Below, piece after piece: positions 1-64,000 of a stretch of 64,000 nucleotides of DNA (within the stretch, counting starts at the first letter, position 1; every line of letters starts with the position of its first letter). The DNA comes from Pseudobutyrivibrio sp. ACV-2 (GTDB taxonomy: Bacteria; Bacillota; Clostridia; Lachnospirales; Lachnospiraceae), in NCBI RefSeq assembly GCF_900107545.1, contig NZ_FNQZ01000005.1:124001-188000 (forward strand). Reading direction: 5' to 3'. The position numbers were made by a program, and so were the translations under genes. Under the pieces are notes generated by a model that saw only the letters and a program-made list of their open reading frames with translations, was not told where the DNA came from and made no database searches.

Positions 1-130
1 TCGTAATTGTAGTAACTGTCAGAGATATTGCTCCATACCAAAATGGGTCTTGTCCTTCTATTCCGGATTTACGATATACTGCTGCTACAGCAGAAAGAAA
101 ACACGCTACAAAAGAAAGTACTATCCACAT
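1..130 (-). CDS. Small membrane protein, 3' part cut by window edge
   Basis: A reading frame opens at an ATG at 128-130 and runs off the left edge with 43 codons visible. A GAGGGC ribosome site lies about 9 bases upstream, which supports the start. The first 18 residues (MWIVLSFVACFLSAVAAVY) form one hydrophobic helix followed by Arg and Lys, so the protein is probably membrane-anchored. It lies 27 bases after the oppF stop on the same strand and could be the last gene of the opp transcript. I do not recognise the family. Confidence 0.5.
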   Translation of the reverse strand, partial: MWIVLSFVACFLSAVAAVYRKSGIEGQDPFWYGAISLTVTTIT

Positions 131-157
131 AATTTTGCCCTCAATTTCTGATAAACG

Positions 158-1090
158 CTACACCCAGGCCTCAAACTCCTCATCGGTGCACTTTACATAG
201 TGACTACCGCTTACAAGGTGCTCTGTGCCCTTGTTGTAATCTATTCCAGATGTCTTGTAGTCGTAGGTCTCTGAGACTCTGTTTTTCTCCAGGATAGGGT
301 TTGGCTCAGGGATTGCTGAGAGCAAACTCTTGGTGTATGGATGAATAGGATTTGAGAAAATCTCGTCCGTTGTTCCTGTCTCCAAAAGGTGACCTAAATG
401 AAGTACACCGATTCTGTCTGAGATGTACTTAACCATTGAAAGGTCATGGGCAATAAATAAGTAAGCTGCACCTGTCTCCTGCTGGATGTCCTTCATAAGG
501 TTTACAACCTGAGCCTGAATTGAAACATCAAGAGCTGAGATACACTCATCAGCGATGATAAGCTTTGGATTCATAATCAGAGCCCGGGCTATTCCTACAC
601 GCTGTCTCTGTCCACCTGAGAACTGGTGAGGATAGCGGGAAATGTGCTCTGGTGCAAGACCAACTTTCGCAAGGATTGCCTTAATCTGACGGTCACGGTC
701 GGCTCTGTCCTTGTAGGTGTGATGAATATCAAGGCCCTCACCGATGATATCTCCAACCTTCTTTCGAGGGTTCAGTGATGACATAGGATCCTGGAAAATC
801 ATCTGCATCTGAGTTCTTAACATCTTCTTGTCTGATTTTCCAAGTTTTCCACTGATGTCCACATCGTTGAAAGTCACCTTGCCCTCTGTAGGATTGTAAA
901 GGCGAATGATACTTCTTCCGATGGTAGATTTTCCAGAGCCAGACTCTCCAACAAGACCGTAGGTCTCCCCTGGATAAATCTCGAAGGATACTCCCTCAAC
1001 TGCCTTTACAGTGTAGTTCTTGCTGATAGGGAAATGCTGCTTTAATCCCTCCACCTTTAAAAGAGGCTTGTCATTATAATTCACTGCCAT
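158..1090 (-). CDS. oppF: Oligopeptide ABC transporter ATP-binding protein OppF
   Basis: Cytoplasmic ATPase subunit that, with OppD, powers peptide uptake through OppBC. The 310 residues carry Walker A GESGSGKS at 48-55, the signature SGGQRQR near 158, a Walker B LIIADE and the H-loop IAHDLS. The C-terminal extension (HPYTKSLLSAIPEP) is the usual oligopeptide/dipeptide transporter C-terminal domain. Its start overlaps the oppD stop by 17 bp, so translation is probably coupled. It is the last recognised gene of oppABCDF. Substrate (oligopeptide or dipeptide) cannot be settled from sequence. Confidence 0.93.
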   Translation of the reverse strand: MAVNYNDKPLLKVEGLKQHFPISKNYTVKAVEGVSFEIYPGETYGLVGESGSGKSTIGRSIIRLYNPTEGKVTFNDVDISGKLGKSDKKMLRTQMQMIFQDPMSSLNPRKKVGDIIGEGLDIHHTYKDRADRDRQIKAILAKVGLAPEHISRYPHQFSGGQRQRVGIARALIMNPKLIIADECISALDVSIQAQVVNLMKDIQQETGAAYLFIAHDLSMVKYISDRIGVLHLGHLLETGTTDEIFSNPIHPYTKSLLSAIPEPNPILEKNRVSETYDYKTSGIDYNKGTEHLVSGSHYVKCTDEEFEAWV

Positions 1091-2159
1091 ATTCTGCTGC
1101 CTCCTTCTTCATTCTCTCTAATCTTTCCTTCAACTCCTTAGGCATCTCAACCTTTGGAGCGCGCTCATCCAACAGCCAGGTTGCTGCATAATGAGTCTCT
1201 GTTACCTTAAACATTGGTGGATCAAGCTTGTCATCAATGTTAAGGGCATACTGATTTCTAGGTGCAAAAGCATCTCCAGGCTTCTCATTCAAAAGATTTG
1301 GTGGTGAACCAGGAATTGTGTAAAGTCTTGGATCATCAGTATTCAAATCTGGCATTGCAGAAAGAAGTCCCCAGGTATATGGATGACGTGGGTCATAGAA
1401 AATCTCGTTAATCTTGCCCTTCTCCACAATCTTGCCAGCGTACATAACGTTAACGTAATCAGCCACCTTTGCAACAACGCCCAGGTCATGTGTGATGTAG
1501 ATAACTGAAATTCCACGCTCGTTCTGAACCTTCTTGATAAGTTCAATAATCTTTGCCTGAATTGTAACATCAAGGGCTGTGGTTGGCTCATCGCAGATAA
1601 GCAAATCAGGGTCACAGGAAAGTGCGATGGCGATAACCACACGCTGTCTCATACCACCTGAAAGTTGATGTGGATACTGCTTCATTCTCTTTTCAGCATC
1701 CTGAATTCCAACCTCTTTCAATAGAGAAATAGACTTCTGTCTAGCCTCCTCCTTTGACATTTTAAAATGCCATAAGAGACCTTCCATCAGCTGCTTGCCG
1801 ATGGTCATAGTAGGGTCTAAGGATGTCATTGGATCCTGGAAAACCATGGCAATTCTTTTACCATTGATATGCTTTCTAATCCATCTCTTATCCTTTTTAA
1901 GGATATCTACAATCTGCTTACCCTCAGCATTTTCATATTTAAACTCGATAGTTCCAGAGTTTACTGTTGCATTTTTTGCGAGAATTCCCATAGCAGCTTT
2001 CATGGTTACAGACTTTCCTGAGCCTGACTCACCAACGATTGCCACTGTCTCGCCCTTTTCCAAATCGATATTGATTCCGCGAATCGCATGAACATTTCCT
2101 GCAGTTGTCTTGAAAGAAATATCAAGGTCGCGAATATCTAAAATAAAATCTTCATTCAT
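1074..2159 (-). CDS. oppD: Oligopeptide ABC transporter ATP-binding protein OppD
   Basis: Second ATPase of the peptide importer, 361 residues. Walker A GESGSGKS is at 43-50, the signature LSGGMRQR and Walker B LLICDEP follow, then the H-loop ITHDLG. The conserved tail (HPYTWGLLSAMPDL, then IPGSPPNLL) marks the OppD/DppD type. The gene starts 10 bases after oppC and overlaps oppF by 17 bp, giving a compact operon. An insertion of about 15 residues after the N-terminal part of the ABC domain (AEGKQIVDILKKDKRW) is common in clostridial OppD. Confidence 0.93.
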   Translation of the reverse strand: MNEDFILDIRDLDISFKTTAGNVHAIRGINIDLEKGETVAIVGESGSGKSVTMKAAMGILAKNATVNSGTIEFKYENAEGKQIVDILKKDKRWIRKHINGKRIAMVFQDPMTSLDPTMTIGKQLMEGLLWHFKMSKEEARQKSISLLKEVGIQDAEKRMKQYPHQLSGGMRQRVVIAIALSCDPDLLICDEPTTALDVTIQAKIIELIKKVQNERGISVIYITHDLGVVAKVADYVNVMYAGKIVEKGKINEIFYDPRHPYTWGLLSAMPDLNTDDPRLYTIPGSPPNLLNEKPGDAFAPRNQYALNIDDKLDPPMFKVTETHYAATWLLDERAPKVEMPKELKERLERMKKEAAEYGSEL

Positions 2160-2169
2160 GTTAAGTACC

Positions 2170-3210
2170 TCACATTTCTTTCATCTTAGGATCGAAGGCT
2201 TCACGTAAGCCGTCGCCAAGCAAGTTAAAGCTAAGCATCAAAAGTGCCATGATAATGATTGGTGGAATAATCTGATATGGATGAGTTGTAAATGAATTGT
2301 AACCATCCGAAATCAGTGAACCAAGAGAGCACTTTGGAACTGGAATACCAAGACCTACGAAGCTTAAGAAAGCCTCTGTGAAAATAGCTGTAGGAATTGA
2401 GAACATAACCTGAGTGATAACTGGTCCAACAATATTTGGAAGTACCTCTTTAAAGATGATGAAGAAGCTTCCTGCACCAAGGGTTCTTGAAGCCAGAACA
2501 AATTCCTGTTCCTTAAGCTTGAGCATTTCTGCTCTGGCAATTCGGCTCATACCTACCCACTCTGTTAAAAGCAATGCGAAGATTATTGTGAGCATACCTG
2601 GCTTTAAAATCAAAAGCAAAAGTGTCACGATAACAAGTCGAGGAATACCATTACAAATCTCAAGGATTCTCTGCATTACCATATCAATCTTGCCACCAAA
2701 GAATCCAGAAATCAGACCGTAACTCATACCAATAATCATATCGATAAGAGCTGCTGCAATGGCGATGATAAGGGAAACTCTGGTACCTTCCCAGCAACGT
2801 GTCCAAAGGTCACGACCATAGATATCACTACCAAACCAATAGTAGGTATCTGTCAGGCCACCCTCTTCATATTTGTTGACCTGAATATCTCCAACTGAGG
2901 TGGTCATAGTTTCTGATCCGTTGAAGAAGCTAAGCCACGAAAGCCACTCAACTCTAGGAGCAAGATTCTTCTCCTCCTGAATCATTCCATCGTAGGTGTA
3001 ATCATTCATACCCGGTCCAATTATCGCAAATACGATAATCAGTAAAATCATAATCAGACCGATTACAGCACTTCTTTTATTGAAGAATCTTATAACTACT
3101 TCCTTCCAAAAATTCTGGGAAGCAAAGTTTGAATCCAAGCCTAATTCTTCTGTATTGTTCTTCAGCTTGAAATCATCTTCTGTAGGGATATATGTTGCAA
3201 TATCACTCAT
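2170..3210 (-). CDS. oppC: Oligopeptide ABC transporter permease OppC
   Basis: Inner-membrane permease, 346 residues. I place the start at the ATG at 3208-3210 (MSDIATYIP), which follows a GGAGG site and lies one base after the oppB stop; the frame stays open upstream, but that part overlaps oppB. The N-terminal OppC segment (FFNKRSAVIGLIMILLII) is followed by a periplasmic-side loop and the core permease with the EAA-like motif (EMLKLKEQEFVLASRTLGAG) and PNIVGPVI. About six membrane segments are visible. Confidence 0.92.
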   Translation of the reverse strand: MSDIATYIPTEDDFKLKNNTEELGLDSNFASQNFWKEVVIRFFNKRSAVIGLIMILLIIVFAIIGPGMNDYTYDGMIQEEKNLAPRVEWLSWLSFFNGSETMTTSVGDIQVNKYEEGGLTDTYYWFGSDIYGRDLWTRCWEGTRVSLIIAIAAALIDMIIGMSYGLISGFFGGKIDMVMQRILEICNGIPRLVIVTLLLLILKPGMLTIIFALLLTEWVGMSRIARAEMLKLKEQEFVLASRTLGAGSFFIIFKEVLPNIVGPVITQVMFSIPTAIFTEAFLSFVGLGIPVPKCSLGSLISDGYNSFTTHPYQIIPPIIIMALLMLSFNLLGDGLREAFDPKMKEM

Positions 3211-3211
3211 C

Positions 3212-4147
3212 TTAGTCTCCCTCCTTTCCCAGACGAATTCTTGGATCGATGATTCCGTAAAGGATATCAACCACAAGCATTATGGCAATGTACATTGCCG
3301 AATAGATAAAGCTCAAAGCAATAACCACGTTGTAGTCGTTGGACTGAATTGCATTTACAAGCAAGCTACCAACACCAGGAATTGCAAAAATCTTTTCTAC
3401 TACCAGAGAACCTGTCATCAAATCAACGATGAGTGGAGCAAGTACAGTAATGATAGGAATAAGTGCGTTTCTTAATGCGTGGGAGAAAATCAATTTTCTT
3501 CCAGACAAGCCCTTACTCTCTGCAAGAAGCATATACTCGCTGCCAAGAACCTCAATCATTTCTGTTCTAGTGAATCTGGCGATTGATGCCATTGTAAACA
3601 TTGAAAGAGCAATTGATGGCATAACGCTGGAATTTAATTCATCTGCAGTGCTGTAGAGCATTGGGAAAAGTTTCCATTTGAAGCCAAGTGTGAAGCTCAG
3701 TCCTAACGCAAATACATATGAGGGCACAGACACTCCGATTACCGATATGATGGTACATATGGTATCCAAAATGGTGTCCTTTTTCAGTGCCGCAATCAAA
3801 CCTAAAATAAGGCCTACCAAGGCACCTAAAAGCACTGCAAAAAATCCTATTCTGATAGAAATTGGAAGTCGTGACTGAATCAACTGTGAAATTGGAGTGT
3901 TCTTTGAGATGTTGTAACTTACACCAAAATCTCCTTTACACATATTCACAACATACTGTCCGAACTGGACTACGATTGGTTGATCTAACCCGTACTTTGA
4001 ATAAAGAACCTGACGCTGATCCTCTGATAACTTTTCATCGTTGAAAGGTGAACCTGGCATTAAATGCATCAGTATGAAAAGTACCAGAATGATGGCAAGC
4101 AAAGTTCCAATAGAAGTTAGAACTCTTTTTAAGATATACTTTTTCAC
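3212..4147 (-). CDS. oppB: Oligopeptide ABC transporter permease OppB
   Basis: Partner permease of OppC, 311 residues from a GTG at 4145-4147. The GTG is chosen because AAAGGAG lies 8 bases upstream and because the product then begins VKKYILKRVLTSIGTL, the normal OppB start; the longer open frame would read through two intercistronic hairpins. Hallmarks are PGSPF in the first loop, the EAA motif (TEMIEVLGSEYMLLAESKGLSG) and EKIFAIPGVGSLLVNAI. Only one base separates it from oppC. Confidence 0.92.
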   Translation of the reverse strand: MKKYILKRVLTSIGTLLAIILVLFILMHLMPGSPFNDEKLSEDQRQVLYSKYGLDQPIVVQFGQYVVNMCKGDFGVSYNISKNTPISQLIQSRLPISIRIGFFAVLLGALVGLILGLIAALKKDTILDTICTIISVIGVSVPSYVFALGLSFTLGFKWKLFPMLYSTADELNSSVMPSIALSMFTMASIARFTRTEMIEVLGSEYMLLAESKGLSGRKLIFSHALRNALIPIITVLAPLIVDLMTGSLVVEKIFAIPGVGSLLVNAIQSNDYNVVIALSFIYSAMYIAIMLVVDILYGIIDPRIRLGKEGD

Positions 4148-4171
4148 TACATTATCTCCTTTAAAATATTT

Positions 4172-4249
4172 CTTTAAGAATAGGGAAAACTCCTTTTCCA
4201 CATTCTTAAAAAAGTATTGGGCCACACCTTAAATATCAAAGCATGGCCC
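4172..4249 (-). terminator. Tandem intercistronic hairpins between oppA and oppB
   Basis: Two inverted repeats sit between the oppA stop and the oppB ribosome site. The first reached by polymerase pairs 4244-4249 with 4219-4224 (GGGCCA/TGGCCC) and is followed by a T-rich stretch. The second pairs 4202-4211 with 4172-4181, with a nested GGAAAA/TTTTCC stem. Such hairpins usually cause partial termination or protect the 5' mRNA, giving more binding protein than permease. That role is inferred. Confidence 0.6.
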
Positions 4250-4276
4250 GCCCTTTAATCAATAATCAAAAGCTTC

Positions 4277-5932
4277 TTACTGCTTTACTGTATCCTTGAA
4301 TACTCTGTTAAGTGCTACAGGGTGGAAGTCAATTCCTGTTACGTTTGACTTAACAAGTGTAGCGTTTGCTGCTGTGTAGATTGGGAAGATAACTGCTTCT
4401 TCCATTACAATCTGCTCTGCATCGTAAAGTCTTGTACGTCTAGCATCAAGCTCTGTGCAAAGATCTCCAGTTGTGCACTCAGCGATGATTGAATCATACT
4501 CTGGGTTTGTCCATAAACCGTAGTTGTTTGAGCAATCTGTTACCCACATACCAAGATATGTCATAGGATCATCATAGTCAGGTCCCCATCTTGTAAGACC
4601 AAGCTCGTAGTTGCCTTCCTGAAGATCCTGAACACGCTGCTTCTTTGGCTCTGTTACGATTTCAACTGTAAGACCTGGAAGAGCTGCCTCCCACTCAGAC
4701 TTAAGAACTGTAGCAACCTTCTTTGGAGCATCGTCATCATCAACTACCATCTCAAGTGTGATTGAATCTGTTCCTAACTCCTTGAGACCTTCCTCCCAGT
4801 ACTTAGCTGCTGCATCTGCATCGTCTGCACAAACAGACTTGAACTTATCCTGATCAGCTGAGAAATCTGCTGAGAAGTCGCGTGGTACAGCGGTGTATGT
4901 TGGAAGTGAACCATCGTTAAGCTGGCTTGTTACGTCAACACGGTTGATAGCGTTTGAAAGTGCAAGTCTGATGTTAAGATTGTCAAGCTCCTTAACAGCG
5001 CTAATATTTGGAGTTACATACCAAAGATAACCAGCACCAATTGTCTGGAACTCAGGGTCTACAGAAACCTGCTCAACCTGATCACCATTTACAAGTGTGA
5101 TATCAAGGTCGCCATTCTGGTAGCTCATAAGCGCTGTCTGTGAATCCTGGATAACCTGATAGTTAAGTCCTGATAACTGAACTCTTGAAGCATCGTAGTA
5201 ATCAGCATTCTTTGTAAGGTGGAAAGCTGTTGCTGCTGGCTCGTAAGAATCTAAAACGAAAGCACCGTTTGAAAGTGTTGTCTCAGGGCTTGTTCCAAAT
5301 GTATCTCCGCAAGATGTGAAGAACTCCTCATTTACTGGATAGAAAGTTGGGAAATACATAAGTGAAAGGAAATATGAAACAGGAACATTGAGTGAAACCT
5401 CCAGTGTGTAATCATCAACTGCTGTTACACCAAGTTCGCTCTTATCCTTCTCACCTGCGATAATTGCCTCTGCATTTACAATCTGACCGATGTCGCTAAG
5501 CATGTATGAGTACTCTGAAGCAACCTCAGGGTCAACTGCTCTCTGCCAAGCAAAAACGAAATCTGCTGCTGTAACTGCTGTGCCATTGCTCCACTTTGCA
5601 TCCTGACGAAGCTTGAAGGTGTATGTAAGTCCGTCCTCAGAAACCTCATAGCTTTCAGCGATAGCATTTACGGGGTTACCATCACTATCCATCTGCATAA
5701 GTCCGTCTGTGTAGTCTGCGATAACCTCGAAGGATGTACCGTCTGTTGCCTGCTGTGGGTCAAGTGACTCAACAGGTGTTTCAATCATTACATTTAAGTC
5801 GCTAGAAGCAGATGCTGTCTGAGCACCGCCTTCAGCTGTGGTTGCTGCTGTGTCAGCGCTCTTGCTGCCGCAACCTGCCATTCCAATAGCCATAGTAGCT
5901 GCGAGAACAAAGGCTAAAATTCTTTTCTTCAT
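4277..5932 (-). CDS. oppA: Peptide ABC transporter substrate-binding lipoprotein OppA
   Basis: Extracellular solute-binding protein of family 5, 551 residues. The start is the ATG at 5930-5932, preceded by GAGAGGAG. The signal peptide ends in a lipobox (AIGMAGC), so the mature protein is lipid-anchored through Cys. The SBP_bac_5 signature region (ESYEVSEDGLTYTFKLRQDAKWSNG) is clear, as is a typical C-terminal region (RWGPDYDDPMTYLGMW). First gene of the opp operon, with its own promoter and leader hairpin. Confidence 0.93.
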   Translation of the reverse strand: MKKRILAFVLAATMAIGMAGCGSKSADTAATTAEGGAQTASASSDLNVMIETPVESLDPQQATDGTSFEVIADYTDGLMQMDSDGNPVNAIAESYEVSEDGLTYTFKLRQDAKWSNGTAVTAADFVFAWQRAVDPEVASEYSYMLSDIGQIVNAEAIIAGEKDKSELGVTAVDDYTLEVSLNVPVSYFLSLMYFPTFYPVNEEFFTSCGDTFGTSPETTLSNGAFVLDSYEPAATAFHLTKNADYYDASRVQLSGLNYQVIQDSQTALMSYQNGDLDITLVNGDQVEQVSVDPEFQTIGAGYLWYVTPNISAVKELDNLNIRLALSNAINRVDVTSQLNDGSLPTYTAVPRDFSADFSADQDKFKSVCADDADAAAKYWEEGLKELGTDSITLEMVVDDDDAPKKVATVLKSEWEAALPGLTVEIVTEPKKQRVQDLQEGNYELGLTRWGPDYDDPMTYLGMWVTDCSNNYGLWTNPEYDSIIAECTTGDLCTELDARRTRLYDAEQIVMEEAVIFPIYTAANATLVKSNVTGIDFHPVALNRVFKDTVKQ

Positions 5933-5966
5933 ATTGATTCTCCTCTCATAATTGTTTAAAAAAAGC

Positions 5967-6043
5967 ACAGTGAAGGCTTTCACACTGTAGCACTTCACTG
6001 TACTGATGTATTAAACTATAACCAATTACTTTAGCGATGTAAA
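5967..6043 (-). promoter_or_regulatory. oppA promoter and 5' leader hairpin
   Basis: Read on the minus strand there is TTTACA (6038-6043), a 17-base spacer and TATAGT (6015-6020). About ten bases further on a 9-bp stem forms between 5993-6001 and 5967-5975, followed by GC and seven T residues. The ribosome site starts about 20 bases later. The hairpin plus T-run has the form of an intrinsic terminator, but it lies inside the oppA leader. It may be an attenuator or a 5' mRNA-stabilising hairpin. Confidence 0.65.
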
Positions 6044-6133
6044 GAGTAAAATTAAATTTTTATTAAAATTTTCTTGATGGGTAGTTATCAAATCATTTTA
6101 TAATAATCAAAAAGTGTTCTTTACTAAGGTCAT

Positions 6134-8056
6134 TTAAAGCTCTTCCAGTTCTTTTAACCAAATGTTTGCGCAGGCATCTGATGGCATACGCAAATCTCCT
6201 CTTGGAGAAACTGCCACTGAACCAACCTTTGGCCCATCTGGCAAACAACTTCTCTTGAAATGCTGTGCGAAAAATCTTCTATAGAAGGTCTTCTCCCATT
6301 TTAAGATTGTTTCATCATCATACTGATTCGTAAATGCGATATGGGCAAGGCGGAAAATCTTTGCAGGTGTCTGTGCCAGTCTCAGCATGTGATACAGGAA
6401 GAAATCATGGAGTTCATATGGTCCCACCAAGTCCTCTGTCTTCTGGGAAATCTGTCCCTCTGTTGGAGGAAGCAACTCTGGTGATACTGGCGTATCCAAA
6501 ACATCGTATAGTGTTTTGCTAAGCTGCTGATTTTCCACTGTATCTGCATAGTACTTTACAAGGTAGCGAACCAGGGTCTTTGGCACGGAAGCATTCACAG
6601 CGTACATAGACATATGGTCCCCGTTATAGGTGGCCCAGCCTAGGGCAAGTTCCGACAAATCTCCTGTACCAATTACTATTCCGTTCTCCTGATTTGCAAT
6701 ATCCATCAACAGCTGGGTTCGCTCTCTTGCCTGGCTGTTTTCATAAGTGATGTCATGTTTTGACGGATCATGATTGATGTCTGCGAAATGTTGGTTTACT
6801 GCTGCACTAATGTTTATTTCCTTAAAGGTGGCTCCAGTTTCTTTTATTAATCTTACTGCATTGTCATAGGTCCTGTCTGTGGTGCCGAAGCCTGGCATGG
6901 TTACAGCAATTATTCCCTTTCGATCAAGGTTTAAATAATCGAAGGCTTTAAGGGTCACAAGAAATGCCAGTGTGGAATCAAGTCCTCCTGATATTCCAAT
7001 AACTGCAGTTTTACAGTCTATATGTTCAAGTCGTTTCTTTAAGCCCATTGCCTGAATGGTGATAATTTCGTTGCAGCGTAGTTCTCGTTCTTCTACTGAT
7101 GAAGGCACGAATGGCTTTGGGTCGATAAAACGTGTGAGTTTCGTTTCTGAATTGTTTAAGACAAAATTCGTATATACGTATTGATTATATTCGCGGCTCT
7201 GGTCACCTGCTTCATAGGTGGTCATTCTCCTGCGCTCTGCCTCAAGGAATTTCATATCGATTTCGGTAACCAACATGTCTTCAGAGAAAATCTTTGAATC
7301 CCCTAAAAGCTTTCCATTTTCCGCTATGATATTATGGCCTGAATAAACTACATCCTGTGTAGATTCACTTGGGCCTGCCGATGCATAAATATATCCGCAA
7401 ACCAATCTTGCAGACTGACCACTTACCAACTCTCTACGGTATCTGTCCTTCCCAATAATCTGATCAGAGGCTGACAGATTTACTATGAGGTTTGCACCTG
7501 CCAAGGCATGGCTGATACTAGGTGGATTTGGCACCCATAAATCCTCGCATAACTCTACTGCAATTCTAATTGAAGGCATGACATCGCAGGTGAAAATTTG
7601 ATTGGTTGTTACAGGCACCTCATCTTCGCCAATTCGTATATACGTATTCAGGTCTTTTCCAGAATGAAAATGTCGTGCTTCGTAAAACTCGTTGTAATTA
7701 GGTAGAAATGTCTTTGGAACAATTCCAACTACTCTGCCTTTGTTAATTGCGGCTGCCACATTGTATAGTTTTCCCTTTATGGCAAGTGGCAGTCCCACAA
7801 ATATCAGGCCATCAACCTCCTTGGTGTGGGTACAAATAGTCCCCAGTCCTTCCACGGCTTCCTCCAGTAACCTGTCCTGCAAAAATAAATCCTGGCAGGT
7901 GTAGCCTGTGATGCAAAGTTCTGGAAAAACCATCACCTTAACACCTTCAGCCATCGCCTTATCAATCCACTGGCAGATTTCCTGACAGTTATAATCCACA
8001 TCTGCCACCTTCACCTTAGGGGTTACGGCAGCAACCTTTATAAATCCATCTTTCAT
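6134..8056 (-). CDS. nadE: Glutamine-dependent NAD+ synthase NadE
   Basis: Converts nicotinate adenine dinucleotide to NAD+, using ammonia released from glutamine. The 640 residues hold an N-terminal nitrilase-like glutaminase domain (about 1-270; catalytic Cys in VELCEDLWVP, lysine in VPKTFLPNYNEFYE) and a C-terminal NAD synthetase domain with the ATP P-loop GISGGLDSTLA near 360 and the segment GTGDLSELALGWATYNGDH. I choose the ATG at 8054-8056 (MKDGFIKVAA), preceded by GGAAAGAAG; an in-frame ATG at 8077 lacks a ribosome site. A short, internally deleted copy lies at 23717-23977. Confidence 0.95.
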   Translation of the reverse strand: MKDGFIKVAAVTPKVKVADVDYNCQEICQWIDKAMAEGVKVMVFPELCITGYTCQDLFLQDRLLEEAVEGLGTICTHTKEVDGLIFVGLPLAIKGKLYNVAAAINKGRVVGIVPKTFLPNYNEFYEARHFHSGKDLNTYIRIGEDEVPVTTNQIFTCDVMPSIRIAVELCEDLWVPNPPSISHALAGANLIVNLSASDQIIGKDRYRRELVSGQSARLVCGYIYASAGPSESTQDVVYSGHNIIAENGKLLGDSKIFSEDMLVTEIDMKFLEAERRRMTTYEAGDQSREYNQYVYTNFVLNNSETKLTRFIDPKPFVPSSVEERELRCNEIITIQAMGLKKRLEHIDCKTAVIGISGGLDSTLAFLVTLKAFDYLNLDRKGIIAVTMPGFGTTDRTYDNAVRLIKETGATFKEINISAAVNQHFADINHDPSKHDITYENSQARERTQLLMDIANQENGIVIGTGDLSELALGWATYNGDHMSMYAVNASVPKTLVRYLVKYYADTVENQQLSKTLYDVLDTPVSPELLPPTEGQISQKTEDLVGPYELHDFFLYHMLRLAQTPAKIFRLAHIAFTNQYDDETILKWEKTFYRRFFAQHFKRSCLPDGPKVGSVAVSPRGDLRMPSDACANIWLKELEEL

Positions 8057-8089
8057 TGTCTCAATTCTTCTTTCCATATAAATAAATAT

Positions 8090-8134
8090 AAAAAAGCAGA
8101 CAATTAGCCCTTGGTGGGACATCATTGTCTGCTT
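8090..8134 (-). promoter_or_regulatory. Terminator-like leader hairpin of nadE
   Basis: A perfect 11-bp stem pairs 8124-8134 with 8094-8104 around a 19-base loop and is followed on the minus strand by six T residues. The nadE start is 34 bases downstream and an AT-rich minus-10-like TATTATATA lies just upstream, so the hairpin is at the very 5' end of the mRNA. The same element is kept in the decayed copy at 23893-23933, with one changed base in its loop. Confidence 0.6.
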
Positions 8135-8279
8135 AAATATATAATAGCACAATTTTGCAACAAATTGAGTTTATTTTTATGGAGATGTTATCATGAAGAC
8201 TACAACTAATGAAAGTTGATTTAAAGAAATTCATCCAAACATGGGTTACTGAGACACACCCCAAAATTGTTCCATTCAC

Positions 8280-8322
8280 AAAAAAAGAAAGCCTAGAGCA
8301 CTTGAATTATCAAGCATTCTAG
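8280..8322 (-). terminator. Intrinsic terminator (minus strand)
   Basis: The inverted repeat 8293-8322 (CTAGA and CTTGA arms) is followed on the minus strand by CTTTCTTTTTTTG. It would stop transcripts arriving from the 9 kb region before nadE. Confidence 0.6.
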
Positions 8323-8335
8323 ACTCTCGAACGTC

Positions 8336-8356
8336 GAGCGCGAGGCGGGACTCGAA
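8336..8356 (-). other. tRNA 3'-end-like fragment, possible attachment-site remnant
   Basis: On the minus strand the segment TTCGAGTCCCGCCTCGCGC resembles a T-loop, the 3' half of a T-stem and part of an acceptor stem. The 5' half of the T-stem and the rest of a tRNA are missing, so this is not a tRNA gene. Fragments of this kind are commonly left where integrases recombine into tRNA genes. The identification rests on a short match. Confidence 0.3.
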
Positions 8357-8655
8357 TATTGGGCGTGTTCGAAAACACTAGTAAATAGGAGGTTTGCAGG
8401 ACTGTCATTTTTATTTGTACCCGATTTGTACCCTTTTTTATGCTCTTGTCTTATCTATTATTTGGAGTAAAAAATGTACTCATAAAAGTACTAAGAAACT
8501 TGGAGTGTTCGATTGTAAAAACAGAACGTTTGTGCTAGATTTATTTATGCGGTTCATCCGCACTGAAAGTACCCATGACGAGGTGGAAATCTCCCGAGCC
8601 ATTCTATAAGGTGCTCCATGTATTTGGATGTCACTATGGAAGGGAGGTGACGCAT

Positions 8656-8778
8656 ATGTCGGACTATGAAATGTTGATGATTATGCTAACTGTGTTAGCA
8701 TTGCTTTTTACAGCTTGTGGTTTCCTACTTGCGTTGCTTAGCTTTCTCGATAAGAGAAACAACAAGCGAAAAAAATAA
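8656..8778 (+). CDS. Putative holin-like type I toxin, copy 1
   Basis: A 40-residue peptide starting MSDYEMLMIMLTVLALL, with one membrane helix and a basic tail (DKRNNKRKK). Length, MSxYE start, single helix and charged C-terminus match the Hol-Tox family of small membrane toxins in Firmicutes. GGGAGGTGA lies 7 bases before the ATG. A candidate promoter TTGTAA-N17-TAGATT and a GCGG-TTCAT-CCGC leader hairpin lie upstream, and an antisense RNA converges on the 3' end. A close paralog is at 50880-51002. No toxicity is shown by the sequence itself. Confidence 0.7.
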   Translation: MSDYEMLMIMLTVLALLFTACGFLLALLSFLDKRNNKRKK

Positions 8779-8873
8779 TGCCTCTCTCGTCTGCAAACGA
8801 AAGAGGCAGCTCTCACTGAGAGCTAAAGTCTTCTAAATTCGGGAGCATCCACTTTGGAGTGGGTGCTTTCTTT
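8775..8873 (-). ncRNA. Antisense RNA to toxin copy 1 (type I antitoxin candidate)
   Basis: A minus-strand promoter TTGAAT-N17-TATATT lies just right of 8873. The predicted RNA of about 100 nt begins with the hairpin at 8844-8867 (which on the plus strand ends the toxin mRNA), continues with the small stem AGCTCTC/GAGAGCT and ends at the stem 8780-8807, followed by a T-rich run inside the toxin 3' end. The layout of a 3' overlap between converging transcripts matches txpA/RatA-type modules. The same architecture is conserved at the second locus. Confidence 0.6.
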
Positions 8874-8918
8874 ATCTATAATATAACATCATTAGTGTTT
8901 ATATTCAATATCAATATG

Positions 8919-9143
8919 CTACAAGGAATCAAAGGTACCCTTAAGCGTCGGATTGTTCTTATAATAATCATTATTCTTAAACGCCCTAGTAAGTACATCA
9001 TGAAGCCCCTTACTCTCCTTCTCATGCACTCCCTCACTTGTCACGATCTCTTTGTGCATGTATAGAAGTGTTACAATTTGCTGAATTCTAGCATTGCTCA
9101 TACGATTCTTTCTAAAGTTTGTATTCATTCCTTTTATACTCAT
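8919..9143 (-). pseudogene. Unidentified 74-codon frame downstream of the PEP/pyruvate-binding remnant
   Basis: An open frame (MSIKGMNTNFRKNRM to KGTFDSL) that continues, in frame, from the decayed PEP/pyruvate-binding remnant just upstream. Its C-terminal 60 residues show no relation I can see to the intact gene at 21099-23699 and no known domain. There is no good ribosome site at its first ATG. It is either the 3' end of a different gene joined by rearrangement or noise left open by chance. Confidence 0.3.
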
Positions 9144-9361
9144 AAGCGCCTTAGTTACACCCGCATTCGTATCATGGCTTGCAAACCTGATATAAATCAG
9201 ATTTCTTCCATCCCTTATGGCCTGCTGCGCATACGCCCTGCAAACAGCTTGAAATCCTCCAGCTTATCCACACGTCAAACCACGTTATCCCCCAGTCGAA
9301 TATTATCGAACTGTTCATCCATCTGTGGAATTCCGGAACAAACTCTATCAAACGCTGCCAT
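9144..9361 (-). pseudogene. Decayed 5' fragment of a PEP/pyruvate-binding domain gene
   Basis: From the ATG at 9359-9361 the frame reads MAAFDRVCSGIPQMDEQFDN and IRLGDNVV, then a TGA, then KLEDFKLF. After a single-base frame change it reads YAQQAIRDGRNLIYIRFASHD. Each piece aligns with the first 70 residues of the intact 866-residue protein at 21099-23699 (MAAFDKVKCGIPQMDEAIDY, KQAIEDKRNIIYFRFASHK). The upstream ribosome site GGGGGAGG is kept. The rest of the gene is absent. It lies 22 bases after the FUSC gene. Confidence 0.8.
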
Positions 9362-9383
9362 AAAAACCTCCCCCAAATCTATC

Positions 9384-9890
9384 CTAAAATCCCCATATAT
9401 TAACCAGCACACCAATAGCGATACCTATGACAGTATCTAAAAATCTATTGCAGGCAAATAAATAAGGGTTTGAATCCCCAATATGATTCACAACAATACT
9501 CAAAAACACTACACATGAAAAATATGAAGCCTGCTTTTTCTTAATAAATACTGATGTGTAAATTACAAGCACAATCATTCCCGATATTATCACTGAGCCC
9601 ACATAATCATATCCACTTGCCTTTGGCAAAATGAGCTGCTTAAAAACAATATAAAGGAAACCATAAAAGGTTCCTATAAAGGTTCCTATCATTCTCTGCT
9701 TGGCATTTTTGATGGTGCTTTTCCTGGTTGCCTGCATGCACCAGAGAGCAGAAAGCTGTGAGTAAAAAACAATTCCTGCCCCATTTCTATAATAATCCAC
9801 TATAAAGCAGAGTAGAACTGCTATAGCTGATTTTATTATTCGCATTCCAATTCTTGGAAACTCTAAGTTTAATTCTTTAAGCTTCTTCAA
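9384..9890 (-). CDS. FUSC/aromatic-acid-exporter family membrane protein
   Basis: A 168-residue membrane protein resembling the N-terminal membrane unit of FUSC/ArAE-type exporters (DUF939-like). Hydrophobic helices are at about 16-34, 40-52, 72-90, 98-115, 122-140 and 146-165. The sequence GIVFYSQLSALWCMQATRKS followed by an RMIGTFIGTFYG motif is the family's typical second-to-third helix region. It ends without the cytoplasmic C-terminal domain found in larger relatives, so it may be a short form or truncated. It is the last gene of the ATP-grasp operon, 5 bases after the RelA-like gene, and is a plausible exporter of the operon's product. Confidence 0.65.
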   Translation of the reverse strand: MKKLKELNLEFPRIGMRIIKSAIAVLLCFIVDYYRNGAGIVFYSQLSALWCMQATRKSTIKNAKQRMIGTFIGTFYGFLYIVFKQLILPKASGYDYVGSVIISGMIVLVIYTSVFIKKKQASYFSCVVFLSIVVNHIGDSNPYLFACNRFLDTVIGIAIGVLVNIWGF

Positions 9891-9895
9891 TTCTT

Positions 9896-10885
9896 CTAGT
9901 CCACCAATCCATTTTGAAATCTTGATAAGTGTTCAAATGGTAAAATCTGTCGTCCCCTAAATAACCCACAGCCATCATTTATCAAGCTGTTATTTACTGC
10001 AGTAAACATATTTACATCAAGTTTTGCCAAATCTAAATTTTCCAAGGATACAACCCTCTCATAAGCCTCATCAAAGAATACACATTCCCCTTCCGGTATC
10101 TCTAATCTTCTGTTTTTCTGCTGCTCCTGAGACTCCACATATCTCAGATGATTAGACTCTCCAATTTCAGCACTATCATCCATAGATTTCGTTCTAAGCT
10201 GCACCTCAACGTGGCACCTTGCCTGATCATCAAACAAGGTTAAATGTAAGGATCTATATCCAGCACTGGTTGGCTTATGAACATAATCTCTATAGGTATC
10301 CCACAAACTTTTATCCAACAATTCCGAGCATTCACGCCCTTCCAAATTTGCCTTAACAACTGTAAACCCCTGGGATTCCAAGAACACAGGCGTTTTATTT
10401 GCTATTTCATATAAAAGCTTAATCTCTTCCTCTTCTAAATCCTGTCCCTTTTTTAAATGACACTTAGGTAAAGAGATAACGATTCGATAGGCGAGTACAT
10501 CCCTAAAACAACTTAATTTTTCCTTTATCTCCTGGGTTGCTGGGAAATGATGGTACTTCTGATAGTATTCATATATGAAGTCCACAATGTATCTATTAAA
10601 CTTTTCTTCCGACCGGATAATAGATTTAATTCGCCCCTTAAAGGTGAATGCCAAATATGGATATGCTACTACCATATATTTATAGAACTCACGAATTCTT
10701 TGAGACTGAGAGGTTAAAAATTCGTTGTGCTCTAAAAGCTCATATATAGTGTCAAGAAATGCGCAGTGCACTAAGTCCACCTGATTATGAGTTGATAATG
10801 CGTTTTCCTCCAGATCATCTATATATTTCTGTAATATCCTAAAAATTGTCTCTCCATCATACAAATAATCGTTTAGTTTAATCAT
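9896..10885 (-). CDS. RelA/SpoT-domain protein, synthetase-like
   Basis: 329 residues with a central RelA/SpoT nucleotidyltransferase domain, about residues 80-235. Visible motifs are FKGRIKSIIRSEEKF (donor-binding region), FRDVLAYRIVI, YVHKPTSAGYRSLHLTL and the acidic VEVQLRTKSMDDSAE. No HD hydrolase, TGS or ACT domain is present, so if active it would make (p)ppGpp or a related pyrophosphorylated nucleotide and could not degrade it. The N-terminal 80 residues are helical and unrecognised. It is the sixth gene of the ATP-grasp operon, 30 bases after the M14-like paralog. Confidence 0.72.
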   Translation of the reverse strand: MIKLNDYLYDGETIFRILQKYIDDLEENALSTHNQVDLVHCAFLDTIYELLEHNEFLTSQSQRIREFYKYMVVAYPYLAFTFKGRIKSIIRSEEKFNRYIVDFIYEYYQKYHHFPATQEIKEKLSCFRDVLAYRIVISLPKCHLKKGQDLEEEEIKLLYEIANKTPVFLESQGFTVVKANLEGRECSELLDKSLWDTYRDYVHKPTSAGYRSLHLTLFDDQARCHVEVQLRTKSMDDSAEIGESNHLRYVESQEQQKNRRLEIPEGECVFFDEAYERVVSLENLDLAKLDVNMFTAVNNSLINDGCGLFRGRQILPFEHLSRFQNGLVD

Positions 10886-10914
10886 GTTGTCTTCCCCAAT
10901 TATCTCCTTCTTTT

Positions 10915-11844
10915 TTATGATAACGGAATAAGTTTAAAAGCCGCTGTATTCTGATACACTATCGGACTATCGTACTCAAAAGCTATGATCCCGTCTGTAC
11001 TTGCAGTCACCGTCTGAATAACTTCTCCAGTATATGGATTGGTAACATATGCCATCACCTGCCCTTTGATTACTACATCACCAGCCTGCACTAGTGGTTT
11101 CATAAATCCGGCATTAGTTGTTCTGATACTTATAAATTTGTCACTTTCTATGACTTTTGAAACACATCCTTCTGTAATTTCGTAATCAATAACTCCTTCT
11201 TTTGCCAAGAAGTTCAACACAGCGTTCACGCCAGTTTTAGCGCTCTTCTTATCTATCTTTTCCGTACTGGATGTATAAATAGAGAAGGCCTCGGTGTCCC
11301 AAATTTGCCAATTGTAGTTTAGGGTTGCTGTATCAAAGGGTCTTGGGTTGTGGACAACTACAAAGGGTAATCCAAACGCCTTGGCCATCTCTATATTTTC
11401 ATTTCCAGTTTTCATAATCCTTACCTGGGGCACAAAATGTCCCGGCATATAGAAGGATGCAAACTGGATTCCGTACTTGTAGTCTTTTATCTGCTCAAAT
11501 ATTCCTGCTGCAATTCTCTGTGTTGTTTCCCCTTTTTCGTATCCAGGAAACATTCTGTTTATATCAGTATTATCAATACTCCAAAATCGTTTCTTTATAT
11601 TCATGGAATAAGGATTTCCACAGGGCACTATCATGATGGACTTGTCTTTGGAAACCTTTCCATACTCTTCTAGTTCCTTCAGTTTCTTTATCAACAAACT
11701 GCACACGTACACCTGTTGATATTCATTTCCTCGTAGGCTGCCAACGATACAGGCTGTCTTTTCACCTTCTCCAAAAACATAGCCTTTTACTCTGAAAGCG
11801 TCTCTGTATAATCCCTTAAATGAATATATAACATCTTCTCTCAT
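10915..11844 (-). CDS. AspA/AstE-like M14 protein lacking zinc ligands
   Basis: 309 residues, paralogous to the next gene upstream (11841-12818): both share the order xxGNE/HGDE, NPYSMN/NPFGID, DINRMFPG/DMNRIFPG and a C-terminal beta-barrel-like part ending in GDVIxK and PYTGEVIQ. The zinc histidine of the HxxE motif is Arg38 here (SLRGNE), and the second zinc histidine region reads GIQFAS instead of DIHAS. A zinc-dependent deacylase activity is therefore unlikely. It may be a non-catalytic partner of the upstream enzyme. ATGA overlap with that gene indicates coupled translation. Confidence 0.7.
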   Translation of the reverse strand: MREDVIYSFKGLYRDAFRVKGYVFGEGEKTACIVGSLRGNEYQQVYVCSLLIKKLKELEEYGKVSKDKSIMIVPCGNPYSMNIKKRFWSIDNTDINRMFPGYEKGETTQRIAAGIFEQIKDYKYGIQFASFYMPGHFVPQVRIMKTGNENIEMAKAFGLPFVVVHNPRPFDTATLNYNWQIWDTEAFSIYTSSTEKIDKKSAKTGVNAVLNFLAKEGVIDYEITEGCVSKVIESDKFISIRTTNAGFMKPLVQAGDVVIKGQVMAYVTNPYTGEVIQTVTASTDGIIAFEYDSPIVYQNTAAFKLIPLS

Positions 11845-12818
11845 ACCTGATTCTCCAATATTACCTTTTCCTTGAGAATTCTTCCCATAAGCGAACCTTC
11901 CTCCACCACAGGATATTCTCTAACTGTAAAAATCATCCCCTTTTCTGGTGCTTTGATTTCTGCTATTACATCTCCACTTAACGGATTAATAATCTTTCCT
12001 ACTAATTCTCCTTTTTCTACCACACTTCCATGCTTCTTTTCCTTCATATATATACCTGAACAAGGCGCGTTCAGATAACAAACATCATCGCCATCTGCAT
12101 CATAGGCAACAATTGCTTCTTTCATATCAGGAACTGCTCCCGTCCATATTCCCAGCTCCTTCATGAGAGAAAATATACCATCAGCCAATTGATTACCGTA
12201 CTCTTCTGTAATTCTCATACCCACCCCCATTTCCACAACAAGTGTCTTCGTTCCTTTGCTGTTAAGTGAATAGGCAAGAGTAGATTCCAAAACTGTGCTG
12301 GCGCCATGTACCCATATCAAATCCATATTTGCTTTCTTTGCTATAGGTACAAGTACATCAGCATTCAATTCGTTTATACGAATCTGTGGAACCTCTGTAA
12401 GGAAAATATTGCTGGCATGAATATCTATTACAAGATCTGCTCCCTCCAGTTCCTCAATAATTTTGTATGCCAGATACTCATTCATATCTCCATCCAGATT
12501 GCCTGGAAAAATTCTATTCATATCCAGGTCAAAAGCTGGAATTCCTCTTGTAATGGAATCAATTCCAAAGGGATTCATCGCCGGATATATATCGACTATG
12601 CCGTTTAAGCTATCAACCTGCTCCCTAATCCTCCTAGATAGCTCATAGCACACATACTGTCCCTCCAATTCATCCCCATGGATTCCGGTCACTATACATA
12701 TTCTTTTCTGTCTCTTCTTCCTGTCAGCCATGAATCTATGCTTCGTAATTACGAATCTCTCATCCACAGGAAGCGACAGCCTCACTACATCTTCAATTGA
12801 TTCCAACAATTCCTTCAT
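11841..12818 (-). CDS. Succinylglutamate desuccinylase/aspartoacylase-family zinc enzyme
   Basis: 325 residues of the AspA/AstE branch of M14 metallopeptidases, which cut an amide bond between an acyl group and an amino acid. Zinc-site residues are His47 and Glu50 (GIHGDE) and His134 (DIHAS); a later glutamate in VVEMGVG fits the catalytic position. The start is the ATG at 12816-12818 with AGAGG before it, overlapping the transglutaminase 3' end by 26 bp. Together with the inactive paralog downstream it probably forms the hydrolytic or transfer step of the pathway. The substrate is unknown. Confidence 0.75.
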   Translation of the reverse strand: MKELLESIEDVVRLSLPVDERFVITKHRFMADRKKRQKRICIVTGIHGDELEGQYVCYELSRRIREQVDSLNGIVDIYPAMNPFGIDSITRGIPAFDLDMNRIFPGNLDGDMNEYLAYKIIEELEGADLVIDIHASNIFLTEVPQIRINELNADVLVPIAKKANMDLIWVHGASTVLESTLAYSLNSKGTKTLVVEMGVGMRITEEYGNQLADGIFSLMKELGIWTGAVPDMKEAIVAYDADGDDVCYLNAPCSGIYMKEKKHGSVVEKGELVGKIINPLSGDVIAEIKAPEKGMIFTVREYPVVEEGSLMGRILKEKVILENQV

Positions 12819-13605
12819 CAACAACCTCTTCCACAACCACATTGATGTCCTGAATCTGAGTTACATTTCCGGTGAATATCCCCTGATTTACAAGACAATC
12901 CTCTGAATCTCTTCCGTTAGATATTTTGATATATTCATCTCCCACAAGCTTATAATTGGTTGGATCAAACCCTAGCCATTTTCGGTCATTCCATATCTCT
13001 ACCCAGGCATGTGATAGTCCCTCGCCCATCATCATGCCTGCAACATAGCGACACGGTATACCTTCCATTCTGCAAAGAGAAAGCATGATATGTGCATAAT
13101 CCTGACAAACACCGCTCCCACCAGTAAGTGCCTCCTCCGAGGTTGTAGACATATTTGTAACCCCTTGCACATACTGAAAAGAATTACTTAACCCTTCCAT
13201 AATGGCTGATGCCTTATCAAGAGCTGAATCAAATCTTTTCAAATCAAGCTTCTGATAATACTCCAAAGTCCTAAGTCCTGGCTTTGTCTTTGGCGTTTGA
13301 TATTTAAATATACCTATCTTGTGAAGTTCATCTGCTTTCTCGTACTCTTCTCTGCCAGTTACGGCAATTCCATTTACATCAAATCCGAAACTATTATGGA
13401 GCTCATTTGTATATCCAAATAAGGTAATGTTTCCGTAGGAATCCTCATCCTCACTGGTCACATTATCTGGATATACCTCCACCGACATATTTTCGATTTT
13501 TTGTAAATCATTATCATGTGGAACACACTTAAGTGAAAATCTATGATTTTTTACGTAGTCACTAAAAGTAAGCTTCATATGATAGCCAAACTGTAGCTTT
13601 TTCAA
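12793..13605 (-). CDS. Transglutaminase-like cysteine protease family protein
   Basis: 270 residues. A beta-rich N-terminal half (Bact_transglu_N-like) is followed by a transglutaminase core: the Cys in GGSGVCQDYAHI, the His in GLSHAWVEIW and the Asp in LGFDPTNY make the triad. This is the form that travels with alpha-E and permuted ATP-grasp genes. The start may be a TTG at 13603-13605 overlapping the alpha-E stop (TTGA, with GAGGAG very close upstream) or the ATG at 13576-13578. The C-terminus (VVVEEVVDEGIVGIN) overlaps the next gene. Confidence 0.85.
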   Translation of the reverse strand: MKKLQFGYHMKLTFSDYVKNHRFSLKCVPHDNDLQKIENMSVEVYPDNVTSEDEDSYGNITLFGYTNELHNSFGFDVNGIAVTGREEYEKADELHKIGIFKYQTPKTKPGLRTLEYYQKLDLKRFDSALDKASAIMEGLSNSFQYVQGVTNMSTTSEEALTGGSGVCQDYAHIMLSLCRMEGIPCRYVAGMMMGEGLSHAWVEIWNDRKWLGFDPTNYKLVGDEYIKISNGRDSEDCLVNQGIFTGNVTQIQDINVVVEEVVDEGIVGIN

Positions 13606-14276
13606 AGCTCCTCACCTACCAATTGTTCAATCTCATCTGTTAACGTCTCATAAGGCATATCATCCAACTGGACCAGATAATTAATGTGTGCCATCCTCGT
13701 ACTGTCATATCGCATGGTACTTTTATCGATACGATTAGTAAGTCTTCTTGTCTCCTTACGAATCCTCTCCGGAAATACTTTTAGTCGTGAATATAAATCA
13801 ATTCGTTCCACAAGCTTACCAACGCGTATCATGTTCCGTATTGAGGACTCCTCAATGTCATCATCCGCCATTCCCCAGAATGCAGCTATATTGTCCGTCA
13901 CATGCTGCAAGCCAATTAATGGTGATTTGTTAATTGCCGCCTGATTCATGGCATATACCGCCAATTGGATATATGAAAGGGATTCACTTCCGATTTCGTC
14001 CCTTAGCACAATCGCATTATCATAGGCCCTCATCAGGTTAGAAAAGATTGAATTCTCATCCTCCAAAGAAAAGCAATATCGAGCAACAAAATCCTCCTTG
14101 CTCTTGTAGATGTTTGGAATTTCCTGACTTTCACAGAACTTTTCGTACTCCAAATCATCAATATCGATCATTGAATCAAATCTGGCCTCAAAAACCTTTA
14201 TAGTTGTATACACTCGCTCTGTATATCTGCCAAGCCAGTATAATCTGTCTGTGTTCTCTACTGAGATAATACCCAT
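13602..14276 (-). CDS. Alpha-E domain protein (DUF403)
   Basis: 224 residues, all helical, beginning with the family hallmark DRLYWLGRYTERVYTTIKVFE. Other typical segments are ENSIFSNLMRAYDNAIVLRDEIGSES and FWGMADDDIEESSIRNMIRVGKLVERIDLYSRL. Alpha-E proteins are nearly always next to circularly permuted ATP-grasp enzymes and are thought to bind or present the substrate. The gene overlaps the ATP-grasp gene by 19 bp and the transglutaminase by 4 bp. At 224 residues it is shorter than many relatives of about 300. Confidence 0.85.
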   Translation of the reverse strand: MGIISVENTDRLYWLGRYTERVYTTIKVFEARFDSMIDIDDLEYEKFCESQEIPNIYKSKEDFVARYCFSLEDENSIFSNLMRAYDNAIVLRDEIGSESLSYIQLAVYAMNQAAINKSPLIGLQHVTDNIAAFWGMADDDIEESSIRNMIRVGKLVERIDLYSRLKVFPERIRKETRRLTNRIDKSTMRYDSTRMAHINYLVQLDDMPYETLTDEIEQLVGEEL

Positions 14277-15616
14277 GTATCTTTAAATCCTCCTCCCTGC
14301 GAAGAATTAACAATAAATGAATCTGGATTTCTGGAAAATCTGGTCAATCCACTTTTCCATACCATTGGTTCATCCCCCATAAGTACAAAAGCTCTCAAGT
14401 CCGCTTTTCTTGGAAGAAGCTCGCATTTTTCCATGATATCGATATCCAGAAAATCTATAACCTCCTGTGCAATAAATCTTCGAGGCTCACTCTTCAACAT
14501 CTCCTTGAAGTTTACTTTTTCCTCTGAACTCATCTTGCTGCCGAACACTACTCCGTATCCACCAGCCTCTGCCACATCCTTTAAAACTAGCTTGTCAAAA
14601 TTCTCCAGCACATACTTCATATCCTCTTCATAGTATGGAAGATAGGTTGGGGCATTATTGAGAATTGGCTCCTCATTCAGATAATATTTCACCATCTTTG
14701 GAACGAAATAATATATTCCCTTATCATCAGCCACACCATTTCCTGGTGCATTGATAAGTGCAACATTTCCCTTTTTGTAAATATCAAAAATGTGAGGAAT
14801 TCCAATTACTGAATCCTTCCTAAAGGTCATTGGGTCAAGATATTCATCTGATATTCGTCTGTATACAGCTCCTACTCTCTCTTTACGTCCAGAATAATCA
14901 ATAAAATACAAGTGATCATTTTCAACTATCAGCTCGTGTCCAGAAGCCAAATGCGCACCTGTCTTTTCTGCAAGATACGAGTGTTCAAAATAAGCTGCAT
15001 TATATCTGCCTGGAGTCAAGATGACCGTGTGTCCTCCCACATTCACATGGTCCATAGTACGACGTAGCATAGCGGCATAGTTTCTGTTGTCTTCAACATG
15101 TTTTCCCGTAAAAAGATCCGGTGAGCTTCTTCTGGAAATCATTCGCGCAATCATTGGGTAAGATGCGCCTGAAGGGATTCTTAGGTTATCCTCCAGAACA
15201 TACCAGTCTCCATCCTTCGCCTGAACTAAATCAATACCTGCTATGTGGGCATATATTCCCTTTGGTGGCTTAATTCCATCGCACTGAGGTAAGTATCCGC
15301 TACCGGCGTAAATGAATTCCTCCGGTATGATGCCGTCTCTAACAATATGCTTATCGCCATAGATGTCGTTAATAAAACAATTTAGAGCTACAACTCTTTG
15401 CTTCAATCCCTTTTCAAGGTAAGTAAACTCATCCTTATCAATGATTCTTGGAATCATATCAAACGGAAAAAGCTGCTCTTTGAATTCATTGTTTTTATAA
15501 ATTCCAAACTTAACACCATACCTGGCCAATTGCTCATTAACAGCCTCAGAACCTGCATAGATTTCCATATCCTCAACCCGTTCTTTTTTACTAAAAATGT
15601 CTGCGTATGTTGTCAT
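14258..15616 (-). CDS. Circularly permuted ATP-grasp type 2 protein
   Basis: 452 residues of the DUF404/DUF407 family, predicted ATP-dependent carboxylate-amine ligases that form a peptide or amide bond. Visible family motifs are PPKGIYAHIAGIDLVQ, WYVLEDNLRIPSGASY, ILTPGRYNAAYFEHSYLA, GAVYRRISDEYLDP, LINAPGNGVADDKGIY and DVAEAGGYGVVFGSK. The start is the ATG at 15614-15616 with AAAGGAGG upstream; the frame open further upstream covers the leader hairpin. First gene of the seven-gene operon reaching down to 9384. Confidence 0.88.
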   Translation of the reverse strand: MTTYADIFSKKERVEDMEIYAGSEAVNEQLARYGVKFGIYKNNEFKEQLFPFDMIPRIIDKDEFTYLEKGLKQRVVALNCFINDIYGDKHIVRDGIIPEEFIYAGSGYLPQCDGIKPPKGIYAHIAGIDLVQAKDGDWYVLEDNLRIPSGASYPMIARMISRRSSPDLFTGKHVEDNRNYAAMLRRTMDHVNVGGHTVILTPGRYNAAYFEHSYLAEKTGAHLASGHELIVENDHLYFIDYSGRKERVGAVYRRISDEYLDPMTFRKDSVIGIPHIFDIYKKGNVALINAPGNGVADDKGIYYFVPKMVKYYLNEEPILNNAPTYLPYYEEDMKYVLENFDKLVLKDVAEAGGYGVVFGSKMSSEEKVNFKEMLKSEPRRFIAQEVIDFLDIDIMEKCELLPRKADLRAFVLMGDEPMVWKSGLTRFSRNPDSFIVNSSQGGGFKDTWVLSQ

Positions 15617-15644
15617 GCTCTCTCTCCTCCTTTCTGTAAAATAA

Positions 15645-15722
15645 AAAGGCGCCTCAAGCCACAATTGTGACTCAAAACGCCTTTGTTTGATTAAAGTATA
15701 CGGATATTCAAAAAATATGCAA
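15645..15722 (-). promoter_or_regulatory. Promoter and terminator-like leader of the ATP-grasp operon
   Basis: On the minus strand TTGCAT (15717-15722), a 16-base spacer and TATACT (15695-15700). About ten bases on, a hairpin pairs 15678-15684 with 15645-15651 (AAAGGCG/CGCCTTT), enclosing the 10-bp palindrome CACAATTGTG at 15660-15669, and ends in a T-rich run. The ribosome site follows at once. The layout is the same as at oppA and livJ. Confidence 0.65.
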
Positions 15723-15763
15723 CCGTTTTCTATTAATTTATCTCAATTTCTTTCATCCAAAGA

Positions 15764-16474
15764 TTAATGCTTAATCTTTGCTCCTAAGTATGCTGCCTTG
15801 ATCTCGTCATTTTTAGCTAATTCCTCACCCGTTCCTCTTAGTGTGATAGCTCCAGTCTCCATAACATATGCGCTGTGGGCTATCTTAAGTGCCATATTTG
15901 CATTCTGCTCAATAAGAAGTACCGTAACTCCCTGCTTGTTAATCTCTTTAATAATGTCGAATATTCCCTGTACAATAATTGGCGCAAGACCTAAGGAAGG
16001 TTCGTCCATCATAATTATCTTAGGCTTGCTCATAAGAGCTCTACCTACTGCAAGCATCTGCTGCTCACCACCTGACAATGTACCTGCCGGTTGCCATAAT
16101 CTCTCCTTAAGCCTAGGAAACAAGTCATACACATAATCGATATCATCAGCTAGGCTATCTGTTCTCATATATGCGCCTATCTTAAGATTCTCTAATACAC
16201 TCATATCAGGGAACACATGACGTCCCTCAGGAACTAGCGTAATTCCTTCTGTTACTATCTCATTGGTCTGCTGACCCATGATTTCCTTGCCATCTATCTT
16301 AATTGAGCCTGACTCAGGCTTAACCAGACCGATGATTGACTTTAATGTAGTACTTTTACCTGCTCCATTAGAGCCAATCAACGTACATATCTCTCCATCA
16401 TTTACATCGAAGGATATGCTTCTTACTGCCCTGATTCCACCGTAACTTACGCTTAAATCTTTAATCTCCAACAT
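15764..16474 (-). CDS. livF: Branched-chain amino acid ABC transporter ATPase LivF
   Basis: 236-residue ABC ATPase. Walker A GSNGAGKS at about 33-40, signature LSGGEQQML, Walker B IIMMDEPSLGLAP and H-loop LLIEQNA are all present. The VPEGRHVFPDMSVLENL segment is diagnostic of LivF against LivG. It overlaps the livG 3' end by 14 bp and is the last gene of livJHMGF. Substrate is assumed to be leucine, isoleucine and valine from the family; other HAAT-family substrates such as urea are possible. Confidence 0.9.
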   Translation of the reverse strand: MLEIKDLSVSYGGIRAVRSISFDVNDGEICTLIGSNGAGKSTTLKSIIGLVKPESGSIKIDGKEIMGQQTNEIVTEGITLVPEGRHVFPDMSVLENLKIGAYMRTDSLADDIDYVYDLFPRLKERLWQPAGTLSGGEQQMLAVGRALMSKPKIIMMDEPSLGLAPIIVQGIFDIIKEINKQGVTVLLIEQNANMALKIAHSAYVMETGAITLRGTGEELAKNDEIKAAYLGAKIKH

Positions 16475-17318
16475 CTTCAGTCACCCCCAGATATGCTTCT
16501 ATTACAGTTTGATTAGTGGCTATTTCCTCTGGTAATCCACTCGCGATTGTCTTACCGAAATCAAGCACATATATTCTATCTGATATCTCCATGACAAGGT
16601 CCATATGGTGCTCTATCATAAATATTGTAAGGTCATACTTATCTCTGATTTCTTTAATGTACTCTGTCAGCTCCATAGTTTCCTGTGGGTTCATGCCTGC
16701 AGCGGGCTCATCTAATAGCAATAGCTTAGGCTCTGTTGCCAATGCTCTTGCTATCTCAAGCTTCCTTTGGATTCCATATGGTAGAGATCCTGCTATATCA
16801 TCCTTGTACTGATATAAATCCAACTCCTTTAACAGTTCCACTGCCTCCTTACGCATTCTGATTTCTTCGCTATGGTTCAGCCGAAATGTGGCCGTGAATG
16901 GATTCTGCTTAGCTCTCATGTGTTTAGCCACAAGTACATTATCCATTACTGTCTGGGAAGAAAAGAGACGAATGTTCTGAAAGGTTCTGGCGATCCCTTT
17001 CTTAGTGATTACATCTGGTGTAGGTGCTACTATAGTTCCAAAATACTCTCCCTCATCCTCACCTAGGTACATGCGCTTCATCTTACCCTGAGGATGGTTT
17101 CTAACTAATATCTTATTGTTAAAATATATTTCTCCATTAGTTGGTTCGTACACTCCTGTGATACAGTTAAATGCTGTTGTCTTGCCTGCACCATTAGGTC
17201 CAATAAGAGCGATGATTTCACCCTTATTCACCTCAAGTGTCAGATTATTTACTGCAACTACACCACCAAACTGCATTGTTACATGCTCAACTCGGAGGAC
17301 ACTTTCTTTATTAGACAT
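16461..17318 (-). CDS. livG: Branched-chain amino acid ABC transporter ATPase LivG
   Basis: 285-residue ABC ATPase with Walker A GPNGAGKT at about 38-45, the LivG-type segment IARTFQNIRLFSSQTVMDNVLVA, signature LPYGIQRKLEIAR, Walker B LLLLDEPAAGMNP and H-loop FMIEHHMD. The typical C-terminus (GLPEEIATNQTVIEAYLG) is present. An insertion of about 25 residues before the Q-loop (GKMKRMYLGEDEGEYFGTIV) is longer than in E. coli LivG. Its start overlaps the livM stop by 8 bp. Confidence 0.9.
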   Translation of the reverse strand: MSNKESVLRVEHVTMQFGGVVAVNNLTLEVNKGEIIALIGPNGAGKTTAFNCITGVYEPTNGEIYFNNKILVRNHPQGKMKRMYLGEDEGEYFGTIVAPTPDVITKKGIARTFQNIRLFSSQTVMDNVLVAKHMRAKQNPFTATFRLNHSEEIRMRKEAVELLKELDLYQYKDDIAGSLPYGIQRKLEIARALATEPKLLLLDEPAAGMNPQETMELTEYIKEIRDKYDLTIFMIEHHMDLVMEISDRIYVLDFGKTIASGLPEEIATNQTVIEAYLGVTEDVGD

Positions 17319-18396
17319 TCTTTTTCCTCCTTATTCTTCTTTTGATACTTTTATATATATTCTTGAACCAATCGAAACTGAATTCCTTTGAACCCATAAT
17401 TCCCTTATTCCAGAAAAGAACAAATAGCATCAGAAGAACTGAAAAAATTACCATTCTAAATCCTGTTCTAGTAAATGGAACCTTAAATGAACCGATGTAA
17501 TATTCCTTGTCTAGGAATCTAAGCCACTCCTGACCTGCTGTAATAAGGAATGCACCTAATACAGAGCCACTTACTGACCCGATTCCTCCGATGACTACCA
17601 TAAGAAGGATATTGTAAGTAAGAGCTACTGTAAAAGTAGATGTGGCTGCAGACCTTAAGAATACTGCCATGAGTCCGCCAGCTACTGTAGCAAAGAAGCT
17701 AGATACTACAAATGCTAACTGCTTTATCTTAAATAAGTTGATTCCCATAGCTTCTGCTGCAATATCGTCATCTCTGATTGCTTTGAATGCTCTACCATAT
17801 GATGAATTAATCATTAAAAGCATCAATGCAATACACACACCACAGATAATCACTGCTTGGAAAATACTTGAAAAGGCTGGTATGTTACTGAGACCATACG
17901 AAGCATTAGTAATCTTGCCTAGTCCATCCCAGCCTAAAACTGCTCGTACAATTTCTGAGAAACCTAAATTAGCTATAGCTAGATAGTCACTTTTTAAACG
18001 AAGTACTGGCCAACCTATTAAAAATGCGATGATGGCGCCAATTACTCCAGATATTAGAAGGGCTACTACAAGAGGCACCTGAATATTATGTATGAATGAT
18101 GCCATGCCATATAGGTAATACACCTGATCTCGAATTTCTATTGGCATTGTGAAGATTCCTGTAATATAAGCCCCTAAACACATGAATCCTGCCGTTCCAA
18201 GGGAGAATTGTCCTGTGAATCCAATCATCAAGTTCATAGATACTGCTGCAACCGCATATATACAACTGCGTTCAATGATTGTGATTGCATATGAATTCTC
18301 AATCTCAGTAGCCTGTAAATAACCAAGCAGTATAACTACTATTGCAACACAAGCTATATTAAATATTGTTTTGTTAGTTAATTTTATCTTTTGCAT
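17311..18396 (-). CDS. livM: Branched-chain amino acid ABC transporter permease LivM
   Basis: 361-residue membrane permease with about nine hydrophobic helices. Family signatures are SMNLMIGFTGQFSLGTAGFM, the LKSDYLAIANLGFSEIVR segment and GRAFKAIRDDDIAAEAMGIN, followed by a long basic C-terminus (KSIKRRIRRKKNV). The ATG has GTGAGG upstream. It starts 9 bases after livH and overlaps livG. Confidence 0.9.
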   Translation of the reverse strand: MQKIKLTNKTIFNIACVAIVVILLGYLQATEIENSYAITIIERSCIYAVAAVSMNLMIGFTGQFSLGTAGFMCLGAYITGIFTMPIEIRDQVYYLYGMASFIHNIQVPLVVALLISGVIGAIIAFLIGWPVLRLKSDYLAIANLGFSEIVRAVLGWDGLGKITNASYGLSNIPAFSSIFQAVIICGVCIALMLLMINSSYGRAFKAIRDDDIAAEAMGINLFKIKQLAFVVSSFFATVAGGLMAVFLRSAATSTFTVALTYNILLMVVIGGIGSVSGSVLGAFLITAGQEWLRFLDKEYYIGSFKVPFTRTGFRMVIFSVLLMLFVLFWNKGIMGSKEFSFDWFKNIYKSIKRRIRRKKNV

Positions 18397-18405
18397 AACA
18401 GTACC

Positions 18406-19287
18406 TCACACTTTATCAGTTGCTTTTTCGCCGAAAATTCCTGTAGGACGAATAATCAATATGAATATAAGTAGTACAAAAGTGAAGGCATCTGAGAATA
18501 CAGAATAGCCTGCAGCTGTTATTGCAATCTGGCTTATCCCTACGATAAAGCCTCCCACCATGGCACCTGGAATTGAACCTATTCCACCAAGTACTGCTGC
18601 AACAAAACACTTAAGTCCTGGAAGTGATCCAGAATATGGCTGAACTGTATTTCTATCTGTGAAATATAGGATTGAGCCAATTGCTGCCAGTCCGCATCCT
18701 ATTACGAAGGTCATGGTAATTACTCTATCCACTTTGATTCCCATAATACGCGCTGTATCCTGGTCCTTTGAACAAGCTCTCATAGCCATGCCTAGCTTAG
18801 TATGATTCACAAGTGTCATTAGTAAAAAGGTAAGAACTATTGTGATTATTGGTGCAATAATTGTTACTCTTGATACTGTAATATCCCCAAATGTATGTAT
18901 TTGCTTTAATATATCAATCTGTGGATAACTTTGAGGCATTGCTGTATATAAATAATTTGCGAGATTCTCCAAAAAATAGGATACACCAATTGCTGAAATC
19001 ATAACTGACATTCTAGGAGCTGTTCTCAGTGGTTTATATGCTATTCTTTCGATTACCACACCAAGAACTATTGTTCCTATGATTACAATTGGAAGTGATA
19101 ATTGCCATGGAAATGCTGCCATGGAATAAATTGCAAAATAACCTGCCATCATAAACACATCGCCGTGAGCGAAGTTAATCATTCTTAAAATTCCATATAC
19201 CATTGTGTAACCAATAGCAATCAGAGCATACGCTCCACCTAATGACAAGCCATTTAATAATTGTTGAAAGAAATATGATATTGTCAT
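18406..19287 (-). CDS. livH: Branched-chain amino acid ABC transporter permease LivH
   Basis: 293-residue membrane permease of the LivH type: LLNGLSLGGAYALIAIGYTMVYGILRMINFAHGD occupies residues 10-43 and is followed by the MRACSKDQDTARIMGIKVDR loop and GLPGLKCFVAAVLGGIGSIPGAMVGG-like segment. It pairs with LivM to form the channel. The gene is separated from livJ by 61 bases containing a hairpin. Confidence 0.9.
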   Translation of the reverse strand: MTISYFFQQLLNGLSLGGAYALIAIGYTMVYGILRMINFAHGDVFMMAGYFAIYSMAAFPWQLSLPIVIIGTIVLGVVIERIAYKPLRTAPRMSVMISAIGVSYFLENLANYLYTAMPQSYPQIDILKQIHTFGDITVSRVTIIAPIITIVLTFLLMTLVNHTKLGMAMRACSKDQDTARIMGIKVDRVITMTFVIGCGLAAIGSILYFTDRNTVQPYSGSLPGLKCFVAAVLGGIGSIPGAMVGGFIVGISQIAITAAGYSVFSDAFTFVLLIFILIIRPTGIFGEKATDKV

Positions 19288-19314
19288 ATATGTTACCTTC
19301 TTTTCTAAATTTAT

Positions 19315-19340
19315 CAGCGGAATGATTTCTCATTCCGCTG
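19315..19340 (-). terminator. Intercistronic hairpin between livJ and livH
   Basis: A perfect 10-bp stem, 19331-19340 with 19315-19324 (CAGCGGAATG/CATTCCGCTG), with a 6-base loop and only a short T-poor tail. It probably gives partial termination or protects livJ mRNA, so that the binding protein exceeds the permeases. Confidence 0.6.
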
Positions 19341-19348
19341 ACTTTTAT

Positions 19349-20545
19349 TTATTCCCCGTGAGTTACTTCCTCAACAAAGGTAAAGGCTTTATCCTTAACC
19401 TCTAGGACATAGGTTGTGTTCTTCTTGGCATCACCATTCTCATCGAATACTACCGTTCCGCCAATTACACCATCCTCAACTGTAATACTAGCAAGGGCAT
19501 CTCTAATTGCTGTACCTTCTAATGAGTTAGCACTTTCGATTGCATTACACATTACCATGTATGCGTCATAACACATTGCCTGATTACCAATGATATTGTC
19601 TGTGCCAAGGTTTGCCTCTAAGTATTTTGATTCACTGTTAATCCACTCCTTGAAGGCTGCATCGAATTCTTCATTGCCGCCCTCTGCATAGAAGCAATCA
19701 AGAACTACCCCCTCTGCGTTATCACCTGCATCCTCTGTTAATACTGGGTTATTCCATGTGTCACCTGCAATCCACTGTACTTCAAGCCCTAGGTCTGCTG
19801 CCTGATTCAAAAGAAGTGGAGCATATACATAATCTGTAGGAGCAAATATGGCCTTAACACCTGAATTCTTAATATTTGTAAGAATAGCCTTGAAGTCTGA
19901 CTCGTTAGTTTGGAATGTCTCGGCTGTTACGATTGTCCCGCCTTTAGCTTCGTACTCATCCTTGAATGTCTGTACTAGACCTGATGTATACTCATTACCA
20001 ATATTGTCGATTATGGCAATCTCTGTATAACCCTGCTCTATAGCCCAGTCAGCCATTACTGTGCCCTGGAAAGGATCTAGGTAGCATACTCTGAAATAAT
20101 AATCATTTCCAAGTGTTACATTAGTGTTTGTACAGCTTGTTCCGATTGCCGGAATCATAGCATCTGAGAAATAAGAACCTGCTGCGATACATGTACCTGA
20201 ACCATATCCTCCAATAACACCCACACATCCATCAGAAATAAGCTTCTGTGCCGCAGTAGCTGCAACAGTTTTGTCTGACTGGTTATCCTGCCAATCCAGC
20301 TCAATAGTGTACTCTTTTCCATCAACTGTTACTGTAGGTCTCACTGAGTGAGCAAATTCAATACCAAGTTCTTCCTGAGCTCCGCCTGATCCATTTTCAC
20401 CTGTCTTAGGCTCAAACACACCAATTTTAATTACATCCCCGTTACCTGCTGTCTGTGCGCTCTCACTACTTGATGACTCTCCGCATCCAACTAATGATGT
20501 GGCAATTAATGATGTTGCAAGTAATAATCCTAAGCTTCTTTTCAT
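19349..20545 (-). CDS. livJ: Branched-chain amino acid ABC transporter binding lipoprotein LivJ
   Basis: 398-residue extracellular binding protein of the type 1 periplasmic-binding fold (Peripla_BP_6). The signal peptide ends in the lipobox TSLVGC. Typical segments are IKIGVFEPKTGENGSGGAQEELG, LISDGCVGVIGGYGSGTCIAAG and AIIDNIGNEYTSGLVQTF. The start has GAGAGGAG upstream. First gene of livJHMGF, with its own promoter and leader hairpin. Confidence 0.9.
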   Translation of the reverse strand: MKRSLGLLLATSLIATSLVGCGESSSSESAQTAGNGDVIKIGVFEPKTGENGSGGAQEELGIEFAHSVRPTVTVDGKEYTIELDWQDNQSDKTVAATAAQKLISDGCVGVIGGYGSGTCIAAGSYFSDAMIPAIGTSCTNTNVTLGNDYYFRVCYLDPFQGTVMADWAIEQGYTEIAIIDNIGNEYTSGLVQTFKDEYEAKGGTIVTAETFQTNESDFKAILTNIKNSGVKAIFAPTDYVYAPLLLNQAADLGLEVQWIAGDTWNNPVLTEDAGDNAEGVVLDCFYAEGGNEEFDAAFKEWINSESKYLEANLGTDNIIGNQAMCYDAYMVMCNAIESANSLEGTAIRDALASITVEDGVIGGTVVFDENGDAKKNTTYVLEVKDKAFTFVEEVTHGE

Positions 20546-20563
20546 ACCGTTATCTCCTCTCTA

Positions 20564-20648
20564 AATAAAAAAAGAGGCAGAGATCAAATAGATCCCTACC
20601 TCTTTGTAAGTTGTGCTTGATTTTAATTTATTTTTTGTTTATAGTCAA
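20564..20648 (-). promoter_or_regulatory. livJ promoter and terminator-like leader
   Basis: Minus-strand TTGACT (20643-20648), 17-base spacer, TAAAAT (20620-20625). About 14 bases later a 15-bp stem with two imperfect pairs joins 20591-20605 to 20571-20585 and is followed by seven or more T residues, then AGAGAGGAG and the livJ ATG at 20545. No promoter would fit between the T-run and the ribosome site, so this terminator-like element lies inside the livJ transcript. Confidence 0.7.
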
Positions 20649-20763
20649 TGACAAATTTTATTTTTGATAGAGTAAAATCAGTGTCAGTTGGAAGTAGTGA
20701 GAGATTCCCTCTTGAAAAATAGGTTCTAGAATTGATGGCTAAAGTTTACCTCTTTTCTGTTAA

Positions 20764-21084
20764 AAAAAGGATGCAAAGTCTACCACAAGCATCAATCAAT
20801 TGTATAGCTTTGATCATACCTTGGAGTTTCCAAATGTAATTCTTGAAACCTCTGACATACATCTGATTCATCAAATGGCAGAGGAAAACTATGCCTTGGG
20901 AATGAGTCTTGAATATCTGGCGTCCAAAAATCGTTCAAACAAAATTAAGCTTATACGCTTCGAAGAAGAATGGCTTGTAAAAAAGCTTTATATCGTAAGT
21001 AGCAAAGGCAATATACTCAGTGCAGAGGCAGGGGCATTAAAGGAAGCACTGGTTGATTACTTTAAATATGAGATGGAGAATTAA
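20764..21084 (+). pseudogene. C-terminal fragment of a LysR-type regulator
   Basis: An open plus-strand frame of about 106 codons without a proper start. NVILETSDIHLIHQMAEENYALGMSLEYLA matches the ligand-domain turn of LysR regulators, and the end (SAEAGALKEALVDYFKYEMEN) fits their last helix. The DNA-binding half is missing and a TAA sits at 20761-20763. It converges on the PEP/pyruvate-binding gene. Family assignment is from the motif pattern only. Confidence 0.55.
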
Positions 21085-21098
21085 ACCTATTTACAATC

Positions 21099-23699
21099 TC
21101 AATATATAATCACCATAAAATGCTCCTTACTTAAGTCATTAAACATTTCCACATCCATATCAGACACATCATACACCCGAACTATATCTTTAAGCTCACT
21201 TCCACCTTCAAAGGTCTCTGTTATATTTTTGAAGCCTTTATTGTTCTCAGTCATGCCAAATGTCTTTAGCAGATCAGGATTGAAGGTTGTGCCCTCTTTT
21301 CCTGCAAAAACTGCGGTATAGAGAATATCCTGCTCCACCAAATCCTGGAACATATGGCTGCCGTAAGACAGTTCTGGATTGTAGCCGGCCTTCTTTTCCT
21401 CCATCTCACAGATGGCCTCAAATCCACTTATATCAGAAAAGGCTGTTGGCACACCCAGTTCAGGAGATGAGGTACCAAGTCGTCCCGGGCTCATCAAAAA
21501 CATGTGCTTGTCCTTTTCAGGGCTGTACCAGTTTACCTTACTTATAAACTGAGCCACCTTATTCTTCTCGTAATGAGGCATGTTGTAGTAAGCCACTGGG
21601 TCTACATAGACAATTAAATCCAGCTTTACCTGGCGTGACAATCCCATAGAGCAGCCGTAGCTCTCCAAAAGGATTTGCTCCCTAGGAATATCCTTTGGAA
21701 TAGTTACCTCTCCCAAATCCTTGAACACCTGCAGCGGTCTACACTGAAGCAGGTTTATCATGTATTCGTCATTCTCTGATAGATTAATTGCGTACTCTAT
21801 GTCTACAGGATAATTATATTCTGATTGAATACAGGCCATAATATCCCGCAATGCATCCATGATTTCTGAGCGTTTTACCAGACCTCTACAAGACACATAC
21901 ATTACCTCTCTGTTTTGTCCTGTCTCTCGCAGCCTGCTTTCCACATCATAGTCATGGTCCAAAAGCATAGTCTTATGGTAGAAGGAAATATCTGGCAGAA
22001 GATTGCTAACCTCCAGCTGCTTTAAGCATCGCTCCTTTGTATCCACCACCTCGATTTTTCTTTGGGAGAATTTATGCATATCTGCAGAATTCGTATATAC
22101 GGTTTTCTCAGGAGCAGCAAGGCTGACAAGTCGAGGGTACGAGCCCTCTGTTCTATCCACTGCCGAGGTTCCAAGTCCCATAACAAGACGCAGCATTCCC
22201 TTAGTCTGATCAATATCCTTTATAAATTTATATGGGCTATAGGAATAACCCACGCCTGCTGCGCAAGGCATAAAGTAATTGCCATAGTAAGAGCCTGACA
22301 CTCTTTGAATTAAAAGAGCCATCTGCTCATCTCGTTTTTCCAAGCCACGGCGCTTTCTGTAATCAAGGGCTGATAAACTCATTGAACTTGCATAAACGGT
22401 TCTTACTGCATTTTCAAATTCCTCTAAACGTTCCTCTTCGGTTCCTCTGTTGGCACAGAAAACTGACTCATATTTTCCTGCGAAAGCATTGCCGAATCCA
22501 TCCTCAAGGATACTGCTGGAACGAATAATGTATGGATCTTGACCATAGTATTCGATAATATTTCTGAATTCTTCTTTGATTTCTTCATTAAAGCTGCCAG
22601 TTCGAAGCTTTCCTGCAAACTGCTCCGCCAATGCAAAGAAACCTTCATCGGTTCTTTGCTTCACTCGCAGGTCCCAAAAATCGTTATCTACTATATAGGT
22701 GTAGTAAACATCAGAGCCCACATAGAAGGAATCGTGAGGTTCGATGTTTTCATATATTTGTGGAAGCTTGTTGCGGACAATTGCACGGGAAAGAAGCATA
22801 CCGCAGGCTTTACCTCCTATCATTCCTGTTCCTATCATGTGCTCTCGTACTTCAAAATAATCCTCTGGGGTGAAATTCTCCTTTACCATAAGGCGCATCT
22901 TCTCATCCCTGGTCATCATAATATTGCACATTCTGTCTGCGTTTTCTTTAATATCCATGCCGCTGTCATAAAGACTTCGGGACTGATTAAAAAATCTATC
23001 CCAATAATCAGAATGCTGCTCCTTGTGCGAACGCTGCATTTTGCCCAACAGCTGATAAAATCTGCTGGATTTCACTCCATCTAAAATAGGATAAAATTCT
23101 CCTGTCTCCTTCTCGTAGATATGGGGAAGAAGCATTTTTTCTTCATTTCGATTCCAAACCTTTTCAGGTCTTACGTATACGTTTTTATCATCAGAATACA
23201 CATCAATAAAAACCTGACAGGTGTTTCTGATTTTATCTATGGCATAGGTTGAATGCATGCCTCGAAGCACTGGAAAATAAGCCACTGTATCCAATGTAAA
23301 GAGAAATGGACAGGTAACCTTGAAGAAATTTCCCATCATAAGGTCTGTAGCCCAGGCAGCCTGAAGCTCTGAAAGGCAATCAAATATATAGAAGGCGTCG
23401 AAGCCTTCTTCGGCAATGATATTGTGTATGTCCACGGTGAAGTTCTCGAATCGATGAGACAGTGGAATCTCACATTTCTTTATCTCAGGGCAGTCCTCCA
23501 CCAGTGGCTTATGACTGGCAAACCTAAAGTAGATTATGTTTCTTTTATCCTCAATTGCCTGTTTAACATAAGGGTCCAAAAACAGTTTGAACTCTTCAAG
23601 TGAGGAAACCCTGAAAACCACATTGTCCCCTAGTCGAATATAGTCGATGGCCTCATCCATCTGAGGAATTCCACATTTCACTTTGTCAAATGCTGCCAT
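21099..23699 (-). CDS. PEP/pyruvate-binding domain protein (PPDK_N-like)
   Basis: 866 residues. Residues 1-200 resemble a RecA/KaiC-like fold (CGIPQMDEAIDYIRLGDNVV) without a Walker A motif. From about 300 an ATP-grasp domain of the pyruvate phosphate dikinase/PEP synthase N-terminal type is visible: GTGMIGGKACGMLLSRAIV, DPYIIRSSSILEDGFGNAFAGKYESVF and, later, PVDIEYAINLSENDEYMINLLQCRPLQ. The phosphohistidine and PEP-binding barrel domains are absent, so it is not a complete PEP synthase. The ATG has GGGGAGG upstream. A decayed paralog of its 5' end lies at 9144-9361. Confidence 0.75.
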   Translation of the reverse strand: MAAFDKVKCGIPQMDEAIDYIRLGDNVVFRVSSLEEFKLFLDPYVKQAIEDKRNIIYFRFASHKPLVEDCPEIKKCEIPLSHRFENFTVDIHNIIAEEGFDAFYIFDCLSELQAAWATDLMMGNFFKVTCPFLFTLDTVAYFPVLRGMHSTYAIDKIRNTCQVFIDVYSDDKNVYVRPEKVWNRNEEKMLLPHIYEKETGEFYPILDGVKSSRFYQLLGKMQRSHKEQHSDYWDRFFNQSRSLYDSGMDIKENADRMCNIMMTRDEKMRLMVKENFTPEDYFEVREHMIGTGMIGGKACGMLLSRAIVRNKLPQIYENIEPHDSFYVGSDVYYTYIVDNDFWDLRVKQRTDEGFFALAEQFAGKLRTGSFNEEIKEEFRNIIEYYGQDPYIIRSSSILEDGFGNAFAGKYESVFCANRGTEEERLEEFENAVRTVYASSMSLSALDYRKRRGLEKRDEQMALLIQRVSGSYYGNYFMPCAAGVGYSYSPYKFIKDIDQTKGMLRLVMGLGTSAVDRTEGSYPRLVSLAAPEKTVYTNSADMHKFSQRKIEVVDTKERCLKQLEVSNLLPDISFYHKTMLLDHDYDVESRLRETGQNREVMYVSCRGLVKRSEIMDALRDIMACIQSEYNYPVDIEYAINLSENDEYMINLLQCRPLQVFKDLGEVTIPKDIPREQILLESYGCSMGLSRQVKLDLIVYVDPVAYYNMPHYEKNKVAQFISKVNWYSPEKDKHMFLMSPGRLGTSSPELGVPTAFSDISGFEAICEMEEKKAGYNPELSYGSHMFQDLVEQDILYTAVFAGKEGTTFNPDLLKTFGMTENNKGFKNITETFEGGSELKDIVRVYDVSDMDVEMFNDLSKEHFMVIIY

Positions 23700-23716
23700 T
23701 GTAAAAACCTCCCCTT

Positions 23717-23977
23717 AGGTCATTTAAAGCTCTTCCAGTTCTTTTAACCAAATGTTTGCGCAGGCATCTGATGGCATACGCAAATCTCCTCTTGGAGAAA
23801 CTGCCACCTTCACCTTAGGGGTTACGGCAGCAACCTTTATAAATCCATCTTTCATTGTCTCAATTCTTCTTTCCATATAAATAAATATAAAAAAGCAGAC
23901 AATTGGCCCTTGGTGGGACATCATTGTCTGCTTAAATATATAATAGCATAATTTTGCAACAAATTGAGTTTATTTTT
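23717..23977 (-). pseudogene. Internally deleted copy of nadE
   Basis: 261 bp almost identical to the two ends of nadE. 23717-23807 corresponds to 6127-6217 (last 26 codons) and 23808-23977 to 8009-8178 (leader plus first codons). The junction falls in CTGCCAC, present once here (23801-23807) and at both deletion ends in nadE (6211-6217, 8002-8008). Exactly 1791 bp (597 codons) are missing, so the frame stays open: MKDGFIKVAAVTPKVKVA joins VSPRGDLRMPSDAC. Only two base changes in the leader were noticed, so the event is recent. The leader hairpin is retained. It cannot encode an enzyme. Confidence 0.92.
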
Positions 23978-24023
23978 TTAAATCCAAAGGATGCAATTAA
24001 ATTATTATAAAGATAATTAGATA

Positions 24024-24054
24024 CTATCACCCAGGGCCAGACCCTGGGTGATAG
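24024..24054. repeat. Perfect 13-bp hairpin, REP-like, in a 177-bp gap
   Basis: CTATCACCCAGGG pairs perfectly with CCCTGGGTGATAG around a 5-base loop. There is no T-run on either side, so it is not a standard intrinsic terminator. The rest of the gap between the nadE remnant and the reductase holds only a weaker GCTGTT/AACAGC inverted repeat near 24070-24116. It is far more GC-rich than its surroundings. Confidence 0.55.
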
Positions 24055-24154
24055 CGCACTGGCTGCTGTTGGTTCAACTGGTTCCATCAACTTCCTTTAG
24101 GGGAGTTTTTTAACAGCCCCAAGTATTATTGATGTTCTGTTATTTACTTAAATA

Positions 24155-25279
24155 TTATTCAAATGTCTCTGCTACCGTTACCAGCAAGTCTCTGATTGGC
24201 AAATGCTGCGGACATACATGCTCGCACTTACCACATTTAATACAATCTGAGGCCTTTCCATTGTCCTGACAGACAATGTCATGATACATACCTGCATTCC
24301 AGTCATGAAATGCCTCATGGGCATTCTTTGCTGAAAACAGATCTGGAATCCTGATATTCTTTGGGCAATGATTTTCCTCAACGCAGTATCTGCATCCAGT
24401 ACAAGGAATCAAATTAAGGTTCTTGAAAATACCTGTAACCTTTGCAACTGCTCCCATTTCATTTTCATCAAGTGGCTTGAAATCTGCCATGAAACTGAGG
24501 TTGTCTTCCATCTGCTCCATTGTGCTCATGCCGGAAAGAACCATTGTCATCTGTGGGAATGATGCTGCAAATCTAAGGGCATAGCTGGCATTTGACATAT
24601 CTCCCATTTCACGAAAAATAGCATCCGCATCCTGTGGAAGATTTACAAGGCTACCGCCCTTTACAGGTTCCATTACTACAACAGGCTTGTTATGCTTTAC
24701 GCACACATCATAGACCTTGCGGCTCTGAACTGAAGCATCCTCATAATCCACATAGTTAAACTGAATCTGCACAAACTCGACCTCCTGATGCTCTGTGAGA
24801 ATCATATCAAGTACATCTGCACTATCATGGAAGGAAAGGCCAAGATGCTTTATATAGCCTTCCTTTTTAAGCTCATAGGCTGTCTCGTATGCCTGACAAG
24901 CCTTGAACTTTTTGTAGTTATCCTTGTTTTGAGCATGCATCAGATAGAAATCAAAATATTCTACTCCACACCACTCTAACTGATTCATGAAAAATGGACG
25001 AATATCTTCCTGCTTATTAAAGAAAACATCAGTAAGCTTATCTGCCAGTAAAAACTTACTTCTGTCATATCTGCCTGAAAGACATTTTGCAATAGCAAGC
25101 TCAGACTTGCCATTTATGTATCCATGTGCTGTATCAAAGTAGTTTAAACCAGATGCAATAAACTTATCAATCATCTGATTAAACTGGTCGAAATCTACCT
25201 CATCCCCATTCATCGGAAGTCTCATACATCCGAAACCAAAGTTACCATTAATCTCCTGGAAAAAAGCGTTTTTTACCAT
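24155..25279 (-). CDS. Aldo/keto reductase with C-terminal 4Fe-4S domain
   Basis: 374 residues. An AKR barrel fills about 1-280 (FGFGCMRLPM, YFDTAHGYINGKSELAIAKCL, HLGLSFHDSADVLDMIL). The C-terminal part has two cysteine clusters, CTGCRYCVEENHCP and CIKCGKCEHVCP, typical of ferredoxin-like AKRs of anaerobes. It probably reduces an unknown carbonyl with electrons passing through the clusters. A minus-strand promoter-like TTGACG lies upstream near 25347. It is transcribed alone. Confidence 0.88.
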   Translation of the reverse strand: MVKNAFFQEINGNFGFGCMRLPMNGDEVDFDQFNQMIDKFIASGLNYFDTAHGYINGKSELAIAKCLSGRYDRSKFLLADKLTDVFFNKQEDIRPFFMNQLEWCGVEYFDFYLMHAQNKDNYKKFKACQAYETAYELKKEGYIKHLGLSFHDSADVLDMILTEHQEVEFVQIQFNYVDYEDASVQSRKVYDVCVKHNKPVVVMEPVKGGSLVNLPQDADAIFREMGDMSNASYALRFAASFPQMTMVLSGMSTMEQMEDNLSFMADFKPLDENEMGAVAKVTGIFKNLNLIPCTGCRYCVEENHCPKNIRIPDLFSAKNAHEAFHDWNAGMYHDIVCQDNGKASDCIKCGKCEHVCPQHLPIRDLLVTVAETFE

Positions 25280-25424
25280 TTGCTACCTCCCGTAATTAAA
25301 CTTCTTTTACAGGTAATATAATGACGTATTTCAATCGATTGCGTCAAGCTAAATTTAACTTTATTTGTCATTTATTTACTGTAAAATAGTATACTCCGGT
25401 GCGGTATCCATAAAGCCGAATATT

Positions 25425-27635
25425 CTACTTTCTAACCAAATGAATTACATAACTATCATATTCTATCCTAGATGGATTTATAGATATGCCTCCATTTTTA
25501 AGTGCTGCCCCTGAAATCTCACGGCAAGCTACTTCGTCGCCAACATATTCAACAACATAATTACTATTTAAATCAAGTCCTGGTACACGAATATGAGTAG
25601 GCTTTTGATTTGCCTCTACTCCATGATATACTGCGCTAATCAAGGCTTCTGATTTATCCTCTTTTATCATAGCCCAGGCTGTACACTTATCCTCTGGGGT
25701 AGACAGACGATAGTAATCACCCTGTTGAATAATATCATAATATTGATGGAAGAGATTAATGCCTTCTTTTATCTGCTTTTTTTCATCATCGCTTAGCTTG
25801 GTGATGTCCAGTTCATAGCCAAATGTACCAGCCATAGCAACCGTTGTACGAGTCTTGAAAGGTGTATTTCTACCAGTCTGATGATTTGGCGAAGCAGAAA
25901 CATGGGAACCCATAGTGGATATAGGATATCCAAAGGATGAACCATATTGAATAGAAAGTCTATTAATAGCATCCGTATTATCGCTCAGCCAAATTTGTGG
26001 AGTATAATACATCATACCTGCATCGAATCTACCGCCTCCACCACTGCAGCCTTCAAATAGTACATCATCAAATGTGGTTGTCAAAGTTTCTAATACCTTG
26101 TAAAGTCCAAGTATGTATCTGTGTGAAAACTCACCTTGTCTATCTGCATCAAGACTGTTTCCATACTTATCACAAATGCTTCTGTTCATATCCCACTTAA
26201 CATAGCTTATAGGAGCACTTGATAAAATATCACTTAAAGATTTTATGATATAGTCACATACTTCAGGATTAGAATAATCCAAGACCAACTGATTACGTGC
26301 TAAATTTGGATTTCTACCTGGAATTTTTACAGCCCATTCTGGATGCTTTCTATATAAATCACTATCCTCTGATACCATTTCTGGTTCAAACCAGATTCCA
26401 AAATCCATGCCAATAGCATTTATTTTTTCACCCAGTTCCTTTAAGGAGCAACCTAGTTTCTTTTCGTTTGCATACCAATCACCTAAGCCGCTATTATCAT
26501 CATCTCTTTTTCCAAACCAACCATCATCCATAACAAATAGCTCTATACCCATATCATGCGCCTGGCTTGCTATTTCTACTAATTTATCACCTGTAAAATC
26601 AAAGTATGTAGCTTCCCAGTTATTAATAAGTACTGGTCTTCTTTCTTTACTTCTCTTTCCTCTGACAATATTTTTATTAATGACTTTATGATAATTTCTG
26701 CTTAAAGTTCCAAGCCCCTCATTACTATAGCTTAAAAGAACCTGTGGCAATTCAAGTTCATCCCCTGGGGCGAGCTTCCAACAAAAATCATCTGGATGTA
26801 TACCCACTAATATTCTGGTGCTTCCCGTCTGATCCTTTTCTATTTCAGTAATATGTTCTCCACTGTATAGAAATGAAAATCCATAGCATTGTCCCATATT
26901 CTCAGTAGTTTCTTTTTCACATATTACTGTAAATGGATTATAATGGTGGCTGCTTGTGCCTCTTACGCTTCCAATTGATTGAACTCCCTGGTAAATATCG
27001 CCACGAACAATATTTCTTTCCATGGCATGGCGTCCTGTAAATCTAACCCACTGCCAATCACCATATGTAAAATCCAAATTCATTGAAGCAACTTTATCTA
27101 TGGTTAATGCCTTATTTCCAGAATTCTTAAGCTTTACACTTCGTCCTATAATATCTAAATCATTTATGATGCTGTAGATAAGTGTTACTTCAAGATTATT
27201 TACATCATCTGTCATTTCCACACAAAGTGTTTCATAATTTGCGTCATCAGAACTGTCATGAATTGCTGGCAGTCCCTTAATGCTATATAAACCTTGATTT
27301 ATATAATGATTCTTATAATGAAGGCTACATCCTTTACTTCCATCTGTATTCCTTACATGAAGTCCGGTAATTCTATAATCTCCAGTACCAAAACAGCTAT
27401 ATTCCTGTGGCAGATAATCCAAAGAATATGTCCTATCCACTTTTCCTACTTCATATGGATTACCTGAAAATCCACGGTCCAGATAAACTAATTCCTGAGA
27501 CATATCAGTATCCTGTAATTTTCCACCATAATGAGTATGAATTAAATTACCATAATCATCTATCTTCATTTGATAGGTAGAATTTTTTGTCTCGATATTA
27601 ATTAATCTTCTATTTGGATTCCAAACGATAGACAT
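25425..27635 (-). CDS. Alpha-galactosidase, GH36
   Basis: 736 residues, normal length for GH36 tetrameric enzymes that release galactose from raffinose, melibiose and stachyose. Motifs are the NNWEATYFDFTGDKL strand, DDGWFGKRDDD, the nucleophile Asp in YVKWDMNR, CSGGGGRFD and the acid/base Asp in WLSDNTDAINR. There is no signal peptide, so it works in the cytoplasm on imported oligosaccharides. It follows the msm-type transporter directly (its start abuts the MsmG stop). Confidence 0.94.
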   Translation of the reverse strand: MSIVWNPNRRLINIETKNSTYQMKIDDYGNLIHTHYGGKLQDTDMSQELVYLDRGFSGNPYEVGKVDRTYSLDYLPQEYSCFGTGDYRITGLHVRNTDGSKGCSLHYKNHYINQGLYSIKGLPAIHDSSDDANYETLCVEMTDDVNNLEVTLIYSIINDLDIIGRSVKLKNSGNKALTIDKVASMNLDFTYGDWQWVRFTGRHAMERNIVRGDIYQGVQSIGSVRGTSSHHYNPFTVICEKETTENMGQCYGFSFLYSGEHITEIEKDQTGSTRILVGIHPDDFCWKLAPGDELELPQVLLSYSNEGLGTLSRNYHKVINKNIVRGKRSKERRPVLINNWEATYFDFTGDKLVEIASQAHDMGIELFVMDDGWFGKRDDDNSGLGDWYANEKKLGCSLKELGEKINAIGMDFGIWFEPEMVSEDSDLYRKHPEWAVKIPGRNPNLARNQLVLDYSNPEVCDYIIKSLSDILSSAPISYVKWDMNRSICDKYGNSLDADRQGEFSHRYILGLYKVLETLTTTFDDVLFEGCSGGGGRFDAGMMYYTPQIWLSDNTDAINRLSIQYGSSFGYPISTMGSHVSASPNHQTGRNTPFKTRTTVAMAGTFGYELDITKLSDDEKKQIKEGINLFHQYYDIIQQGDYYRLSTPEDKCTAWAMIKEDKSEALISAVYHGVEANQKPTHIRVPGLDLNSNYVVEYVGDEVACREISGAALKNGGISINPSRIEYDSYVIHLVRK

Positions 27636-28465
27636 TACAACTTACCTCCTGATGTAGCAATTCCTTCTACAAACTGTTTTTGGAAAATAATATAAATTAC
27701 AATCATAGGAACAATGGCAAGTACTGCCGCAGCCATCATTGCTGGATAATCACTTCCATATTGTCCCTGCATTTTTGCCAGACCTGCTGAAAGTGTTGTA
27801 GTTTCAGAATTTGTACAAACAATCATAGGCCACATTAAATCCTTAAATGCAAATAATGATGTAAATATTCCAAGAGACACCATAGCAGAACGTGTCAATG
27901 GAAACATAATAAATAAAAATCTTTGCACAACATTAGCCCCATCAATGGCTGCCGCTTCTTCTAACTCTTTTGGCAGGCCCTGGTATGCAGTTTTTAGCAG
28001 ATATGTACCAAAGGCTGTAACAAGTCCCGGAAACACCAAACCTGCAGTTGTGTTCATCCATCCTAACTTAGATACCATGATATATTGAGGAATGATGAAA
28101 ATCTGAGCAGGAATCATCATCTGTATCAAGATCAATGAAAAGAAGAATTTTTCACCTGGGAAATTCAATCTTCCAAAAGCATAGCCTGCCATAGTGGCAG
28201 TAAGGCATGCACAAACAACTCTGAAAAATATCATAAGAATTGTGTTTTTATAAAGTGTTATAAAATTGTAGCTTTTCCATACAGTTGCAAAATTTTCAAA
28301 ATGCCAACCTGAATGTGGCAAAATATAAAATGGAGAAACTGATATTGACTCCTGATTAGTCTTTAATGCTGTAAGTATCATCCATGCGAAAGGAATCAGC
28401 ATTACAAGGGACATAATTATCAAAACCACATATAAAATGATTTTATTTGTTTTACTCGTTTCCAT
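27635..28465 (-). CDS. Sugar ABC transporter permease, MsmG/MalG type
   Basis: 276-residue permease with six hydrophobic helices and the EAA motif ELEEAAAIDGANVVQRFLFIMFP. It shares its last base with the alpha-galactosidase start. With MsmF and MsmE it forms an oligosaccharide importer of the CUT1 family. No ATPase gene is present here; the shared MsmK/MsmX-type ATPase is presumably encoded elsewhere. Confidence 0.88.
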   Translation of the reverse strand: METSKTNKIILYVVLIIMSLVMLIPFAWMILTALKTNQESISVSPFYILPHSGWHFENFATVWKSYNFITLYKNTILMIFFRVVCACLTATMAGYAFGRLNFPGEKFFFSLILIQMMIPAQIFIIPQYIMVSKLGWMNTTAGLVFPGLVTAFGTYLLKTAYQGLPKELEEAAAIDGANVVQRFLFIMFPLTRSAMVSLGIFTSLFAFKDLMWPMIVCTNSETTTLSAGLAKMQGQYGSDYPAMMAAAVLAIVPMIVIYIIFQKQFVEGIATSGGKL

Positions 28466-28476
28466 GCTATTCCTCC

Positions 28477-29382
28477 CTAGTTATAAAATACAAACATCTT
28501 TTCACATTTCTGCAAAATTAAAGTAACAAGCATAATAAATACAACAAGAATCATTACTATTGCTGCTCCATAGCCCTTATTTCCATTAGTAAATGCATAG
28601 GTGTAAAACAAATAAACTATAGACTGTGTTTTATACAGTGCAACATTTGTTTTATCCATTACCATAAACATCAAGTCAAAAATAGTTAAGGCTCCTATTA
28701 TTCTAGTCTGAACAATAAAAAATGTTGTTGGACTTAACAGTGGAATTGTAATATTAAAAAATTGAGTTATTCCACTAGCGCCATCAATCTGAGCAGCTTC
28801 ATAATAGTCCTTTGGAATCTCCTGTAAACCACCTATAAATAGCACCATGTTATATCCAATAATTGACCATACGCCAATAATACCAATAGAAAGCCAAGCG
28901 ATATTTGGATTTGAAATCCATGCTACATTGGTATGTAATGAATTGTTCAATAAACCAAATTGTTGATTATATAGCCACTTCCATACCATTGCTACTGCTG
29001 CTGGAGCGCATACCATTGGCAGGAAAAATATTGTTCTAAATATTGTTTTACATTTAATTTTTTGTTGCATCATAGCTGCCAAAATTAAAGAAATAGCAAT
29101 TCCAAGCGGAACCTCAATTAAAGTGTATTTGATTGTATTCCAAAGTGCTTGCCATGTTTCTGCTGACGCTACCACAGCACGATAGTTTTCAAATCCTACA
29201 AAAATATTTCCTCGTCCAAAATCACCTGTTTTGCAAAAAGACTGATAAACAGTTTGAACTGCTGGATAGAAATTTAAAATTATAAGCCCCAGGATAGTTG
29301 GAAAAATAAACACCAAACCCCAAAACGCTTCCTTTTTCTGACTAATAGACATTTTTGTTTTTTTACATTTTATTTTTTCCAT
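28477..29382 (-). CDS. Sugar ABC transporter permease, MsmF/MalF type
   Basis: 301-residue CUT1 permease with about six membrane helices and the EAA motif DYYEAAQIDGASGITQFFNITIPLL. The N-terminus (ISQKKEAFWGLVFIFPTILGL) is typical. It lies 11 bases before the MsmG-like gene. The product probably imports alpha-galactosides, judged by the GH36 neighbour. Confidence 0.88.
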   Translation of the reverse strand: MEKIKCKKTKMSISQKKEAFWGLVFIFPTILGLIILNFYPAVQTVYQSFCKTGDFGRGNIFVGFENYRAVVASAETWQALWNTIKYTLIEVPLGIAISLILAAMMQQKIKCKTIFRTIFFLPMVCAPAAVAMVWKWLYNQQFGLLNNSLHTNVAWISNPNIAWLSIGIIGVWSIIGYNMVLFIGGLQEIPKDYYEAAQIDGASGITQFFNITIPLLSPTTFFIVQTRIIGALTIFDLMFMVMDKTNVALYKTQSIVYLFYTYAFTNGNKGYGAAIVMILVVFIMLVTLILQKCEKMFVFYN

Positions 29383-29455
29383 GATATACCACTCCTAAAA
29401 AACAAGTCACTGCAACAATACTTTATTGCAGTGACTAATAAAGAATTAGCGATAA

Positions 29456-30769
29456 TTACTCTGCCGCAATTGCATCCTCTATAATCTTCTGTGCATTATC
29501 ACAAGCCTTTGCCATTACTGCTGGATCATCAGGACTCTGCCATGCATCCAAGAAAGCTCCTGCCTGCTGTAGTGCATCCTCCCATACAGTTGTCTTTCTT
29601 GTATATGGGCGGAAATACAAATCACCTTCCTCTTCAGCTCTAACAAAAGCGGAAACATCCATTCCTTCAAATGCATTTGAAAAATCTTCAGATACACCTT
29701 CCATACCGCCCATTGTCACGCCTAACTCTGCCTGAAGTCTCTGACCTTCCTCTGAACAGAAATAAGCTATTAAATCATAGCAAGCCTCTGGATTCTTTAC
29801 ATTAGCATTTGCAGCCCATCCAAGTCCATTGTATGCTGAGTATCTTTCACCCTCGTCACATGTGCCATTATCATTTGTATCTGCGTATGGAAGCATTGCC
29901 CATGCATAATCAGCAGAATTCTCAGCAGTGTAAAATGTATTAATCATCCAAGAACCCTGAGTAATCATTGCAGTCTTTCCTGATAAGAACAATGAATCTG
30001 TACCAGTTTCAGCAACTACTGTCTGAGGTGCTCCAACTGAAAGGAGCTTTCTAACCATCTCCATACCAGCTTTACCCTCATCAGAACCAATTGTTGTACC
30101 CTTATGATCATCTGTAATTACCTGTGCGCCGTAGTCATATACAAGATTGTACCAACCATCCTGATTGTTGGATGTATTCATAGCCATTCCGTACACATCG
30201 CCATTTGATTCCTCTGTGATAGTTTTAGCAGCCTCATACATATCTTCCCATGTCCAGTCATCTGTTGGATATTCAACATTGTACTGATCAAAAATAGCTT
30301 TATTATATAGAAGGGCTATTGTATCGTGGTCTTTTGGAAGTGCATATTGCTTTCCATCACTATTGTAAAGATTCCATACGCCTTCGTAATATTTATCAGC
30401 TGATACGCTATCATCTGATGCAATGTAATCTGTTAAATCTAACAGAATTCCATTTTCCATATACATCTGTGCTGTGTTGGAATGCATCCAGAATACATCT
30501 GGCATTTCTCCACCTGATGCACCTGCTTCAAGCAATGTCCAGTAATTGTCCCAATCTACAACTTCGATAGAAACCTTTACCCCGGATGTCTCTGTCCATT
30601 TGTCGGCTATCTGCTGCAATCCATCCTTCTGATTGTTATCCCAAATGTTAATTTTGATTTCATCCATAGCTGATGAACCACCAGCGTTACCTGACCCAGA
30701 CTCTCCGCATCCTGCCAAGGTAGCTAACATTGCTGTTGCCAAAACTAGAGATACAACTTTCTTCTTCAT
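29456..30769 (-). CDS. Sugar ABC transporter binding lipoprotein, MsmE type
   Basis: 437-residue extracellular binding protein (SBP_bac_1). The signal peptide ends in the lipobox LATLAGC. Typical segments are INIWDNNQKDGLQQIADKW, YALPKDHDTIALLYNK and FLSGKTAMITQGSWMI. First gene of a four-gene unit msmE-msmF-msmG-GH36, divergent from the AraC regulator. Specificity for raffinose-type sugars is inferred from GH36. Confidence 0.9.
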   Translation of the reverse strand: MKKKVVSLVLATAMLATLAGCGESGSGNAGGSSAMDEIKINIWDNNQKDGLQQIADKWTETSGVKVSIEVVDWDNYWTLLEAGASGGEMPDVFWMHSNTAQMYMENGILLDLTDYIASDDSVSADKYYEGVWNLYNSDGKQYALPKDHDTIALLYNKAIFDQYNVEYPTDDWTWEDMYEAAKTITEESNGDVYGMAMNTSNNQDGWYNLVYDYGAQVITDDHKGTTIGSDEGKAGMEMVRKLLSVGAPQTVVAETGTDSLFLSGKTAMITQGSWMINTFYTAENSADYAWAMLPYADTNDNGTCDEGERYSAYNGLGWAANANVKNPEACYDLIAYFCSEEGQRLQAELGVTMGGMEGVSEDFSNAFEGMDVSAFVRAEEEGDLYFRPYTRKTTVWEDALQQAGAFLDAWQSPDDPAVMAKACDNAQKIIEDAIAAE

Positions 30770-30884
30770 AAAAAACCTCCTAACATATTTCTGCTATTTT
30801 TCAGCTGTGTTAAACACAACAACTATAGGCTATATAGTAGTGTTTTAAATGCTGATATTAAATGTTATAATTCGCATATATATT

Positions 30885-30899
30885 TGTCATAATATGACA
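30885..30899. promoter_or_regulatory. 15-bp palindrome between msmE and the AraC gene
   Basis: TGTCATAATATGACA is a perfect palindrome around a central base, 33 bases before the regulator's ATG. A second inverted element, ACTATA-N5-TATAGT flanked by AAACAC/GTGTTT, lies near 30812-30845 and overlaps a minus-strand minus-10-like TATAGT for msmE. Either could bind the AraC regulator; this is inferred. Confidence 0.45.
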
Positions 30900-30931
30900 T
30901 TTCCAAAATATGAATTTTGAGGAGTAAAATT

Positions 30932-31762
30932 ATGATTCCTAAGTTATCCGATTTTGGTTTTGATAGAAGATGGTTCCTAGACCACGATAATTCCAGTGAT
31001 TTCTCCTTATATGAGATTGGTTCATATAAATGTTCACCATGCTATGGTTATGGACCAAGCATTAGAGCAAGAGATATATTTCATTTTGTCATTTCAGGTA
31101 AGGGGAAACTCTATTTAAATGATAATTGCTACGAAATCGGGCCTGGTGAAGGCTTTCTAATTCCTGCAAATGTAAAATCATATTATGAAGCAGATAAAGA
31201 AGATCCTTGGCACTATATGTGGATTCACGTAGGTGGAGCCAAGCTTGCTGAAATGTGGTATTTAGCTGGTATCGGGCCAAATCAACCGGTATTTACACCA
31301 TGTGAATGCCCCGATATACCAGAATCTATATTAAATAGTATGATTAAAATGCGTGATGACGAGCTGTATTGCATTGGAAAAACCTATGAGCTTTTCAGCT
31401 TTATCACTAACAAATCTAAAACTAAAGTATCCAAAAATGTCAGTCCACAATTGGAGTACGTAAAGAAAACCATTAAATATATTCAATTAAAATACTCTGA
31501 CAATCTACGTATAGACGATATATCTAATGCATGCGGGCTAAACAGAAGCTACCTAAGTCGTTTATTCAAAGACGCCACTGGCAGCTCAATACAACAATAC
31601 ATTGTGACCTATCGCATGAAAACCGCTGCAAAACTGATAAAAGAAACAACTCAATCCATACAGGACATTTCTCTTGCCGTGGGTTATAGTGATATATTTA
31701 CTTTCTCAAAAGCATTTAAAAAATATTATAATATATCACCTTCAGATTACAGAAAGCAATAG
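30932..31762 (+). CDS. AraC-family regulator of the alpha-galactoside operon
   Basis: 276 residues. An N-terminal cupin sugar-sensing domain (ARDIFHFVISGKGKLYLND, GPGEGFLIPANVKSYYEAD) is followed by two HTH motifs of the AraC type (IDDISNACGLNRSYLSRLFKDATG and IQDISLAVGYSDIFTFSKAFKKYY). I choose the ATG at 30932, preceded by GAGGAG, over a TTG 15 bases upstream. Divergent from msmE, it is probably the local activator for raffinose-type sugars, like MsmR. Confidence 0.9.
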   Translation: MIPKLSDFGFDRRWFLDHDNSSDFSLYEIGSYKCSPCYGYGPSIRARDIFHFVISGKGKLYLNDNCYEIGPGEGFLIPANVKSYYEADKEDPWHYMWIHVGGAKLAEMWYLAGIGPNQPVFTPCECPDIPESILNSMIKMRDDELYCIGKTYELFSFITNKSKTKVSKNVSPQLEYVKKTIKYIQLKYSDNLRIDDISNACGLNRSYLSRLFKDATGSSIQQYIVTYRMKTAAKLIKETTQSIQDISLAVGYSDIFTFSKAFKKYYNISPSDYRKQ

Positions 31763-31828
31763 GGTCTTGATTGCCGTTTGCACCCTACCTTATTTATGAT
31801 TTCTGACCTGTACTGTTTATAAAGAAAG

Positions 31829-31863
31829 CCCCATAGTCTCTGTAAAAAAGATAAGACTATGGG
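31829..31863 (-). terminator. Hairpin terminator
   Basis: The arms 31829-31839 and 31854-31863 (CCCCATAGTCT/AGACTATGGG) form a 10-bp stem. On the minus strand it is followed by CTTTCTTTAT. It also follows the AraC gene on the plus strand and may stop both directions. Confidence 0.6.
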
Positions 31864-31871
31864 ACTAAATA

Positions 31872-31977
31872 TTAAAACGGTACTGATATAGTCGTCCCCA
31901 CTTCCGGGGCACTGTCCAGCTCAATTTTTGCATCATGTATTTCAACAATATGCTTTACAATAGCATAGTTGGTTTGT
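31872..31977 (-). pseudogene. Last 34 codons of a sensor histidine kinase
   Basis: On the minus strand, in frame to a TAA at 31872-31874, the sequence reads TNYAIVKHIVEIHDAKIELD then SAPEVGTTISVPF. This is the G-box end of a histidine kinase ATPase domain. Everything upstream is missing and is replaced by the acetyltransferase gene. A clear deletion scar. Confidence 0.75.
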
Positions 31978-31987
31978 ATTGAAGGAT

Positions 31988-32506
31988 TTACGCATTTCCT
32001 TTTTTCTCCTCAATCTCGTTTATCCTTGTAAAATACTCCTTATCGTTTTCATGATGAATGTATGCACCATTTTTTATCTGCACGCGAAGGCTTGCTGGAT
32101 TGTCCTTGTTTACAGACATATAGATTTCATGAATGCCCATCTGTCTGGCCTTTGTAATGGTAAGCGCAAGCCCTTTAGTTGCATATCCCTTTCCACGATA
32201 TTTTTTTGAAATGCAATAACCGATATGGCCTGCCCCTTCTCTTAAGAAATCATTCAAGCAATGTCTTAGATTAAAAACTCCGACACAAACACCTTCATCA
32301 ACCAACACATAAGTAGTATCAGGAACAAATCCCTCAGGCAGTTCTTTCCCCAATGACCAATTTCTCTTTTTTTCAATCCACTCCAGAAACTGTTCATAGT
32401 TATATCCATATACATTATTCATATATCCATTTTCATTTTCTGGAAAAGTCATATAAAGCTCATACGTTTTTTTATAATCTGAATCCTGTACTCTTACCAG
32501 TTCCAT
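31988..32506 (-). CDS. GNAT-family N-acetyltransferase
   Basis: 172 residues with the acetyl-CoA loop KKYRGKGYATKGLAL near 100-115 and the preceding strand GHIGYCISK. SVNKDNPASLRVQIKNGA is the usual C-terminal element. This is the RimJ/YkwB-like branch that acetylates small molecules or protein ends; the target cannot be told. The ATG is preceded by GGAGGATTTGTT. It stands alone beside a kinase remnant. Confidence 0.85.
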   Translation of the reverse strand: MELVRVQDSDYKKTYELYMTFPENENGYMNNVYGYNYEQFLEWIEKKRNWSLGKELPEGFVPDTTYVLVDEGVCVGVFNLRHCLNDFLREGAGHIGYCISKKYRGKGYATKGLALTITKARQMGIHEIYMSVNKDNPASLRVQIKNGAYIHHENDKEYFTRINEIEEKKGNA

Positions 32507-32621
32507 AACAAATCCTCCATGTACTTTTTATATAAAGAAAGTCTTTGCAATTCACTGTATACTAATTGGCTAAAAAGTACAATATTAAGATATTTTATCA
32601 AATTCTATACGTTTTCTTAAT

Positions 32622-32639
32622 TGCCTCGAATTCGAGGCA
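32622..32639. terminator. 18-bp perfect palindrome
   Basis: TGCCTCGAATTCGAGGCA, followed on the plus strand by TTTCTATTTTAT. It could be a small terminator, or a recombination or regulatory site beside the serine-recombinase stub. Confidence 0.4.
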
Positions 32640-32690
32640 TTTCTATTTTATAGTTTGGAAAATAAACATACCGTCTCCTGAATCCTCATA

Positions 32691-32828
32691 TTATCCAGCT
32701 ATCTCATATTCATTGTAAGCACAGAAGCCTTTCATTCTTGTCTTCTGCTCATCTAATGAATAGCCATCTATCTGCATTGCTGTTGAGACACGAGTGTAAA
32801 TATATACTTTTGTCTTCTCCTTTGTCAT
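32691..32828 (-). pseudogene. N-terminal stub of a large serine recombinase
   Basis: From the ATG at 32826-32828 (GGAAGGGG upstream) the frame reads 45 residues, including VYIYTRVSTAMQIDGYSLDE and QKTRMKGFCAYNEYEI, and stops. YxRVSTxxQxxGYSLxxQ is the catalytic start of site-specific serine recombinases, with the nucleophile Ser. The remaining 400 or more residues are gone. It begins exactly at the edge of the 89-bp repeat. Scar of a transposon or prophage. Confidence 0.85.
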
Positions 32829-32916
32829 AAATATCCCCTTCCTAAAATAATCCTAGAAACTATTGACACAAACCATTTTCGTCTTTATTATAATAATCAA
32901 GAAATGGGTTTTTTAC
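32828..32916 (+). repeat. 89-bp direct repeat, copy 1, with SigmaA-like promoter
   Basis: Matches 33521-33609 with one difference noticed. On the plus strand it carries TTGACA (32863-32868), a 17-base spacer and TATTAT (32886-32891). A partial inverted repeat AAACCATTT/AAATGGGTTT surrounds the minus-10. Transcription from it would run antisense into the nuclease-like gene at 32932. On the minus strand the repeat supplies the GGAAGGGG ribosome site of the recombinase stub. Confidence 0.7.
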
Positions 32917-32931
32917 CGTACGTGTTAGGAA

Positions 32932-33462
32932 CTAACAGCCAAGCGGGTTGCTCGTTTCTTTTTTTATGTTTATTATGTCGTATAAATACTTCTTGCCATC
33001 TAAATCATGTCTAATTATCAAATTTACATTAAAGATGTTATACCTTTCCACTTTATTATCAACTCCATATACAGGCAGAGCAAAACAAGAATCATAACGA
33101 TACCAACCATTAGCTCCATCAATATTATGTTTTTCCTTTTTATTCTCTGTATGCTTTCCATTTGTTGCTATCTCGATTAATTCTCCTAATCCTTGCGCTG
33201 CGTTAGCTTTTGCCTTAGCAACTGCACCTTTCAAGTTATAGGTATAATCTGAACCAGTATATTCATCAGGTAAATCAGTTCCAATATAAACAACTTCATT
33301 AGAGTCAGCTATAGTGTAATTATTTCCAACAAATCCTTTTAAATAATCCTTTACATCATCCCAATTCATCGATCGCTTTCCCTTAAAAGCAATATCATTA
33401 ATCATTACAATATTATTTCCATCTGCATCTTGAATCACAGACACATTTACATTATTCTTCAA
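32932..33462 (-). CDS. Phage-type BECR nuclease-like protein, paralog 1
   Basis: 176 residues, close paralog of 33606-34217: both share VxxxDxxGNNxVMINDIxFxGKR, EVVYIGTDLPDEYT, KAKANAAQGL and KKYLYDIxNIKKETS. The pattern (YIGxDLPxE, GWYRYxSxFALPV, VERYNxF, RHDxDGKKYLYDI) resembles phage-associated Barnase/EndoU/ColicinE5-RelE-like domains. I am not certain of this, and no nuclease activity is shown. The start is unclear: a TTG at 33460-33462 with a weak AAAGGG. Compared with the paralog it lacks about 25 N-terminal residues, so it may be truncated. Confidence 0.5.
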   Translation of the reverse strand: MKNNVNVSVIQDADGNNIVMINDIAFKGKRSMNWDDVKDYLKGFVGNNYTIADSNEVVYIGTDLPDEYTGSDYTYNLKGAVAKAKANAAQGLGELIEIATNGKHTENKKEKHNIDGANGWYRYDSCFALPVYGVDNKVERYNIFNVNLIIRHDLDGKKYLYDIINIKKETSNPLGC

Positions 33463-33491
33463 TTGCTAAAAATCCCTTTCATATTACTTCT

Positions 33492-33512
33492 TTGAGGTCA
33501 CAAATTGTGACC
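33492..33512. repeat. Perfect 9-bp inverted repeat
   Basis: GAGGTCACA-AAT-TGTGACCTC, between the start of paralog 1 and repeat copy 2. No T-run on the minus strand; plausible operator or hairpin. Confidence 0.45.
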
Positions 33513-33520
33513 TCAAAAAT

Positions 33521-33609
33521 TAAATATCCCCTTCCTAAAATAATCCTAGAAACTATTGACACAAACCATTTTCGTCTTTATTATAAGAATCAAGAAATGG
33601 GTTTTTTAC
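33521..33609 (+). repeat. 89-bp direct repeat, copy 2, with SigmaA-like promoter
   Basis: Copy of 32828-32916. Carries TTGACA (33556-33561), a 17-base spacer and TATTAT (33579-33584) on the plus strand, pointing into the 3' end of the nuclease-like gene at 33606-34217. The two copies flank paralog 1, so repeat plus gene were probably duplicated in tandem. Confidence 0.7.
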
Positions 33610-34217
33610 TGAGTAAGGTCATCGGACTGGAAAAGGTCACTCGTTTCTTTTTTTATGTTCATAATGTCGTATAAATACTTCTTTCCATCTTTATCATGTC
33701 TTAAAATCATTGCCACATGAAAAACATTGTATCTTTCCACTTCACCATTACTTGCAAATACCGGTAAAGCAAATCTGGATTCATATTTATACCAGCCGTA
33801 CTTCGCATCCTTTTTATGCTTAGCCTTCGAATTATCTGTATGCTCCATGTTAGTGGCTGTGATTATAAGCTCAGGCAATCCCTGTGCTGCATTTGCTTTT
33901 GCTTTTTCATTAGTGCCTTTTAGAATATGTGTGTATTCTGAATGTGAATACTCATCGGGCAAATCGGTACCAATATAAACTACCTCATTTGTCTCTGCTA
34001 TTGTGTAGAACTCTCCTATATACTGCTTGAGATACTCTTCAACGTCTATCCATTTTATTCCTCGTTTTCCACGAAAAATAATGTCATTAATCATTACAAC
34101 ATTATTTCCCAGCGCATCCTTGATTACAGATACATTTCTATTTTTTATCAAATTATAACAATATCCTTTCTTAGCATAAGCCAACAGCCTTTTCTTAGAA
34201 TCATCATTAAGTCCCAT
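33606..34217 (-). CDS. Phage-type BECR nuclease-like protein, paralog 2
   Basis: 203 residues. The body (from about 27) matches paralog 1 throughout. The first 20 residues, GLNDDSKKRLLAYAKKG, match the C-terminal tail of the XRE repressor nearby (GLNEDAQKRLLTYAKKL), so a repressor tail has been joined to the nuclease-like domain. Its ATG directly follows, in frame, the TAG of the KilA-N stub (TAGATG), without a ribosome site of its own. It is either translationally coupled or the second half of a fused gene broken by an amber codon. Function unproven. Confidence 0.5.
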   Translation of the reverse strand: MGLNDDSKKRLLAYAKKGYCYNLIKNRNVSVIKDALGNNVVMINDIIFRGKRGIKWIDVEEYLKQYIGEFYTIAETNEVVYIGTDLPDEYSHSEYTHILKGTNEKAKANAAQGLPELIITATNMEHTDNSKAKHKKDAKYGWYKYESRFALPVFASNGEVERYNVFHVAMILRHDKDGKKYLYDIMNIKKETSDLFQSDDLTQ

Positions 34218-34430
34218 CTATTTATCTTCATTATGAAGACGTTCCCATAGCCCAATAAATGAAATAGTACTTTTTGCTCTCATCCAATTTTGAATTACAT
34301 ATCCTGGATACTCGCCTTCTCGCTTTTTAGCTATATCTGTAAGGGATATAAAATCATTCTTATAGTCCTCTGAATACACCTGAATACTTATACCATCTGC
34401 TTCAATTGTCTCTTTTATTACCTTACTCAT
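34218..34430 (-). CDS. KilA-N N-terminal domain stub
   Basis: 70 residues from the ATG at 34428-34430, preceded by GGTGG. KETIEADGISIQVYSEDYKN then FISLTDIAKKREGEYPGYVI and NWMRAKSTISFIGLWERLHN are the opening strands and helix of KilA-N domain proteins from phages and mobile elements, which bind DNA. Complete members continue for 150 residues or more, so this is truncated. It ends with TAG immediately before the ATG of the nuclease-like gene. Confidence 0.7.
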   Translation of the reverse strand: MSKVIKETIEADGISIQVYSEDYKNDFISLTDIAKKREGEYPGYVIQNWMRAKSTISFIGLWERLHNEDK

Positions 34431-34518
34431 TTTCAATCCACCATAATATAAACTTATCGAATTAGGTAAGTTTTAGATTTGCAATAGCTTAACCGACTGC
34501 AAATACATACGGTTAAAT

Positions 34519-34866
34519 CTAAATCTCCTCTAGCTTCGTCAGCTCCCCCAACTTCTTCGCATAGGTCAGTAGTCTCTTTTGCGCATCCTCATTTAAGCCT
34601 TCATATTCCAATAAAAGCTGCTTTTCCTTATAATCCACCTTAGTCTCCTTGACCTCCGTCTCATCTATGCCTTTACCAGTAAGAAGAGCCTCCGGTGATA
34701 CTTCTAATACTCTGCATATATCCATAATCTTATCAGCGGAAGGATTATGCCCTTTTCTCTTCCAATCACTGATTGTGCTAGGTGCTATCCCCGCAGCTTT
34801 GCCAAATGCATTCTGACTTAACCCACGTTCTTTTATAAGAAAAAATATTCTTTCAGTTATTGTCAT
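34519..34866 (-). CDS. XRE-family transcriptional repressor
   Basis: 115 residues from the ATG at 34864-34866, the most likely start because the HTH begins at once (MTITERIFFLIKERGLSQNA). The helix-turn-helix covers about 5-60 (LSQNAFGKAAGIAPSTISDWKRKG, then NPSADKIMDICRVLEVS). The tail EYEGLNEDAQKRLLTYAKKL is common in clostridial phage-type regulators. An imperfect palindrome lies 19 bases upstream. It probably represses itself and neighbouring mobile genes. Confidence 0.88.
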   Translation of the reverse strand: MTITERIFFLIKERGLSQNAFGKAAGIAPSTISDWKRKGHNPSADKIMDICRVLEVSPEALLTGKGIDETEVKETKVDYKEKQLLLEYEGLNEDAQKRLLTYAKKLGELTKLEEI

Positions 34867-34884
34867 AATGTCTATCCGCCTTTC

Positions 34885-34912
34885 CGAATTTTGCAAATTT
34901 CGATTACGCGAA
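34885..34912. promoter_or_regulatory. Candidate operator upstream of the XRE gene
   Basis: 34885-34902 reads CGAAttTTGCAAAtTTCG, a near-perfect palindrome centred on TTTGCAAA. It overlaps a second TTCG-N6-CGAA (34899-34912). Symmetry, spacing and position are those of an XRE autoregulatory site. Confidence 0.5.
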
Positions 34913-34919
34913 TATGTTA

Positions 34920-35135
34920 TCATGTAAACAAAACGTATTCAATATCAAACAAATCTTTTTCTTTACGTTTCTCTGCCGAAAGCTTAATAAACTTTCTTAT
35001 GTCCTGCATAAGAAAAAGAACCTCTGGATCAGGCAAGCTGTCCAAATCAACCTTATCACTATACTTTAAAATCATTGAATACATGAAATCTGCAAGAATC
35101 TGCATATCATCTTTAATTTCAATCTCAGTTACCAT
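34920..35135 (-). CDS. Small hypothetical acidic protein
   Basis: 71 residues (MVTEIEIKDDMQILADFMYS and onward), mostly helical and charged, no recognised domain. GGAGG lies 8 bases before the ATG, which supports a real gene. It lies 53 bases upstream of the XRE gene on the same strand, directly after a hairpin with six T residues. It may belong with the mobile-element remnants or with the repressor. Confidence 0.55.
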   Translation of the reverse strand: MVTEIEIKDDMQILADFMYSMILKYSDKVDLDSLPDPEVLFLMQDIRKFIKLSAEKRKEKDLFDIEYVLFT

Positions 35136-35151
35136 CGTTAAACCTCCAATA

Positions 35152-35217
35152 AAAAAGCTGCTCCCACACCTTGGAAGCAGATAAAAAAGCTTCCAAACTT
35201 TTTCAAGTTCGGAAGCT
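35152..35217 (-). terminator. Two tandem intrinsic terminators after the rRNA methyltransferase
   Basis: On the minus strand, AGCTTCCgAACTT and AAGTTTGGAAGCT form a strong stem (about 35190-35217) followed by TTTTTTAT. Directly after it, CTGCTTCC and GGGAGCAG form a second stem (about 35158-35182) followed by CTTTTTTATT. The second T-run ends about 17 bases before the ATG of the small gene at 35135. Confidence 0.75.
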
Positions 35218-35239
35218 GATTATATACCGTATAAAGTTC

Positions 35240-36631
35240 CTATATCCTCTCAATTTTTGCGATTGTCTCGCAATGGTATGTGCCCGGGAATAAATCAATG
35301 CAAGCCATACGGGTCACTTTATAGCCGCGGGCGAGGAATACCTCTAGGTCGCGGGCGAGGCTGGTTGGTTTGCAGGAGATGTAGATGAGTGAATCTACAC
35401 CGTAGTCTATGATTTTATCTAGAGCCTTTGGGTGGATGCCATCGCGAGGTGGATCTAAAATGATATAGTCAGGTTTCTCTGAAATATCATCTAACACTTT
35501 GAGTACGTCGCCTGCGATGAAATCACAATTTGAAAGACCATTGAGTTTTGCGTTTTCCTTAGCCGCCTCAACTGCCTCTGCGATGATTTCAACACCTGTT
35601 ACATGCTTGGCTGCTGGAGCGATAACCTGAGCAATAGTTCCTGTACCTGAGTATAGGTCGTACACCTCTGCCCCATCTGCACCTGAGGCAATAAAGTCAC
35701 GTGCTGTGCTGTAAAGTACCTCAGCGCCTAGTGAATTGGTTTGGAAGAATGAAAATGGGCTTATAGAAAATGAGAGTCCAAGGATTTCTTCCTTAAACCA
35801 ATCCTGACCGTAGAGTATTTCTGTACCTTCATCGGCCACAACATCGGCTTCTCTATCATTTTTAGTATGAAGAATACCTATAATTTTGCCATTCCAGTCT
35901 GGGCACTCAAGCAATGCATTTTTCCAGCCAGCTAAAAGAGCAATTTCAAACAATGATGAAATCTGTGTGCTTGTAACCAAATCAACAAGAATCTCACCAG
36001 TCTTGGCAGCCTTACGAACAAGAAGATGACGAAGATATCCTTCATGTGTATTCTTGCGATAATAAGGCTGTTTAGCATTTGTAAAATATTCTAATGTGAT
36101 GGTAAGAACGCGGCGCATATCTGCATCAATGATTCTACAACCATCCACTGTAACTACATCATAAAAGCTTCCCTTTTTGTGCATACCAAGAGACAATGGA
36201 CCATCCTTTACCTCGTCACCAAAAGAGAATTCCATTTTGTTTCTATATTCAAACTGATTAGGGCTTGCCTTGATTCCCTCATAAGTGGCATTCCAAACCT
36301 CTTCACCAATTACAGGCGCCATCAAATCATGAATCATGCCCTCTTTTATCTTTAGCTGCTCATCGTAAGGAAGTGATTGATATGTACAGCCACCACACTT
36401 TCCAAAATGTACACAGGCTGGACATTGCATTTCAAGTGGTGATCGAGCATCCACAGACAATAGATTTCCCTGAGCTTTTTCCTTTGAGCTCTTTTTAACT
36501 CTAACAGAAACTGTCTGCCCTAGAAGGCCCCCCTTTACGCGAAGGCGGTCACCTTCCGATGTCTCAACTATACCCTTATTAGGAAAAGAAACTTTTATTA
36601 CTTTACCCTGAACTATTTCTCCTCGTTTCAT
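35240..36631 (-). CDS. rlmD: 23S rRNA (uracil-C5)-methyltransferase, RlmD/RumA family
   Basis: 463 residues. A TRAM domain (about 1-60), a 4Fe-4S cysteine cluster (CPACVHFGKCGGC) and a SAM methyltransferase core (YDLYSGTGTIAQVI, IILDPPRDGIHPKALDKI, YISCKPTSLARDL with the catalytic Cys). It methylates uridines in 23S rRNA; Gram-positive members often modify two sites. I start at the ATG at 36629-36631 (MKRGEIVQ); the frame open upstream runs through a GC-rich non-coding element and does not look coding. Confidence 0.9.
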   Translation of the reverse strand: MKRGEIVQGKVIKVSFPNKGIVETSEGDRLRVKGGLLGQTVSVRVKKSSKEKAQGNLLSVDARSPLEMQCPACVHFGKCGGCTYQSLPYDEQLKIKEGMIHDLMAPVIGEEVWNATYEGIKASPNQFEYRNKMEFSFGDEVKDGPLSLGMHKKGSFYDVVTVDGCRIIDADMRRVLTITLEYFTNAKQPYYRKNTHEGYLRHLLVRKAAKTGEILVDLVTSTQISSLFEIALLAGWKNALLECPDWNGKIIGILHTKNDREADVVADEGTEILYGQDWFKEEILGLSFSISPFSFFQTNSLGAEVLYSTARDFIASGADGAEVYDLYSGTGTIAQVIAPAAKHVTGVEIIAEAVEAAKENAKLNGLSNCDFIAGDVLKVLDDISEKPDYIILDPPRDGIHPKALDKIIDYGVDSLIYISCKPTSLARDLEVFLARGYKVTRMACIDLFPGTYHCETIAKIERI

Positions 36632-36655
36632 ATAACACCTCGTTTTTTCAAAAAT

Positions 36656-36768
36656 GCCAACCACACAACCTACGCGAGCGCGAGCAGGAAGGCTCCGCAC
36701 CGAGTGAGGACCCACTGGACCGCAGCGAGAGTGTGGAAGGTGGCCTGCGGGAGCACGGAAAAATTGGC
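36656..36768. other. GC-rich structured intergenic element
   Basis: About 110 bp between pcrA and the methyltransferase with GC content far above its neighbours. Inverted pieces include CCACAC/GTGTGG, CCAACC/GGTTGG at the two ends and GGCTCCGC/GCGGGAGC. No open frame with a ribosome site. Possible REP-type repeat or structured RNA; the ends could form a closing stem. Confidence 0.45.
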
Positions 36769-36779
36769 GGTTGGGATCT

Positions 36780-39110
36780 TTACAATTTACGCAATTTTGC
36801 AAAAGATGCGAACATCTTCTTCACACCCACACCATCAAACTCAACCGTAACCTCATAGTCGCGGCCTTCGTCTATGATATTTTTAACTGTTCCTTCTTTG
36901 AATTTGATATGGCTGACACGGTCGCCAATGCCATATTCCAATTCGCCTTTTTCGATTTTTGTGCCATTTTTGTTGTCAACTGCTGTGGTAGAACTTCCTA
37001 CAGAATATCTGCTGGCGCTGTAGCTGCCCTTGCCTGTTGAAGCTGTAGAGCCAGCTGTACCATAGCTTGTGGAAGTAGCGAACGGCTTGCCAAAGCCTGT
37101 AGGCTTTTGATAGACAGAGTACTCCCCAATAGGAGTGCTTGAATAATCATCAACTGGCTTGGGCTCCCAAAGATTACCTTCCATTAAATCCTCTGGGATT
37201 TCTTTTACAAATCGTGATATCTTATGGAAGGATGTCTCGCCACGAATCATACGCATACGGGCTGCAGTCATGGTCAGATGCTCTCTGGCTCTGGTGATAC
37301 CAACATAAGCCAAACGTCTTTCCTCTTCAAGCTCTGAATCAGCTCCGCCACCATCAAAAATAGCAGCCTGCCCTGGGAACAAACCATCCTCCATACCAGC
37401 CATGTAAACCCTAGGGAATTCCAGACCTTTGGCACCATGAAGAGTCATGAGCACCACATAATTGTCACTTTCTTCATAACTATCGATGTCTGCCACAAGA
37501 GCAACGTCCTCAAGGAATCCGGATAAGGTAGGTTCCTCTCCCTCTTCTCTTGCGTCCTTTTCATAAGCCACTGCTTTTGTAAGTAACTCATCGATATTTT
37601 CTATGCGGGCTTTGGCCTCGTCTGTGCCCTCGGCCTTGAGCTCTGCCACGTAATCTGTCTGATCCAAAATCTCCTCAACAAGCGCTGATACACTTTCAGA
37701 CTCTGCGATATTTTTAAGCTTTGTAATCAGAGTGGTAAATCCCTGTATCTTTGTTGCAGCCTTTCCAATGGATGGAATATCATTTGCATGAACTAAAGCT
37801 TCGTAGAAATTCATGCCATGCTCTCTGGCATAATCGGAAACCTTTGCTATAGTGGTAGCACCTATTCCTCGCTTTGGGATATTGATAATACGCTGAACCG
37901 CGATATCATCAGACCCATTATCAACCGTTTTTAAATATGCAAGAACATCCTTGATTTCCTTACGGCTGTAGAAATTTACACCGCCTACAATCTTGTAAGG
38001 GATGCCCTCATAAATCATTTTTTCTTCTATTAGACGAGACTGTGCGTTAGTACGATATAGAATTGCACAATCTCGATAGTCAGCCTCACCCTTGCGAACA
38101 AGCCCACCTATATTGCTGGCGATGAAGCTAGCCTCCTCATAGGCGCTATCAAACTGCTTGAACTGAATTTTGTCCCCATCCTCTGCCTCTGTCCAAAGAG
38201 CTTTTTCCTTACGACCTTCGTTATTGGCAATGACAGAATTGGCAGCCTCTAGGATATTGCCAGTGCTTCGATAGTTCTGCTCAAGCTTGATTACATGGGC
38301 AGCCGGAAAATGTTCCTCAAAATTAAGAATGTTGTAGATATCTGCTCCACGGAACTTGTAAATGGACTGGTCGTCATCACCTACTACGCAAAGATTCTGT
38401 GCACCGCCAGTGAGTAAACGAACAAGTTCAAATTGTGCAGCATTGGTGTCCTGATACTCATCTACCATGATGTATTTAAATTTGTCATTATAGAAAGCTC
38501 TGACCTCACCATCCACTTTGAGAAGCTCAACAGTTTTCATAATCAAATCGTCAAAATCCATAGCATTGTTCTGACGAAGTCTGGCTTGATATTCACGATA
38601 AACCGATGCCTGTCTAGACATGTTGTAATCACCCATGGCACGGTTAGTAAATTCTTCAGGACCAATAAGCTTATTTTTAGCGTCAGAAATTACATTTAAA
38701 AATGTACGTTCTTTAAACTGTTTAGTGTCTATCTGAAGGTATTTGCAAACCTCCTTCATGAGAGTCTTACAATCATCAGTGTCATATATGGTAAAATTGC
38801 TGCCGTATCCAACGCGCTCACCAAATCTACGGAGAATACGCACACAACTAGCATGGAATGTAGCAACCCACACTCCATCTGAACCAAAACCGACAATATT
38901 GTCAATACGCTCTCTCATCTCGCGAGCCGCTTTATTGGTGAATGTGATGGCCATGATGTTGTATGGCATTACCCCCTGTTCAATTAAATAAGCAACGCGG
39001 TGTGTAAGCACTCTGGTCTTTCCAGAGCCCGCGCCAGCCAAAATCAAAACTGGCCCATCTACAGTCTCGACACCCTCACGTTGCTTGTCATTTAACATAC
39101 TTAAATCCAT
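36780..39110 (-). CDS. pcrA: ATP-dependent DNA helicase PcrA/UvrD
   Basis: 776 residues of the SF1A helicase family. Motif I is AGAGSGKT near 28-35, then TFTNKAAREMRERI (Ia), VDEYQDTN (II), VVGDDDQSIYKFRGAD (III), QNYRS (IV), VVLMTLHGAKGLEF (V) and VGITRAREHL (VI). The C-terminus (GDRVSHIKFKEGTVKNIIDE onward to KKMFASFAKLRKL) is the PcrA-type tail that contacts RNA polymerase. Acts in repair and in removing blocks to replication. Confidence 0.95.
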   Translation of the reverse strand: MDLSMLNDKQREGVETVDGPVLILAGAGSGKTRVLTHRVAYLIEQGVMPYNIMAITFTNKAAREMRERIDNIVGFGSDGVWVATFHASCVRILRRFGERVGYGSNFTIYDTDDCKTLMKEVCKYLQIDTKQFKERTFLNVISDAKNKLIGPEEFTNRAMGDYNMSRQASVYREYQARLRQNNAMDFDDLIMKTVELLKVDGEVRAFYNDKFKYIMVDEYQDTNAAQFELVRLLTGGAQNLCVVGDDDQSIYKFRGADIYNILNFEEHFPAAHVIKLEQNYRSTGNILEAANSVIANNEGRKEKALWTEAEDGDKIQFKQFDSAYEEASFIASNIGGLVRKGEADYRDCAILYRTNAQSRLIEEKMIYEGIPYKIVGGVNFYSRKEIKDVLAYLKTVDNGSDDIAVQRIINIPKRGIGATTIAKVSDYAREHGMNFYEALVHANDIPSIGKAATKIQGFTTLITKLKNIAESESVSALVEEILDQTDYVAELKAEGTDEAKARIENIDELLTKAVAYEKDAREEGEEPTLSGFLEDVALVADIDSYEESDNYVVLMTLHGAKGLEFPRVYMAGMEDGLFPGQAAIFDGGGADSELEEERRLAYVGITRAREHLTMTAARMRMIRGETSFHKISRFVKEIPEDLMEGNLWEPKPVDDYSSTPIGEYSVYQKPTGFGKPFATSTSYGTAGSTASTGKGSYSASRYSVGSSTTAVDNKNGTKIEKGELEYGIGDRVSHIKFKEGTVKNIIDEGRDYEVTVEFDGVGVKKMFASFAKLRKL

Positions 39111-39198
39111 AATAATATATCCTTACTAGAAAAAATCCGAAAATATGTTCTAACATTGTATCATACAATGTAAAATCTATCCACCATTATGGTAAATT

Positions 39199-39813
39199 TT
39201 ATTTTCCCTTAGAATTTTTTTCCTCTTCTTCCTCTCGACGTCCAGAAATGTACTGTTCTATCATCATTTTCTTTACAAAAACATCAAAGGAAAGAAGGCA
39301 TATAAATGTGAAATCCTGCAAGGCATCACGGCTCTCATCATCTTGCTCCGTAAAAGCATCACGGCTCTCATTATATTTTTTGATAATGTCCTTTGTGACT
39401 TCTTTTGCTACCTTACGTTCATAGCCTACCATGTTGGAATAGATATCAAAGAAATCAAGTTCATCATTATCCCCAAAATATTTCTCATTTATAGGATCCA
39501 AAATACTTTTAATATCCTTCAAACCTAAAAAATTCTTGAAATAATATATGAAGATAAGATTCAGCATATGGTCTCTGGAATACTTTTTCTTTTCCGGCGG
39601 AGGCAATAGCTGATTTTTTGTGTAGTTATTAATCATGGTTTTGGTCATAGCCTTGTCCTCTGTAGCCTCACGGACTGTACCAAGCTCCTTTTCCAAAAAG
39701 GTCAAAACCTGATCCATGTATAAATCAATATTTGGAATATCCTCTGGATGAACGTAATCTATTTCTGCCAGCTGATGTAAAATCGAATTCAATCTTTTTC
39801 TGGAATTATCCAT
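39199..39813 (-). CDS. DUF1836 family protein
   Basis: 204 residues. The central part (TKTMINNYTKNQLLPPPEKK then YSRDHMLNLIFIYYFKNFLG) is the DUF1836 signature, which resembles a MerR-like helix-turn-helix. The C-terminus is acidic and then basic (RREEEEEKNSKGK). Probably a cytoplasmic DNA-binding protein of unknown role. GGAGG precedes the ATG, and a small leader hairpin lies just upstream. Confidence 0.75.
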   Translation of the reverse strand: MDNSRKRLNSILHQLAEIDYVHPEDIPNIDLYMDQVLTFLEKELGTVREATEDKAMTKTMINNYTKNQLLPPPEKKKYSRDHMLNLIFIYYFKNFLGLKDIKSILDPINEKYFGDNDELDFFDIYSNMVGYERKVAKEVTKDIIKKYNESRDAFTEQDDESRDALQDFTFICLLSFDVFVKKMMIEQYISGRREEEEEKNSKGK

Positions 39814-39830
39814 AGTTTAATATGCCTCCA

Positions 39831-39863
39831 AACAAAAATAAAACGTAGTCACAAAAACTACGT
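39831..39863 (-). promoter_or_regulatory. Leader hairpin of the DUF1836 gene
   Basis: On the minus strand ACGTAGT pairs with ACTACGT (39857-39863 with 39843-39849), followed by TTTTATTTTTG and then GGAGG and the start. A minus-10-like TTAAAAT ends about 10 bases upstream of the stem, so the hairpin would be at the 5' end of the mRNA. Confidence 0.5.
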
Positions 39864-39903
39864 CTTAGATTTTAACATAGAATTTTAAAAATATAAAATA
39901 AGA

Positions 39904-39928
39904 AAAGCCAGGTCTTTCGACCCGGCTC
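39904..39928 (-). terminator. Terminator of yerC
   Basis: Minus-strand AGCCGGGTC-GAAA-GACCTGGCT followed by TTTCTTATTTT: a stable stem with a tetraloop and T-rich tail. Confidence 0.8.
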
Positions 39929-39943
39929 TCAAGGATTCAATAT

Positions 39944-40231
39944 TTATTTACCTATGCGCTTAAGCACCATATCATAGCCATCATTTCCATAGTTAAGTGC
40001 TCTATTCACACGGCTAATAGTTGCAGAACTAGCACCTGTTTCATCAGCAATGTCCTGATATGTGCGCTCTTCACGTAGCATTTTAGCAACCTCGAAGCGC
40101 TGCTTCATAGCTACCATTTCATTTACTGTACATAAATCTTCAAAAAATTCGTAAGCTTCCTCGACAGTCTCGAGGCTAAGAATGGCTCTTAAAAGCTCAT
40201 CCATCTCTGCTGTTTCAAGTTTCTTATTCAT
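39944..40231 (-). CDS. yerC: TrpR-like protein YerC/YecD
   Basis: 95 residues of the YerC family, small DNA-binding proteins with a TrpR-type helix-turn-helix: VNEMVAMKQRFEVAKMLREE then TYQDIADETGASSATISRVNRAL. Widespread in Firmicutes, target unknown. GTAGTTGTAATA precedes the ATG, with GGAG about 12 bases upstream. It is monocistronic, ending at a strong terminator. Confidence 0.88.
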   Translation of the reverse strand: MNKKLETAEMDELLRAILSLETVEEAYEFFEDLCTVNEMVAMKQRFEVAKMLREERTYQDIADETGASSATISRVNRALNYGNDGYDMVLKRIGK

Positions 40232-40336
40232 TATTACAACTACTCCTATATATCCCCCACTTAAATACTATCAGATTACTACATTAATACTGTAGCACAC
40301 TAAAGTCTTAAAGTAAAGGTTCACAACAAAAAAATA

Positions 40337-40402
40337 TTGTTACTTTACAGTAACAATACTTTGAGACATAAATTTCGGCTCCCTTAAAAGAGAGCCGAAG
40401 AA
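40337..40402 (-). terminator. Two hairpins after asnA
   Basis: First on the minus strand comes TTCGGCTC/GAGCCGAA (40376-40402), then ATTGTTAC/GTAACAAT (40337-40358), which is followed by ATTTTTTTG. The second is a clear intrinsic terminator for the asnS-asnA transcript; the first has no T-run. The remaining intergenic bases up to yerC hold only a likely promoter. Confidence 0.7.
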
Positions 40403-40476
40403 TATTTTACGATAAAAAATTATAAATGTAAAGGATTTTGTTTGTGTGAGAAAGACACTTAAACCACAATTGTCTT

Positions 40477-41487
40477 TTAAAGGATAACTACACCCTTTTC
40501 GTTCGCATATTTTACATCTTCCTCTGGCCAGAATGAACACTGAACCTCTCCGATGTGGCATTTGCGAAGGAAGAACATACAGATACGGCTCTGTCCAATA
40601 CCACCACCAATAGTATATGGAAGCTTCTTCTCAAGGATTGCCTTTTGGAATGGAAGCTGGGCTCTGTCCTCACAGCCAGCTTTTTTAAGCTGTGATGCAA
40701 GACTATCCTCATCAACTCTGATACCCATTGATGAAAGCTCAAGAGAAATATCATCTACTGGATAATATACGATAATATCTCCGTTTAACTGCCAATCATC
40801 ATAGTCAGGAGCACGACCATCGTGCTTTTCACCAGAAGCAAGTAAATCGCCTATCTTCATAAGGAAGATTGCACCGTATTCTTTGGCTGCTTCATATTCA
40901 CGCTGGTGTGCATCAAGGTCTGGCCATCTATCCTCAAGCTCCTGTGTAGTAATGAAGTGAATCTCCTCTGGAAGGATACACTGAACATAATCATAAGAAT
41001 TTGCAATGTATTTTTCTGTCACACGAAGGGCAGCATAAACACTCTTTACATATTTCTTGAGAGTCTCCTCTGTACGAGAAGCTTTATCGATAATACATTC
41101 CCAGTCCCACTGATCCACATAGATAGAATGGATATTATCTGTATCCTCGTCACGACGAATAGCGTTCATATCGGTGTAGAGGCCTTCACCAACATTAAAG
41201 CCGTAGCGACCTAAAGCCATTCTCTTCCATTTTGCAAGTGAATGAACTACCTCTACCTCTTTGTCGCCCTGCTCCTTTACGCCGAAAGCAACTGGACGCT
41301 CAACACCATTTAAGTTGTCATTAAGACCTGACTTAGGCTCTACAAAAAGTGGCGCGGTTACACGATGAAGGTTGAGCTCAGCTGTAAGCTGTGCCTGGAA
41401 GAAATCCTTTACCTTCTTGATAGCTATCTGGGTTTCTTTAAGGTTTAGTGCCGAAGCATATCCCTCGGGAATGTAAATCTTGCTCAT
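40477..41487 (-). CDS. asnA: Aspartate-ammonia ligase AsnA
   Basis: 336 residues, standard length. Makes asparagine from aspartate, ammonia and ATP. It is a class II synthetase-like fold: VTAPLFVEPKSGLNDNLNGVERPV near the N-terminus, WKRMALGRYGFNVGEGLYTDMNAIRRDED in the middle and IGGGIGQSRICMFFL at the end (ATP-binding motif 3). GGAGG precedes the ATG. It follows asnS by 26 bases in one transcript, so asparagine synthesis and asparaginyl-tRNA formation are controlled together. Confidence 0.95.
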   Translation of the reverse strand: MSKIYIPEGYASALNLKETQIAIKKVKDFFQAQLTAELNLHRVTAPLFVEPKSGLNDNLNGVERPVAFGVKEQGDKEVEVVHSLAKWKRMALGRYGFNVGEGLYTDMNAIRRDEDTDNIHSIYVDQWDWECIIDKASRTEETLKKYVKSVYAALRVTEKYIANSYDYVQCILPEEIHFITTQELEDRWPDLDAHQREYEAAKEYGAIFLMKIGDLLASGEKHDGRAPDYDDWQLNGDIIVYYPVDDISLELSSMGIRVDEDSLASQLKKAGCEDRAQLPFQKAILEKKLPYTIGGGIGQSRICMFFLRKCHIGEVQCSFWPEEDVKYANEKGVVIL

Positions 41488-41513
41488 AATCTATCCTCCA
41501 AATCTTAAGCTTT

Positions 41514-42914
41514 TTATAGGTCGCAGTTTCCAACAGTACGTGGGAATGGAATTACGTCACGGATGTTGCCCATTCCTGTAAGGTACATTACACAGCGCTC
41601 AAAGCCAAGACCGAAGCCTGCATGACGTGAGCTACCATATTTACGAAGATCAAGGTAGAACTGATAATCCTCTTCCTTGAGACCGCATTCCTGCATTCTC
41701 TTAAGAAGCACATCGTAGTCGTCCTCACGCTGAGAACCACCGATGATTTCTCCGATACCAGGAACGAGGCAGTCCATAGCTGCTACAGTCTTGCCATCTT
41801 CGTTGAGCTTCATGTAGAAAGCCTTGATTTCCTTTGGATAATCTGTAACAAATACTGGCTTTCCGAAAATCTTTTCTGTTAAATATCTCTCATGCTCTGT
41901 CTGAAGATCACAGCCCCAAGATACCTTGTAGTCAAATTCATCGTTGTGCTTTTCAAGCTCTGCTACTGCATCTGTGTATGTGATGCGGCCGAAATCAGAA
42001 GTAGCAACATGATGAAGTCTGTCAAGAAGTCCCTTGTCGATGAAGCTGTTGAAGAATTCCATTTCCTCTGGAGCATGCTCAAGAACGTAGTTGATAACGA
42101 ACTTGATCATTTCCTCTGCAAGCTGCATATCATCTTCAAGGTCTGCAAATGAAATCTCTGGCTCAATCATCCAGAACTCTGCTGCATGACGAGTTGTGTT
42201 TGAGTTTTCAGCTCTAAATGTAGGACCAAATGTGTAAATGTTTTTGAATGCCTGTGCGTATGTTTCGCCGTTAAGCTGACCTGAAACTGTAAGGTTTGTG
42301 GCATGTCCAAAGAAATCCTGTGAGAAATCTACCTTGCCATCTTCAGTCTTTGGGATGTTGTTAAGATCCATTGTTGTAACCTGGAACATCTCGCCAGCAC
42401 CCTCGCAGTCAGAACCTGTGATAAGTGGAGTGTGAACATATACGAAATCGCGCTCCTGGAAGAATTTGTGAATAGCATAAGCGCAAAGAGAACGAACTCT
42501 GAATACTGCCTGGAATGTGTTAGTACGAGCACGAAGATGTGTCTGTGTACGAAGATATTCCATTGTGTGTCTCTTTGGCTGGATTGGGTAGTCAGGTGTT
42601 GACTTGCCTTCTACCTCGATTTTTGTTGCCTGAATTTCAAATGGCTGCTTTGCTTCTGGTGTAAGGACAACTGTACCTGTTACGTATACTGCTGCACCTA
42701 CGTTAAGCTTTCTAACCTCGTCGAAGTTGTCGATGTTTTCCTGGTTGAAAACAACCTGTACTGGATTAAAAAAAGTACCATCTGCAAGTACTAAGAAACC
42801 AAATGTCTTTGAATCACGCATGTTGCGCACCCATCCAGAAACTGTAACTTCTTTATCTGCATAGTCTGCAAAGTTTCTAGAGAGAGTTCTTACGTCTGTA
42901 GTTTTAACGCTCAT
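41514..42914 (-). CDS. asnS: Asparaginyl-tRNA synthetase AsnS
   Basis: 466 residues from the ATG at 42912-42914 (AAGGAG upstream). An OB-fold anticodon-binding domain ([21 protein letters not shown]) precedes a class II core: motif 2 [21 protein letters not shown], motif 3 [14 protein letters not shown]. AsnS rather than AspS is indicated by the closeness to the AsnS length and by NSNTTRH. It heads the asnS-asnA operon, preceded by a 215-base leader with an Asn-rich peptide. Confidence 0.95.
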
Positions 42915-42949
42915 TGTTTTTCTCCTTATAATATGAATAAACATAAGTT

Positions 42950-43021
42950 AAGCCCCATCAAACTTGCGTCTGATGAGGCTTTCTAATTCTTACATATTTG
43001 AACAATCTTCAAATCTCATCA
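42950..43021 (-). promoter_or_regulatory. Attenuator with two mutually exclusive hairpins before asnS
   Basis: Three segments in minus-strand order: A at 43015-43021 (TGATGAG), B at 42971-42981 (AAGCCTCATCA), C at 42950-42961 (TTGATGGGGCTT). B:C is an 11-bp stem with a 9-base loop, the downstream terminator-like hairpin. A:B is a 7-bp stem using the same bases of B, so the two cannot coexist. A lies 12 bases after the leader-peptide stop, so a ribosome at the stop would cover it, while one stalled on the Asn codons would leave it free. The tail after C is only modestly T-rich. Confidence 0.7.
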
Positions 43022-43032
43022 AAGCAATAAAA

Positions 43033-43107
43033 TTAAATCCCCTGATTATTATTCACGGAATTATTATTGTTATTGAGATTATTATTAAGCATAGATGTAA
43101 ATGCCAT
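43033..43107 (-). CDS. Asparagine-rich leader peptide of the asnS-asnA operon
   Basis: A 24-codon ORF: residues 8-10, 12-16 and 19-21 are Asn (11 in all, ten AAT and one AAC), in the order MAFTSML-NNN-L-NNNNN-SV-NNN-QGI. AAGGGGA lies 7 bases before the ATG and a strong promoter 20 bases further up, with no other gene between it and asnS. Such regulated-residue-rich peptides are the sensors in attenuation of trp, his and leu operons. Here stalling at Asn codons during asparaginyl-tRNA shortage should favour hairpin A:B and expression of asnS and asnA. Confidence 0.8.
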   Translation of the reverse strand: MAFTSMLNNNLNNNNNSVNNNQGI

Positions 43108-43134
43108 GACTGTTCCCCTTCTTTATTTGAGTAA

Positions 43135-43163
43135 AGTATAGTTATTTAGACTTTTAAAGTCAA
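43135..43163 (-). promoter_or_regulatory. Promoter of the asnS-asnA leader
   Basis: Minus-strand TTGACT (43158-43163), a 17-base spacer and TATACT (43135-43140). Transcription would start near 43128, about 20 bases before the leader-peptide ATG. Confidence 0.75.
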
Positions 43164-43212
43164 GTATCTTTTTATAGCTAACATTCCAATGTTTCCACCA
43201 ATGCTAACTCTC

Positions 43213-43443
43213 CTAAGGCAAAGTGCACTCCTTTTGCCTTTTCAAGTCTTCCTCCCACTGGTTTTCAAACACCCTTGTAAAATGGCACTCCCCACTGATT
43301 GCAAAGAAAGGCTTACCATCTATGGTCATATAATAATTGGTAAAACCAATCTCTCTCCCATCCGGATTTTTCCCATAGAATGTCTTTGATAAAGGATAAA
43401 TCTCTTGGTTTCTTGCCTTTGTAAAATCTAACAAATGTCCCAT
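43213..43443 (-). pseudogene. N-terminal stub of a GH35 beta-galactosidase
   Basis: 76 residues. YPLSKTFYGKNPDGREIGFT and NYYMTIDGKPFFAISGECHF followed by W-E-xDLKR are the opening of GH35-type beta-galactosidases, before the catalytic barrel. The frame stops after KRQKECTLP and the remaining 500 or more residues are absent. The GAGGGA ribosome site is intact. Remnant only. Confidence 0.75.
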
Positions 43444-43478
43444 AAAAATCCCTCATTCTCCCTCATAATTAAAAACTC

Positions 43479-43507
43479 TTGATATCAATTTTTGACCCAA
43501 TTATAAT
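43479..43507 (+). promoter_or_regulatory. Promoter of the DUF4317 gene
   Basis: TTGATA (43479-43484), 17-base spacer, TATAAT (43502-43507), 52 bases before the ATG. Confidence 0.7.
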
Positions 43508-43559
43508 TATAAAGCATGCTGAATAAGATGTAACTAATTACTATCAGGAGTAAAGATTT

Positions 43560-44783
43560 ATGAATAAAAAAGAAATAAATGAAATAAAGCGCCGTTTTAA
43601 GAAGGATTCCTGCAACTTTGACAAGATGGTAGGCTGCTATGTAGATGCCAATAAGGAAATGGTTCTTACATTCAAAGAGACCTTCCTGAATCTTGAGGAT
43701 GAGGAATTCCATAAATATTTAGAGATTGCAAACAAATCACTTTCTGGAACGGTAGGAAACAATTTGTTAGAGCTTCCATTTGACCCTAATAATGAAATCG
43801 AAGGCAGTGGTCACGACCTGCTTATGAGACTTCGTGAAACAAGACTTCAGGATGAGAAGCTTCTTATTGAATATTACAACCGTATTATTGAATCCTACGA
43901 TTATGTAGGCAACTTCCTGATTCTTTTATATCACGACACTTACGATATTCCTATGAAAACCACTGATGAGCTCACACTTGATGAGTCAGAAGAAGTATAC
44001 GACTACATCATCTGTGCTATCTGTCCTGTTGCTCTTTCAAAACCAGGTTTGGGCTATCGTGAGGCTGAAAATCGCATCGGTGCCCGTGAACGTGACTGGG
44101 TTGTAGGGCCTGTAGATACCGCATTTACATTCCCATGTTTTTCTGAGCGCACCACTGATTTACATGCTTGCCTGGCATACACTAAAAATACCAAGGAACC
44201 ACATGTAGAATTCTGGGAAAACTGCATCGGCTGTGGCGTAAAAAAGACCTCAACTCAAAAGAAAAATGCGTTCAACAATATTCTTGATCAGGCTCTTGGA
44301 GAAGAGACAGATGAAACTATCGAAACAAAACTTGATATCCAGCAGAACCTGTCTGATTTCATCACTGTTGAAACTGAGCGTCTAGGACAGGATGAACCAA
44401 TCATTTTAGAGCCACAGGATGTTGCTAATATCCTTACAGATTCTGGTCTTTCTGATATGAAGGTAGAAAAGATCCAGGCTAAATTTGAAAATTATTTTGA
44501 AGAGCAGCTTCCACTTGCTGAAGAAATTCTTGACGAAAAGGCTCTTAAGAATAACGAGCTTCGCGTAGAGAAAAACGTTCTCAAGGAAAGAGTCGTAGAT
44601 CTTACAAAACAGCTTAAAGAAGTCAGCGGTGTTACAGAAGATGGCAAGCAGGCTGACATTGTGGTAAAGGTGTCATCTGAAAAAGCAGCAGATATCACAA
44701 CGGCTTTTGTTGATGGTAAAAAATGTGTCTGTGTTCCTATTGAACCAGACGAAGTGTTTATGCTAAACGGTGAGCAGATTTAA
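43560..44783 (+). CDS. DUF4317 family protein
   Basis: 407 residues, cytoplasmic, no signal peptide. The opening MNKKEINEIKRRFKKDSCNF and the middle segment CPVALSKPGLGYREAENRIG, PVDTAFTFPCFSERTTD are typical of the DUF4317 family of Clostridia. A charged coiled-coil-like stretch occupies about 300-360. Function unknown. It stands alone between a strong promoter and a bidirectional terminator. The start has AGGAG 8 bases upstream. Confidence 0.8.
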   Translation: MNKKEINEIKRRFKKDSCNFDKMVGCYVDANKEMVLTFKETFLNLEDEEFHKYLEIANKSLSGTVGNNLLELPFDPNNEIEGSGHDLLMRLRETRLQDEKLLIEYYNRIIESYDYVGNFLILLYHDTYDIPMKTTDELTLDESEEVYDYIICAICPVALSKPGLGYREAENRIGARERDWVVGPVDTAFTFPCFSERTTDLHACLAYTKNTKEPHVEFWENCIGCGVKKTSTQKKNAFNNILDQALGEETDETIETKLDIQQNLSDFITVETERLGQDEPIILEPQDVANILTDSGLSDMKVEKIQAKFENYFEEQLPLAEEILDEKALKNNELRVEKNVLKERVVDLTKQLKEVSGVTEDGKQADIVVKVSSEKAADITTAFVDGKKCVCVPIEPDEVFMLNGEQI

Positions 44784-44793
44784 TACACATGTA

Positions 44794-44846
44794 AAAAAGG
44801 ATTTTCAATACAGACATTTAAGTCTCATTGAAAATCCTTTTTTACA
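44794..44846. terminator. Bidirectional terminator between DUF4317 and sdaAB
   Basis: AAAAAAGGATTTTCAAT and ATTGAAAATCCTTTTTT form a perfect 17-bp stem with an A/T-run on each side, serving both converging genes. Confidence 0.9.
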
Positions 44847-44859
44847 TTGCAAATGCTTT

Positions 44860-45519
44860 TTAATTTGGTGAATAATAAGATACTTTAAGTATTCCTTCAA
44901 GGTTCCTAAGTATATCTATGGTTTCCTCTAAAACCTCATCATCACACTCAATCACCATTACTGCTTCACCGCCACGATGTTTGCGATACAGCTGCATTGT
45001 GGCTATATTTATTCCCTGTTTTCCAAGGACGCTTGTAACCTCTGTAATATAGCCTGGCTGATCCACATTGTGAACTATTAACGTAGGTGACTCACCAGAA
45101 AAGTTGACTGCCACCTTGTCTAATCCACAAACCTGTATTCTGCCTCCACCTAAGGATGCGGCAACCACCTCTACTTCTGCTCCACTGACTCCATGCATTA
45201 CAACCTTTGCGGTGTTTGGATGAGCATCAGTTAAATCTATTGTTTCTATTGTAAATCTAAAGCCCTGTTCTTTTGCTATTTCAAAACTGTCTGGGATGCG
45301 AATATCATCGCAGGCCATGCCAAGAAGTCCTGCTACAATTGCCTTATCAGTACCATGGCCTTTTCCGGTTTTAGCAAATGAACCGTGCAGATAAATTTCT
45401 GCGCTCTCTATTTTTTCTCCCATTAGCTTGGCGCAGACATTACCTATTTTGGCAGCGCCTGCTGTGTGGGAACTGGATGGACCTACCATAACAGGTCCTA
45501 TAATATCAAAAATATTCAT
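44860..45519 (-). CDS. sdaAB: L-serine dehydratase beta subunit
   Basis: 219 residues. N-terminal part MNIFDIIGPVMVGPSSSHTA then GHGTDKAIVAGLLG is the serine-binding region; a C-terminal ACT domain (LIVHNVDQPGYITEVTSVLG, EAVMVIECDD) probably senses serine. With the alpha subunit (46481-47341) it forms the oxygen-sensitive iron-sulfur enzyme turning L-serine into pyruvate and ammonia. A P1-family peptidase gene lies between the two subunits. Confidence 0.93.
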   Translation of the reverse strand: MNIFDIIGPVMVGPSSSHTAGAAKIGNVCAKLMGEKIESAEIYLHGSFAKTGKGHGTDKAIVAGLLGMACDDIRIPDSFEIAKEQGFRFTIETIDLTDAHPNTAKVVMHGVSGAEVEVVAASLGGGRIQVCGLDKVAVNFSGESPTLIVHNVDQPGYITEVTSVLGKQGINIATMQLYRKHRGGEAVMVIECDDEVLEETIDILRNLEGILKVSYYSPN

Positions 45520-45532
45520 TAATCTCTCCTAA

Positions 45533-46480
45533 TTAAAGGACGCTTCTTTTTATCGCTTCACACATAACGTGGTTTGCAAGTGTACCTACCACATCTGTAT
45601 TTGCAACAACGTCACCTAATGACATGGCATAGATGCTGTCTCCATCCATTGATGTGTGGATTGGTCGGATACATCTGGCATACCCATCGTGAGCCATGCC
45701 TGCCACCTTACATAATTTAGTCTTATCAAGCTTTGCATTGGTAAGGATAATACCAATGGTTGTGTTGGCTGTAAAATCCGGCTGTTCAGCAGCATACATT
45801 CCAAGCATCAGCTCCTCGCAGGATTGTTCATTAAGCTCAGTGCCATCTTCATTTAGAACACCAGCTATTCTTTTTCCTGTCTGGTAATCATAAATATCAC
45901 CTAAGGCATTGGTACACACTATGGCGCCAACCTTTAAATCACCAAGCTGAACTGCGTAGCTTCCAAGTCCTGTTTTAGTACATCTGTCTCCACCAAGCAC
46001 CTTTCCTACAGTGGCACCACAGCCACAGCCATAGGCTCCATCCCGATAGTTTCCTGATTCATCTTCAAAGGCTTTAGCTGCTGCTTCATAGCCCATCTTT
46101 TTATCAGGGTACACATCACTTTTACCTATAAGCAAATCAAAAATATCAGACTGACATACAAGGGGAACTCTGACAGGTCCTACCGGAAAACCGATATCAT
46201 GCTCAGCAAGATATTTCATAACACCGCCTGCTGCATCAAGACCAAAGGCTGAGCCGCCACCTAAAACCACAGCATGAACTACCTCTGCTGCTGCAAGTGG
46301 GTCCATAAGACCTGATTCTCTGCTGGCTGGACCGCCACCTCTGATATCAAGCCCCGTAGGTGCCCCCTCAGGAGCGATGATTACAGTGACACCTGTTTTA
46401 GCATCATCATCCTCGACCTGACCTATCTTTACATTCCCAATATCGCATATACGAATTTCATTTAAAATGTTTTCAAACAT
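45533..46480 (-). CDS. P1 (S58/DmpA-like) family peptidase
   Basis: 315 residues of the Ntn-type aminopeptidase family. Visible: TDIRGGGPASRESGLMD-like opening (GLDIRGGGPASRES), VVHAVVLGGGSAFGLDAAGG, GATVGKVLG and ANTTIGIILTNAKLDK, where self-cleavage before the Thr would free the nucleophile. The C-terminus has DGDSIYAMSLG. Family members cut beta-alanyl or D-amino-acid amides. It starts at the base next to the sdaAA stop and ends 13 bases before sdaAB, so it is co-expressed with serine deamination. The substrate is unknown. Confidence 0.85.
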   Translation of the reverse strand: MFENILNEIRICDIGNVKIGQVEDDDAKTGVTVIIAPEGAPTGLDIRGGGPASRESGLMDPLAAAEVVHAVVLGGGSAFGLDAAGGVMKYLAEHDIGFPVGPVRVPLVCQSDIFDLLIGKSDVYPDKKMGYEAAAKAFEDESGNYRDGAYGCGCGATVGKVLGGDRCTKTGLGSYAVQLGDLKVGAIVCTNALGDIYDYQTGKRIAGVLNEDGTELNEQSCEELMLGMYAAEQPDFTANTTIGIILTNAKLDKTKLCKVAGMAHDGYARCIRPIHTSMDGDSIYAMSLGDVVANTDVVGTLANHVMCEAIKRSVL

Positions 46481-47341
46481 TTAAATCTCCCCCTTTATCC
46501 TTTCACCAGTAGGTGTAGCAGCTACACCACCATTTCCAGTTTCTTTAATGTCCGGGCTCATACTTTTTCCAATGGAATTCATTGCATCAAAAACCTCATC
46601 AGCAGGAATCCTGCTTTCGATACCTGCCATGGTAAGCTCTGCAGATGTGACTGCATTCATGGCTCCACACACATTTCGTTTTACACAAGGCACTTCCACA
46701 AGTCCTGCCACAGGGTCACAGGCCAGGCCCAAAAGATTTTTAAGTGCAAGGGCTGCTGCATTGGCACTGTCTCTTCCATTACCACCTTTTAGATATACAA
46801 GACCTGCTGCTGCCATTGAGCTGGCTGCTCCAATCTCTGCCTGACAGCCACCTTCAGCACCTGCCAAGGATGCACGGCTTGCTATTACTGCCCCTACTCC
46901 TGCTGCCACATACAAGGCCTCGGTCATTTTGTCATCAGATAGCCCCAACTTTTCCTGAGTGGCTATGAAAACAGCTGGAACCACACCACATGAGCCGGCA
47001 GTTGGTGCTGCAACTATTCGCTTCATACAGGCATTTCCTTCTGCCACTCGAAGTGCAAGCTCCATGACTCTTCCTGTAAAATCACCTACAAGAGGCTGTC
47101 CTTCGTTCAGATATTTTCTAAGCTTTCCAGCTTCCCCGCCAACAAGTCCGCTATTGCTTTTCATGCTGCTGTCATACTCCAAAGCAGACTCCTTCATAGC
47201 GGTGTACATCTTTTTCATCAAATCAAAAGAAGCGTCCTTTTCTATGGCACGCTCCTTACAATCGTCCTGCTGCACCAGCTTCCAAAACGGTGTACCGGAC
47301 TCTTCTTCAATTTTGCATAATTCTTCAATTGATTCAAACAT
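46481..47341 (-). CDS. sdaAA: L-serine dehydratase alpha subunit
   Basis: 286 residues, the catalytic subunit. Cysteines for the 4Fe-4S cluster appear in CMKRIVAAPTAGSCGVVPA, LACDPVAGLVEVPC and KRNVCGAMNA. The end (DIKETGNGGVAATPTGERI) is typical. The start is the ATG at 47339-47341; its ribosome site AAGAGG lies inside the 3' arm of a long leader hairpin. It is the first gene of sdaAA, peptidase, sdaAB. Confidence 0.93.
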   Translation of the reverse strand: MFESIEELCKIEEESGTPFWKLVQQDDCKERAIEKDASFDLMKKMYTAMKESALEYDSSMKSNSGLVGGEAGKLRKYLNEGQPLVGDFTGRVMELALRVAEGNACMKRIVAAPTAGSCGVVPAVFIATQEKLGLSDDKMTEALYVAAGVGAVIASRASLAGAEGGCQAEIGAASSMAAAGLVYLKGGNGRDSANAAALALKNLLGLACDPVAGLVEVPCVKRNVCGAMNAVTSAELTMAGIESRIPADEVFDAMNSIGKSMSPDIKETGNGGVAATPTGERIKGEI

Positions 47342-47344
47342 AAA

Positions 47345-47414
47345 ACGGCCTCTTGATTATTATTATTTCTAGAATTAATAATACATAATCCTAAATACTA
47401 TATCAAGAAGCCGT
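47345..47414 (-). promoter_or_regulatory. Leader hairpin hiding the sdaAA ribosome site
   Basis: On the minus strand ACGGCTTCTTGAT (47402-47414) can pair with ATCAAGAGGCCGT (47345-47357), 12 of 13 bases. The second arm contains AAGAGG, the only ribosome site of sdaAA, 7 bases before the ATG, and is followed by TTTT. It may act as a terminator for clpB, as a translational switch, or both. Confidence 0.5.
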
Positions 47415-47423
47415 ATTTTCATT

Positions 47424-50015
47424 TTACTGACCGCAGCTTGCTGTAAGCTGTGCACCGTCACTATCAATTGTTATGACACTACCTTCGTGGATGTCCCCAC
47501 CAAGGATAATCTTTGCAGCCATTGTCTCTACATTTTTCTGAATGTATCGGCGAAGTGGGCGGGCGCCGTATACAGGATCATAGCCCTGGTCGATGACAAA
47601 TGTCTTTGCTGCATCTGTGAGCTTTATTGTAAGCTGTCTGTCTGCAAGTCTTTCGTTAAGCTCTTTAAGGATAAGATCAACGATTCCACCGATGTTGTTT
47701 TTAGTCAATGGCTTGAACATGATGATTTCATCAAGTCTGTTCAAAAACTCTGGGCGGAAGGAATTTCTAAGCTCATTCATTACCATATCATTTGTCGCCT
47801 GGGTGATCTCGCCGGTTGTTTCATCAATACCTTCAAGCAGATATTGTGAACCAAGGTTTGAGGTCATGATAATGATTGTGTTTTTGAAATCCACTGTGCG
47901 TCCTTGAGAATCGGTGATTCGGCCATCATCAAGCACCTGAAGTAAAACATTGAATACATCAGGATGAGCCTTTTCCACCTCATCAAAAAGCACTACCGAA
48001 TATGGCTTACGACGTACTGCCTCTGTAAGCTGACCGCCTTCATCATATCCTACATATCCTGGAGGTGCTCCTATGAGTCGGCTCACGCTAAATTTCTCCA
48101 TGTATTCGGACATATCAAGTCGAACCATTGCATTTTCATCATCGAACAGTGCCTGAGCCAAGGTCTTTGCAAGCTCAGTCTTACCTACACCGGTAGGTCC
48201 TAAGAATAGGAATGAACCGATTGGTTTGCTAGGATCCTTTATGCCGGCCTTTGAACGGATGATTGCCTCAGATACAAGCTTTACTGCATCGTCCTGACCC
48301 ATTACTCGCTTGTGCAATTCCTCGTCAAGATGAAGTGTCTTGCTGCGCTCTGTTTCATTAAGTTTGGCAACTGGAATGCCTGTCCATCTGGAGATAATGC
48401 GGGCAATCTCTTCCTCTGATACATTTTCATGAACCAGATTTGCGTCTCTGTCCTTCAGCCTTGCCTCTGCTTCATCAAGCTTTGCCTGGAGTTCTGGAAG
48501 ACGTCCATACTGAAGCTTGGCTGCTTCTTCAAGGTCATATTTCTGCTGGGCAATCTTTATCTGGCCCTGAACATCCTCAAGTTCTTCCTTTACTTTTGCC
48601 ACATCCTCAACAAGCTTTTTCTCATTGTCCCATGCAGCTTTTTTGCCGTTGTACTCATCTCTGAGCTCTGAGAGCTCCTTCTGCAAATCCGCAAGACGAT
48701 CCTGAGAAAGCTTATCTGTTTCCTTTTTAAGGGCTGCCTCTTCAATTTCAAGCTGCATTACACGCCTGTTCATTTCATCAAGCTCGGCTGGCATTGAATC
48801 CAGCTCTGTTTTGATAAGAGCACATGCCTCATCCACCAGGTCAATGGCCTTATCTGGAAGGAATCTATCTGATATATATCTATTAGAAAGTGTTGCTGCT
48901 GAAACCAGCGCACCATCTGTGATCTTTACGCCGTGGAATACCTCATAGCGTTCCTTCAGGCCTCTAAGGATTGAAATGGTATCTTCCACTGTAGGCTCAT
49001 CCACCATAACTGGCTGGAAACGACGCTCTAATGCAGCATCCTTTTCGATGTATTCACGGTACTCATCCAATGTAGTGGCACCAATACAGTGTAGCTCGCC
49101 ACGGGCAAGCATAGGCTTTAGCATATTTCCTGCATCAAGACCACCGCTGCCATTTTTACCAGCACCGATAATAGTGTGAAGCTCATCTATAAACAGGATG
49201 ATTTCGCCATCAGAATTTTTGATTTCATCAAGGACAGCTTTTAATCTTTCCTCAAACTCACCCTGATATTTTGCACCGGCAATCATAGAACCGATTTCAA
49301 GTGAGAATACCTTTTTATTTTTAAGCGCATCAGGCACATCACCTCTGACAATACGCTGAGCCAAGCCCTCTACTACTGCTGTTTTACCAACACCAGGCTC
49401 ACCGATAAGCACTGGGTTATTTTTCGTCTTTCGGCTAAGAATTCTGATGACGTTTCTGATTTCCTCATCTCTGCCTATAACAGGATCAAGCTTATTATCA
49501 CGGGCTCTTTCCACTAGGTCATAACCATATTTTTCTAAAGTGTCATAGGTAGCCTCTGGATTATCCGTATTTACGGTTTGGTTGCCACGCACTGTAGCAA
49601 GCACTGACAGGAATGAATCTCTTGTTATACCAAAGGTCTTAAAGATGTTTTTAATTGGAGTGCTAGGCTTTTTAATCATGGCAAGCATCAGATGCTCAAC
49701 AGATACATAGCTGTCTCGCATGGCTTTGGCCTCATCCTCAGCATAGGTAAGGACATAATTCAGATGCTGGCCAACACGAAGTTCTCCACCCTGTACCTTT
49801 ACTCTGGCGTTTAGGGCTGCATCTATCGCATTTACGAATTGTGTAGTATCGATATTCATCTTGCTAATCAACGAAGGAATCAGCCCATTCTCCTGACGCA
49901 TCAACGCCATCAGCAAATGCTCCTGCTCCAGTTCCTGATTGCCATACTCCATCGCTATCTTTTCACAGCCATTTATGGCTTCGATTGATTTCTGTGTAAA
50001 TTTCTGGATGTTCAT
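47424..50015 (-). CDS. clpB: ATP-dependent disaggregase ClpB
   Basis: 863 residues, full length. N-terminal Clp_N repeats (about 1-145), first AAA+ domain with Walker A GEPGVGKT near 205, a long middle coiled coil (about 400-525; [22 protein letters not shown]), second AAA+ domain with GPTGVGKT near 605 and a C-terminal D2-small domain. The middle domain separates it from ClpC. Works with DnaK to free aggregated proteins. A perfect CIRCE operator lies in its leader, so HrcA should control it. Confidence 0.96.
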
Positions 50016-50094
50016 AAACTCACCTCCTAAATCCCAGGGGTTTTCTCCCTTTAAACAAGCATTTCGATTTACTAATTATGTTCTAGCACAAAAA

Positions 50095-50121
50095 TTAGCA
50101 CTCTACAAGAGAGAGTGCTAA
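50095..50121 (-). promoter_or_regulatory. CIRCE operator (HrcA binding site)
   Basis: TTAGCACTC-N9-GAGTGCTAA, a perfect match to the CIRCE consensus, 80 bases before the clpB ATG. HrcA represses heat-shock genes through this site. Confidence 0.95.
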
Positions 50122-50187
50122 TAATTTATAAATATTTTAGATTTTATATCCTTAAATTAAATATCCCTAAATTACTATATGTTATGT

Positions 50188-50500
50188 CTAAAAACAATCA
50201 ATATCAGTCAACTTATACTGCGACCAAGACTCCATTGTCATAGGAGTGGCCGAATATTTCCAAATACCATCTTTTTCAAGATTATTAATATTTGCTACAG
50301 CTGTTCCAATTTGTGCTCCATCGTCATCATATAGTGCAAATGTGATTTGAGCGTATGTTAAATCTCTTCCTGTTGTATTTTTCAGAGAGCCTTTAATGGA
50401 AACCACTCCCAAAGAATCCCTCTGTGTTTCTGGTTCTGTTATTACTTCAAAATCTTCTTTATTTGTCGATTCTATAAAGCCTACAGTATTTTTTGTATCA
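50188..50500 (-). pseudogene. FxLYD-domain protein fragment
   Basis: The last 74 codons (SIKGSLKNTTGRDLTYAQIT, FALYDDDGAQIGTAVANINN) match the FxLYD domain of secreted Firmicutes lipoproteins. The frame stays open upstream to beyond 50530 without a ribosome site, signal peptide or lipobox and runs into the XRE gene on the other strand. It looks like a gene that lost its 5' end. Confidence 0.55.
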
Positions 50501-50536
50501 TTGTTTAATGAAGAAAAAGTAGGAAGGTATAGAAAA

Positions 50537-50737
50537 ATGCTCCAACTTCGAATTGATGAAATACTAAAGGAACAAAACCATACAAAATATTGGTTGTTTA
50601 AGCGTATGGAACCAATGAGCTATCAAAATTTTAATAGAATTTACAACAACGAAACATCATCTATTAAATTTGACACATTGGAAAAACTAAAGCTTGCTCT
50701 AGACGTTAGTTATGAAGACTTGTTTAAAGAAGTGTAA
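50537..50737 (+). CDS. Small Cro/CI-type HTH regulator
   Basis: 66 residues from the ATG at 50537, with AGGAAGG upstream. The HTH of the YozG/Cro type: MLQLRIDEILKEQNHTKYWL, then YQNFNRIYNNETSSIKFDTL, ending KLALDVSYEDLFKEV. Relatives act as single-domain repressors. It lies just upstream of the antisense RNA promoter of the second toxin locus, so it might affect that module, but no binding site is evident. Confidence 0.8.
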   Translation: MLQLRIDEILKEQNHTKYWLFKRMEPMSYQNFNRIYNNETSSIKFDTLEKLKLALDVSYEDLFKEV

Positions 50738-50749
50738 ATTAAAAATCAA

Positions 50750-50778
50750 TTGAAACTAACCTTTAATAATGTTATATT
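50750..50778 (+). promoter_or_regulatory. Promoter of antisense RNA 2
   Basis: TTGAAA (50750-50755), 17-base spacer, TATATT (50773-50778). The start point would be near 50786. Confidence 0.65.
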
Positions 50779-50785
50779 ATAGATA

Positions 50786-50890
50786 AAGAAAGCACCCACT
50801 CCAAAGTGGATGCTCCCGAGATGAGATTTATTTACCTCTCAGTGAGAGGCGCCTCTCCCGTTTGCCGACAGGAGAGGCATTATTTTTTTC
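50786..50890 (+). ncRNA. Antisense RNA to toxin copy 2 (type I antitoxin candidate)
   Basis: About 105 nt, beginning with the hairpin AGCACCCACT/AGTGGATGCT, then CCTCTC/GAGAGG, then the terminator stem 50851-50878 (GCCTCTCCCG arm) and a T-run that overlaps the end of the toxin gene. The same three-stem order is seen at 8775-8873. The first hairpin read in reverse ends the toxin mRNA, so the two RNAs overlap at their 3' ends. Confidence 0.62.
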
Positions 50891-51002
50891 GCTTATTATT
50901 TCTCTTATCGAGAAAGTTAAGCAACGTCAAAAGAGTATCACAAACCATAAATGGCAATGCTATAATACCTAGCACAATCATCAAGATTTCATAATCGCTC
51001 AT
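50880..51002 (-). CDS. Putative holin-like type I toxin, copy 2
   Basis: 40 residues, MSDYEILMIVLGIIALPFMV then a tail ending DKRNNKRKK identical to copy 1. One membrane helix, basic C-terminus. GGGAGGTGGCGCCA precedes the ATG. Upstream, TTGAAA (51133-51138)-N17-TAAAAT (51110-51115) on the minus strand is a good promoter, and the leader segment CGGTTCATCCG followed by GAAAGTACCCATGAC is shared with copy 1. Same family caveats as copy 1. Confidence 0.72.
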   Translation of the reverse strand: MSDYEILMIVLGIIALPFMVCDTLLTLLNFLDKRNNKRKK

Positions 51003-51274
51003 TGGCGCCACCTCCCTTCCGTTAGCATCCAATTGCTCGGATACCATATAGGCTCGGGAGACCACCACCCTGTCATGGGTACTTTCTGTACGGATGAACC
51101 GCGCATTTAATTTTAGTACATACGTTTGCATTTTTCAATGTAACATATATTATTTCTAGGTACTTTTATAGGTACATTTCTACAATAATTAATACATCAC
51201 TTTTTACACCAATTTTACAATAATTTATAAATTAAAAATTCATTGAATCCTGTCAGTGATGTTATATTATATAT

Positions 51275-51385
51275 AAAGAAAGCACCCACTCCAAAGTGGA
51301 TGCTACCGAGTTGAAACTACTTTAAATGCTCATTTCATTAAGAGCACAGCCTCTCCCGTTTGCAGACAGGAGAGGCATTTTTATT
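51275..51385 (+). ncRNA. Orphan antitoxin-like RNA without a toxin gene
   Basis: Same order of elements as antisense RNA 2: hairpin AGCACCCACT/AGTGGATGCT (about 51290-51304), a variable middle, and the terminator stem GCCTCTCCCG/GGAGAGGC with a T-run (about 51349-51385). The converging toxin ORF is missing; the GH3 gene ends there instead. Its promoter is weaker: no good minus-35 at 17 bases from TATATT. It may still serve as the GH3 terminator. Confidence 0.5.
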
Positions 51386-51388
51386 TAA

Positions 51389-54253
51389 CTATTCTGTAGC
51401 CTTTAACTCTTTTATTTTCTTCATTGTCTTAACCTCAAGAAGGATGAGTAATCCTGCTATGATAATATCAACAATGATGAATGCAATCTGCCATGGATAG
51501 AGACCTGTGTGAAGGTTCTCAGGCTCGTAGGCACGGCTGTTTACAACTGTGTACATTATATTCTTTGATGCCTGGCGAAGTGCCTTGATACCAGTGGCAC
51601 TTGTTTTGTCGTCAGGGGTGTTTGTACCCATTTCGTATGCTACGAGCATTAGGTCGTTACCATTTCTGATAGCTGCATCAGCATCCATGAAGTTTGCTCC
51701 AAGGAAGTAGTCTGTAATTACCATTCCACGGAATCCCCATTCATCACGGAGTACTTTGTTAAGAAGGCTATCGTTAGCACCTGACCAGTGTGGTCCGATG
51801 TAGCTGTATGCACTCATGACTGCCTGTGCACCACCCTGTTTTACTGCAATTTCAAATGGCTTTAAATAAATCTCTCGGATTGCCTGCTCTGGAGCCCAAA
51901 CTGAAATCATGTTCCAACGGTTTGTCTCCTGATCATTCATTGCAAAGTGTTTGATGTAGCTGTATACACCAGATTCCTTTGCACCGATTACCTCCTGTGA
52001 AATCTGTGTACCTGATAGTAATCCATCCTCAGACACATACTCAAACTCACGTCCGCCAAGAGCTGCACGATGTGTGTTGATTGCTGGTGCATACCATCCT
52101 GATGCGTCCATCTCATCGCACATTTTGCCCATAAGACGTCCATATTCTAATGCAAGATTCTTATTGAATGTACATGCAAGAGTTACGGATGAAGGCATAC
52201 CGATTGAGAACTTGCCTGTAAAGTTGTTTGTAATAGAAGCAGGTCCATCACAGTCTGTAGTTCTTGCCTTTTCTACTGATGGTACCTCAAGTGTCTGATA
52301 GCCACCTAATGCTACCAGTGATGACATTTCATCAACTGTAAGTTCATCTAATAAATCTTCCCAACGTGGATCATCATACTCAGCGCCCCTAAGGTCCTCA
52401 AGCTTAATGCCATTGTCAGCGCCAGTTGTTGGCATTTCATCATTTGAATCATTAAGCTTCTCTGGATTGTAATTAAGATTGCAAACATATTCTGCTTTAG
52501 CTTCATCTGTCATAGAAAAGCTTGCAGGAGCTGCTGTAGCTTCTTCATAATTTGCAAAATGATCTGCTCTTGAAAGATATGTTGCGTTGCCTAAAGCAGT
52601 ATCAAAGTGATTAGTTGCAGCAACTTCATCTGTTGAACGTTTATTGTTTTCCCCGTAGACAACTGTATTGTCTAAATTAAGTATCTTCTCATCGATGACT
52701 GTATGAGCATCCTCTCTAAGAGAAATGATGTAGTCACCTTCCTCAAGAACGTATGCTTTTTCATTTTTATCATCATAAGAAGCAAGTGATTCCTCTGTGA
52801 AATCAAGTGTTACTGTCTGTGACTCGCCTGGTGCTAAAACATCTGTCTTATCAAAAGCCACAAGATTTACTGCTGATTTCTCGATTCCACCATTTGTGTA
52901 AGGTGGTGTGTCATAAAGCTCAACTGCTGATTTACCAGCAACATCACCTGTGTTTGTAACTGTTACATCAACTGTAACATTGCCATCAGCATCTATATTT
53001 AAATCTCCCATCTCCTGCTTGAAGGTTGTGTATGATAAGCCGTAACCAAATGGATACTGAACTTCTTCATCGTAATCGATGAGACCTTCAACTGCAGCTG
53101 TTTCGTAGAAACGATATCCAACATAGATACCCTCTACGTAGTTTACAAAGTGTGGAGCAGAAACTCCAAGAATTGGATCACCTGAATCATAGGTAAACTC
53201 ATCTACATTATCGAATGCATAATCACCAAAGTTGTTGAACCAAGGTGCATGATCGATGTGTCGCGCGAATGTGTCTGATGTCTTTCCTGATGGATTTACA
53301 TCACCATTTAAAATACTTCCAAGTGCAGGAAAGCCACCCTGTCCTAAGCCCTGGCACCATACTAACCCCTTGATGCTAGGATACTCATCGACGAAGTTCA
53401 TCTCAAATGTGTTTGCTCCTGTATAAACAACGATTACGTTGTCGTATGTACCACAAACTTCATCAAATAAATCACGCTCTGTCTGATCTAACTGAAGGAT
53501 ATGCTGACCTTTCTTGAAGTCGTTGTAATCCTCTGAGTTTTCATTGTATGTAACCCCCGCTGTCACATCCTTTGGAAGATCAGCGCCCTCGCCACCGCTT
53601 CTTGCAATTACAATAACTGCTGTGTCAGAGTAATTTTTTGCATTCTCTAAAAGTTCCTTTGGATATGTTGAAAGTGCTGGTTCTGGAAGTGTCCAGTCCT
53701 GGCCGAACAATCCGATTTCCGGTCTGTCTGTTCTGTAGCTTGTATAGAAATCTGAGAGCTCCTGGTTTGTCTCAAAGCCTGCTTCATGAAGTCCATCTAA
53801 AAGCGATGTTGTCTCAAAATCTGCCGAGAATCCACCGGAACCTGTACCACCGTAATATGGATTGGTTGAAGACCATCCAAATACGTTTAGCTTTTTACCA
53901 GATTCCATTGGAAGTGCACCCTTGTTTTCAAGAAGGACAACACCCTCTCCTGCAACTTCCTTTGAAAGCTCTCTGGCTTCTTCAATTGTTTTGTCTGTAA
54001 CTGCTCCCTTGCCTGTTGCAAGTGTAATCATGTTGGACAATGGTCCAAAGCAAATTAAGTTTACGATAGTTACAATTGCAAGCAGGAATGCTGTAAGGGA
54101 ATGTCTTCTTATAAGAAAACGCGCCTTCTTTTCCTTCTTGCTGGCAACAATCATGCAAACAATAAATGCTACGATGACTACTGCTAGTGCAATGAGATGT
54201 GGTGTAATCAATTTAAGTACATTGATTACATCCGTCATGTTAATTGATAACAT
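51389..54253 (-). CDS. Membrane-bound GH3 beta-glucosidase with reversed domain order
   Basis: 954 residues. Two membrane helices (about 13-36 and 50-70) and one near the C-terminus (about 915-935) anchor it. The GH3 C-terminal domain comes first (EVAGEGVVLLENKGALPMES), then a fibronectin III-like domain, then the GH3 N-terminal barrel with the nucleophile Asp in GMVITDYFLGANFM. The reversed order is known from Butyrivibrio beta-glucosidases. It likely cuts beta-glucosides at the cell surface. GGGAGG lies 10 bases before the ATG at 54253. Confidence 0.9.
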   Translation of the reverse strand: MLSINMTDVINVLKLITPHLIALAVVIVAFIVCMIVASKKEKKARFLIRRHSLTAFLLAIVTIVNLICFGPLSNMITLATGKGAVTDKTIEEARELSKEVAGEGVVLLENKGALPMESGKKLNVFGWSSTNPYYGGTGSGGFSADFETTSLLDGLHEAGFETNQELSDFYTSYRTDRPEIGLFGQDWTLPEPALSTYPKELLENAKNYSDTAVIVIARSGGEGADLPKDVTAGVTYNENSEDYNDFKKGQHILQLDQTERDLFDEVCGTYDNVIVVYTGANTFEMNFVDEYPSIKGLVWCQGLGQGGFPALGSILNGDVNPSGKTSDTFARHIDHAPWFNNFGDYAFDNVDEFTYDSGDPILGVSAPHFVNYVEGIYVGYRFYETAAVEGLIDYDEEVQYPFGYGLSYTTFKQEMGDLNIDADGNVTVDVTVTNTGDVAGKSAVELYDTPPYTNGGIEKSAVNLVAFDKTDVLAPGESQTVTLDFTEESLASYDDKNEKAYVLEEGDYIISLREDAHTVIDEKILNLDNTVVYGENNKRSTDEVAATNHFDTALGNATYLSRADHFANYEEATAAPASFSMTDEAKAEYVCNLNYNPEKLNDSNDEMPTTGADNGIKLEDLRGAEYDDPRWEDLLDELTVDEMSSLVALGGYQTLEVPSVEKARTTDCDGPASITNNFTGKFSIGMPSSVTLACTFNKNLALEYGRLMGKMCDEMDASGWYAPAINTHRAALGGREFEYVSEDGLLSGTQISQEVIGAKESGVYSYIKHFAMNDQETNRWNMISVWAPEQAIREIYLKPFEIAVKQGGAQAVMSAYSYIGPHWSGANDSLLNKVLRDEWGFRGMVITDYFLGANFMDADAAIRNGNDLMLVAYEMGTNTPDDKTSATGIKALRQASKNIMYTVVNSRAYEPENLHTGLYPWQIAFIIVDIIIAGLLILLEVKTMKKIKELKATE

Positions 54254-54452
54254 TTAACTTTTTCCTCCCTTTCCCTTTGGATGGTTGAATTTTATGTCTG
54301 TCATATTTCCATTTCAATCAAATGTCCTATCCTGTCATCATAATGACCTTCTTTGTCACCTATCCCCATTTTTTGAAGCTTTTTATATGCTATAATATGA
54401 CCCACGGGAATATAACAAATACGATACAACAAGTAGTTTCACGGAGGAACTT
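54254..54452. promoter_or_regulatory. Divergent regulatory gap before the LytTR gene
   Basis: 199 bp between the GH3 gene and the divergent response regulator. On the plus strand a TATAAT occurs at about 54391 with a T-rich minus-35 region. No LytTR-type paired repeats could be identified with confidence. Confidence 0.4.
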
Positions 54453-55160
54453 ATGCTAAATATAGCACTGGTAGAAAATGATAGTGATGACGTAAAAGCC
54501 TTTTGCGAAATAGCTGATGTGTTTTTCAATCAGCAGAAGATACCATACGAAATCACTGTCTTTAATTCTGCAGAAAGTTTTTTAGAAACATACAATTATC
54601 AATATCAGATTATTTTTATGGACATCGAATTGGATGGAATGAACGGAATGGATGCAGCCCACAAGCTGCGGGAAATTGATTCAAATGTGATATTAATCTT
54701 CCTGACCAATCTGGCACATTATGCTATTGCCGGCTACGAAGTAAATGCTTTGGACTACATACTAAAGCCATTGTCACAGACTGCTTTCAGCTTGAAGATG
54801 CCAAAAGTCGTTGCCCTGGTTAAGCAGCAGGCAAATAAAAACATAACGATTGTATCAAAGGGCGAGATGCATACCTTTTCAACAGATAAAATCTATTTTG
54901 TGGAAATACTATCCCATCGTCTTTACTATCACACCATGGATGGAGTGTTTGATACCAGAGGAACAATCAGCGAGATAGAAACTACTTTGTATCCATATAA
55001 CTTCCGTCGTTGTAACAACAGTTACCTCGTTAATTTAAAATATGTTATCAGTATAGAGGGAAATGACGTAAAGGTTGGGCCAAATATTTTGCCAATCAGT
55101 CGTCCAAAAAAGAAAACCTTTATCAATGAAGTTACTAATTATTTAGGAGGACAGCTATGA
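54453..55160 (+). CDS. LytTR-type response regulator (AgrA-like)
   Basis: 235 residues. A receiver domain (phospho-acceptor Asp in IIFMDIELDGMNGMDAA, Thr/Lys in FLTNLAHYAI and DYILKPLS) and a C-terminal LytTR DNA-binding domain (KIYFVEILSHRLYYHTMDGV, RCNNSYLVNLKYVISIEGND). GGAGG precedes the ATG. Its 3' end overlaps the kinase gene by 4 bp. Such pairs often answer to peptides or sense the cell surface; the adjacent GH3 gene is a possible target. Confidence 0.9.
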   Translation: MLNIALVENDSDDVKAFCEIADVFFNQQKIPYEITVFNSAESFLETYNYQYQIIFMDIELDGMNGMDAAHKLREIDSNVILIFLTNLAHYAIAGYEVNALDYILKPLSQTAFSLKMPKVVALVKQQANKNITIVSKGEMHTFSTDKIYFVEILSHRLYYHTMDGVFDTRGTISEIETTLYPYNFRRCNNSYLVNLKYVISIEGNDVKVGPNILPISRPKKKTFINEVTNYLGGQL

Positions 55161-56401
55161 TAGCCTTCCATGTTTCACCATTTATAGTCTTAATAGAACT
55201 AGTTGCATCAATAGGAGTTCTGCTTTTATGGCAGGAAAAGCGTCCGCTATTTGCACTTAGGGTTCTGTTATTTGCAGTTATCCTAATTGGTATGAATTTT
55301 ACCTGGGATAAGTTTGTATTTGAAAATCTGGCTTATGTAATCCAGTTTGCAGTCATAGTCCTTGCTGTACTTTTTTGCTACAATCTAAATCCAGTTTCAG
55401 CATTATATTGGAGCACTGCCAGCCTTTCTATCCAACATCTGGCCTTCTCGTTGCTTACACTATCAAGCTGCTTTTTCTACGGAATCTATTCCACTCCTAT
55501 ATATTTTATTTTGTGTTATATCATAATTTTGACGCTAGAGTATCTTCTGATAACCCGCCATTTTGGAAAGGACTTTGAGCTACGGGATAAGCAAATTAAA
55601 CTGACAATCGTTTCCCTTATAGCTATGTTTTCCTGTACTATCCTGAACTCCTATAGAATGAGATATACAAATGACAATGATTTGATTTTTGTCACTTCTA
55701 TCTATTCTATTATTTGCTCACTTTTAGCGCTGTTTCTCCAGCTTGGTCTTTTTGAAAAAGGTCAGCTTGAGATGGAGAAATCAGTACTTGAACAAATCAT
55801 CGCCAACGATAAAAGACATTATGATGATTCCTTGCAAAATGTTGAGCTTTTAAACATGTACTGCCATGACCTGAAATATTTTCTTCGAAGAAATGCTGAT
55901 GAAGTAGGTTCCTTCAAGCATCAGGCTGAAAAGTTTTTGTCTACATTCGATGCAGATATTTCCACCTACAATCACGCTTTAGACACTATCCTCACTGAAA
56001 AATCTCTGTACTGTGCCAACAACGATATACAGCTTACCTGCATGGCAGATGGTCAGCTTTTGGAATACATGGATACAGCAGATGTGTATGCAATGTTTGG
56101 AAATCTGCTTTCTAATGCAATTGAGGCTGTTTCAAAGCTTGAAAATCATGAAAAAAGAATGATATCCCTCACAGTTCGTCGCAGAAATGACTTTGTCCAC
56201 ATTTTGGTCGATAATTACTACGATAATACACTGTCTTTCCACAATGGGCTGCCAGAATCCACAAAAGAACAACCGCACCTTCATGGCTACGGCTTGAAAA
56301 GCATTAGGTATTTGGCTGAAAAATATAATGGCAATCTTACTATTTCAGCTGATGAAGATGTATTTCATGTAAATATTTTGATGCCAATTAACATACAGTA
56401 A
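55157..56401 (+). CDS. GHKL-type sensor histidine kinase (AgrC-like)
   Basis: 414 residues. Six or more membrane helices (about 1-205), then a coiled coil, the phospho-acceptor His in MYCHDLKYFLRR and a GHKL ATPase domain with N-box NLLSNAIEAV and G-box HGYGLKSIRYLAEKYNGN. This is the HPK10/AgrC kind. It is translated by ATGA overlap with the regulator gene. No peptide or processing gene is nearby. Confidence 0.9.
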   Translation: MIAFHVSPFIVLIELVASIGVLLLWQEKRPLFALRVLLFAVILIGMNFTWDKFVFENLAYVIQFAVIVLAVLFCYNLNPVSALYWSTASLSIQHLAFSLLTLSSCFFYGIYSTPIYFILCYIIILTLEYLLITRHFGKDFELRDKQIKLTIVSLIAMFSCTILNSYRMRYTNDNDLIFVTSIYSIICSLLALFLQLGLFEKGQLEMEKSVLEQIIANDKRHYDDSLQNVELLNMYCHDLKYFLRRNADEVGSFKHQAEKFLSTFDADISTYNHALDTILTEKSLYCANNDIQLTCMADGQLLEYMDTADVYAMFGNLLSNAIEAVSKLENHEKRMISLTVRRRNDFVHILVDNYYDNTLSFHNGLPESTKEQPHLHGYGLKSIRYLAEKYNGNLTISADEDVFHVNILMPINIQ

Positions 56402-56411
56402 TCAGTTACTA

Positions 56412-56443
56412 AAGGGGCCCTTATTTGTAAGGGGCCTTTTTGT
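56412..56443 (+). terminator. Terminator of the two-component operon
   Basis: Stem of GGGGCCCTTA with TAAGGGGCC, tetraloop-like centre TTTG, then TTTTTG, 11 bases after the kinase stop. Confidence 0.8.
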
Positions 56444-56587
56444 ATATCAAAGAAAGTGATTTTCCCAAGTAATACACACATTTTGGAAACAGTTTTATAA
56501 ATGATTACCAATATGTTACATGATATAATTTATCTATCTTGATATTCCTTACTAGTTTTTCCAGCATACATAATAAAACTAATTGGG

Positions 56588-56758
56588 ATATTCAGCAAAA
56601 AGAAAGTAGTACTAGCTGGCGCCTATGGTAATTTGGGCGCAAGCATTTTTAGAGAGTTATTGAAAAATGGCCATGAGGTTGATGCTCTGGATATGCTAGA
56701 GCATGACCTGAATTTGAATGGTAAATATACATTTAAATTGGATAGCACAATTTACTAA
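56588..56758 (+). pseudogene. N-terminal stub of an NAD-dependent epimerase/dehydratase
   Basis: An open frame of 56 codons: FSKKKVVLAGAYGNLGASIF, then RELLKNGHEVDALDMLEHDL, ending at TAA 56756-56758. GAxGxLGxxIxRxLLxxGHEV is the Rossmann dinucleotide-binding opening of extended SDR enzymes. No proper start is present and everything after the second strand is gone. Confidence 0.65.
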
Positions 56759-56857
56759 TACATTTGGGTAGAGATTTCTTTTATTAAGCACCATCATGCA
56801 AAGAAAAGCAGGTCTCACAACACTCGAATTAAACTATTAACCACAGGGAGAACAACA

Positions 56858-57505
56858 ATGATAAAACTTAATGAACTACTGGATATTATAAAAGAAAATT
56901 ACTTCCTTACACCAATCAACACTTCTGCCTATCATAATCTCAAAGTAAAGGGCATGAAATTTGATATTAAAGCCTTCAAGGTCGAGGGGCTCGGTCATGT
57001 TTCAATAATGAGGGCCAAGGGACTTTTCGGTCTTATGAAAATGGATACACTTATTATCAATCCATTGGAACTTGATTTGCCACTATACTCATATGACAGA
57101 TTTCTTGCTATGGGCAACGATACACTGATTGTCGAAATGTATGACACAATGATTGAAAAAAATACTTTCGAGAGTATGGATTCACTGATATCAAAATATA
57201 ATCATCTTCCAAAAAGAGATGCTGGTAAACACTGGTATGATGACATAAAATTGCTTCAGAGTATTTCTTTTAAGGGTAAAAAAGATATTAGCTCAGAATT
57301 TGATGATTTAGCAATAGAACATTTAAAAAACTTTCTCGATACTACAGCCAATAACGTTACTGACTCTAATACCAAGAAAGCTTTGTCTTTAAGATATGTA
57401 AATGGACTTCTGGAAAATGGTGGTCCTTCCACAGATGTATTTACAAAAAGGATTGGCAAGGTGGCCACTGAAGAACTATACCATAAAGTATTGTTTGGAG
57501 TGTAA
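56858..57505 (+). CDS. Conserved-looking protein of unknown function
   Basis: 215 residues, soluble, no signal peptide, GGGAGA upstream of the ATG. Beta strands and helices alternate; segments such as NPLELDLPLYSYDRFLAMGN and DTLIVEMYDTMIEKN faintly recall ferredoxin-dependent bilin or red-chlorophyll-catabolite reductases, but this is only a resemblance by eye. The C-terminus (TKKALSLRYVNGLLENGGPS) is more polar. It follows the epimerase stub and has its own terminator. Confidence 0.5.
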   Translation: MIKLNELLDIIKENYFLTPINTSAYHNLKVKGMKFDIKAFKVEGLGHVSIMRAKGLFGLMKMDTLIINPLELDLPLYSYDRFLAMGNDTLIVEMYDTMIEKNTFESMDSLISKYNHLPKRDAGKHWYDDIKLLQSISFKGKKDISSEFDDLAIEHLKNFLDTTANNVTDSNTKKALSLRYVNGLLENGGPSTDVFTKRIGKVATEELYHKVLFGV

Positions 57506-57506
57506 G

Positions 57507-57616
57507 GGCCCTCCCGTCTGTAGCGGGAAAACCCAGCCATTATGATTGCCTCCGGCAATGGGGCTGGGTTGTAGAAGACGGGCAACTCCCTAAAGGGGCC
57601 CTCCCGTCTTCTTTTA
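57507..57616. terminator. Converging double hairpin
   Basis: AACCCAGCC pairs with GGCTGGGTT (about 57530-57571), then AGAAGACGGG pairs with CCCGTCTTCT (about 57575-57612), followed by TTTT on the plus strand. GGGCCCTCCCGTCT occurs twice, at each end. It ends both converging genes. Confidence 0.75.
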
Positions 57617-59155
57617 CCAACAAAGACTATCGTCGAAGTCTTCCAGGCTTGGGTCCACTGGTTCTTCTTTTAGGATTGTGCGCATGTAACGATTTACTTC
57701 TGTGCGCATATCACGTCGAGTGCCATCTAGCGGTACCATCAGGTTGTGATTAACCCAAATCCAGTGGAGCCCACGCTTTCTAGCTTCTTGTTCAAATAAT
57801 CCTGTGTAGCCTGACATGGCCTTGCAGCCTATGTGCACATACATGATTACCATGTCGGCATTCATCTGCTCACAGAATCTAAACAGATCTTCAACACCAG
57901 TTTCATAGCCGCCATTGGAGCGACTTCTCATAATCATGTTTTCATAAAGATATCCCAAGTCCAAAAGTGCCTGTTGTTTGTCTGTGGTGCTGACCATTTC
58001 GGTGGAAACACAACAGAGCATATCGTTTATAGGAACTATTCCCCAGCAGTTCATGAGCCAATTCGGAAATGCGGTATAGTAGGCAGCCTGAACTCCCCAC
58101 AGAATTGCACGATGACGATATTCCTTGCAGGCCATTTCTTTGTTCTTAAATGCCTTTGTGGCCATGGCTGTAATCTTTTGACTTGTGGTTAAAAAGATTG
58201 GGCTTCGGCCCCCTGCTGCCATGTATTCTCCATATCTGTAAAATCCAAGTGTTGCTCCAAGCAGCTGAGGATATGGCGATTTATTGATTTCAAGCCACTC
58301 AAGAAACTCTTTGGTTTCTTTATTAAATCTATCCATATTATCAAAGAAATAATTCCAATCAAACTTTTCACCAGTGTGTTCCTCGATAAATTTGATAGCG
58401 TTGTATACCTCATCTGCTGCATACTGCTGCACGCTTTCCTGACGATGACGGATAGGTGCGTATAGCTGAAATGTAGGAATATTCATGCTACGAGCCATAA
58501 GTCCACCGCCCATCAATGAACCATCGCAGGTGGTGTTACACTGAACAGCACATGCTCCAATATGAGGAAAATCATCCTCTAAAGCTGCTCCCAGCTCGGC
58601 TGCCGGCATAGGACACACATCATTTGGTACACCAAATTCGTGGGTCTTATCCACATAGTGCATTACACCCTCTTGGCACATAAATGAACTGGTGTAGATA
58701 GCAGGTACCTCATAGCTCACCCACTTAAGATTAGGAAATCCTCCCATCAAAGTGCTCATCATATTTTCATCGAAGATAACCATTTTTTTAGAAAGCTCAG
58801 TGTCATTGCCTATAGCTGGATCAGCCCTGAACATATCTGTCAGAGAAATAGTCATGTCGATAATAATTAGACCGATACCCTCATGGGCCAGACGAAGCGC
58901 CGTACCTCTGAGGCCTTCCGTGTGCCTGTCCATAAAATCCGGAACTGCCAGATAATTGCTCATCCATCTATATCTAAAGAAGCCCTTAAAATTGTTTGGC
59001 TTCATCATGAATTTGCCCAATATAAATAAGTAGTAAAGCCATCTGGTGTAATCATACCAGGTATCCTTTAGCCCTCTCCATTCCCGGCGTCTACGAGGGC
59101 GTTTTCCTGAATAGATTGTACTACCCAGTGGCTCACTTCCAAATGCTTTTCCCAT
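57614..59155 (-). CDS. 2-hydroxyacyl-CoA dehydratase-family subunit (HgdB-like), large
   Basis: 513 residues of the family that binds a 4Fe-4S cluster and removes water from 2-hydroxyacyl-CoA by a radical route. Recognisable parts are GGGLMARSMNIPTFQLYAPI, the cysteine-containing HIGACAVQCNTTCDGSL, LGATLGFYRYGEYMAAGGRS and the late MVIMYVHIGCKAMSGY. The pair with 60529-61728 fits a two-subunit dehydratase, although the activator ATPase (HgdC-like) is not in this window. AGGAG lies upstream of the ATG. The substrate is unknown. Confidence 0.75.
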   Translation of the reverse strand: MGKAFGSEPLGSTIYSGKRPRRRREWRGLKDTWYDYTRWLYYLFILGKFMMKPNNFKGFFRYRWMSNYLAVPDFMDRHTEGLRGTALRLAHEGIGLIIIDMTISLTDMFRADPAIGNDTELSKKMVIFDENMMSTLMGGFPNLKWVSYEVPAIYTSSFMCQEGVMHYVDKTHEFGVPNDVCPMPAAELGAALEDDFPHIGACAVQCNTTCDGSLMGGGLMARSMNIPTFQLYAPIRHRQESVQQYAADEVYNAIKFIEEHTGEKFDWNYFFDNMDRFNKETKEFLEWLEINKSPYPQLLGATLGFYRYGEYMAAGGRSPIFLTTSQKITAMATKAFKNKEMACKEYRHRAILWGVQAAYYTAFPNWLMNCWGIVPINDMLCCVSTEMVSTTDKQQALLDLGYLYENMIMRSRSNGGYETGVEDLFRFCEQMNADMVIMYVHIGCKAMSGYTGLFEQEARKRGLHWIWVNHNLMVPLDGTRRDMRTEVNRYMRTILKEEPVDPSLEDFDDSLCW

Positions 59156-59170
59156 TACTTATGCTCCTGT

Positions 59171-60478
59171 CTAAAAGTATGCTACAGACATGTCTACACC
59201 TTTGCCAACTCCTGGTACTGTAGCTTTGTCTGTGTACTGCCACATAGAGCATTTTCCACTGTAATTTGGACCGGTAGCCAGTGTAGATAAATCCTTGCTA
59301 TACCAAGCCATCCAAACCATATAGCTCTGCTGAATCTGGGAAACATTCCATTTTGAATCGTTCAACATTTCATAGCGATTTGCATAAAACATAGGAGTAT
59401 AGCCCCTGCTTTGCACCTGTCCTAAGAATGCCATAGCAATGTTACTACGCTCATCTTTGGTAAGATTAAATTGACGACTGCTGGCTTTTTCATAATTTTC
59501 ACAGTTGAAAGCAACGGGCATAGAAATAGAATATCCTGAAATATAATCTGCCACCCAATTAGCCTCTTCTATTGCTTCATCCTGATTACATGCTGTGGAG
59601 AAGAAATATACACCAACCTTTAAGCCGTTTTTAGCAGCTTCCTGCATATTATATTTCGCATTTGCATCTGCAAGGATTTCACCTGTTGTAGATTTTCTGA
59701 TTCCCACTCGAATCATGGCGCAATCTACACCAGACGCTGCCACCTGAGCCCAATCAATAGAGCCTTGAAAAACTGAAACATCTATTACTTTTTTTAAGTT
59801 ATCGTCTGCCTGATTAGCTTCTGCTGCTTTAGCCTCTTCTGCTTTTTTGGCTTCCTCTTCCTTCAGCTTTTGTTCCTCTAATAATTTTGCCTCTTCAGCC
59901 TTCTTTGCTTCTTCCTCTTTTTTGGCTTCTTCAGCTTTCTTTTCTTCCTCGGCTTTTTTAGCCTCCTCAATCTTTTTGGCTTCTTCGGCTTTTTTTAGTT
60001 CCTCGGCCTTTTTAGCTTCCTCAGCTTTTTTTGCTTCCTCAGCTTTTTTGGCTTCCTCAGCTTTTTTGGCTTCCTCAGCTTTTTTTGCCTCCTCAGCCTT
60101 TTTAGCTTCTTCGGCTTTTTTGGCTTCCTCAGCCTTCCTTGCCTCTTCAGCTTTCTGCTCTTCCTCAGCTTTCTTAGCCTCTTCCTCTGGATCAGGTTCA
60201 TTTATAACAACTTCAATCTTTACATCACTAAAATCATCCTCTACAGTCTCAGGTTCTGCAAGGGCCACTGTCTCCTGTTGTTCTACTACAGCGACTTCCT
60301 GTTCCTCTGGTTCCTCAGTGAGTTTTTTCGCCAGAGCAAAAGAACCAAAGCCTATGAAAAGCACGCCAACTACAGAGCCTCCTATAAATAGTCTACGTTT
60401 TATAGCTCTAAACTTTCGACGCTTTGCTCCTATAGCAACCTTTTCTCTATAATCCAAATCATCATACTTCTTTTTCAA
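59171..60478 (-). CDS. GH25-type lysozyme with long charged helical linker
   Basis: 435 residues from a TTG at 60476-60478 (GGAGG upstream). A cytoplasmic basic start, one membrane helix (about 31-50), an acidic stretch, then about 120 residues of AEEAKK repeats (roughly 97-225), and a GH25 catalytic domain (VIDVSVFQGSIDWAQVAASG to VPGVGKGVDMSVAYF). The linker should form a rigid single alpha helix spanning the wall. The DxE motif of the family reads FNCENYE here, so one catalytic acid may be replaced by Asn. It lies between the two dehydratase-type genes on the same strand. Confidence 0.85.
   Translation of the reverse strand: MKKKYDDLDYREKVAIGAKRRKFRAIKRRLFIGGSVVGVLFIGFGSFALAKKLTEEPEEQEVAVVEQQETVALAEPETVEDDFSDVKIEVVINEPDPEEEAKKAEEEQKAEEARKAEEAKKAEEAKKAEEAKKAEEAKKAEEAKKAEEAKKAEEAKKAEELKKAEEAKKIEEAKKAEEEKKAEEAKKEEEAKKAEEAKLLEEQKLKEEEAKKAEEAKAAEANQADDNLKKVIDVSVFQGSIDWAQVAASGVDCAMIRVGIRKSTTGEILADANAKYNMQEAAKNGLKVGVYFFSTACNQDEAIEEANWVADYISGYSISMPVAFNCENYEKASSRQFNLTKDERSNIAMAFLGQVQSRGYTPMFYANRYEMLNDSKWNVSQIQQSYMVWMAWYSKDLSTLATGPNYSGKCSMWQYTDKATVPGVGKGVDMSVAYF
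59850..60180 (-). repeat. Imperfect tandem repeat encoding AEEAKK
   Basis: About 330 bp of imperfect repeats of 15-21 bases (GCTTCCTCAGCTTTTTTGGC on the plus strand) within the lysozyme gene. Such arrays change length easily by slipped replication, and repeat numbers may vary between strains. The complementary strand keeps a long spurious frame. Confidence 0.85.
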
Positions 60479-60528
60479 AATTATCCTCCAAATAAATCAA
60501 TTTATTCCCACCAATACATCATCCACTA

Positions 60529-61728
60529 TCATTCTTTTTCAGCCTTTGCTCTTGCAAGCTTTTTAATCTCCACACGCTCTACAAAGGCCTGTATTCTGGT
60601 GCGAAGCTGTCCAGAAGAACGTACCGAATATGGCCGGTCTACTGATAACACAGGCCAGCCGTATTCTTCATCCATAATATGAAAGCCTGCCGCTCTCTCA
60701 TAGCCCCAGTAATCACAGAATTTGATTTGCTCGTAGATGAGGCCGTCAGCATGATACTCCTTTGCCAACCAATCCACGTATTCACGACGTTCCATGATTT
60801 TTTCCTGATTGAAAAATCGAGGACACTTGCCCCATTTCAGATAGGTGCGACAAATCTGGGTGAGGGCATCCTCCTCATCATTTAAAATGATTTCCTGCCT
60901 GCCTGGAAGTGAACCAAAGCAATATCTGTCTGCTACAACAAGAGCTCCACATTCCTCGGCCAGCTGTATGAATTCAGGGTCATCAATTTCTGAGCCCACC
61001 ATTACTACGCGTATACGATATTTGTCTGGGCTGTCAGGCTCTCTGTTTTTTATTTCTTCAAGCGTTTCTGTCAGCTTATCTTTGATTAGATATTTAGGGC
61101 AGCTGAAGCTCACCAGACAAAGTACGGCAAATTCATAGCCAGTTATTTTGGGAGATTCGCATTTACGATAATCTCCTATTGCAGTAAGAAGCCTGCTTAT
61201 TTCATTTTGTTCCTCAACGGCTCTCCTTAAAGCCTCGTCTGAAACATCTATGCCAAAACGCTTAGACAAGGGTTCTAATATGCGGATTCGCATTTGCTTT
61301 ATATAATGCTTTAATGCAGTTTCATCATCCTTCATAGGAACATCTGCATAGCTTACAAAAAAATTGTCTTTATTAATCAACTCAAGGTGTTCTATATTTT
61401 CAACACATCTATTCATCTGGGCGCAGGCATCGGGTGCAATAATGCAATCCAAAAAATTAAAGCCACCCTCGATGGCTCGCTCAAGGTAGGCCCTGCAGGC
61501 TTCACACAATGTGGAACTAAGATAGTAGGTGCCCATTTCGATGGACCCAGTGCGCGGTGCTCGAAGACGAACAGAAAAACAACCTGGTAAATTTAACAGA
61601 GGTTCCGGAATCTGAAAACATACATGACCAATAGCGATGTTGCCGTCTGCCTGCCCTTGTCTGGCAAGATCATTGTATGATTCTTCTAGAAGCTTTTCAA
61701 AATAATAGAGATGTTTAAGATCTTTCAC
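60529..61728 (-). CDS. 2-hydroxyacyl-CoA dehydratase-family subunit, small
   Basis: 399 residues from a GTG at 61726-61728 (GGGAGAAG upstream; product begins VKDLKHLYYF). The family pattern includes SSTLCEACRAYLERAIEGGF, FLDCIIAPDACAQMNRCVEN, RVVMVGSEIDDPEFIQLAEE and GADVVVADRYCFGS-like GALVVADRYCFGS. Cysteines around 90-130 could bind a 4Fe-4S cluster. It is the first gene of the three-gene unit with the lysozyme and the large subunit. Confidence 0.75.
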   Translation of the reverse strand: MKDLKHLYYFEKLLEESYNDLARQGQADGNIAIGHVCFQIPEPLLNLPGCFSVRLRAPRTGSIEMGTYYLSSTLCEACRAYLERAIEGGFNFLDCIIAPDACAQMNRCVENIEHLELINKDNFFVSYADVPMKDDETALKHYIKQMRIRILEPLSKRFGIDVSDEALRRAVEEQNEISRLLTAIGDYRKCESPKITGYEFAVLCLVSFSCPKYLIKDKLTETLEEIKNREPDSPDKYRIRVVMVGSEIDDPEFIQLAEECGALVVADRYCFGSLPGRQEIILNDEEDALTQICRTYLKWGKCPRFFNQEKIMERREYVDWLAKEYHADGLIYEQIKFCDYWGYERAAGFHIMDEEYGWPVLSVDRPYSVRSSGQLRTRIQAFVERVEIKKLARAKAEKE

Positions 61729-61992
61729 GATACTTCTCCCGGATAAAGATATTCTAATAATTATTTTATCAGTATTATGAATAACGTACAATCCAGTTTT
61801 TGCATTATGTGTATAAATAATGGCTAAATATGGTGCCAGCATCTAATAGACAACACTATATATTCTATTGTTATATTATGAGATGAGGATATGTGTTCTT
61901 GGTATTGGAATCTTACTGCATTTGACTACACAGACTGATAAATGTGGCTGTTTTATGATTTGTTCACTAATATGTTATAATCTTATGTATTA

Positions 61993-62021
61993 ATTGTTAA
62001 AATTATGTGAATTATAACAAT
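61993..62021. promoter_or_regulatory. Operator-like 12-bp inverted repeat
   Basis: ATTGTTAaAATT and AATTaTAACAAT around ATGTG, with one mismatch, ending at the first base of the minus-35. The position over the minus-35 suggests a repressor site. Confidence 0.5.
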
Positions 62022-62049
62022 TGAACTAATATCCATTGGCCTGTATTAT
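62021..62049 (+). promoter_or_regulatory. Promoter of the 68-residue membrane protein
   Basis: TTGAAC (62021-62026), 17-base spacer, TATTAT (62044-62049). AAAGAAAGGA follows before the ATG at 62107. Confidence 0.7.
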
Positions 62050-62106
62050 ACTTAACAGTTGTTAAAAGGAATTGTTGTGTATATGTTTTAAAGAAAGGAC
62101 CAATCG

Positions 62107-62313
62107 ATGTTAAATCTTATTATGCTTGTTGTATTTTCAGCTGTAACCTTATTTTTTGTTTATTATATTGCAATTAACGCTGGCTACGCTAAAAGATCAG
62201 CAAACCTTGACGATACTCATTCATTAATCAGAGCTGTTGGCGGAATCATCTTAAGTGTTGTAGTTATTGCTGCTCTTTGGATTGAGGCTGGATTCGTTCA
62301 TTTCTTCGCTTAA
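62107..62313 (+). CDS. Small two-helix membrane protein
   Basis: 68 residues with hydrophobic helices at about 2-24 and 43-64 and a polar loop (YAKRSANLDDTHSLIRAVGG) between. AGAAAGGA is a good ribosome site. Strong promoter, operator-like repeat and terminator make it a real, tightly regulated single gene. No family recognised. It is next to a metal importer, but on the other strand. Confidence 0.7.
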   Translation: MLNLIMLVVFSAVTLFFVYYIAINAGYAKRSANLDDTHSLIRAVGGIILSVVVIAALWIEAGFVHFFA

Positions 62314-62328
62314 TATTATAGATAATTT

Positions 62329-62354
62329 AAGGCATCCCCCGTGGGATGCCTTTT
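62329..62354. terminator. Terminator after the small membrane protein
   Basis: AAGGCATCCC-NNGT-GGGATGCCTTTT: stable stem with T-run on the plus strand, also usable on the minus strand by the lipoprotein gene. Confidence 0.85.
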
Positions 62355-62369
62355 ATTATATAAAAGTCT

Positions 62370-62933
62370 TTATTCTACTAATGTGGCTCCTGTCAGCGTT
62401 AGATACTGGTTGCCATTTTCATCATAAGTATCAAATGTCCCTTTCAACACAATTTCATCTCCAGGCTCTGGATAATCCTCTGATGAATATTCATTTTCAT
62501 CCAAAACAAACTCAAGCCCCTGAGCACAGCACTGTGTTGCATCCTGAATCAGACAGGCATAGTATTGTTTGCCTGTTTCTTCATCTACATAAACACTGCA
62601 GGAACCTTCCATTTTTACAGTTTGTCCTACATAGGCCAAGGGTTCCATAACAATGTTGTACACCTCGGCATATACAAATGTGGATGATAGCGCTGTAAGG
62701 TCTAAATCGACAGATGCATCTGGTGCGCTTTCATATTCATCTGTAGAGGTCTGCTCCTTTGAATCAAAAATCAAGGTTTCATCGGTTGAGGCACCTGAAG
62801 TCTCTGCTAAATCCGCCAAGTCTGTAGTCTCAGTAATATCGGATTTCTCAGCCGCCACACTACTTACATTTCCGCAGGCTACAAGCATTGCTGCCATAAA
62901 TCCTACCATTAATATATAATTTACTCTCTTCAT
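62370..62933 (-). CDS. Lipoprotein next to metal ABC transporter
   Basis: 187 residues. Signal peptide with lipobox MAAMLVAC, an acidic Ser/Thr-rich linker (about 25-80) and a C-terminal beta-rich domain, possibly OB-like, with LAYVGQTVKMEGSCSVYVDE then YACLIQDATQCCAQGLEFVL and DEIVLKGTFDTYDENG. The C-x6-CC cluster may bind metal. It starts 7 bases after the znuB-like stop, so it belongs to the transporter operon. Function unknown. Confidence 0.7.
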   Translation of the reverse strand: MKRVNYILMVGFMAAMLVACGNVSSVAAEKSDITETTDLADLAETSGASTDETLIFDSKEQTSTDEYESAPDASVDLDLTALSSTFVYAEVYNIVMEPLAYVGQTVKMEGSCSVYVDEETGKQYYACLIQDATQCCAQGLEFVLDENEYSSEDYPEPGDEIVLKGTFDTYDENGNQYLTLTGATLVE

Positions 62934-62940
62934 AAATTTC

Positions 62941-63774
62941 TTACCCTCTGATTTTTCCTATCACATGACAAACCGCAAATAATACTACATCTACCGCAAC
63001 TATAGTGGAACCCACAGGTGTACCTGCCAAAATCGAAATGATAATGCCTAAAAATGCACACACCACCGATACAACGGCTGAAAAAAAAGTAACAGCCCTG
63101 AAGCTTTTCAACACACTCATAGCTGACAAAGCAGGGAAAATAACAAGTGCAGATATAAGCAAAGAGCCTACCAGATTCATGGCCAACACTATAATTACAG
63201 CGGTGATTGTGGCAATTAAAAGGTTATAAAAATCTACATTTGTTCCTACTGCATTTGCAAAATTTGTATCAAAGGTCACTGCAAAAATCCTGTTGTACAA
63301 AAATATAAATATAAAAACTACTACCACTGAAAGAACTCCACTTATCCATACCTCCTCCTTGGTGAGTGTGAGGATGGAGGTGGAACCAAACAGCGTGGTA
63401 CAAACATCCCCAGAAACATTTGAGGATGTAGGGAAAATATTCATAAGCAGATAGCCAAAAGCAAGGGCGCCAACAGAAATCATAGCTATAGCTGCATCAC
63501 CCTTTACCTTTGTGTTTGTTCCATTTTTTAGGAGCAAAATCGCACTCAGCACTGTGACTGGTAAAATGATAATCATTTTATTGGTCAGGTTTAAGACACT
63601 GGCTATAGCTAAAGCGCCAAAGGCTACATGTGAAAGTCCATCGCCTATATAGGAGTACCGCTTTAATACCAAAGTGACGCCAAGTAACGAAGAACATAAA
63701 GCAATAAGTACGCCAACAATCAGCGCATATCTAACAAATGGAAAGGCTAAATACATGGTCAATTTTTCTAACAT
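62941..63774 (-). CDS. Metal ABC transporter permease, ZnuB/MntB family
   Basis: 277 residues with about eight membrane helices. Typical parts are YALIVGVLIALCSSLLGVTLVLKRYSYIGDGLSHVAFGA, where H and D lie in the channel, and VGSLLISALVIFPALSAM. Family members import zinc or manganese. It overlaps the ATPase gene by 7 bp. Which metal is carried cannot be told without the binding protein, which lies outside the window. Confidence 0.88.
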   Translation of the reverse strand: MLEKLTMYLAFPFVRYALIVGVLIALCSSLLGVTLVLKRYSYIGDGLSHVAFGALAIASVLNLTNKMIIILPVTVLSAILLLKNGTNTKVKGDAAIAMISVGALAFGYLLMNIFPTSSNVSGDVCTTLFGSTSILTLTKEEVWISGVLSVVVVFIFIFLYNRIFAVTFDTNFANAVGTNVDFYNLLIATITAVIIVLAMNLVGSLLISALVIFPALSAMSVLKSFRAVTFFSAVVSVVCAFLGIIISILAGTPVGSTIVAVDVVLFAVCHVIGKIRG

Positions 63775-64000
63775 ACCTGCATTCCTCCTTCCTGATTACT
63801 GCCTTCTGATGGAACCCCGTAAATCTTATTTGCATATTTTTTTACATTATCCAAATCGTGGCTAATCATTATTATGGTAAGCCCCTCTTCGTTAAGGCCG
63901 TGAATTAGCTGATACATTTCCTCTGTCATCTGTGGATCAAGGCCCGATACTGGCTCATCTAAAAGCAGAACCCTTGAGGTGGCACACAATGCTCTAGCAA
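63768..64000 (-). CDS. Metal ABC transporter ATPase, ZnuC type, 5' part cut by window edge
   Basis: The last 77 codons: LARALCATSRVLLLDEPVSG (Walker B) then DPQMTEEMYQLIHGLNEEGL and the H-loop IIMISHDLDNV. The first two thirds lie beyond base 64000. It runs into the permease gene with a 7-bp overlap. Confidence 0.85.
   Translation of the reverse strand, partial: ARALCATSRVLLLDEPVSGLDPQMTEEMYQLIHGLNEEGLTIIMISHDLDNVKKYANKIYGVPSEGSNQEGGMQVC

Follow-up and report, generated by a model that had tools for sequence, protein, structure and literature searches.

Which signal sets the expression of asnS and asnA in the rumen-type bacterium Pseudobutyrivibrio sp. ACV-2, where a short open reading frame (ORF) crowded with Asn codons lies ahead of the two genes? 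Leader peptide attenuators of the trp, his and leu type, known from Proteobacteria, contain a short ORF in which codons for the regulated amino acid are abundant; in Firmicutes direct sensing of tRNA by T-boxes is the usual expectation. We consider it likely that asnS-asnA are controlled by ribosome-mediated transcription attenuation in response to tRNA-Asn charging, and that the attenuator shares ancestry with, or descends from, leaders located before GNAT and methyltransferase genes. This reading draws on the parts of the locus, their conservation, the gene pair, exclusive pairings and covariation in a wider leader family, all of which are read from the sequence.

The locus is on the minus strand of the window, the whole stretch of 64,000 nucleotides that was analysed, and all positions below refer to that strand. 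In brief, asnS encodes an asparagine-tRNA ligase (41514 to 42914; NCBIfam NF003037 and TIGR00457 above cut-off), and asnA, 26 bases further on, encodes an aspartate-ammonia ligase (40477 to 41487; TIGR00669 above cut-off). A terminator-like hairpin, found as a consensus match 3' of asnA (40374 to 40399), is the likely end of the asnS-asnA operon. Upstream of asnS, the original prediction had described a promoter, a ribosome-binding site, a 24-codon ORF with 11 Asn codons and three segments A, B and C, and we recovered all of these at their places. The promoter is a motif match of the sigma-70 type (43135 to 43163), in which TTGACT (43163 to 43158), a spacer of 17 nt and TATACT (43140 to 43135) give 10 of 12 consensus bases. 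Promoter-like matches in the region numbered 10 against 9.3 expected in shuffles, and a single match is thus weak in itself; TTGACN-N17-TATACT is found at the same place in all 24 leaders of the genus that are long enough to check. The ribosome-binding site AAGGGG (43115 to 43120) precedes the leader ORF (43033 to 43107, 24 codons and a stop), which encodes MAFTSMLNNNLNNNNNSVNNNQGI. A purine-rich site is found ahead of the leader ATG in all 24 complete leaders of the genus.

Within and behind the ORF, the minimum free energy fold pairs segment 1 (43064 to 43079), the leader codons that can act as a 'protector' arm towards A, with a stretch that includes A (43013 to 43030). Between them lies the hairpin P0 (43036 to 43062; AATTCC-G-TGA, loop, TCA-G-GGGATT), predicted both by folding and by RNAalifold. 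It contains the last three Asn codons of the ORF and is a possible candidate for a hairpin at which RNA polymerase pauses. Segment A (43015 to 43021) is the 5' arm of the antiterminator, and segment B (42971 to 42981) is common to antiterminator and terminator; B and segment C (42950 to 42961) were placed by reading, alignment and pairing. B and C form the terminator hairpin (42950 to 42981; terminator scan and fold) with 14 pairs and the loop GCAA, followed by AACTTATGTTTATT. The terminator scan over 3.4 kb gave 3 sites against 2.2 expected. Stretches of 201 nt and 101 nt at the locus fold better than every one of 200 shuffles, with a folding z of -4.14 for the 101-nt stretch.

The features by which attenuators are recognised are found here, namely a translatable ORF enriched in Asn codons, a mutually exclusive antiterminator and terminator, an intrinsic terminator before the first structural gene, with a U-rich tail in relatives and a weak one in the window, and downstream genes, asnS and asnA, whose products use or synthesise the amino acid that the codon run encodes. 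The exclusive structures and the terminator ahead of the first gene are shared with the trp, his and leu attenuators. The weak T-run of the window (TTAACTTATG) had left it open whether the hairpin acts on transcription or on translation. The weakness is confirmed: counted over ten bases from the last T of the hairpin, the 25 leaders have 5 to 8 T, and the window has the fewest, 5 of 10. This T-run is what speaks for a control of asnS translation by the hairpin. Three relatives (L044, L060 and L061), however, have seven consecutive T at the hairpin end, and the distance from the hairpin end to the asnS start codon ranges from 24 to 205 nt in the 25 leaders, with inserts between the two in some species. 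The seven-T tails and the variable distance favour a terminator and disfavour a role at the asnS ribosome site, which lies outside the hairpin. The question now leans clearly towards transcription, and control at the level of translation appears very improbable.

The leader ORF is the sole ORF of at most 60 codons with at least six Asn, at 30% or more, on either strand of the 64-kb window. Runs of five AAY codons occur in three places in the ACV-2 genome, giving seven overlapping matches against five for the reversed pattern used as a control; such a run is therefore unexceptional in itself, and it is its location that is exceptional. We did not find a second good match to the leader DNA in this genome, the next best having E = 0.118, and a regulon within the genome was rejected on that basis.

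We searched for asnS in the ACV-2 genome and 60 relatives, the genus comprising 29 genomes. In 27 of the 29 the asnS start can be seen, as 26 full matches and an N-terminal piece in G024, where asnS is divided between two contigs; the genus search listed no match to the asnS start for G021 and G027. The leader adjoins asnS in 25 of these 27 genomes. Its core, AATAATAATCAGGG..., searched as an exact pattern, is present in one copy each in 25 of the 29 genomes, all among the 27. Genomes G011 and G025 have kept asnS, with asnA still 3' of it, and lack the leader. Neither an Asn ORF nor the A...B motif was found at these two loci, and asnS begins one base after the stop of another coding frame, which we take to be that of a chemotaxis receptor.

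One of the 25 leaders (L063) is cut by a contig end, and the other 24 are complete. Without L063 and the duplicate L064, 23 distinct complete leaders were available for counting, and these have 10 to 14 Asn in 24 to 33 codons (39 to 50%), encoded by AAT in 222 and AAC in 41 of 263 cases. Examples of the peptides are MAFTSMLNNLNNNNNNSVNNNQGI, MSRSFVINNNNNNNNNSVNNNQGI and MTYSVILNNNINNNNNNSVNNNQGINFDVFDEI. As far as the last Asn run, internal gaps in the aligned ORF are of three bases, and the few replacements inside the run are Ser (L047 and L054), Ile (L055) and a differing place of the Leu codon. Elsewhere, 80 named asnS loci, 78 of them with at least 200 nt upstream, gave no Asn leader (ORF of at most 60 codons, at least 5 Asn, at least 30%). 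The same was seen for 20 upstream stretches from other genera, 16 of asnA and 4 of asnS, with the limits set at 80 codons, 5 Asn and 25%.

The pairings A:B and B:C exclude each other through the common segment B, as had been proposed. In the genus alignment of 24 rows, A (TGATGAG) and B (GCCTCATCA) are invariant, and C alternates among TGATGGGG, TGATGAGG and TGGTGGGG, each of which pairs with B. Together with the presence of the leader in 25 of 27 genomes, this lends support to the core of the original prediction, that the Asn codons belong to an attenuator of asnS-asnA. The RNAalifold consensus of the genus contains P0, B:C and a small hairpin that overlaps A, and does not contain A:B. No pair in it is altered in both partners, and its covariation term is small (-0.66 kcal/mol); the genus alone thus shows invariance, not covariation. 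In the wider family described below, 39 leaders were compared, 23 with the Asn run and 16 others. At one position the A-B pair is G-C in 31, A-U in 6, G-U in 1 and unpaired in 1, and the same base of B faces C as C-G in 32, U-A in 6 and U-G in 1. This is a compensatory change at a single position, in 6 of 39 leaders, that involves all three segments. For this count A was taken as the best complement of B between nt 40 of the leader and 15 nt before B, a choice that favours pairing. In 38 of the 39 the A so chosen lies at a distance of 79 to 89 nt from the start of the leader, a position not otherwise imposed; in the exception, L196, the script picked A at 56, probably the wrong stretch. The original prediction had looked to related genomes for conserved Asn codons and compensatory changes: the former are present throughout the leaders of the genus, and the latter are absent from the genus and confined to one position in the wider family.

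Segment A lies beyond the coding frame in 21 of the 23 full leaders. That it is nevertheless invariant and matches B argues against a partly efficient constitutive terminator, with a small ORF that is non-regulatory or encodes a functional small peptide. The peptide start MAFTSML, which is similar in most species, fits the latter account, but it differs in L042, L049, L054, L055 and L065 while the Asn run persists, and we regard a constitutive terminator as highly unlikely. B:C, with 14 pairs, is much stronger than A:B, for which we count 7 to 9 pairs by eye, and antitermination by an attenuator of this kind must therefore be kinetic.

We suggest the following course for attenuation by tRNA-Asn charging. 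When Asn-tRNA is short, the leading ribosome would wait in the Asn run and cover segment 1, so that A is left free. Free A would pair with B before C is made, the terminator B:C would be blocked, and asnS-asnA would be transcribed. When Asn-tRNA is plentiful, the ribosome would complete the leader and depart, segment 1 would capture A, and B:C would terminate transcription; in two leaders with a longer ORF (L054 and L055), a ribosome bound at the stop would cover A instead. The stalling on Asn codons, the timing, the pausing at P0 and the size of the effect are the elements of this course that we infer.

In a fold model of the RNA made before C, a ribosome was placed at each codon, masking up to 13 nt past the first base of the A-site codon. 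With no ribosome, A is paired upstream with a probability of at least 0.5 in 19 of 23 leaders, the others being L042, L054, L055 and L058. The last of these is the window's own leader, whose protector is weak (A upstream 0.26, A:B 0.65). A:B reaches 1.00 in all 23 leaders once a ribosome occupies the first Asn codon. Further along the Asn codons the value remains 0.87 or higher in 19 leaders, and at late ones it drops clearly in L042, L049, L051 and L059, down to 0.06. When the codons of segment 1 were shuffled, 60 times for each leader, the mean probability of A being paired upstream fell from 0.63 to 0.37, and 21 of the 23 native sequences, which are related to each other, exceed their own shuffled mean. 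In single leaders the fraction of shuffles reaching the native value was 0.00 to 0.60, and the difference was rarely significant.

The original prediction had a ribosome at the leader stop cover A. In the window the first base of the stop lies 14 nt ahead of the start of A, and a ribosome edge placed at +13 to +15 still allows A:B in 21 of the 23 leaders. The two exceptions are L054 and L055, where the longer ORF has its stop on A. With the edge at +17, A:B falls to 0.5 or less in the 21 short-ORF leaders, except L056 (0.76) and L057 (0.54). Covering of A at the stop would thus require an edge near +17 or +18 in 21 of 23 leaders, and as a general description it is not supported. The stop ends 11 to 12 nt before A in these 21; this and the amino acid sensed, Asn, set the leader apart from the trp, his and leu type, and given the spacing, the arm of the antiterminator is not simply covered by a ribosome that has reached the stop. 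Under Asn-rich conditions, judging from the model, termination at the short-ORF leaders probably depends on ribosome release and renewed pairing of segment 1 with A, or else on a wide ribosome footprint.

Leaders of the same build were found before other genes. A covariance model, R1, was built on 20 sequences, namely the leader of the window and 19 further Asn leaders of the genus, and run against 397 genomes of the family at E 0.01, where it gave eight matches besides two genus genomes. Seven of the eight have a leader ORF and the A/B/C switch (L168 to L172, L174 and L175; per-genome E from 7.8e-7 to 0.006), and neither asnS nor asnA is present in the eight loci as fetched. When run on 11 further loci, for which the E-values are rough, R1 found L237 to L240 at E 1e-11 to 4.4e-9 and, more weakly, L236, L196, L209 and L197 at 9e-6 to 0.0037; L198, L199 and L210 were missed at E 0.01. 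A second model, R2, made from 16 sequences, matched 22 of 397 family genomes (E 0.01), 26 of 29 genus genomes (E 0.1) and 32 of 392 order genomes (E 0.001), where the genus and family members used in building it match by construction and many of the weakest matches are probably chance. Matches L173 and L200 to L208, which have no such leader ORF or lie in apparent coding sequence, were treated as chance. For L243 and L247 the scripted read gave no leader ORF. L243 was probably read at a wrong offset, and L247 has the core sequence and a downstream GNAT-type gene but no ATG at the place examined.

All ten downstream proteins examined have GNAT or methyltransferase domains (Pfam), and none of them reached an NCBIfam cut-off among the matches listed. 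Within the genus itself, second copies of the leader precede a gene whose protein product combines GNAT and methyltransferase domains (L238 and L209, Pfam). The protein downstream of L237 is equal to it in length, those downstream of L239 and L236 begin alike, and the second copy L240 precedes a methyltransferase. The leader peptides are, for example, MVRLYLTINHTNNANPVNNNQGISFDVIDERHG (L237) and MKYIFLNNFNTSDSNPVNNNQGIIGVTNDEERQYIC (L238). Many wider-family leaders, though not all, encode the core (P/S)VNxNQG, which is departed from in L174, L175, L197 to L199, L209, L210 and L236, among others. Many also have a P0-like hairpin, CCGUGAA...AUCAGGG. No significant match to the GNAT and methyltransferase leaders was found in Rfam, Pfam or NCBIfam, and a search for the L175 leader in plasmids gave no hits. 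We rejected the idea of a wider family without the protector pairing, since A is held upstream without a ribosome (probability 0.45 to 0.88) in six of seven leaders, the exception being L174.

The GNAT and methyltransferase leaders thus share with the Asn leader the ORF, the P0-like hairpin, the A/B/C switch and the terminator. They differ in having no long Asn run and in target genes unrelated to asparagine, and in 16 of them the ORF continues past A (A being uncertain in L196). From this layout they would sense slowed translation. The Asn leader could do the same, as a general sensor of slow translation caused, for example, by a translation inhibitor, and the Asn run would then be an AU-rich, weakly structured spacer. 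The common scaffold, and often the common peptide core, fit such a role, as do LNN and NNN stretches in several of the GNAT and methyltransferase leaders and the fold model, in which stalling at many non-Asn codons also yields A:B. Part of the Asn content may also be an inherited scaffold, as 24 wider-family leaders already hold 2 to 8 Asn in 32 to 40 codons. This corresponds to 5 to 23%, however, and among the counted leaders only those of asnS-asnA have 10 to 14 Asn (39 to 50%). Changes within their run are mostly between AAT and AAC, with few replacements, and it is improbable that an Asn run should meet the asnS-asnA pair by chance. We therefore consider a general sensor unlikely at this locus and prefer sensing of Asn-tRNA.

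In a tree of the leaders the 23 Asn leaders form one group inside the wider family (support 0.60, and 0.98 for 22 of them), on a short alignment and with an arbitrary root, and the long-ORF leaders L054 and L055 are at the base of this group. These two keep the frame through A, like the 16 wider-family leaders, and the remaining Asn leaders have one extra T after CAGGGGATT, which gives the early stop. The Asn run falls within the part from the start to P0, which encodes mixed residues in the other leaders. The Asn leader looks like a wider-family leader refitted with an Asn run, and in the simplest account a general leader was copied before asnS-asnA, the Asn run grew, and the early stop then arose. 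We see about an even chance that the Lachnospiraceae reuse a modular attenuator before different genes, with the ORF setting what is sensed, and that most of these leaders probably report stalled translation and one genus has gained sensing of Asn-tRNA. If true, this would be an evolutionary route from a stress attenuator to an amino acid attenuator, and the relation to the GNAT and methyltransferase leaders would be a natural series in which the change of sense can be traced species by species.

Related designs have been described for other amino acids. A His leader peptide before hisS*/hisZ has been reported in bacilli, where it replaces T-boxes (Naville and Gautheret 2010, PMC2965389). It resembles the Asn leader in preceding a gene of the aminoacyl-tRNA synthetase type in Firmicutes, the locus being one at which others carry a T-box, and differs in amino acid, genes and taxon. 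The Leu-rich ilv-leu attenuator of Staphylococcus aureus (PMC5794164) is likewise a translation-dependent transcription attenuator of a Firmicute that is not a T-box, and differs in sensing leucine and in controlling a biosynthesis operon. The trp, his and leu type is mentioned in that paper as well. Attenuators have also been described in Actinobacteria (PMC1262725), in a paper whose main text does not contain asparagin or Asn. The original prediction was not aware of an asparagine attenuator of this design, and the titles and abstract starts listed by our searches of the open PMC library likewise yielded none, nor any paper about this Pseudobutyrivibrio leader. The kind of mechanism is already known; asparagine and the shared scaffold are new within the reach of these searches.

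If the attenuator works as suggested, asparagine would join the amino acids sensed by leader peptide attenuation, in Firmicutes. The mechanism requires a ribosome close behind RNA polymerase. Transcription and translation in Bacillus subtilis are reported to be mostly uncoupled (PMC7858274, citing Johnson et al. 2020), and an attenuator that functions in Lachnospiraceae would speak for coupling, at this locus at any rate. The argument is not tight, because ribosome-mediated transcription attenuation of bmrCD has been reported in B. subtilis too (PMC4191407).

The original prediction had seen no T-box consensus at the locus, and the window indeed gave no match to any Rfam family at gathering score; a T-box (RF00230), a riboswitch and other Rfam elements were rejected on these grounds. 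Three genus leader loci (L041, L054 and L055) showed no T-box match up to E = 1, and ten loci (these three and seven of the wider family), searched against Rfam to E = 1, produced a single weak hit, to SpR10, in L041, with 22.8 bits where the cut-off is 50. Nine leader peptides searched against Pfam and NCBIfam gave nothing but a chance-like Pou match (E = 0.27).

The accompanying statement that Firmicutes normally use T-boxes for asnS and asnA was not borne out in our samples: T-boxes were found in 3 of the 20 upstream stretches from other genera and in none of 20 scanned loci, mostly titled Lachnospiraceae, from the set of 80 named asnS loci. The three, at gathering score, are upstream of both genes in G037 and of asnA in G055. 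T-box leaders thus share their target genes with the Asn leader, in other families; they bind tRNA directly, without translation of a leader, whereas the mechanism proposed for the Asn leader is translation-dependent. The specifier region of these T-boxes is GAAGAACA in L182 and L183 and GAAGAACC in L192, and contains GAAGAAC. The specifier rule is given as GAA...XXXA (PMC5794164). By our own reading XXX would be AAC, a codon for Asn, in these T-boxes. The genus also has T-boxes at other loci, with one to three matches in each of the 25 genus genomes within a sample of 41 genomes. In all nine of the genus loci that were read the T-box is followed by a frame that we take to encode anthranilate phosphoribosyltransferase, a tryptophan gene.

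In the window, asnA is followed by a gene encoding a YerC/YecD family TrpR-related protein (TIGR02531; window 39944-40231). A 76-residue ORF (window 43213-43443) is located directly upstream of the leader promoter; it gave no match against NCBIfam, and it resembles the truncated beginning of a longer gene. Sequence similar to this ORF region is also found upstream of the leader in loci L020-L023.

The leader is absent in two species, represented by loci L015 and L019 (genomes G011 and G025). At both loci asnS begins one base after the stop of the preceding coding frame, which from its resemblance we take to be a chemotaxis receptor, and asnA is retained downstream of asnS. In some species, long inserts upstream of asnS separate it from the terminator (L003, L004, L012 and L013). 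The inserts of L003 and L004 harbor a repeat, TCAAGGAGGGGCCCTTTAGGG..., found in two copies in L003. A different type of insert occurs in L012 and L013.

Judging from sequence, putative leader-peptide attenuators in Lachnospiraceae also precede genes for GNAT acetyltransferases and SAM-methyltransferases (L168-L172, L174, L175, L196-L199, L209, L210, L236-L242, L244-L246 and L248). Those of these leaders that were scanned against Rfam, Pfam and NCBIfam gave no significant match. Many of the encoded peptides share a core resembling PVNxNQG. The leader at L174:1478-1576, which belongs to this wider family and has a GNAT-domain gene downstream, encodes a peptide containing the stretch KPVYYYIQG, in which three tyrosine codons lie close to the position of the Asn triplet.
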